Shown here one piece after another: positions 1 through 25,310 of a stretch of DNA of 25,310 nucleotides; positions within the stretch are counted from its first letter, which is position 1, and the number at the start of each line of letters is the position of its first letter. The notes beneath the pieces are model-generated. The model was not told the DNA's origin, ran no database searches, and saw only the letters and a list, made by a program, of their open reading frames with translations. The position numbers and the translations under genes were made by a program. The stretch is from a virus, in IMG/VR virus record IMGVR_UViG_3300008448_000574, positions 1 to 25,310 of that record. One strand, given 5' to 3'.

Positions 1-162
1 AAAGATGTAGTATTCATCTGGCTTATTCTGTCCTTTTGGATATAGAATTGCAGGTCCTGTAGGGCAGTGAGGTTTTACAATTCCCTTTTCGTCCTCATAA
101 ACATGCATAACAATGCCTTCGATTGTTTTTATAGTTCTATAAGATGCGTCTTTTTTAGGCAT
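1..162 (-). CDS. Partial conserved phage protein with GPA-type repeat motif
   Basis: Only the first 54 codons are in the window; the frame is open to the left edge. The protein starts MPKKDASYRTIKTIEGIV and reaches an HCPTGPAILYPKG stretch followed by EYYIF. The 'H-x-x-x-GPA-x-x-x-P-x-G ... EYYxxG' pattern resembles repeat proteins common in T4-like phages (RxDGPA-type repeats), whose function is unknown. The ATG lies 47 bases downstream of the 640-residue gene's stop, on the same strand, so it is probably the next gene of the same transcript. The repeat family assignment rests on one visible repeat and is tentative. Confidence 0.6.
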   Translation of the reverse strand, partial: MPKKDASYRTIKTIEGIVMHVYEDEKGIVKPHCPTGPAILYPKGQNKPDEYYIF

Positions 163-209
163 AAAATTAGTTTGCCTTAAATATACAAAAAATAATTGAA
201 ATAAAAAAA

Positions 210-2132
210 TTATTTTTCTCCTATTTTTAAACCAGAAGTATTAATATAGAGTGATTTTCCTGCCCATCCACCAGAAGCTCTAGTTCTTAGTGTCAATGGA
301 ATAGTAACATTTGATTGTATTAAATCGCTATAAAATTTAATATCGAAAGATTGCCCAGTTCCTCCATATATAAATTGTATCTTTTTAATATTTTCAGGAG
401 TAGACTTAGTAAGCATCATTTTGGATTCATCATCAGAAGTAACATCTTTTATTGTTGATCCAGTTTCTGTTCCTATAAGTAATTTATAAGGCACATCATT
501 AACTTCTGGATTTACTTCTCCATAGGTATAATACGCAATGGTTTTAAGTAAATAATTTAAGTTTGTAGGTTTTTTCCAATAGCTTCCTATATTTTGTATT
601 AACTGATTTCTAAATAAATGATAGAAGTCTTTTCCGTAAAAATCCAGTCCATCTTTTTGAAACTCTCTAGCAAGATTCGCAAAAGATCCTCTACTAGTTG
701 TTTCAGAGTGATTTTCTTTTTCAATATCAAAATCTTTAAGTGCCTTTTTAGTATTAGGTGCTTTTAAAGATCTATTTGTTATTATTGATTCTGCTGCTTG
801 ATTCCAAGAGCTGTCAACTATTTGTTTTATGTTTTTATCTTGTTTTTTATCTCCTACCTTACTAGCAAATGCAGAAAGGCTCGTATTAAATTTAGGAGTA
901 GAATCTGGTCCTTTGTCTGTTATTTTATTTGAGTATCCTAAAAAGTTTCCGTCTTTAAATTTAATAAATACGTCAGATGGATTTTTACTTCCTACGCCTT
1001 CAGGTTTTGCTCTAGGTGTCCAATACACTTGAGAAATAGATTTAATATTTCCTCCTATATCAGCTTTAACAGCTTTAGCGTTATTAATTCCTATAGCAAT
1101 ATCTCTTTCAGGAGTCTCATCTTTATCAAGAAGTTTAGATAACATTTCGTATGTTACATCAGATCCATCTCCTGTTTTAACTCCAGTTGATCCTTTCTTG
1201 CTTTTAACAAACTCTATAAATTTTTCAGGAGTTCCTTTAAAATTATTTATTAAAAAATAAACAGTTAAAAGTTCATTAACATTAGAAGATGCAGTAGAGT
1301 CTTTTCTTTTTTTAGTACCATAGTGATCTACTACTTCTGCCTTTGTTGTTTGTACATAGTATTCAGTATCTGTAATAGTTCCATTATTATCTACAGCTAC
1401 TTGAAAAAAAAATTTACCTTTTCTATCTAAAACAGGTTTTCCTTTGGGTTGAAATACACTTTTAAAAACAACTTTTTCAGGATCTAATTTTAATTTTTTA
1501 GCAACATCATTTTTGATATTATCCTGTAATACATAGTATGGATTGAATCCCTCTTTAGTTTTATAGTTTGGACTAACAGTAAATTCTACAGTAAGATTCT
1601 TTTTTAAAATACCCTCTAGTATTTTAGCTTCCGTAAGCTCTTCACCTCCAGCTCCTGCTTCTTCGCCTCCTGTTTCTGCTGGTGGTGTTGGTCCTGCTTC
1701 TTCTGCTGGACCTTCTGAATCTCTTGTGCCTTGCTCTGCTCCTTCTGGACCTTGTGTCTTCAAAGGATTGCCAAACCTTAATAGTCTTGATATAGCAACC
1801 ATACACCTTTCTTTCTCACCTATAGACATTAAATAGTATTTCTTTCCTTCTACAGTTGCTTCATAAGCTTTACCCATGAACTGTAAGAAAAAGAATTGGC
1901 CGTTGTGTAAAACAATTTTAAATGTAGTTGGTTTAGGAGCCACTACATATATACCTGTTATGTACTCTTCAAATGATGGAGTCATAAGATACTCAAGAGT
2001 GTTCTTAAGTCCTACGTACTTTCTTAATATAAACTGCATAGGATCATCCTCAAACGTAGATTGTTCAGGTTCCATCCTATCTAACTCTTGTAAGAGTATA
2101 GTTTTTAATATGTCATGATTACTCACTGGCAT
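210..2132 (-). CDS. Large tagged phage protein, possible PD-(D/E)xK-like nuclease
   Basis: 640 residues. The N-terminus (HDILKTILLQE-L, residues 6-17) matches the leader seen on several neighbours. Residues 20-120 form one domain. Residues about 127-165 are a Gly/Glu/Pro/Ala-rich linker, encoded by a locally GC-richer stretch (about 1635-1750). A second domain follows. It contains a 'SSNVNELL' segment (283-290) and then PSDV...GYSNK (about 385-403), which resembles the D-x(n)-(E/S)xK core of PD-(D/E)xK nucleases, though S-N-K in place of E-x-K is weak. The C-terminus ends in a Gly-rich segment (GGTGQSF, RASGGWAGKSLYIN). The gene starts 3 bases after the preceding stop, in the string AAATAAATAATG. 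No family is recognised with certainty; a packaged nuclease or other structural accessory protein are the leading ideas. Confidence 0.6.
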   Translation of the reverse strand: MPVSNHDILKTILLQELDRMEPEQSTFEDDPMQFILRKYVGLKNTLEYLMTPSFEEYITGIYVVAPKPTTFKIVLHNGQFFFLQFMGKAYEATVEGKKYYLMSIGEKERCMVAISRLLRFGNPLKTQGPEGAEQGTRDSEGPAEEAGPTPPAETGGEEAGAGGEELTEAKILEGILKKNLTVEFTVSPNYKTKEGFNPYYVLQDNIKNDVAKKLKLDPEKVVFKSVFQPKGKPVLDRKGKFFFQVAVDNNGTITDTEYYVQTTKAEVVDHYGTKKRKDSTASSNVNELLTVYFLINNFKGTPEKFIEFVKSKKGSTGVKTGDGSDVTYEMLSKLLDKDETPERDIAIGINNAKAVKADIGGNIKSISQVYWTPRAKPEGVGSKNPSDVFIKFKDGNFLGYSNKITDKGPDSTPKFNTSLSAFASKVGDKKQDKNIKQIVDSSWNQAAESIITNRSLKAPNTKKALKDFDIEKENHSETTSRGSFANLAREFQKDGLDFYGKDFYHLFRNQLIQNIGSYWKKPTNLNYLLKTIAYYTYGEVNPEVNDVPYKLLIGTETGSTIKDVTSDDESKMMLTKSTPENIKKIQFIYGGTGQSFDIKFYSDLIQSNVTIPLTLRTRASGGWAGKSLYINTSGLKIGEK

Positions 2133-2135
2133 TAT

Positions 2136-2777
2136 TTATTTTGCTTTTTTTGCTTGACCTTTCCAAAATGCTGCACCGGCTACAGCTTCAGGATTGTCTG
2201 CACCTGACTTTTTAGCAGCTTTAACTATCTTCTCAAATCCTTTACCTTTCTTTCCCATGTCTTTACCAGACTTAGCTTTCTTTACTATAGCTGATTTTTG
2301 CTTCTTAGAAAGACCTGCTGAAGGTTTCTTTTTAGCCTCAAGAAGATCTTCCATCATAGACTGAAGAGTCATGTCATCTACAGGTTCTTCTTCACTACCT
2401 ACAGGAAGTTCATCCATATCTTCTCCACCATTGTGGTATTCATGGTAATTCTTTGAAGCCTGATTGATATAATTCTCTGCATTAGTAATATGATCTTGAA
2501 TCCAAGCTGGGATATCTTTCTCATCTTGGCCTAACATATTCATTAATTGACTTGCTGAGCTTATAATCGACTTAAGGCTATTTTGTGCCATTGATACTTC
2601 ATGGTCTTCACCTTCTTTTTTCATACCTTTTTTCTTAGCTTGCAAAGCTATAAAATCTGCTCGCGTTATTTTATTAAACGGTTTTGCTGCGCCGGCAATC
2701 TTCTCTTGATTTCCAGGAAGATCTTTTTCGTTTAACTCTTTCATGAGTAATGCCTTGAAGAATGAAATACTGTTCAT
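2136..2777 (-). CDS. Tagged lysine-rich phage protein, possible internal head protein
   Basis: I choose the internal ATG at 2777 (213 residues, MNSISFFKALLMKELNEKD). The longest ORF begins at 2843, but that would overlap the upstream gene by 65 bases; the 2777 start lies one base after that gene's stop and exposes the shared leader (FFKALLMKE-LNE). The centre is acidic and helical (AENYINQASKNYHEYH, then DELPVGSEEEPVDD). The C-terminal 60 residues are very lysine-rich and end with a 'KKSGADNPEAVAGAAFWKG' type motif found in many small phage proteins. This acidic-then-basic layout, together with the leader, would suit a DNA-associated head protein, but the function is inferred, not recognised. 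Confidence 0.65.
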   Translation of the reverse strand: MNSISFFKALLMKELNEKDLPGNQEKIAGAAKPFNKITRADFIALQAKKKGMKKEGEDHEVSMAQNSLKSIISSASQLMNMLGQDEKDIPAWIQDHITNAENYINQASKNYHEYHNGGEDMDELPVGSEEEPVDDMTLQSMMEDLLEAKKKPSAGLSKKQKSAIVKKAKSGKDMGKKGKGFEKIVKAAKKSGADNPEAVAGAAFWKGQAKKAK

Positions 2778-2778
2778 T

Positions 2779-3066
2779 TTATTTTTTCTTTTTAGATTTA
2801 CTTGCCCTTTTCCATAAACTTTTATCTGCTTTTCTAGCTCCACCTTTACCTGTTACAAATGAATTTACTCTCCCCATTGCCCATTGGTGTTGACCAACTC
2901 CAGGACGATGCCCTGTTTTCCAAGCTGCCAAACCTTTAGCATATACACTTTTGAGTATTGACTTAGATATACCAGTAGACTTTGCTTTATTTGCTAAGGC
3001 TTTTTCTACTTCAGCATCGTACTCAAGAATAAGTATCTGTTTTAATATATCTAATTTATTGATCAT
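2779..3066 (-). CDS. Small basic phage protein, DUF5824-like
   Basis: 95 residues. The leader MINKLDILKQILILE-Y matches those of neighbouring genes. The body carries GISKSILKSVYAKGLAAWKTG, HRPG (residues 53-56), QWAMGRVNSF (61-70), and a Lys-rich end (SKSKKKK). The 'VYxRGxAAWxxGHRPG...QWAxxRVxSF' arrangement is one I associate with the DUF5824 family, widespread in T4-like and other large phages and of unknown function; the DUF number is from memory. It overlaps the upstream gene by 4 bases (ATGA-type), which points to translational coupling within the minus-strand operon. Confidence 0.75.
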   Translation of the reverse strand: MINKLDILKQILILEYDAEVEKALANKAKSTGISKSILKSVYAKGLAAWKTGHRPGVGQHQWAMGRVNSFVTGKGGARKADKSLWKRASKSKKKK

Positions 3067-3338
3067 TTCTTTTTCTTTTTATCTAGTTTCTTTTTAACTA
3101 TCTCACGAGTCCTATCCATCTTCCTTGCATAAGCAGGATCATCTTTACGATTAAAATTAGCTTGTTGATTTAAAGAACCGGATATCTTACTCATATTACT
3201 CTTTCTTGTTCTTATCAACCAATTAGCTAGCTTTTCTGCTGATAACTCCTTAAACTTACCTTTAGCATCTGGAGCATTGGAATGATGAAACTTCAATCTT
3301 TCTTCAACTAATTGTTGTAATAGTTCTTGTAGCTTCAT
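3063..3338 (-). CDS. Small basic conserved phage protein
   Basis: 91 residues: leader MKLQELLQQLVE-E, then FHHSNAPDAKGKF, LANWLIRTRKSNMSKISGS, LNQQANFNRKDDPAYARKM and a terminal KKKLDKKKKK. The 'LAxWLIxxRKxxxxKIxGSLNQQxxFNRKxxPxYAxKM' block is a recurring motif in phage genomes, with no function known to me. The net charge is strongly positive. It overlaps the upstream gene by one base and the downstream gene by four. Like its neighbours it could bind DNA in the capsid; that is inference from charge and leader. Confidence 0.7.
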   Translation of the reverse strand: MKLQELLQQLVEERLKFHHSNAPDAKGKFKELSAEKLANWLIRTRKSNMSKISGSLNQQANFNRKDDPAYARKMDRTREIVKKKLDKKKKK

Positions 3339-3883
3339 TACTTTTCTTTTTTACCAAATCTTTTTTCATATGCTGATGTTGCAGCGCTTTTCTTAGTCTT
3401 GTACTTTTTAGTCTTAGCTTTGTCAGCATAATCAGCTTCCCACTTACCATATGCAGAAGGATCATCAGACTTTAACTTCTTAACTCTATTGATCTCCTTC
3501 TTCATTGCTGCTGCATCTTTTGTAAGATACGCAGGGTTAACTTTACCTTTCTTTTTTGCCTCGCTTACTCTAACACAATTAGGAACCATTCTGTTCCCTT
3601 TCTTTTTCATACCTTGTTTTTCATATCCATCCCAGCAAGCCTCTTCTAAAGGACGAAGATCTAACTCTCTTTCTATCTCAATTACATCTTCATAATCAAG
3701 ATGAAGTAGATCGTTTTCTAATTTAGCTTGGTCTGTATGACCAACTCCAGAAACAACTTGAGCTATTTTCTTTTTTGTAAAATCATCTGCATCTAAGAAA
3801 GCCTGTAGTATCGCTTGATAATGAATGTCTTTATCAGACATTTCAGATACTACTTCATTTAATATGTCTTTAAGCTTGATCAT
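3338..3883 (-). CDS. Tagged phage protein with CWxGY...VPNC motif
   Basis: 181 residues. The N-terminus MIKLKDILNE-VVSE is one of the clearest copies of the shared leader. Residues 20-80 are predicted helical and acidic. At 83-103 is the CWDGY...GMKKKGNRMVPNC motif, common to phage head-region proteins of marine and environmental myoviruses, with paired cysteines at 83 and 103. The remainder is Lys-rich, ending AYEKRFGKKEK. The ATG is in a 4-base overlap with the upstream gene's stop. An additional L-x-E-like site (RPLEE-ACW) precedes the Cys motif and could be a processing site. Function unknown. Confidence 0.7.
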   Translation of the reverse strand: MIKLKDILNEVVSEMSDKDIHYQAILQAFLDADDFTKKKIAQVVSGVGHTDQAKLENDLLHLDYEDVIEIERELDLRPLEEACWDGYEKQGMKKKGNRMVPNCVRVSEAKKKGKVNPAYLTKDAAAMKKEINRVKKLKSDDPSAYGKWEADYADKAKTKKYKTKKSAATSAYEKRFGKKEK

Positions 3884-4197
3884 TTGTTTCTGATTATTAA
3901 TTCACCTAATACTTCTAGCCTTCCAACCTCCCTCTGAAACTCAGTCTGGGTCATATCGAGAGATATGCTTTTATATGTCTTATCGTATTCTTTTTTAGCC
4001 TCTTCTATATTAAAGTCACCTTGTTTAGCCTTTTTATAATAAGGCATCTTAACTATAAAGTGATTATAAGTAAGCATGGAAAGACCACCTTTCTCCTTTG
4101 CATTGTTTGCAATCTTCTCTGCACCTTTCATTCTTGTCTCTGCAAACTCTATAAAAGACTCTTTAATCTCCTTTAAAATATCTAAAAGCTTAGTCAT
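3880..4197 (-). CDS. Small tagged helical phage protein
   Basis: 105 residues beginning MTKLLDILKE-IKES, nearly the same leader as the kinase at 9209-9994 and the gene at 3338-3883. The body is charged and helical (EFAETRMKGAEKIANNAKEK, YDKTYKSISLDMTQTEFQREVGRLEVLGELIIRNK). No known domain was recognised. It is preceded by the GATATTTATA motif five bases before the ATG, so it may head the transcript of the five small genes that follow it leftward, each of which abuts or overlaps the next. Confidence 0.65.
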   Translation of the reverse strand: MTKLLDILKEIKESFIEFAETRMKGAEKIANNAKEKGGLSMLTYNHFIVKMPYYKKAKQGDFNIEEAKKEYDKTYKSISLDMTQTEFQREVGRLEVLGELIIRNK

Positions 4198-4202
4198 ATG
4201 AA

Positions 4203-4212
4203 TATAAATATC
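4203..4212 (-). promoter_or_regulatory. Candidate promoter element GATATTTATA
   Basis: Read on the minus strand this is GATATTTATA, five bases before the ATG at 4197. It belongs to a set of near-identical sites at gene junctions (14422, 18162, 10001, 6756, 11764). On the opposite strand it reads TATAAATA, the T4 late-promoter core, but pointing away from the gene. The assignment rests on recurrence only. Confidence 0.35.
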
Positions 4213-4239
4213 TGCCTATTAATTAAAGTTGGTAGTTAA

Positions 4240-4902
4240 CTATTCGTCTATATATGTAAAAGTACTAGATCCAGCTGCTGACCACCTGTCTGAGTTTTCA
4301 CAGATCCAGGTTTTAGTTGAGAATTTAAAGTAGGGTGTTTTTAAGTCTGTAGAAGGAGTTTGAGACTGGTGTTTCCACAATATCCTGTTATTAGGTTGTG
4401 CTGCAAACTGACCGTTGTCCAATTTAATTATATTAAATGACTTATGTTCATTCGGTGTTTCTGACCAGGAAACGTCTACTTCATTTGGATCTGAAGAGCA
4501 CGAATCGATAGTAAATAGATAATAACCAGGAGCCTTTGACTTGTCTTTCATTATTACTTCGCAACGTGCATTTCTCAATCTTTGCTTTTTTATAACAGAT
4601 ATATTGTATGAAAAACAGTCCCATAACTGTAACCAATCTAGTGGGTACATATTATTTCTATCTATATCTGTTTTCCAAACAAAAGCATGGATAGGAAGCT
4701 TATCGTATAAAGCCCCGTAATCGTGTAAGAACGACTCAAAATATAAAGCCTGATTGGGTATTGATTTTGTTGTTATCCAGTGAGCTGATTCGTACTCATT
4801 TTCACCTAACAACTTATTTTTACTGTCTTTAGTAAAATCGTATAAAAACTCTTTACGTATAAAAACTTCTATTGGTGGTATACTAGCTACTAAATAAGCC
4901 AT
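4240..4902 (-). CDS. Conserved phage protein, unknown function
   Basis: 220 residues beginning MAYLVASIPPIEVFIRKEFL. It contains HAFVWKTDI, PLDWLQLWDCFSYNISVI, RNARCEV and YYLFTIDSC segments. It is rich in aromatic residues and Cys/Trp and is likely a compact globular protein. I recognise the 'IPPxEVxxRKEFLYD... LQLWDCxSY' pattern as a conserved protein of T4-like environmental phages, but no function is known to me. It lacks the leader found on its neighbours. The ATG directly follows AATAAATA. It lies 31 bases after the preceding gene and 42 bases before the next, so it is less tightly packed than the rest of the operon. Confidence 0.65.
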   Translation of the reverse strand: MAYLVASIPPIEVFIRKEFLYDFTKDSKNKLLGENEYESAHWITTKSIPNQALYFESFLHDYGALYDKLPIHAFVWKTDIDRNNMYPLDWLQLWDCFSYNISVIKKQRLRNARCEVIMKDKSKAPGYYLFTIDSCSSDPNEVDVSWSETPNEHKSFNIIKLDNGQFAAQPNNRILWKHQSQTPSTDLKTPYFKFSTKTWICENSDRWSAAGSSTFTYIDE

Positions 4903-4933
4903 TATTTATTGAGTATTTAAATCAATTTATATT

Positions 4934-5401
4934 CTACCACTTTCTACAAGACCAATATCTAGCTTTCCATCTAGGTCCTGGATTAGTATCGCAATGATGT
5001 CTTGCTCTGAAACTTTTTCTCCTTTTAGGATTAGACTTCTTTATCTTCATGTTAGGATCGCCAAAGTTAACCTTAACAACGTTTCCTTTGTTATTCTTAA
5101 CATATACTTTGAACTTCTTAACGTCGCCTCTCATAGGTTTACCTAGAGGCACTTTGCGTCCTTGATATTCTGCCTCTTCAAGTGGTTTGTCCCAGCATTC
5201 TTTTATATACTCTGCTAAACATTGTGGGCAATATTCTCCTTCGTTTAACTCTTCAAGGCCTGCCTTCTTTAATTTATCGTAGTATTTAGGATCTTCTTTG
5301 ATATGATCCATAGCTATTTTTAAAGCCATTTTAGGATCATCAGTATGCTCCATTTCAACTTCGATGCCTTTCTTTATTTGGGATAATAAGGCCTTGTCCA
5401 T
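4934..5401 (-). CDS. Two-domain phage protein (DUF5661-like plus Cys/His C-terminal domain)
   Basis: 155 residues. Residues 8-48 (KKGIEVEMEHTDDPKMALKI, then DHIKEDPKYYDKL) match the DUF5661-type motif. A CPQC pair (58-61) and ECW (69) follow. Residues 77-155 (EAEYQGRKVPLGKP, KKFKVYVKN, GNVVKVNFGDPNM, RRKSFRARHHCDT, KARYWSCRKW) are a strongly conserved phage domain that I associate with DUF6321. It is often found in or near prohead core/protease genes. H135, H136, C137 and C152 could bind metal. DUF numbers are from memory. It shares a one-base stop/start overlap with the gene upstream. An MDKALLSQIKKGIE start loosely resembles the leader but is not counted as one. Confidence 0.7.
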   Translation of the reverse strand: MDKALLSQIKKGIEVEMEHTDDPKMALKIAMDHIKEDPKYYDKLKKAGLEELNEGEYCPQCLAEYIKECWDKPLEEAEYQGRKVPLGKPMRGDVKKFKVYVKNNKGNVVKVNFGDPNMKIKKSNPKRRKSFRARHHCDTNPGPRWKARYWSCRKW

Positions 5402-5763
5402 TAATGTAAGAATTTAAGCTTATACTTAGTAGACTCTACAAGATTAACTACGTTGTCAATCTCATTCTGGATATACGAATCTTGTGGAACTTTTGTCCTA
5501 ATTGTCTCTACAAATTTAGAAAGACCTTCAAAATATAAAGTAGGATTATCATCTTCTTTTATAGTACCTTCCATTTTATATCCTCTCAAGATACCATAAC
5601 GGCCTTGATAGGACTCAACTAAACCATCGATCAAATCAACGATCTCATCGTAGTAGTCATTCAATGCTTTATGTGCAGCAAATGAAGTAGTCTGTAAATG
5701 GTAGATGTGAGCCTGATTACGACTTTGCATCAATGTACCAATAAATAAAGCGTATGGTTCCAT
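5401..5763 (-). CDS. Ferritin/Dps-like helical phage protein (DUF5856-like)
   Basis: 120 residues, mostly helical. It contains LMQSRNQAHIYHLQTTSFAA and HKALNDYYDEIVDLIDGLVE, a His/Glu/Asp-spaced helix pair like the first two helices of Dps/ferritin-like four-helix bundles, followed by YQGRYG and a C-terminal helical pair. I associate the 'HIxHLQTxSxAxHxALxxYYDEIxxLxD' motif with DUF5856, an environmental phage family compared to Dps. Metal binding is not demonstrated. It overlaps the following gene by one base (TAATG) and starts five bases after the preceding gene. A DNA-protective or structural role is possible. Confidence 0.65.
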   Translation of the reverse strand: MEPYALFIGTLMQSRNQAHIYHLQTTSFAAHKALNDYYDEIVDLIDGLVESYQGRYGILRGYKMEGTIKEDDNPTLYFEGLSKFVETIRTKVPQDSYIQNEIDNVVNLVESTKYKLKFLH

Positions 5764-5768
5764 TATTT

Positions 5769-6731
5769 TTATAATTTAGATACTCCTTCTAGATCTTTTT
5801 TAGCATCATCAATAGAATTATATCTTATATCAGCTTGTCCTCTATTCATTTTTTTGCCATTAGCAAAAGTATAATCTTCACTAACAAAATATAATATTCT
5901 TACTGGAGATCCTTCATAGTCCTTAAATAACGATATTTCATGCGTGTTTAGATCATCTGCTTTTTTCTTATACGTAGCTTTTCCAGAAAATCCAGCATCA
6001 TCTCCAGCAAATTGATATCCATTTTTTATTAGAATATCTTCTAGAGGTTTTAATTCAGAGTGTTTTGTATTTTCTTTTAACATTGATTCTTTTAACTCTT
6101 TTTTATCTTCTACTTTCTCAACGTTTTTCTTGCTCTTCTCAATTCTTTCCATCTTACTCATAAGATCATCAATCTGAGTGGCAATCTTAGCAATATGTTC
6201 TTTGTGCTTAGAAGCATTCTTAGGATCTTTTGTAGCCATATCAACATGAGCTTTTCTTTGCTTCTCTAGATGGTTAATAGTTTTTTTCAACTTATCACCT
6301 ACTTTTCCTTTCTTTTCTTCAAGTTGGAAAGCTTCATCCATGCAAGACTTGTAAGCTTCAGCAGCAATTCTTTGTGCCTCTTCATGGTCATGATGTACAC
6401 TATGAACATCGGCCATTCCTATGCCCTTCTCTTGAATACCCATCAAAGGATTAAATTCAACAACCAAATCTGATTCTTTCATATCTGGACGAGCTTCTCG
6501 TACCACATACATAGAAGCTACACCCATATTTTCTTTCTTAACTTTCTTAGGAAGTCCTTTATGCTTGGTTGCAGCAAAGTCTTTTACATCACTTTTTTTC
6601 ATTGACTGAGCCATTTGTTTTGCTTGGCCTGATGCTTGGGAAGGCTTCATATCACCTTTTTGGAGGGCGTGAACTATGCCCATTAACTTTTGCTGTTGTT
6701 TAGATGCTGCTTTTTCTGATACGTTATGCAT
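5769..6731 (-). CDS. DUF3008-like multidomain phage protein
   Basis: 320 residues. Residues 1-62 (SEKAASKQQQKLMGIVHALQ, SDVKDFAATKHKGLPKKV) match the DUF3008-type module, a small phage/bacterial domain of unknown function. Residues 110-215 are a charged, His/Lys/Glu-rich coiled-coil-like region (INHLEKQRKAHVDMATK, IAKIATQIDDLMSKMERIEK). The C-terminal 100 residues (GYQFAGDDAGFSGKATYKKK, THEISLFKDYEGSPVRILYF) look like a small alpha/beta domain. L-x-E-like sequences at the joint (ESMLKE-NTKHS, about 216-225) could be cleavage sites. The ATG lies 22 bases after the zinc-ribbon gene, whose stop overlaps a GATATTTATT motif. Confidence 0.65.
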   Translation of the reverse strand: MHNVSEKAASKQQQKLMGIVHALQKGDMKPSQASGQAKQMAQSMKKSDVKDFAATKHKGLPKKVKKENMGVASMYVVREARPDMKESDLVVEFNPLMGIQEKGIGMADVHSVHHDHEEAQRIAAEAYKSCMDEAFQLEEKKGKVGDKLKKTINHLEKQRKAHVDMATKDPKNASKHKEHIAKIATQIDDLMSKMERIEKSKKNVEKVEDKKELKESMLKENTKHSELKPLEDILIKNGYQFAGDDAGFSGKATYKKKADDLNTHEISLFKDYEGSPVRILYFVSEDYTFANGKKMNRGQADIRYNSIDDAKKDLEGVSKL

Positions 6732-6753
6732 TGTAAGATTCTTTTAGAATTTA

Positions 6754-7332
6754 CTAATAAATATCGGTTTTCTTTAGTTTTTCCAAGTTAGCTTTGATCT
6801 CATCATACATCTTCTTCTTATCTCCACCATTCCAGGATTCTATGTCTCCAGCTTCAGAAACAAATGTATCCTTATCTTCCATCCAAGAATCAACTGCTTG
6901 TTCAAACTCTTCTAGACTTGCATTCTTATTTGAGTTCATAACATTCTTGGCATACTCATCCCACTTTCCTTCTAGTTTGATCTTGGCCTCCATGTCTATA
7001 ACACAATCAAGACACATCTTGTGTATATTATACATCTTCTTATTTAGATCATTTATCTTCAATGGCTTCTTACAGCATGGGCAAGATAAAGGCATGATGG
7101 CAAGACTTTTAATCCTGTCCATCTTAGTTATGTTCTGCTTGATATTGTTTTTAATTGTCCAAGTACGACCATCTTCTTCCCAGATATCACCTTCTTTATG
7201 ATCTACTTTGTGTTTTTCCCAACCTCCTAATACTTGAGTTCTATCACCAGTTTTACCAGTGATAATGTTTCTCATCCTTTGAACGTCTCTTTGCTTAAAC
7301 TCTTTTTTTAACGTAGACTCTTTTGGTACCAT
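6754..7332 (-). CDS. Zinc-ribbon phage protein, unknown function
   Basis: 192 residues. The N-terminal part (MRNIITGKTGDRTQVLGGWE, HKEGDIWEEDGRTWTIKNNI) precedes a four-cysteine zinc ribbon: C84 and C87 (CPCC), then C107 and C110 (CLDC), with H104 nearby. The rest is acidic and helical. I recognise the 'GKTGDRTQVLxGYEK...HKEGDxWEExGKxWTIKNGIKQNIT' pattern from other T4-like phage genomes, where it is unassigned. It could bind nucleic acid or protein. It starts 13 bases after the peptidase-HAD gene. Confidence 0.65.
   Translation of the reverse strand: MVPKESTLKKEFKQRDVQRMRNIITGKTGDRTQVLGGWEKHKVDHKEGDIWEEDGRTWTIKNNIKQNITKMDRIKSLAIMPLSCPCCKKPLKINDLNKKMYNIHKMCLDCVIDMEAKIKLEGKWDEYAKNVMNSNKNASLEEFEQAVDSWMEDKDTFVSEAGDIESWNGGDKKKMYDEIKANLEKLKKTDIY
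6756..6765 (-). promoter_or_regulatory. Candidate promoter element GATATTTATT
   Basis: On the minus strand this is GATATTTATT, 24 bases before the ATG at 6731. It overlaps the last codons of the zinc-ribbon gene (GAT ATT TAT TAG encodes D-I-Y-stop), so coding constraint may explain part of it. It is continued by AGTA, as at the kinase site (10001-10010). Confidence 0.3.
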
Positions 7333-7344
7333 AACATTATTTTA

Positions 7345-8625
7345 TTATTTTATTTCAATCTTTTTTAATACTTCTGGATTGATATATCTAGGGAGGATCT
7401 GCTTATATATTCTACTTCTTTTTTCAGATGTTCCTTTAATTATAATCTTATTTATATCTTTTTTGTAATCGTAATAAAACTTATTGATTATACTAGATAC
7501 TGTCTCAAGAATATTTTTAGCATCTCCCTCACCAGTCATTTGAAATGTATCTATTTTATGAAAGTCTCCTGTATCTAAACCAAATGACACTTCAAAATCT
7601 CCAGCCTTTTCCATTGAAGATATTTCAACTCTATACTTATTTTCTTTTGTTTTAAAAGTATACTCAACAGTTATCAGACTATTATCTTCCTCATCACGAA
7701 CAACATCATGTTTTGAGGAAGGGTAACTAATCTCATTTATTCTAAATTTGCTTAATATGTCTTTAGTCTTATTTATATCTTTGTGCATTATTGCAATACC
7801 GCCTAATGCTTTCCAAGGGGCTAGGTTTGGCCAGTAGTCGTCTATCAACATAGAGTTTTTAGGATCTGAAGTCATCATAGAATGCTTATCTCCAGTCTGA
7901 GCAAACAATATCTTTTTAGGTTGAGGATTTAAGTTATTCTTTATCCACTCTGCCTTCCCTTCTTTTGCATATTGGAATTTACTAGGACTAGTTAGAATAT
8001 AAGGATTATATTTACCTATGATAGACCATAGTTCTTTACCTCCTGGCATCCAGTCCATCTTAGCCCAGAAGTCAATACCGGCTTTATTTACAGCCTCTTC
8101 AAATGCTTTGGAACCTTTCTCTCCATAGTATTCTCTTGGTAAAACACCATAGAAGTGTTCAAACCTTGCATCAAAATCACACAAGACTCCATCCATATCA
8201 CAATAGATTTGAAGTCCTCTAGAGTTCTCTACTTCGTATATCTGTTTAAGACTTGGTAATAACGATTCATATATAAGGTCGTTGATGTTTCCAAAGTCTC
8301 TCATTAACATACCTGCCATAGCATTAGCCTGATTCTCTATAGGAGATCCAGCTTTACCTGCTCCTACATATAGCTTACCTAACTCGTTTTGCTTGTGGTG
8401 AACTAATTCATGGCCTAAAGTCCTAAGAGTATCAGCTAAATTACGGTTACCAGTATATACTTCAAGTGCATTTCTTTCTGGATCATATTGGCCAAAACTA
8501 TGTCTTTCAACTGCCCAATCACGATCATTTGTATATTGAATCTCAGGTAGTTGATCTATGTCTAGCTTTGTTTTACAAAACTGTATGAACTCTTCTATTA
8601 TATTTTGCCTTTGTTCAGGTGTCAT
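7345..8625 (-). CDS. Metallopeptidase-like domain fused to HAD-family phosphatase
   Basis: 426 residues, three parts. Residues 1-120 carry HELVH (72-76, the HExxH zinc site of gluzincin-type peptidases) and a later ENQAN segment (97-101) whose Glu may be the third ligand. Residues 138-300 are a HAD-like phosphatase of the 5'(3')-nucleotidase type: DMDGVLCDFD (143-152, nucleophile D143 and acid D145), ILTSP (210-214, motif II), K237/K238 (PKKI) and LIDD (260-263, motif IV). Residues 300-426 are an unassigned alpha/beta domain. The linker (SLLPSLKQIYE-VENS, 121-134) resembles the leader/cleavage sequences of neighbours. The HAD part could dephosphorylate nucleotides; peptidase substrates are unknown. 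It overlaps the nucleotidyltransferase gene by four bases. Confidence 0.8.
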   Translation of the reverse strand: MTPEQRQNIIEEFIQFCKTKLDIDQLPEIQYTNDRDWAVERHSFGQYDPERNALEVYTGNRNLADTLRTLGHELVHHKQNELGKLYVGAGKAGSPIENQANAMAGMLMRDFGNINDLIYESLLPSLKQIYEVENSRGLQIYCDMDGVLCDFDARFEHFYGVLPREYYGEKGSKAFEEAVNKAGIDFWAKMDWMPGGKELWSIIGKYNPYILTSPSKFQYAKEGKAEWIKNNLNPQPKKILFAQTGDKHSMMTSDPKNSMLIDDYWPNLAPWKALGGIAIMHKDINKTKDILSKFRINEISYPSSKHDVVRDEEDNSLITVEYTFKTKENKYRVEISSMEKAGDFEVSFGLDTGDFHKIDTFQMTGEGDAKNILETVSSIINKFYYDYKKDINKIIIKGTSEKRSRIYKQILPRYINPEVLKKIEIK

Positions 8626-9212
8626 TTCATTATTTTCAACAATCTTCCAAATATATCTTTAGCTGCTCCTTTGTTATAGGCTGAGTCAGGTACAAACTTT
8701 GCGAACTCTTCAAAGTTGCCAGTCTTAACAGCAGCTCTCATCTGGGTTGCAGATATCCTTCCGAACTGGTCAGGTATTACTTCTTTTCTGACCTTGTTAG
8801 GGAATCTTTTCTGTATAGAATCAAAGTATCCTATGCCTTCAACTTCTTCTTGACCACCTGCAACATAGATTGGATCAACATCTCTATTCTTGTCCATAAA
8901 AGAAAAGATGTCTTTTATAGGAGTGGACTCTTTAGAAATTGATACACTAATTTTAGGATTTGGTTCTGCAGCCAAATACTCTTTCCATATATTGAGAGAG
9001 TCTTGAGGAGTAATACCAAACTTAGTAACGTTAGAAATAATAACATATACTTTATTAATATAAGGTTTAGATGCTAAGTATTTTGCAGCCTCAAAATGAC
9101 CTTTATGTGGAGGCTTGAATTTACCAGGATAAAAGCAAGGTCCTACATCAGGTGATGCTTCTTTTAATAAGTCTTCTACGACCTGTCTACCTATTTTTTG
9201 TGCGTCTATCAT
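8622..9212 (-). CDS. Nucleotidyltransferase, NMN adenylyltransferase-like
   Basis: 196 residues of the cytidylyltransferase/NMNAT superfamily. GKFKPPHKGH (30-39) is the nucleotide-binding HxGH motif, and ISATQMR (153-159) matches the C-terminal ISxTxxR motif. Family knowledge gives transfer of a nucleoside monophosphate from NTP; NMN adenylylation to NAD is the best match, but cytidylyl- or pantetheine-type transfer is not excluded. A 20-residue extension before the Rossmann fold (MIDAQKIGRQVVEDLLKE-AS) has the neighbours' leader form. Its start overlaps the kinase gene's stop by four bases (ATGA), so the two are likely translationally coupled. Confidence 0.82.
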   Translation of the reverse strand: MIDAQKIGRQVVEDLLKEASPDVGPCFYPGKFKPPHKGHFEAAKYLASKPYINKVYVIISNVTKFGITPQDSLNIWKEYLAAEPNPKISVSISKESTPIKDIFSFMDKNRDVDPIYVAGGQEEVEGIGYFDSIQKRFPNKVRKEVIPDQFGRISATQMRAAVKTGNFEEFAKFVPDSAYNKGAAKDIFGRLLKIMK

Positions 9213-9994
9213 GACTTGATGAATGATTTTGCTTTGTTAACAACACTAGAAATGTCTTGTGATTTTAATTGCAAAACCTGCTTCTCTATGTCTCCAAACT
9301 GGTCAGATAGAGTATCAATCTGCTTATCTACTAAAGCTTTAGACTTGGCTATCTCTTCAGGAGTTTTTTGTTTGGTAGGATCCTTTTTGAATGTAGACTT
9401 AAATTGTCCAGAAGATAAAAGCTGTTCAAAGAACTCTTTTAACTTACCAGACTTATAAGCCTGTTCAAAGTCACCTACCATCTTGTTTTCTTCATCAGAA
9501 AGGCCTGTTTGTACCAAATAGAATTGGTCTCCAAACATTTTCTTATATGTAGAAATGTTTTTATATACATTATTCCAACTAGAAAGAACTCCTACTGTTG
9601 GCACCTTTCTCTCTCTTTTGAAGTTACGAAGGAAGCTAACAATAGGATTAGTATATACCATGACCATCATTATATCATAGCCAGCATTTTTAATGCCAGT
9701 TATTCTATCAACGTTAGTTCCAGTGGTATCATACAAGAAGTTGTCTCCTGATTTTATGGCATTAGGAAGGTCTTGTTTGTCAATCTGGATAGAAGCCTTT
9801 GCCAGATTGTTATACATAGGACTGTCTTTGTCCTCTACATATTTATCTGCATTGAGTTCTGTCCAGCCTGATTTTTGTAGGTCTGGTTTGATCTGTCTTA
9901 CAAAAGTAGATTTACCTGCTCCAGCACCTCCGGCCATTATAATAGCCTTCTTGCCAGACTCGGCTTCCAATAATAAGTCTAGTAGCTTTATCAT
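9209..9994 (-). CDS. P-loop kinase, polynucleotide-kinase/zeta-toxin-like
   Basis: 261 residues. The N-terminus MIKLLDLLLE-AESGKK is the clearest T4 internal-protein-type leader in the window, cut site LLE|A. The P-loop follows directly (GGAGAGKST, 22-30). Later motifs are NADKYVED (lid or substrate pocket), LYDTTGTNVDR (the D-T-T-G typical of PNK and zeta-type kinases) and FKRERKVP (arginine-rich lid). The C-terminal 70 residues are helical. The substrate could be a 5'-OH polynucleotide, a nucleoside or a sugar nucleotide; the sequence alone does not decide. It is coupled to the nucleotidyltransferase gene and carries an upstream AATATTTATT motif. Confidence 0.78.
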   Translation of the reverse strand: MIKLLDLLLEAESGKKAIIMAGGAGAGKSTFVRQIKPDLQKSGWTELNADKYVEDKDSPMYNNLAKASIQIDKQDLPNAIKSGDNFLYDTTGTNVDRITGIKNAGYDIMMVMVYTNPIVSFLRNFKRERKVPTVGVLSSWNNVYKNISTYKKMFGDQFYLVQTGLSDEENKMVGDFEQAYKSGKLKEFFEQLLSSGQFKSTFKKDPTKQKTPEEIAKSKALVDKQIDTLSDQFGDIEKQVLQLKSQDISSVVNKAKSFIKS

Positions 9995-10000
9995 ACTACT

Positions 10001-10010
10001 AATAAATATT
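10001..10010 (-). promoter_or_regulatory. Candidate promoter element AATATTTATT
   Basis: On the minus strand this is AATATTTATT, six bases upstream of the kinase ATG at 9994 and overlapping the stop region of the nuclease gene. It would start a transcript for the kinase, nucleotidyltransferase and peptidase-HAD trio. Its placement so close to the ATG means a T4-like spacing would leave almost no leader. Confidence 0.38.
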
Positions 10011-10803
10011 AATTACCCAGTTTAACGGTATTAGGAAGAGTAAGTAGTTCTATCTCTGCCTCTGGATGCATGATCTTATAGGTCTCGTACGTATGTAAGA
10101 ACATATCAAAGTACTCATCGACAGTCTTTTTACCTTCAATTATTTCCCATCCTGCGCCTTGCATTTTTTTGCCACTTTTGTCTGGGCCTCGTTTTGTAGA
10201 TTTAAGCCATATGATACCGTTACGATCCACTTTTTGGAGATATCTTTCTTCATAGGCTTTAGTGTAGGCTGACATTTGTAAGTAGTAGCTTTCATGAACT
10301 GAGTTTGATGTTTTAATATCTAATAACCATTTCTCTCCGTTTATATCAACTAGAAGGTCTAATGTTCCAGAGTACTTGTGAGTATCTGAATACATGAACT
10401 CTTCTGACAAAAGAAGTGTAGGTTTGTATGTGGTCCAAAAATCTGTAAAGCCAAGGATCATCTTCCATACGTGAGTATGATAGTTTACCTTACCATCTGG
10501 TTCGATCCATCGTATCTCCTCACCTCGTAAGAATTTTTCAACGGCGTTGTGGACTTGAGTTCCCTCATCGCCAGCGCGACGCATAACAATATCAGCATTA
10601 TGCCCCATATCTTTAAGCCAAGTTTCAAAGAAGTGTCCCTTAGGGAAATAGCCAAGGATAGTAGTGACCGAAGGGTAAAAGACCCCAGGCGATCTTTGAT
10701 AATATCTCGCATCATGTAAAGTGATTTGTCTAAGTTCAGGATCTGTTTCTACAATTCGTTTTAAGAACTTGTCTCGATAGACGTTCTTATGTTGCTCAAT
10801 CAT
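10009..10803 (-). CDS. RecB/Cas4-type PD-(D/E)xK nuclease
   Basis: 264 residues. Motifs in order: H85 in GTQVHNAVEKFLRGEE, E134/E135 in SEEFMY, GTLDLLVD (146-153, with D149), LLDIKTS (160-166, catalytic D162 and K164) and QMSAY (176-180). This is the standard PD-(D/E)xK exonuclease set of the RecB/Cas4 group, which cuts DNA in recombination, repair or replication. It starts in a four-base overlap with the primase stop, so primase and nuclease are probably co-translated. It has no leader like its downstream neighbours and probably acts in the cell on replicating DNA. Confidence 0.85.
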   Translation of the reverse strand: MIEQHKNVYRDKFLKRIVETDPELRQITLHDARYYQRSPGVFYPSVTTILGYFPKGHFFETWLKDMGHNADIVMRRAGDEGTQVHNAVEKFLRGEEIRWIEPDGKVNYHTHVWKMILGFTDFWTTYKPTLLLSEEFMYSDTHKYSGTLDLLVDINGEKWLLDIKTSNSVHESYYLQMSAYTKAYEERYLQKVDRNGIIWLKSTKRGPDKSGKKMQGAGWEIIEGKKTVDEYFDMFLHTYETYKIMHPEAEIELLTLPNTVKLGN

Positions 10804-11729
10804 ATTAGTTGTATTTTCTTGAGAAGTAGATCACTAAACGATAGTGGCTTCGCATGGTGTAGTAACTTAGTCATGTTTTCAAAACCAAGTTCAGAAGGAT
10901 CTTTCCCTTCTAGTTCAATTAAATATACTTCCTTCCCATGATTGAGAAGGTTTTGTGAATAATCTAACGCTTCTTTCAAAGCATCTTTGTCTAATGCTAA
11001 ATATATAGTTTTTACTTCAGACTCTACTAATTTTAACATGAGTGACTTAGGAATAGTCTTACCAAATAAAGGTACAGCATTTCTACGAATAGCAATCGCA
11101 TCAAACATACCTTCACATAATATCACAGGAACAGACCAATTAATGAAGTACTCTAGTCCTATAATCTCTGTTTTATTGCAGCTTGGAGCATCGTATTTAC
11201 GAGACGGATCCTTTTCAAATGATCTAGCAATGAAATAGTTTACATTGCCGTCTTTGTCATAGGATGGTACCACAATGCGATTCCTATACCTACCTGTCTT
11301 ACAATAGCCTATATTATATTTGACTATGTCGTTTACAGATATACCTCTTTTCTTTAAGTATGTTAATGCGTGTCTAGTCTCTAGTGACTTATCTGGGTTT
11401 GCTAGAGATAAGAACTCTTGAGGTAGACTTACTTTGTCTGGTTTAATGGTATCAATCTTAGTATTGTCTCCTTGAAAGTAGTTCTTCATCTCGATGATTT
11501 TCTCTGTAGGAGCATCTATCTTCTTTAAGAGTGATACTGGTGTTTTACCTTTTGTAGGAGGGTGGCAAGTCCAACAATTGTATTGTCCTGACTTAATATT
11601 CACTATAAGCTTAGGATTATGATGCTTACATACTGGACAATAAAAAGCGTAGTCCATTGTTGTTTTAGAACCTTTGCCTTTACCCAGAACTGTTTCCAAT
11701 AAACCTAGTACTAGTAATTCTTTATCCAT
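10800..11729 (-). CDS. DNA primase, gp61/DnaG-like
   Basis: 309 residues. The zinc-binding region has C31-x2-C34 with nearby His and C52-x2-C55 (CPVC ... CWTC). The core includes YRNRIVVPSYDKDG (148-161) and the TOPRIM-like motifs: CEGMFDAIA (205-213, metal-binding E206) and LALDKDA (244-250, D247/D249). These match bacterial DnaG and T4 gp61 primases; T4 gp61 is about 342 residues, so this is slightly short. It would synthesise RNA primers for lagging-strand replication. It is the first gene of the minus-strand arm, divergent from the plus-strand operon, and starts after an AT-rich region. Confidence 0.88.
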   Translation of the reverse strand: MDKELLVLGLLETVLGKGKGSKTTMDYAFYCPVCKHHNPKLIVNIKSGQYNCWTCHPPTKGKTPVSLLKKIDAPTEKIIEMKNYFQGDNTKIDTIKPDKVSLPQEFLSLANPDKSLETRHALTYLKKRGISVNDIVKYNIGYCKTGRYRNRIVVPSYDKDGNVNYFIARSFEKDPSRKYDAPSCNKTEIIGLEYFINWSVPVILCEGMFDAIAIRRNAVPLFGKTIPKSLMLKLVESEVKTIYLALDKDALKEALDYSQNLLNHGKEVYLIELEGKDPSELGFENMTKLLHHAKPLSFSDLLLKKIQLI

Positions 11730-11763
11730 TATCTAAATATAAGACAAAAAAACGACATAAAAA

Positions 11764-11773
11764 AATATTTATT
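11764..11773 (+). promoter_or_regulatory. Candidate promoter element AATATTTATT
   Basis: AATATTTATT on the plus strand, flanked by A-runs, about 320 bases before the first plus-strand ATG (12088). If the set of such motifs are promoters, this one would transcribe the structured region and the plus operon. Only recurrence supports it. Confidence 0.33.
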
Positions 11774-11853
11774 AAAAAAAATTTTTCTGTTTCAATAATT
11801 TGTTGTATATTAGTTCCATACTAATGCTGTATACTCAGGCTCTATGCCATAGC

Positions 11854-12021
11854 TTGGTTAAATTCCATGAGTGAGTTTTAGAATGAGTAACCAATGCAGC
11901 TACCAGGAGCTAAGACTAAGCACAATGCTTCAGGTATATAAATATAATTGACAGATAAGTTTTAGAATAATATCGGCCATATCCGACGGTTTAGTCCGCT
12001 AAAGGGTTCTAAATATAAACT
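11854..12021 (+). ncRNA. Candidate structured RNA, no known family
   Basis: Helices seen by eye: TTGGTTA (11854-11860) with TAACCAA (11888-11894), seven perfect pairs; AAGCA-CAA-TGCTT (11918-11930); a long-range helix TTTAGAA (11961-11967) with TTCTAAA (12007-12013), extended by AGT/ACT after a bulge; inside it TCGG-CCATAT-CCGA (11973-11986) and TTTAG-TCCG-CTAAA (11990-12003, a UNCG-type loop). The last three form a compact three-way junction. The strand is uncertain because these helices also form on the complement. No match to a riboswitch, tmRNA or ribozyme core was recognised, and no covariation data are available. Confidence 0.35.
11874..11968 (+). repeat. Direct repeat pair AGTTTTAGAAT
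   Basis: The 11-base string AGTTTTAGAAT occurs at 11874-11884 and 11958-11968, 84 bases apart. The second copy is the 5' side of the long-range helix with 12007-12021; the first copy could compete for the same partner, giving an alternative fold. There is no spacer-repeat periodicity, so it is not CRISPR. Confidence 0.45.
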
Positions 12022-12087
12022 GCCAATGAGAAACAAAGTCAATCACACTATAAACAAAGGCGGAATACCTTTAAACTAGCCTATTGT

Positions 12088-12255
12088 ATGAATCTAGAAG
12101 ATATTGAAATAGATGAAAACAAAATAACCGAAGAGCAATTAGAAGCGCTATATATTTATTTGTCAATGACTTACGATACCATGAGTGAAGATGAAAAAAA
12201 AGTTTGGTATCACATAATGGAAAAAATAGATAAAGAATTTTATGAGCAAAATTAA
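12088..12255 (+). CDS. Small acidic protein, unknown
   Basis: 55 residues (MNLEDIEIDENKITEEQLEA ... ending MEKIDKEFYEQN). Acidic and helical, with a central YIYLSMTYDTMSEDEKK segment. No domain was recognised. It is the first gene of the plus arm. Its stop overlaps the start of the CxxC thioredoxin-fold gene by 14 bases in another frame, as expected for a translationally coupled phage pair. The ATG at 12088 follows the structured intergenic region with no Shine-Dalgarno. Confidence 0.55.
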   Translation: MNLEDIEIDENKITEEQLEALYIYLSMTYDTMSEDEKKVWYHIMEKIDKEFYEQN

Positions 12256-12562
12256 ATTGTTATTACTAGAAGGTTGTAGTAAGTGTCAAAAATTAAAAGA
12301 AGCTTTAGGTAAAAATTACATTCACTACGAATACGAAATTTGTAAGTCCGATACCATTATATGTGACTCTATTGAAGATTTAACAGGCTGTTCTAATTAT
12401 CCTGTGGTATTAAAAATAATAAATAAATCTTTTATAGAAGAAGTGGCATATATAACGGACAAATATGAGGATGTTGGAAAAACATTACAATTAAATAATC
12501 GTGTAAGAGGAAAAGCATTTTACTCTATAGATAAATTGATAGAGTACGTAATAAATTTGTAA
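12242..12562 (+). CDS. Glutaredoxin/thioredoxin-fold protein
   Basis: 106 residues. Near the N-terminus is CSKC (C12-C15) after a short beta strand (IKLLLLEG), followed by a helix (QKLKEAL). Y53-P54 (YPVV) supplies the cis-proline typical of thioredoxin folds. Glutaredoxins in T4 (NrdC) reduce ribonucleotide reductase, which is the likely general role; the partner is not in this window. The rest of the protein is divergent. Confidence 0.68.
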   Translation: MSKIKLLLLEGCSKCQKLKEALGKNYIHYEYEICKSDTIICDSIEDLTGCSNYPVVLKIINKSFIEEVAYITDKYEDVGKTLQLNNRVRGKAFYSIDKLIEYVINL

Positions 12563-12571
12563 ATTAACATA

Positions 12572-12748
12572 ATGAAATATAAACAGTTAATATTAAGAAA
12601 GATTTTTGAATTAAACAATTTAGTAAATTCACAAAGAGCTTTAGTCTCTACTGCTAGATCTCAAGAAGAACTTCATGCTCAATTAGATAGAGTGAAAGCT
12701 AAACTTGAAGAGATAGAAGTGTTAATAAATAGTGAATCTGAATTTTAA
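12572..12748 (+). CDS. Small coiled-coil protein, unknown
   Basis: 58 residues, found by reading the gap between neighbours (MKYKQLILRKIFELNNLVNS ... LDRVKAKLEEIEVLINSESEF). Almost entirely helical with heptad-like Leu/Ile spacing and no Cys, so probably a short coiled coil. It starts nine bases after the preceding stop and ends ten bases before the HD-domain gene, in the same operon. No family was recognised. Confidence 0.6.
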   Translation: MKYKQLILRKIFELNNLVNSQRALVSTARSQEELHAQLDRVKAKLEEIEVLINSESEF

Positions 12749-12758
12749 AAAATAAGTT

Positions 12759-13394
12759 ATGAAACAATTAAGTCCTGAACAGATTTTAGAGAATCTGAAT
12801 AAGTTCTATTCTATTATCGATAAGTATATTACTGGAGATAGAAAGGATAAACTTATAGATTTGTATAAAGGTATTGAAGAGACTCTGGCTATATCTCCTG
12901 CCTCTACCCGTATTGGCCACCATAATTGCTTTGCTGGTGGTTATGTTGATCATGTCATTAGAGTTATTGAAGCATCTTTGGTATTTGAAAAGGTTTGGGA
13001 TAGATTTGGCCAGAATAAAGACTATACTACTGAAGAATTAGTATTCTCTGCTATTAACCATGATTTGGGTAAATTAGGTACAAATGAACAACCTATGTAC
13101 TTACCTAATGATTCTCAGTGGCATATTGAGAAACAAGGTATGTTATATAAGTACAATCCAAATATAACTCATATGAGAGTAGCAGATAGAAGCTTATTCT
13201 ATTTACAGAAAGCTGGTATAGAAGTCTCAGAGAATGAGTTCTTAGCAATCAAGTTACATGATGGTCTTTATGAAGAGTCTAATAAAGCTTATTATATAAC
13301 TCATAATAAAGATACAGAATTAAAATCAAATATAACCTATATACTTCACCAAGCTGATTTGATGGCTAGTAGGGTAGAAAATCAAATTAAATAA
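12759..13394 (+). CDS. HD-domain phosphohydrolase
   Basis: 211 residues. It has the full metal-binding set of HD hydrolases: H65 (GGYVDHVIRV), H101-D102 (INHDLGKLG) and D200 (LHQADLMA). H167-D168 (KLHDG) is a further pair of the kind seen in some HD families. HD proteins hydrolyse phosphoester bonds, including nucleotides, cyclic dinucleotides and (p)ppGpp. The substrate here cannot be told from sequence. It is followed two bases later by the membrane-anchored small gene. Confidence 0.82.
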   Translation: MKQLSPEQILENLNKFYSIIDKYITGDRKDKLIDLYKGIEETLAISPASTRIGHHNCFAGGYVDHVIRVIEASLVFEKVWDRFGQNKDYTTEELVFSAINHDLGKLGTNEQPMYLPNDSQWHIEKQGMLYKYNPNITHMRVADRSLFYLQKAGIEVSENEFLAIKLHDGLYEESNKAYYITHNKDTELKSNITYILHQADLMASRVENQIK

Positions 13395-13396
13395 TT

Positions 13397-13669
13397 ATGA
13401 CAACAATTATTGCATCTATATCCTTATGGGTATTTACCATACTAGGATATGTTATCTGGAACCTTTTCCAGAAAAATAAAAAGTTAGAACAAATGGTTTT
13501 GTCTCAACAATTTTTTATCAATGGAGTAAAAGATTGTATGAAAGATATTAATAAAACAGCAGATCAGATTGATGCCAAGATTTGGGTACAATCAGACCCT
13601 GAGTTCCTTTTATTAATGGAGTCGGTTAAAGAAATGCAGACAAAGATGAACCAATTCATAGAAGAATAA
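13397..13669 (+). CDS. Small membrane-anchored protein
   Basis: 90 residues. Residues 3-24 (TIIASISLWVFTILGYVIWN) are one clear hydrophobic membrane segment, followed by a charged helical region (QKNKKLEQMV ... KEMQTKMNQFIEE). A short N-terminus with positively charged residues after the segment predicts N-out, C-in orientation. There is no signal peptidase site. The function is unknown. It lies between the HD hydrolase and the sigma factor with one- to two-base gaps. Confidence 0.7.
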   Translation: MTTIIASISLWVFTILGYVIWNLFQKNKKLEQMVLSQQFFINGVKDCMKDINKTADQIDAKIWVQSDPEFLLLMESVKEMQTKMNQFIEE

Positions 13670-13670
13670 T

Positions 13671-14423
13671 ATGATAGAAGTATTAGGAACAGAGGAAGCA
13701 GTCTTGCTAACAAAGAAAGGTGAACCTAGGAAAAGAAAGCCTAAAGTAAAAAATAACTACTTTACATCTGATACTGAGGATGCTATTCTAAGATATAGGA
13801 ATAGTAAAAGCTTGGCTGAAAGAAATAAGATATATAATCAGCACATACATTACGGATTTTATAAGCTAGTTGAAAATATTATCCATACCTTTAAGTTTTA
13901 CTATACAGAAGTAGATAATATAGAGGATCTTAAGTACGAAGTAATCTCCTTTCTCCTCCAAAAACTAGACCTTTATGAGCAGTCTAAAGGTAAGGCTTAT
14001 TCATACTTTGGTACTATTGCCAAAAGATATTTGATCATATATAATCAAAAGAATTATAAGAAGCTGGTATCTAAAGCCGAGATTGGTGACCAACAAGATG
14101 ACGATGCCTTAGTTAATAGCCTAATAGTAAAAGAACCAGAGCCAGAGCTAGATAAGCTAGATGTGGTCGAGCTTTTTATCAAATACGTAGATGACAATCT
14201 CCTTGAATTATTCGAGAAAACAGATGAGATAAAGGTCGCTGACGCTATCCTTGAGATATTCAAGAAGAGGGAAAATATAGATATCTTCAATAAAAAGGCT
14301 GTCTTTATCTATGTAAAAGAGATGACAGACGCTCAGTCAAATACAATCACTAAGGTGATCAAAAGACTCAAAACTATATATAAGACTATCCTTAATCAGT
14401 ATCTTGAAAACAATGACTATTAA
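13671..14423 (+). CDS. Late-transcription sigma factor, gp55-like
   Basis: 250 residues, 65 longer than T4 gp55 (185). A basic N-terminus (RKRKPKVKNN) precedes a sigma-region-2-like core: EDAILRYRNS, YKLVENIIHTFKFYYTE, VISFLLQKLDLYEQSKGKAY, and SYFGTIAKRYLIIYNQKNYK (111-130). The 'AYSYFxxIAKR' block corresponds to the region of gp55-like factors that binds core polymerase and the -10 element. No region 4 was recognised. In T4, gp55 directs RNA polymerase to TATAAATA late promoters. The gene directly precedes the baseplate operon, whose start carries the AATATTTATT motif. Confidence 0.75.
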   Translation: MIEVLGTEEAVLLTKKGEPRKRKPKVKNNYFTSDTEDAILRYRNSKSLAERNKIYNQHIHYGFYKLVENIIHTFKFYYTEVDNIEDLKYEVISFLLQKLDLYEQSKGKAYSYFGTIAKRYLIIYNQKNYKKLVSKAEIGDQQDDDALVNSLIVKEPEPELDKLDVVELFIKYVDDNLLELFEKTDEIKVADAILEIFKKRENIDIFNKKAVFIYVKEMTDAQSNTITKVIKRLKTIYKTILNQYLENNDY

Positions 14424-14431
14424 TATTTATT
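14422..14431 (+). promoter_or_regulatory. Candidate late promoter AATATTTATT
   Basis: AATATTTATT lies ten bases before the ATG at 14442, directly after the sigma gene stop, and would transcribe the baseplate operon. It is the best-placed member of the motif set. The reverse complement contains AATAAATA, near the T4 late core. Confidence 0.42.
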
Positions 14432-14441
14432 CTAAAAAGTC

Positions 14442-14804
14442 ATGGAACTTGACAAGGAAATATTTAAAGGGAAAACAGTTGCTGACCTAGTTGAAGAGGT
14501 CTATAATAAACATAAGAATCAAGATTCTACCATAAAACAGGAGATCATGAGACTTGCCGATATGATTGAGACTCCTGGTGATGCTATTGTAATTGTGCCA
14601 CTTTTGAAAGGGTTTATGGACTCTAGTCTAAAAAACGACGAGGTTCTTATGAAACTTTTGGCCTTATTCCAAAAAGCTTCGGCAGAAGCCAAGAAAGGAG
14701 AGGCTGAAGATTCTGGTGTATTGACAGAAAAGGATATTGCCCAGTTGTTCAGTGAGGTTTCGAATATTAAGACAAAAGATCCTAAACAACTACCTAGTGC
14801 ATAA
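14442..14804 (+). CDS. Small acidic helical protein at head of baseplate operon
   Basis: 120 residues, helical and acidic (EIFKGKTVADLVEEVYNKHK, MIETPGDAIVIVPLLKGFMD, DEVLMKLLALFQKA). No signal or membrane segment. I recognise the general style from T4-like environmental phages but cannot assign a function. It heads the structural operon and overlaps the hub gene by one base, so a baseplate assembly or chaperone role is plausible. Confidence 0.55.
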   Translation: MELDKEIFKGKTVADLVEEVYNKHKNQDSTIKQEIMRLADMIETPGDAIVIVPLLKGFMDSSLKNDEVLMKLLALFQKASAEAKKGEAEDSGVLTEKDIAQLFSEVSNIKTKDPKQLPSA

Positions 14805-15706
14805 TGGCATACGAATTAATAACTCCCATTAATGCAGCAGTTGGCCAATTACATGGTCAATACTTTATTATTGGTAGAGTTAAGAAAGTAGTCATGGGTC
14901 CTTTTATAGGAAACACCAACAAACCTGATCCTGACTATACCAATCCTGGGGATATAGGTAAAATTAAATACGAGTTACTTTATTCCCCTCTTGCCACTTC
15001 TAAGGCTAATGAAGTATCTGAACCCGCCTTTCCTATTTTCTCTTTTATTAAGCAGTATCCTGTAGTAAATGAGATAGTATTAATATTAGGTGGACCTACC
15101 GAAAGATTAAACGATAGTTCTCAGAATCAACAATTTTTTTATCTTCCTCCTTATTCTATATGGAATAGTTCTAATCATAATGCTTTTCCTAACATGTATG
15201 AATGGCAAGACTTTCTAGCCAACTATTCAAATAAGCCAGGATATCAAGGAAATGCTACAGACATCCCTAAACTTCCTTTAGGCGCTACATTTAGTGAAAA
15301 AGAAACTGTTAGAAACTTACAACCGTTTGAAGGAGATAGTATTATCCAATCTAGATTTGGACAATCTATAAGATTTGGTAGCACTGTTCCTGTAATGAAA
15401 AAGTTTAATACCTGGTCTACTTCTGGTGAAAATGGTGATCCTATAACTATTATCTTGAATAGTCAAGGTAAAAGAGCTGGATTAGGTAAATTAGATAATC
15501 TAGTAGAAGATATAAATAAAGACGGTTCTGCAATATACTTAACATCTACTCAAGAAATAGTTATAGAAGACTTAAATAGTTTTCCACTAGCTTCTTTTGG
15601 TGTAAGTATAAATCCACAAACTCAAGATGTTGTAGAAGTTCAAAGACCTCCTGTTTCGAATGAGTTTACTTCTGCTCAATTGCAAGACCAAAATAGTATA
15701 GGATGA
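14804..15706 (+). CDS. Baseplate hub/spike OB-fold protein, gp5-like
   Basis: 300 residues. It starts with a small beta-barrel-like region (LHGQYFIIGRVKKVVMGPF), then EIVLILGGPTE (90-100), QQFFYLPPYSIWNSSNHNA (109-127), QPFEGDSIIQSRFGQSIRFG (173-192), and GDPITIILN (211-219). The 'EGD...GRFGxSIRFGST ... GDPIxIIxN' pattern is typical of gp5/VgrG-family spike proteins that sit on the hub at the tip of the contractile tail. No lysozyme domain was seen, unlike T4 gp5. The C-terminus has a short linker-like tail. It overlaps the next gene by four bases. Confidence 0.68.
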   Translation: MAYELITPINAAVGQLHGQYFIIGRVKKVVMGPFIGNTNKPDPDYTNPGDIGKIKYELLYSPLATSKANEVSEPAFPIFSFIKQYPVVNEIVLILGGPTERLNDSSQNQQFFYLPPYSIWNSSNHNAFPNMYEWQDFLANYSNKPGYQGNATDIPKLPLGATFSEKETVRNLQPFEGDSIIQSRFGQSIRFGSTVPVMKKFNTWSTSGENGDPITIILNSQGKRAGLGKLDNLVEDINKDGSAIYLTSTQEIVIEDLNSFPLASFGVSINPQTQDVVEVQRPPVSNEFTSAQLQDQNSIG

Positions 15707-16137
15707 CGTTTGAACCGAAGTTTCCATATAAAGGTAATCAACTAATACTATCTTCTGATAGAGTATTATTGCATTCAAAATCTGATGCTATATTCCTTTT
15801 TGGTAAGCAAGCTGTCTCTTTATCTTCTACTAAGACTATTAATCTAGACGCATTTGATAAGGTTTTAATAGATTGTAAAATAATAGAATTAGGATCTAAA
15901 GCTCAAACATTAGGCCAACCAGTTGTTTTAGGTAGAAACTTAAATACTCAACTTACTGTATTATTGACTAATTTGGCTAATGCTGGAACTTTAATGGCGC
16001 AAGCTTCTGAAACAGATTTAGGTGCTAGTATGCAATTATTAGCTAATGCAGGGCAGATAATAAATGAAGAAGCATCTAGATTAGTACAAGTATTGAATAG
16101 CGGAACTATATTATCTAAAAACACATTCACAAGATAA
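15703..16137 (+). CDS. Baseplate spike tip, beta-helix-like (gp5 C-terminal type)
   Basis: 144 residues. The first half reads as short beta strands in alternating pattern (LILSSDRVLLHSKSDAIFLF, KQAVSLSSTKTINLDAFDKV, LIDCKIIELGSKAQ), as in the C-terminal beta-helix of gp5 and the VgrG/gpV spike. The segment IELGSKA...PVVLGRNLNTQLTVLL is characteristic of such spikes. The C-terminal 60 residues are helical. In T4 this beta-helix is part of gp5; here it is separate from the OB-fold protein. It likely forms the membrane-piercing needle. Confidence 0.62.
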   Translation: MTFEPKFPYKGNQLILSSDRVLLHSKSDAIFLFGKQAVSLSSTKTINLDAFDKVLIDCKIIELGSKAQTLGQPVVLGRNLNTQLTVLLTNLANAGTLMAQASETDLGASMQLLANAGQIINEEASRLVQVLNSGTILSKNTFTR

Positions 16138-16138
16138 T

Positions 16139-18157
16139 ATGATACCAGTAATTAATCCAAATATAGCAAGCACAATAAACAAAGTAGCTAACGATCCTAA
16201 AGTTAAAGCTGGATTTGTTAATTTAGGAAATAATAAATTAAATATAAATACTACTACAGCAAAAGGTTTAGAAAAAGCGATTGGAGTTATTGCTAGGTTT
16301 ATAATGAAGGCTCAAGCAAAAACTAATGGTATCTTCTATGGAGAGTTTAAACTAAAGCAAGAAGAAGGAAATCCTGTTCAAAGAGCTTTAGATAGAGGTA
16401 TAGATAATTTATTGACTGACTTTGCTAGTGTTGACTTTTGTAATCTTCTTAACTACGCACTATCTCAAATACCTGGAGGAAAGCCTTTCAATCCAAAAGA
16501 TGATCCTCCTTCTGATCCTATATCAAAAGCTAAATATAATCTACAAAATACAGCTTTTAAAGTACAAACTAAAATAGATCAATACTATGCCAGTTATGGT
16601 GATGCTAGTAATCCAGAAAGTAAATTAGGATTATCAACATTAATAAGACAGATAAATGATTTATTTTCTTCTGTACTTTCTCCTGATACAGGCATAAACG
16701 ATCCATATCTTTTACAAACTTTTCCTCAGCTTTCAACTGCTAGTAATTTTTTACAAAATGCTTTTAGTTTATTTGGCCAGTATAATGATGTTAGAGATAT
16801 CCCTAATAATGATGTTATAAAAATATTAAATACAATAGATAAAGTAAAATATTATTGTATAGCTATTCAAGGATTAAATACTCCTGCATCATTTGTTAAC
16901 TTTGCAGATTCTGTATTAGATGGAAAAGTTCAAGAAGAGATTGCTAAAATAAGTAAGCTAGTTCCTCTTAAAGACATATCTAAAGTACTTAAAGCTATAT
17001 TAAAAGTAGCAAATAATATAAATTCTGTAGGACAAAATTCTATAAAATATATTAATACTGCAAGGACTATAATAAAGATTGCTGTATTAATAATAAAAGT
17101 ATTTAATGTAGTCAAAGCATTTATAATAGCTTTAGGTATACCCAATCAATTTACTACTGTTGGAGTAACAACTAAATTTTCAGATACGTACCAACAAAAA
17201 TTAACAGAGTTAGGACAAAAAAAATTAATAAAGAGGCTTAATCAAATAAATGCCGTATTAAATTTAATGACTATATTTGTTACTAGTTTAGTAGCTGGTA
17301 TGGGTAGTATTATAGGAAAGCTAAACTTAGTATTGCTTAATATAGAAAATTGTAACAACGTAGATCCAGAATTAAAACAAGATCTTATTGATACTATAAC
17401 TAATCTGACTAATACTGCAAATACACTGCAAGACTTTTTAGATAAATCTAGCCAAGCTACAGAGAGTAAAAATAAAAGATTCGGAGAATATACAATAGAA
17501 ATAGTAACAGAACAAATTACTGATGAAGGAATTGCTATTAAAAGAAGATATGGTATAGCAAGAAATAGTAGCGGATATATTGTTGTAGAATCTACTCCTA
17601 CCTTTGCTTCTCTAGATCTTATCATAATAAATGAAGTGAAGGTTCTTTTGGTATCAAAAGGATTAGTTAGTGCAAATGTAGGAAGTTTATCTTCTGAGGA
17701 TGAAGTGACAATTATAGATTCCCTTCAGTATTTGGAAAATGATGATCTTAATATAGATAATATTTCTCTTAATGAACAAGATATTGAACAATTTAAACAG
17801 CAAGATCAAGAATTAGGTTTGTCTACATTTGTAGATAATCTTCCTGGTGGTAAAGCACTTCGTAGGAAAGTAAGGTCTTTATTGACTAAACAGTCTCAAC
17901 AATTAAAGACCAATCTATCAAATACAGACCCTCAAAGAAGGTATTCTAATTCTATATCTGGAGTATCATCCTTTACAGGTGGTTTTGTAGGGTCTCAAAC
18001 CAGTTCTAATCAGGAAGAAATAACTCGTTTAGAAAAAGAAAAACAAAAATTACAGACTAGTTTAATATCATCAGCAACTAATCCTATACTTTTAGCTAGT
18101 ACAATAAAGAAAATAAAGGATATAGACAGTCAAATTAAACAACTTAAAAATGGCTAA
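16139..18157 (+). CDS. Large tail/baseplate structural protein with hydrophobic segments
   Basis: 672 residues. Helical with two hydrophobic segments: about 304-334 (YINTARTIIKIAVLIIKVFN...) and about 374-400 (LMTIFVTSLVAGMGSIIG). A beta-containing domain follows (FGEYTIEIVTEQ from about 447, then RRYGIARNSSGYIVVESTPT), and the protein ends in a coiled coil (EEITRLEKEKQKLQTSLIS, IDSQIKQLKNG). Its operon position between the spike and the gp25/gp6 wedge genes fits a baseplate hub or a membrane-active central tail protein. I recognise the overall pattern from environmental T4-like phages, where it is called structural. The exact T4 counterpart cannot be named. Confidence 0.6.
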   Translation: MIPVINPNIASTINKVANDPKVKAGFVNLGNNKLNINTTTAKGLEKAIGVIARFIMKAQAKTNGIFYGEFKLKQEEGNPVQRALDRGIDNLLTDFASVDFCNLLNYALSQIPGGKPFNPKDDPPSDPISKAKYNLQNTAFKVQTKIDQYYASYGDASNPESKLGLSTLIRQINDLFSSVLSPDTGINDPYLLQTFPQLSTASNFLQNAFSLFGQYNDVRDIPNNDVIKILNTIDKVKYYCIAIQGLNTPASFVNFADSVLDGKVQEEIAKISKLVPLKDISKVLKAILKVANNINSVGQNSIKYINTARTIIKIAVLIIKVFNVVKAFIIALGIPNQFTTVGVTTKFSDTYQQKLTELGQKKLIKRLNQINAVLNLMTIFVTSLVAGMGSIIGKLNLVLLNIENCNNVDPELKQDLIDTITNLTNTANTLQDFLDKSSQATESKNKRFGEYTIEIVTEQITDEGIAIKRRYGIARNSSGYIVVESTPTFASLDLIIINEVKVLLVSKGLVSANVGSLSSEDEVTIIDSLQYLENDDLNIDNISLNEQDIEQFKQQDQELGLSTFVDNLPGGKALRRKVRSLLTKQSQQLKTNLSNTDPQRRYSNSISGVSSFTGGFVGSQTSSNQEEITRLEKEKQKLQTSLISSATNPILLASTIKKIKDIDSQIKQLKNG

Positions 18158-18161
18158 AAAT

Positions 18162-18171
18162 AATATTTATA
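18162..18171 (+). promoter_or_regulatory. Candidate promoter element AATATTTATA
   Basis: AATATTTATA lies in the 18-base gap between two structural genes, four bases before the ATG at 18176. On the opposite strand it reads TATAAATA exactly, the T4 late core, but pointing away from every gene here. Confidence 0.35.
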
Positions 18172-18175
18172 AGAT

Positions 18176-18616
18176 ATGGCACAAATAGATGCACTTAGAA
18201 AATTAATAAGAGAAGAGCTTAGGGCTGTTCTTAAGGAAGAACTTCCAAAAATATTGAAGGAAGTTAAATCTCCTGTTATGGTAGACCAAAAGAAAAGCCT
18301 TCAAGAACAGGTTAAATCAAAAATCCCAGGCACATTAAATACTTCTGCACCAAAACCTATTAAGTTCGCTGGAAACAATCCAATGGCTGCCTTTTTAAAT
18401 GATACTGCCAAAAGCATGCTAAATGAAGACTTTAATATGACTTCAGGAGATGTTCATCCAGGACTTGCTTTCCAGCCTAAAGAAGTTAAGGTAGGTAGTG
18501 TAGAAGGCATGCTTGGATCTGCCAGGCCTAGCTCTAATTTAGATGCTGTTCAGATTAACGAAGTGCCTGATTTTTCAGGTCTTATGGCTAAACTTAAAGA
18601 ACAAGGACAAATTTAA
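18176..18616 (+). CDS. Small structural protein with N-terminal helix
   Basis: 146 residues. The first 30 residues (IDALRKLIREELRAVLKEEL, then PKILKE) form a strongly amphipathic charged helix, followed by a less structured, Pro- and Ser-rich region (TLNTSAPKPIKFAGNNPMAA, SARPSSNLDAVQINEVPD). It is operon-embedded between the 672-residue protein and gp25. The function is unknown; a wedge-associated linker is likely. Its 3' end overlaps the gp25 ATG by one base. Confidence 0.6.
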   Translation: MAQIDALRKLIREELRAVLKEELPKILKEVKSPVMVDQKKSLQEQVKSKIPGTLNTSAPKPIKFAGNNPMAAFLNDTAKSMLNEDFNMTSGDVHPGLAFQPKEVKVGSVEGMLGSARPSSNLDAVQINEVPDFSGLMAKLKEQGQI

Positions 18617-19029
18617 TGGCATACGGATTAAAGAAAATATCACCATTAGATTTAAAACCTTCAACAGCAATTGGAGTTAAAATCCCTTTTGATGCAGAAG
18701 CAGTCTTTGATTCTGTATATACAACTAAAGACCAGATTAAGTACAATATTATAAACTACCTCTTAACAGATCCTAGAGAAAGGCCTTTCAATCCAACTTT
18801 TGGAGCAGGTCTTAGAGCTAGACTATTCGAGCAAATTAACCAGGACACTTTTGAGAATATGAAACAATCTATCAGAACTCAATTGGAAGCCTACTTTCCT
18901 CAAATAGAAATAACAACATTAGAAATAATTGGTAATCCAGATTATAATTCTATAAACATAAAATTTAGTTACAGGCTTTTAAGATCAAACGAAAACGATA
19001 GTGTCATATTGACAATACAAAATATGTAA
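18616..19029 (+). CDS. Baseplate wedge protein gp25
   Basis: 137 residues, the usual length of the gp25 family (T4 gp25 is 132 residues). Characteristic elements: INYLLTDPRERPFNPTFGAG (about residues 46-65), LRARLFEQ, and RTQLEAYFPQIEI. gp25 nucleates sheath assembly and joins the gp6-containing wedge in T4. It sits directly before gp6, as in many contractile phages, with a two-base gap. Confidence 0.85.
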   Translation: MAYGLKKISPLDLKPSTAIGVKIPFDAEAVFDSVYTTKDQIKYNIINYLLTDPRERPFNPTFGAGLRARLFEQINQDTFENMKQSIRTQLEAYFPQIEITTLEIIGNPDYNSINIKFSYRLLRSNENDSVILTIQNM

Positions 19030-19031
19030 AA

Positions 19032-20885
19032 ATGCCTAACCAAGTTGATATTAAATATTTAAACAAAGACTTTAGCTCCTTCAAAACAGACTTGATAGAG
19101 TATGCTAAAGCATATTATCCAACTGTCTATAATGACTTTACTCAACCAAGTCCTGGTAGTATGTTCATTGAAATGGCTTCTTACGTTGGAGATGTCCTTT
19201 CTTTTTATCTTGATAATCAACTTCAAGAAACTTTTTTACAATACGCTAAGCAAAAAAATAACTTATACACTTTAGCCTATATGTTAGGTTATAGACCTAA
19301 AGTTACTTCTGCTGCTATCGTTAATTTAGATGTGTATCAACAAGTTCCTTCAATTACAGTTGGTCCTAATACTCTTCCTGATTTTAGTTATGCTATGACT
19401 ATTGGACAAGGAATGCAGGTTAAATCAAATGTAAATAGTTCTGTACTATTCTATGTTCCTCAAAAAGTAGACTTTTCTACATCGTCTTCCTATGATCCTA
19501 CAACTATAGAAGTGTATACTGTAAATGGTAGTAATGTTCCTACTTCTTATTTGTTTAAAAAATCTGTACAAGCTATATCTGGACAAGTTAAGACTACATC
19601 ATTCACATTTGCTGCTCCTCAAAGATTTACGACCGTTAATATACAAGACTCTTCTATAATAACAATATTAGAGGCAAAAGATTCTTCAGGTAATACATGG
19701 TATGAAGTACCTTATCTTGCTCAAGATTATATACTAAAACCTGTTCAAAATACAGCTGCTAACTATCCTAGTTTATATCAGTATGCTAATCAAGTTCCTT
19801 ACATGATTCAAAAGCTTCAAGTTCCTAGAAGGTTTACTTCTAGGTTTAGAACGGATGGATCATTAGAAATAGAATTTGGTTCTGGGATAAATAGCGCAGC
19901 TGATTCAACAATTATACCTAATCCTAATGCGGTCAGCGTGGGTTTAACAGGAGGTGGTCTTAGTACATTATCTAGCTCATTTGATCCAACTAATTTTGTA
20001 ACTACGCAAACTTATGGTTTAGCTCCAAAAAATACAACTATTACATTCCAATATTTAGTTGGTGGTGGGGCATCTTCTAATGTACTATCAAATCAATTGA
20101 CACAATTATTGTCATATACAGTGTCAGGAAATACTACATATCAAAATACAATAGTAGTAAATAATCCTGATCCTGCATCAGGTGGAGGAGATGGTGATAC
20201 TTTAGAAGAATTGAGATTTAATATTGCTAATGAGTTTCCAACTCAGTTAAGAGCTGTTACTCAAGAAGACTATCTTGCCAGGACATTAAGTATGCCTTCT
20301 CAATACGGTAAAGTAAGTAAGGCTTATGTTACTAAAGATGATGCCACTTTTAATAATTACATGAGTGATGTGAGTCAAAGAGATCAAGTCTTAGTAAGTT
20401 TATATGTATTAGGATTAAATAGCTCTAACCAGTTAGCTGATCCTTCACCAGCTCTTTTACAAAACGTACAAACATATTTGTCAGAATATAGAATGATGAC
20501 AGATGCTGTTAATATTAAACCTGCTTATATAATTAATATAGGATGTAATTTTGATATAGTTATACGTCCTAACTATACAAGTCAAGACGTTATTGCTAGA
20601 TGTATATTAGCTTTACAGTCATTTTTTAATATTGGAAATTGGCAAATTAATCAACCAATATTATTAGGAGATATATATTCTTTATTAGATACTGTAGAGG
20701 GTGTTCAAACAGTTAAAGATATTAGAATAGTAAATAAGTCTGGGATAATCGACGGATACTCTCAATATTCTTATGATATTCAAGCTGGGACATTGAATGG
20801 TGTTATTTATCCTTCATTGGATCCTTCAATATTTGAATTGAAATATCCTAATACTGATATTCAAGGTCGTGTAGTAACAATATAA
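19032..20885 (+). CDS. Baseplate wedge protein gp6-like (baseplate J-like)
   Basis: 617 residues, close to T4 gp6 (660). Conserved parts: the N-terminal KYLNKDFSSFKTDLIEYAKA and MFIEMASYVGDVLSFYLDNQ (early), a central beta-rich domain, and a conserved region (GGGDGDTLEELRFNIANEFP, RAVTQEDYLARTL) typical of the Baseplate_J family. gp6 forms the dimeric ring arms of the wedge. Its position after gp25 supports the call. The C-terminal 150 residues are alpha/beta (INIGCNFDIVIRPNYTSQDV, VEGVQTVKDIRI). Confidence 0.85.
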   Translation: MPNQVDIKYLNKDFSSFKTDLIEYAKAYYPTVYNDFTQPSPGSMFIEMASYVGDVLSFYLDNQLQETFLQYAKQKNNLYTLAYMLGYRPKVTSAAIVNLDVYQQVPSITVGPNTLPDFSYAMTIGQGMQVKSNVNSSVLFYVPQKVDFSTSSSYDPTTIEVYTVNGSNVPTSYLFKKSVQAISGQVKTTSFTFAAPQRFTTVNIQDSSIITILEAKDSSGNTWYEVPYLAQDYILKPVQNTAANYPSLYQYANQVPYMIQKLQVPRRFTSRFRTDGSLEIEFGSGINSAADSTIIPNPNAVSVGLTGGGLSTLSSSFDPTNFVTTQTYGLAPKNTTITFQYLVGGGASSNVLSNQLTQLLSYTVSGNTTYQNTIVVNNPDPASGGGDGDTLEELRFNIANEFPTQLRAVTQEDYLARTLSMPSQYGKVSKAYVTKDDATFNNYMSDVSQRDQVLVSLYVLGLNSSNQLADPSPALLQNVQTYLSEYRMMTDAVNIKPAYIINIGCNFDIVIRPNYTSQDVIARCILALQSFFNIGNWQINQPILLGDIYSLLDTVEGVQTVKDIRIVNKSGIIDGYSQYSYDIQAGTLNGVIYPSLDPSIFELKYPNTDIQGRVVTI

Positions 20886-20896
20886 AAATATGAGTA

Positions 20897-22003
20897 ATGG
20901 CTGTATATAAAATATTTCCTTCTGCTGATGCATCAATATATTCTGCAAATCCTGCATTGAATGCTGGACTTGATGAGATATTAGAAGTATCTGTAAAAAA
21001 TAATGACGTACCTTTAAATAATTTTGTAGACCCAGTTCCTACTAGTCCTATTCTTTCTGATGATTTAAGAAGATCTTTAGTTATCTTTTCAGATTCTGAC
21101 ATAGCTACACTAAAGACGTATGCAACAGGATCTTGGAAGACTTTCTTTAGATTATATTTAGCTACAGCAGAAAATTTAAATACCCTGTACTCTTTAGAGA
21201 TCAGGCAAGTTTCTCAATCTTGGGAAATGGGCACAGGCAAATTAGCTGATTCTCCTGAGACTAGAAACGGTGTATGTTGGTATAATAGCCAATCTTATTA
21301 TCAAAGCTCTAGTAACTGGGGAAATGGATCATACTATTTGACTGATGGTGGTGGATCTTGGACTAACTTGTATGTAACACAATCATTTGGATATAAAGAT
21401 AATAAAGATGTAAATGTAGATGTTACTAGTATAGTTGACACCTGGTTCAGTGGTTCTAGACCAAATTATGGATTGCTAACTAAACATCCAGATGCTATTG
21501 AACAAAACTCAGGTAGCTATATAGGACTTAGCTTCTTCTCTGTAGATACTCACACTATATATCCACCAACATTAGAAATAAAATGGGATGATAGTTCATA
21601 TGCAACAGGAAGTCTTAGTGTTATATCTAATTCCGATTCTGTAATAACTTTAGGTAATAATTTAGAGACATATAAATATGGAACAGGTAAGTATAGATTT
21701 AAAATAAATGCTAGAGATAAATACCCAGCAAGAACCTTTACAACATCTTCTTGGTATACTACTAATAAGGCGCTACCTCAAACTTCATATTGGGCTTTAC
21801 AAGATGCTAAAACAGCAGATATAGTTATAGATTTTGATACTAGCTATACAAAGATTAGTTGTGATGGTACTAATAGCTATTTTGATTTATTCATGAATGG
21901 TCTAGAACCTGAAAGATATTATAAGATATTAATTAAAACAGATCTTCCGACCGGAGAATCTTATGAAGTTGATAACGATCTAATATTTAAAATAGTTAGA
22001 TAA
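20897..22003 (+). CDS. Tail/baseplate protein with DNRLRE-like beta-sandwich
   Basis: 368 residues, beta-rich. The core from about residue 10 to 230 resembles the DNRLRE-type fold: PSADASIYSANPALNAGLDE, FFRLYLATAENLNTLYSLEI, SQSWEMGTGKLADSPETRNG, VDVTSIVDTWFSGSRPNYGL, and SYIGLSFFSVDTHTIYPPTL. The remainder is another beta domain. Such proteins may be appendage or adhesin-like parts attached to the wedge. It lies 11 bases after gp6 and overlaps the next gene by one base. The precise role is not known. Confidence 0.68.
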   Translation: MAVYKIFPSADASIYSANPALNAGLDEILEVSVKNNDVPLNNFVDPVPTSPILSDDLRRSLVIFSDSDIATLKTYATGSWKTFFRLYLATAENLNTLYSLEIRQVSQSWEMGTGKLADSPETRNGVCWYNSQSYYQSSSNWGNGSYYLTDGGGSWTNLYVTQSFGYKDNKDVNVDVTSIVDTWFSGSRPNYGLLTKHPDAIEQNSGSYIGLSFFSVDTHTIYPPTLEIKWDDSSYATGSLSVISNSDSVITLGNNLETYKYGTGKYRFKINARDKYPARTFTTSSWYTTNKALPQTSYWALQDAKTADIVIDFDTSYTKISCDGTNSYFDLFMNGLEPERYYKILIKTDLPTGESYEVDNDLIFKIVR

Positions 22004-22341
22004 TGGCAAATGTAGATTTGGTTAAAGAGATTTATGGAATTAATACGTACTCAAAGGCGGTTAACACCACCTTTTCAGAACTAATAACACCTACTGTTCC
22101 TACTACTGAAAATGTTGTTACAGTTGATCAATTTTTTGAATATTATGATCAATTATTTTTTAATATCCCAGTAGATGGAACAATAAACTCACATACATAT
22201 CTTGTTGAAAGAAGTCAACAATATATAGGAGGTTCAGTTATAGATGCAGAGAAGCAAGCACTCATAGAAGAAATAAATTCTCTTCGTCAACAATTGTTAG
22301 ATTTGAATCAATCGTTTACAAGTATTAACGATATAATATAA
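22003..22341 (+). CDS. Small baseplate-associated protein with coiled coil
   Basis: 112 residues. The first 75 are mixed, with IYGINTYSKAVNTTFSELIT and VDQFFEYYDQLFFNIPVDG. The C-terminal 35 (EKQALIEEINSLRQQLLDLN, QSFTSINDII) form a coiled coil, typical of trimeric connector parts. Its stop overlaps the next ATG by one base. It was not matched to any named T4 gene product. Confidence 0.6.
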   Translation: MANVDLVKEIYGINTYSKAVNTTFSELITPTVPTTENVVTVDQFFEYYDQLFFNIPVDGTINSHTYLVERSQQYIGGSVIDAEKQALIEEINSLRQQLLDLNQSFTSINDII

Positions 22342-25310
22342 TGGAGTTAGTAAATATAACATACGCAGGTGAAGGTGTACAACCACAAGATTTAAATGTA
22401 ATTGATAGACCGTTAGTTACTTCTAATTTTATAAATAGTCAATTTGGAGAAGCTAATGATTATTTAGAATTATACATTTATGATGAGAACGATAATTTAC
22501 TAACCGTTGATTATGATGCATTTGACTACTATCCATATTTAACTTCTAATCCTAAAAATAATACATACTCAAGTCTAACTTTAGATCCTGAAACAGATGT
22601 AAAAAATAGAGGATTTAATAGAGGTAATTTAAACGTACAGTACAACTTTTATAAGAGATTATTTAATTCTCAGTTTGGAAGATTTTATTGGATTAAAGAA
22701 ATATCTACTTCAAGAACAGAAATAAAATTATCTTCTCAGACAATTAGTGATCTTGATATAAGAAATGGTTTTAATCAATATCAAGGATATATAAGTACTA
22801 AAAACTACTATCCTGTATTTTATCTTAACTTTGGTAATAATCAATTAGTAGTAGCAAATAATGTCGCATTTACACAAGATGATGAAGGATCTTATTTAGT
22901 TATCAAATTATATGAAGCTTTACCTGCTGAGTTTGATATTAAAAGTCAACTTTGGATAATAGATAAAGTAGCCGAGTCTGTTAGTTTTAATGTAAATATA
23001 CAAATTGATGCAGAAAATATAGATCAGGTAAATAGGCTTAGGGGACCTAATTTTAGTGTAAGAGTAAATGATAAAAATGGAAAAACAACTCCATATTATA
23101 ATTACAATAACTTATTAGCTAGCAATGTAAGTTCTTCTTATCAAAAGCTTTTGAGCTATTATCAAGATAGATCAGTAGCAATTAATGTAGACTATAGTAG
23201 TTTTAGTAATTTTATACATTTTTCTAGTGCTGTAGAAAGAGTTAATAACTTTGTATATAAATTACAATTAATAGAGTCTAAGAGCATAGAAATAACTGAG
23301 CAGAAAAATATTGTTGGAGGTACTTCTAATTCTACTATAATAAATGATACCGTTACAGCAGCTCAAACTTATATAAATAATATTATAGAGAAGTTTGATC
23401 CGTATGAATATTTTTTATATTTTGATTCTTCAAGTTGGGCTTGGCCAAAAAGAACTTCTACACAACCTTATGTTCTATATTCAGTAACTTCTTCTCAAGC
23501 ATCTAACTTTTTAGGAAGCGTAGATACTATTCCGACTGTTACAACACAATCATTATTATTTAGTGCGTCTTATTACGATACGACTAATAAAGACTTATTA
23601 CATAATTCTGTACCACAATACTTACTAGATGATCCAAGTAATCAACCTTATGTTACTTTCTTGGATATGATAGGACAGCACTTTGATAATATTTGGTTAT
23701 ACTATAAAGATCTTTCTAATAGGTTTAATGCGACAAATAATCCTGATACAGGTATTTCATTAGACGTGGTTTCAGACGCATTACGCGGCTTTGGTGTTCA
23801 GTTATATACAAACTCAAACGTATCAGATAACCTCTATTATACGTTGTTTGGAATCAATCCTGACGGCAGTCTTTTGCCACCTACAGGATCTGAAATAATA
23901 ACTAATTATGTTACTTCAAGTTTAGAGACTCTTTCTGCAAAAAATATACAGCAAGAAATTTATAAGAGGTTATACCATAACCTTCCTTACTTACTTAAAA
24001 CAAAAGGTACAGAAAGAGGAGTTAAAGCTTTGATCAGTACTTTTGGTATACCAGATACTATATTAACAGTAAGAGAATTTGGAGGAACGCCTATAAATTC
24101 AGTAGATGGCATTTTTGATCTCGACTCATCAGAATATAAATTAGCAATTGTTACTGGTTCTAACGGAAACGTAACAGGAAGTTTGACTTTATCATCTTCT
24201 TTATTGTCTCCATATACCAGTATACAATATTATCAAAATAACAATAGGCTTAATACAACTAATATAGAAGTTGGTTTTTCACCAGCAGATACAATTAATA
24301 CAAACATAACTGCTTCACAAGGATACTTTAGTATTGATCAATTAATAGGAGCTCCAGGGTATCAATACTCACAGTCTTATCAACCATTAGTAAGTGCATC
24401 AAATGCCTACTTCTCTACATATACGCAACCTCATAGTATTTGGGAATATATAAGATTAATTAAATTTTACAATAACTCTTTGTTCAAAATGATCAAAGAT
24501 TATGTGCCTGCTAGAGCAAATCTTTCCACAGGTATTATTGTAAAGTCTCACATGCTAGAAAGGAATAAGTACGCTAGACATGAACCTGTTTTAACTTTTA
24601 ATGACTATTCTCAATCTATAGATACTGCATTTATTTCTGGTTCTGAAGGAGGTTCAATATCTGGACCTACTAATTGGACAGGGACTACAACATCTCCTTT
24701 AGGCGCAATTGAAATTAATAGTACAGATGGAATAGAAAAATATAATGGAGAATTAAGTGGATCAAATATAACGGTTACAAATGCAGATGCATTTACTCAA
24801 TTTGAAATATCTAGTCTCCCATCTAGTTCTACTTATGTTACATATTCATTAGGAGCATTATATCAAAATGTCACCCAATCAGTAAGATCTTTATATCTTT
24901 GGGATGTAGATTATAATTCTGATCAAGTAAAGCCTGTTAACTATGGAATTGTAACTCAATCAATAAACAATTCTATAAATAATAACTATAATGATGTAAA
25001 TAATCCTAATAGTCCTTATGCATATGTTCAGGATTATAATTATTTTTTACAAAGATCTATATTGCCTAGATATAGTGGCTCTCAAACAATTAGTGCAACA
25101 TATAATACATATACCCCAGGAGATCATTCATATGGTAAAACAGCAGCAATAGATAAAATAAAATATCAATATGCTTACTTAATTGATATATATGCTGCGC
25201 CCCCTCTTTTTCCTAATAGATCAAATGCTCAAATAAAATACTTAATTGACAACGATCAAAATGTTTTAGATCTTACTAAAACAAATAAAAATATATTTAG
25301 TGTTCAAAAT
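22341..25310 (+). CDS. Large baseplate protein, gpI/gp7-like, partial
   Basis: The ORF is open for 990 codons and runs past the right edge. It starts MELVNITYAGEGVQPQDLNV. The first 520 residues are mostly beta-rich. At 541-575 is YKRLYHNLPYLLKTKGTERG followed by VKALISTFGIP, and at 709-747 NNSLFKMIKDYVPARANLST and later KSHMLERNKYARH. These two blocks belong to a conserved baseplate protein of environmental contractile phages that I relate to the P2 gpI/T4 gp7 wedge components. The region beyond 750 is beta-rich and may be an appendage-binding part. The full length is unknown. Confidence 0.7.
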   Translation, partial: MELVNITYAGEGVQPQDLNVIDRPLVTSNFINSQFGEANDYLELYIYDENDNLLTVDYDAFDYYPYLTSNPKNNTYSSLTLDPETDVKNRGFNRGNLNVQYNFYKRLFNSQFGRFYWIKEISTSRTEIKLSSQTISDLDIRNGFNQYQGYISTKNYYPVFYLNFGNNQLVVANNVAFTQDDEGSYLVIKLYEALPAEFDIKSQLWIIDKVAESVSFNVNIQIDAENIDQVNRLRGPNFSVRVNDKNGKTTPYYNYNNLLASNVSSSYQKLLSYYQDRSVAINVDYSSFSNFIHFSSAVERVNNFVYKLQLIESKSIEITEQKNIVGGTSNSTIINDTVTAAQTYINNIIEKFDPYEYFLYFDSSSWAWPKRTSTQPYVLYSVTSSQASNFLGSVDTIPTVTTQSLLFSASYYDTTNKDLLHNSVPQYLLDDPSNQPYVTFLDMIGQHFDNIWLYYKDLSNRFNATNNPDTGISLDVVSDALRGFGVQLYTNSNVSDNLYYTLFGINPDGSLLPPTGSEIITNYVTSSLETLSAKNIQQEIYKRLYHNLPYLLKTKGTERGVKALISTFGIPDTILTVREFGGTPINSVDGIFDLDSSEYKLAIVTGSNGNVTGSLTLSSSLLSPYTSIQYYQNNNRLNTTNIEVGFSPADTINTNITASQGYFSIDQLIGAPGYQYSQSYQPLVSASNAYFSTYTQPHSIWEYIRLIKFYNNSLFKMIKDYVPARANLSTGIIVKSHMLERNKYARHEPVLTFNDYSQSIDTAFISGSEGGSISGPTNWTGTTTSPLGAIEINSTDGIEKYNGELSGSNITVTNADAFTQFEISSLPSSSTYVTYSLGALYQNVTQSVRSLYLWDVDYNSDQVKPVNYGIVTQSINNSINNNYNDVNNPNSPYAYVQDYNYFLQRSILPRYSGSQTISATYNTYTPGDHSYGKTAAIDKIKYQYAYLIDIYAAPPLFPNRSNAQIKYLIDNDQNVLDLTKTNKNIFSVQN

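Follow-up and report, generated by a model that had tools for sequence, protein, structure and literature searches.

The gap between the two gene arms of this virus record contains a conserved structured RNA of about 250 nt, as judged by comparing its sequence with those of its relatives. Its simplest reading is as the leader of the rightward operon, with which it is predicted to be co-transcribed. On balance, it probably acts in cis, as a riboswitch-like or protein-bound leader that would control the start of that operon. The RNA is a new class within a known kind, the structured leader RNA, and a literature search for a description of it found none.

The window, meaning the whole 25.3 kb stretch of DNA analysed, is a virus record with two oppositely directed gene arms. 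The leftward arm contains primase, exonuclease and nucleotide enzymes, and the rightward arm runs on to baseplate genes. The 358 bases between them (11730-12087) are flanked by primase on the - strand and a 55-aa ORF on the + strand, confirming the position between divergent arms reported in the initial annotation. A coding test of 11730-12087 in the window found no ORF of at least 50 aa, arguing against a protein-coding gene there, and profile and family searches gave no confident family match for the 55-aa ORF. Behind the RNA, the operon opens with this ORF; next come a glutaredoxin-like protein, from a weak Pfam match, and a metal-dependent phosphohydrolase with HD-type motifs, at 12242-12562 and 12759-13394. 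The element had been described as richer in G/C than the coding DNA around it. At 37% GC, the RNA does exceed the whole window (32%) and the genes to its right (30%), but it is barely above the primase gene (35%); an AT-rich stretch adjoins the intergenic element. By primase, the nearest isolates, at about 42% identity, belong to the Flavobacterium phage genus Immutovirus. The features of the locus and of the RNA are as follows.

10800-11729, - strand: primase gene (PHROG 47, E = 2.8e-45), first gene of the leftward arm and synteny marker.
11782-11813, + strand: putative promoter upstream of the RNA, a T-rich box plus TATATTAG (11806-11813), conserved in relatives.
11821-12073, + strand: whole conserved structured RNA, about 250 nt, supported by pair counts in a 40-copy alignment and closed at its 3' end by PK2.
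11826-11832/11894-11900, + strand: P1, with both-side changes in 6 of 7 pairs.
11833-11837/11884-11888, 11841-11844/11879-11882 and 11846-11849/11872-11876, + strand: P2a, P2b and P2c, covarying, 86-97% of cells paired.
11855-11867, + strand: P2d, a hairpin UGG(UUAAAUU)CCA, apparently T-loop-like, with loop consensus U[GU]NRA[AU]U.
11901-11904/11933-11936 and 11906-11910/11927-11931, + strand: P3, with an A-A mismatch between its two parts, 98% of cells paired.
11945-11954/12020-12029, + strand: P4, the outer helix, with both-side changes in all 10 pairs and pairing in 70% of cells; swapping partners gives z = 6.8 (not a probability).
11962-11968/12006-12012, + strand: P5, closing the three-way junction, with both-side changes in all 7 pairs, 93% of cells paired.
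11973-11976/11983-11986, + strand: P5a, 100% of cells paired.
11987-11989/11996-11998, + strand: P5b, the third arm, CGG/CCG, 88% of cells paired.
11914-11917/12037-12040, + strand: PK1, GACU in the P3 loop with AGUC.
12000-12005/12068-12073, + strand: PK2, UAAAGG in the junction strand after P5b with CCUUUA.
12056-12072, + strand: alternative local hairpin, AAAGG 12056-12060 with CCUUU 12068-12072, covarying in its letters and excluding PK2.
12088-12255, + strand: the 55-aa ORF that opens the rightward operon, kept behind the RNA in relatives.

The evidence for a conserved fold comes from an alignment of 40 diverse copies, on which a model of 60 pairs has 88.1% of cells paired, as against 30-42% after sliding. 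Because this alignment also contributed to deriving the structure, the structure is favoured over its slid versions; the shuffles and swap tests are less subject to this bias. Both-side changes occur in 38 pairs and 290 cells (27 pairs and 91 cells in the shuffles), and none of 500 shuffles matched the model on any of five covariation measures. In a tree-based covariation test, the top canonical pairs were 11962-12012, 11968-12006, 11827-11899, 11966-12008, 11836-11885 and 11849-11872; the pair 11962-12012 alone exceeded every null simulation, the other top pairs having E values of 0.1-0.3. Since the individual pairs mostly fall in that range, the covariation case depends on the whole pair set. 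RNAalifold alone finds most of P2, P3, P5 and P5a, as well as a portion of P5b. Folding the single window sequence to minimum energy gives P1, P2a, P3, P4, P5, P5a and P5b, whole or largely. The energy check on both strands that had been proposed did not favour the element: the folding energy of 11821-12087 is no better than that of dinucleotide shuffles on the + strand (z = 0.04) and just slightly better on the - strand (z = -1.31). The thermodynamic test by itself is uninformative. Scanning against the Rfam 15 covariance models gave no match at the gathering score, the best permissive match (E = 1.5) being to eukaryotic families and far below threshold, and ARAGORN found no tRNA or tmRNA, the T-loop-like hairpin being no more than a motif. 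Thus, the proposal of a candidate new phage ncRNA that fits no known family agrees with both the strong covariation of the homologous intergenic regions and the Rfam scan.

Within the fold, P2d is invariant in A1, and its closing pairs change together to CGG/CCG in L200 and L209. In P3, the pair 11908-11929 varies between A-U, C-G and U-G, and the pair 11907-11930 is G-U in 37 of 40 copies. The alignment also redraws several structures seen in the single sequence. The three-way junction reported at 11961-12013 holds for its closing helix and first arm, which covary in relatives, but not for its UCCG arm: the tetraloop hairpin UUUAG-UCCG-CUAAA occurs in 11 of 40 copies, with the pair 11993-12001 present in 4 of 35. 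The seven-pair helix UUGGUUA/UAACCAA (11854-11860/11888-11894) exists in the window and is kept in just 2 of 40. Likewise, the direct repeat AGTTTTAGAAT, supposed to let two folds compete for one partner, is double in 1 of 40, so fold competition through the repeat is wrong; mutually exclusive partners do exist for another segment, 12068-12073. The proposed extent, 11821-12060, had the right start, and the element runs slightly further, to 12073. Three other candidate features were rejected. The pairing of a possible group I intron (GACUA...UAGUC) is not maintained on inspection of the alignment, the letters of a possible mini-ORF at CCATGAGYGAG are accounted for by P2b/P2c pairing, and a T4-type late promoter TATAAATA within the RNA is not conserved in the 40 copies.

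Two pseudoknots complete the structure. PK1 scores z = 3.4 against swapped partners and appears in other copies as GAC/GUC, GAU/AUC, GACA/UGUC and GAUC/GAUC; some subfamilies (L135, L144) show no clear sign of it. PK2 is, from these comparisons, the stronger of the two, as every one of the 69 distinct sequences can pair here, with variants such as UAGGG/CCCUA, CAGGG/CCCUG, UAAGGG/CCCUUA, UAGAG/CUCUA and UAUAG/CUAUA. In its swap test the mean score was 13.59, compared to 10.54 for the swaps (sd 0.30, highest of 1000 swaps 11.44); swap tests do not give probabilities, as related sequences share letters, although more than one independent combination of letters contributes. In most copies, PK2 ends with its 3' strand 9-17 nt upstream of an ATG, the spacing in the window being 14 nt; in a few it is 20-33 nt. 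The same bases can also form the local hairpin, which gives the tail a choice of two mutually exclusive partners in most copies. The local hairpin is found in about three quarters of copies, with variants UAUAGG/CCUAUA, GUUAGG/CCUAAU and UUAACAG/CUGUUAA, and is absent or weak in other subfamilies; among 61 copies, 9 are without the upstream local hairpin and 5 more have a weak one. In one subfamily, the tail is able to pair with a GGG near the start.

The intergenic region recurs in dozens of primase-related IMG/VR contigs, mostly at 73-100% identity and with long near-invariant blocks. Search patterns built from these blocks matched 39, 78, 35 and 92 stretches in scans of IMG/VR, the later patterns adding more diverged copies (L188, L191, L200, L202, L204, L208 and L209). 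In every locus with readable neighbours the gene order is the leftward primase, the RNA and a common rightward operon made up of the 55-aa ORF, the glutaredoxin-like protein, sometimes a 58-aa ORF, the phosphohydrolase and further genes. The one exception, L189, is a GC-rich contig in which the neighbouring genes are missing, and it was set aside as a chance match. Each record tested has a single copy, contigs of 162 and 180 kb included, and the RNA was never found at any other locus among those with readable neighbours. Some variation is seen in the genes nearby. Next to primase, L128, L133, L135, L137, L144 and relatives carry a long ORF of up to 1055 aa at the position taken in the window by a 264-aa exonuclease. 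In L120, the phosphohydrolase is separated from the following conserved gene by an additional 80-aa ORF, at 1551-1794 after the RNA motif.

Outside these contigs, BLAST of four diverse versions of the RNA against phage isolate records gave nothing or short chance matches. A pattern scan of GTDB genomes gave 13 matches with flanks unlike the RNA, which were taken as chance, and a whole-genome covariance-model scan of Flavobacterium phage immuto, the nearest isolate by primase (42%), found no credible copy. Two sister groups (L038/L039 and L042-L081) share this gene set but have a 130-180 nt leader instead of the RNA. On the primase tree, in which the deep forks are not all well supported, these groups require two label changes, and two losses from an RNA-bearing ancestor are the simplest reading. 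Upstream of primase, L042-L081 have another leader, in which CCTTCTACTACAGGGGGAAAACAACAGCAGAC is conserved ahead of the first ATG.

The boxes upstream of the RNA resemble the -33/-7 boxes of Bacteroidota, from which transcription would be expected to start near 11820. Because the boxes look like Bacteroidota ones, the host is probably a member of that phylum, and the RNA is carried by a large clade of uncultured myoviruses, probably with Bacteroidota as hosts. The leftward primase promoter and the rightward RNA promoter (11735-11813) look like mirror images, CTAAATATAA... and ...TATATTAG, and BLAST in relatives gives an inverted self-similarity between them of 71-76% over about 55-83 bases. 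No intrinsic terminator was found on the + strand in 11600-12300, so the RNA does not show the terminator of its own expected of a free-standing ncRNA gene, and inspection found no promoter between the RNA and the first gene. The RNA is read as an operon leader because of the conserved promoter-like block directly upstream and the lack of a + strand terminator after it. On the - strand, a terminator-like site at 11972-11987 is the P5a hairpin read in reverse, followed by ATTATTCT, and is probably incidental.

A cis-acting switch at the operon start is favoured because the PK2 tail precedes the first ATG, covaries universally and has an alternative partner in most copies. When PK2 forms, the tail before the first start codon would be docked into the junction; with the tail in the local hairpin, or paired with the GGG near the start in the one subfamily, the junction would be released. 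The choice of state may be set by a small molecule, or by a phage or host protein binding the invariant core, and the switching could control translation, or the progress of RNA polymerase, at the operon start. Consistent with a leader, the conserved fold occupies the predicted 5' leader of a protein-coding gene and, in readable loci, always stands ahead of the same operon. However, the two-state switch is not universal, as the local hairpin is missing or weak in some copies, and in a few the ATG stands farther from PK2 than usual. It also counts against the leader reading that two sister groups manage without the RNA and that constant synteny is equally expected of a vertically inherited trans-acting RNA. 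A more specific version, possible but tentative, is a phage-only riboswitch class that would sense a metabolite or an infection signal and time the rightward operon toward virion genes; given the phosphohydrolase and glutaredoxin-like genes behind the RNA, the signal is perhaps a nucleotide.

Instead, the RNA could be a trans-acting phage ncRNA, processed from the operon transcript and serving in host takeover, counter-defence, or RNA polymerase or ribosome binding, with PK2 merely closing its 3' end. A large, compact and highly conserved fold with invariant loops would suit such a role, as would its behaviour as a separate module, missing from two sister groups that keep the operon. We nevertheless regard it as rather unlikely, given the lack of a terminator behind the RNA or of a promoter ahead of the first gene, the position of PK2 immediately ahead of the start codon in most copies, and the restriction of the RNA to one locus. 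Less probable still is a leader for processive antitermination, in which the nascent RNA would bind RNA polymerase to allow terminator read-through along the long rightward operon, by analogy with HK022 put RNA. The RNA does lie directly behind a promoter at the start of a long operon, and PMC9378689 describes cis-acting RNA elements for processive antitermination, but the RNA is much larger than put and antitermination has no need of the link between PK2 and the start codon. The location between divergent arms, beside primase and adjoining an AT-rich stretch, might instead suggest a replication origin or a protein-binding site with structure in single-stranded DNA. An element acting at the DNA level alone is very unlikely, because G-U pairs are maintained, as at 11907-11930, which points to RNA; the promoter and the direction of transcription are also conserved. 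Finally, the folding energy on the + strand, the same as that of shuffled sequence, is what chance helices in conserved DNA without functional structure would give, but we attach almost no weight to this reading in view of the shuffles, the low pairing of the slid structures and the PK2 swap test.

If a ligand were found for the favoured cis-acting leader, it would establish a new riboswitch class, so far phage-only. To our knowledge, few large RNA folds are conserved in phages alone, and RNA-level control in Bacteroidota phages is little known. The RNA is common in environmental viral data, with one pattern matching 92 stretches. Its secondary structure is well defined and includes two covarying pseudoknots, its location permits a direct reporter test of function, and the sister phages with the same promoter and operon provide a natural comparison without the RNA.

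Several known systems share features with the proposed leader. Like the pseudoknot-type translational riboswitches, such as the SAM-II and preQ1 classes, it is a leader RNA with invariant core residues and with the 3' strand of a pseudoknot just ahead of the start codon, a tail that here is alternatively paired in most copies. It differs in having no match to the Rfam models, in its much larger size with a second domain and PK1, and in being phage-only so far. The large phage and environmental ncRNAs of the GOLLD type are likewise large folds recognised by covariation in phage or environmental sequence; the RNA described here has no Rfam match, is shorter and is linked to one operon. In phage T4, a small pseudoknot in the leader ahead of gene 32 is bound by gp32 for translational control. 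Both are pseudoknots in phage mRNA leaders, but the present RNA is far more elaborate and precedes an unrelated 55-aa ORF. The put RNA of HK022 is short, with two hairpins, and is a phage cis RNA at an operon start, just as the RNA here lies behind the promoter of a long operon; the two are likened by operon position alone, the present RNA being about 250 nt long with two pseudoknots.
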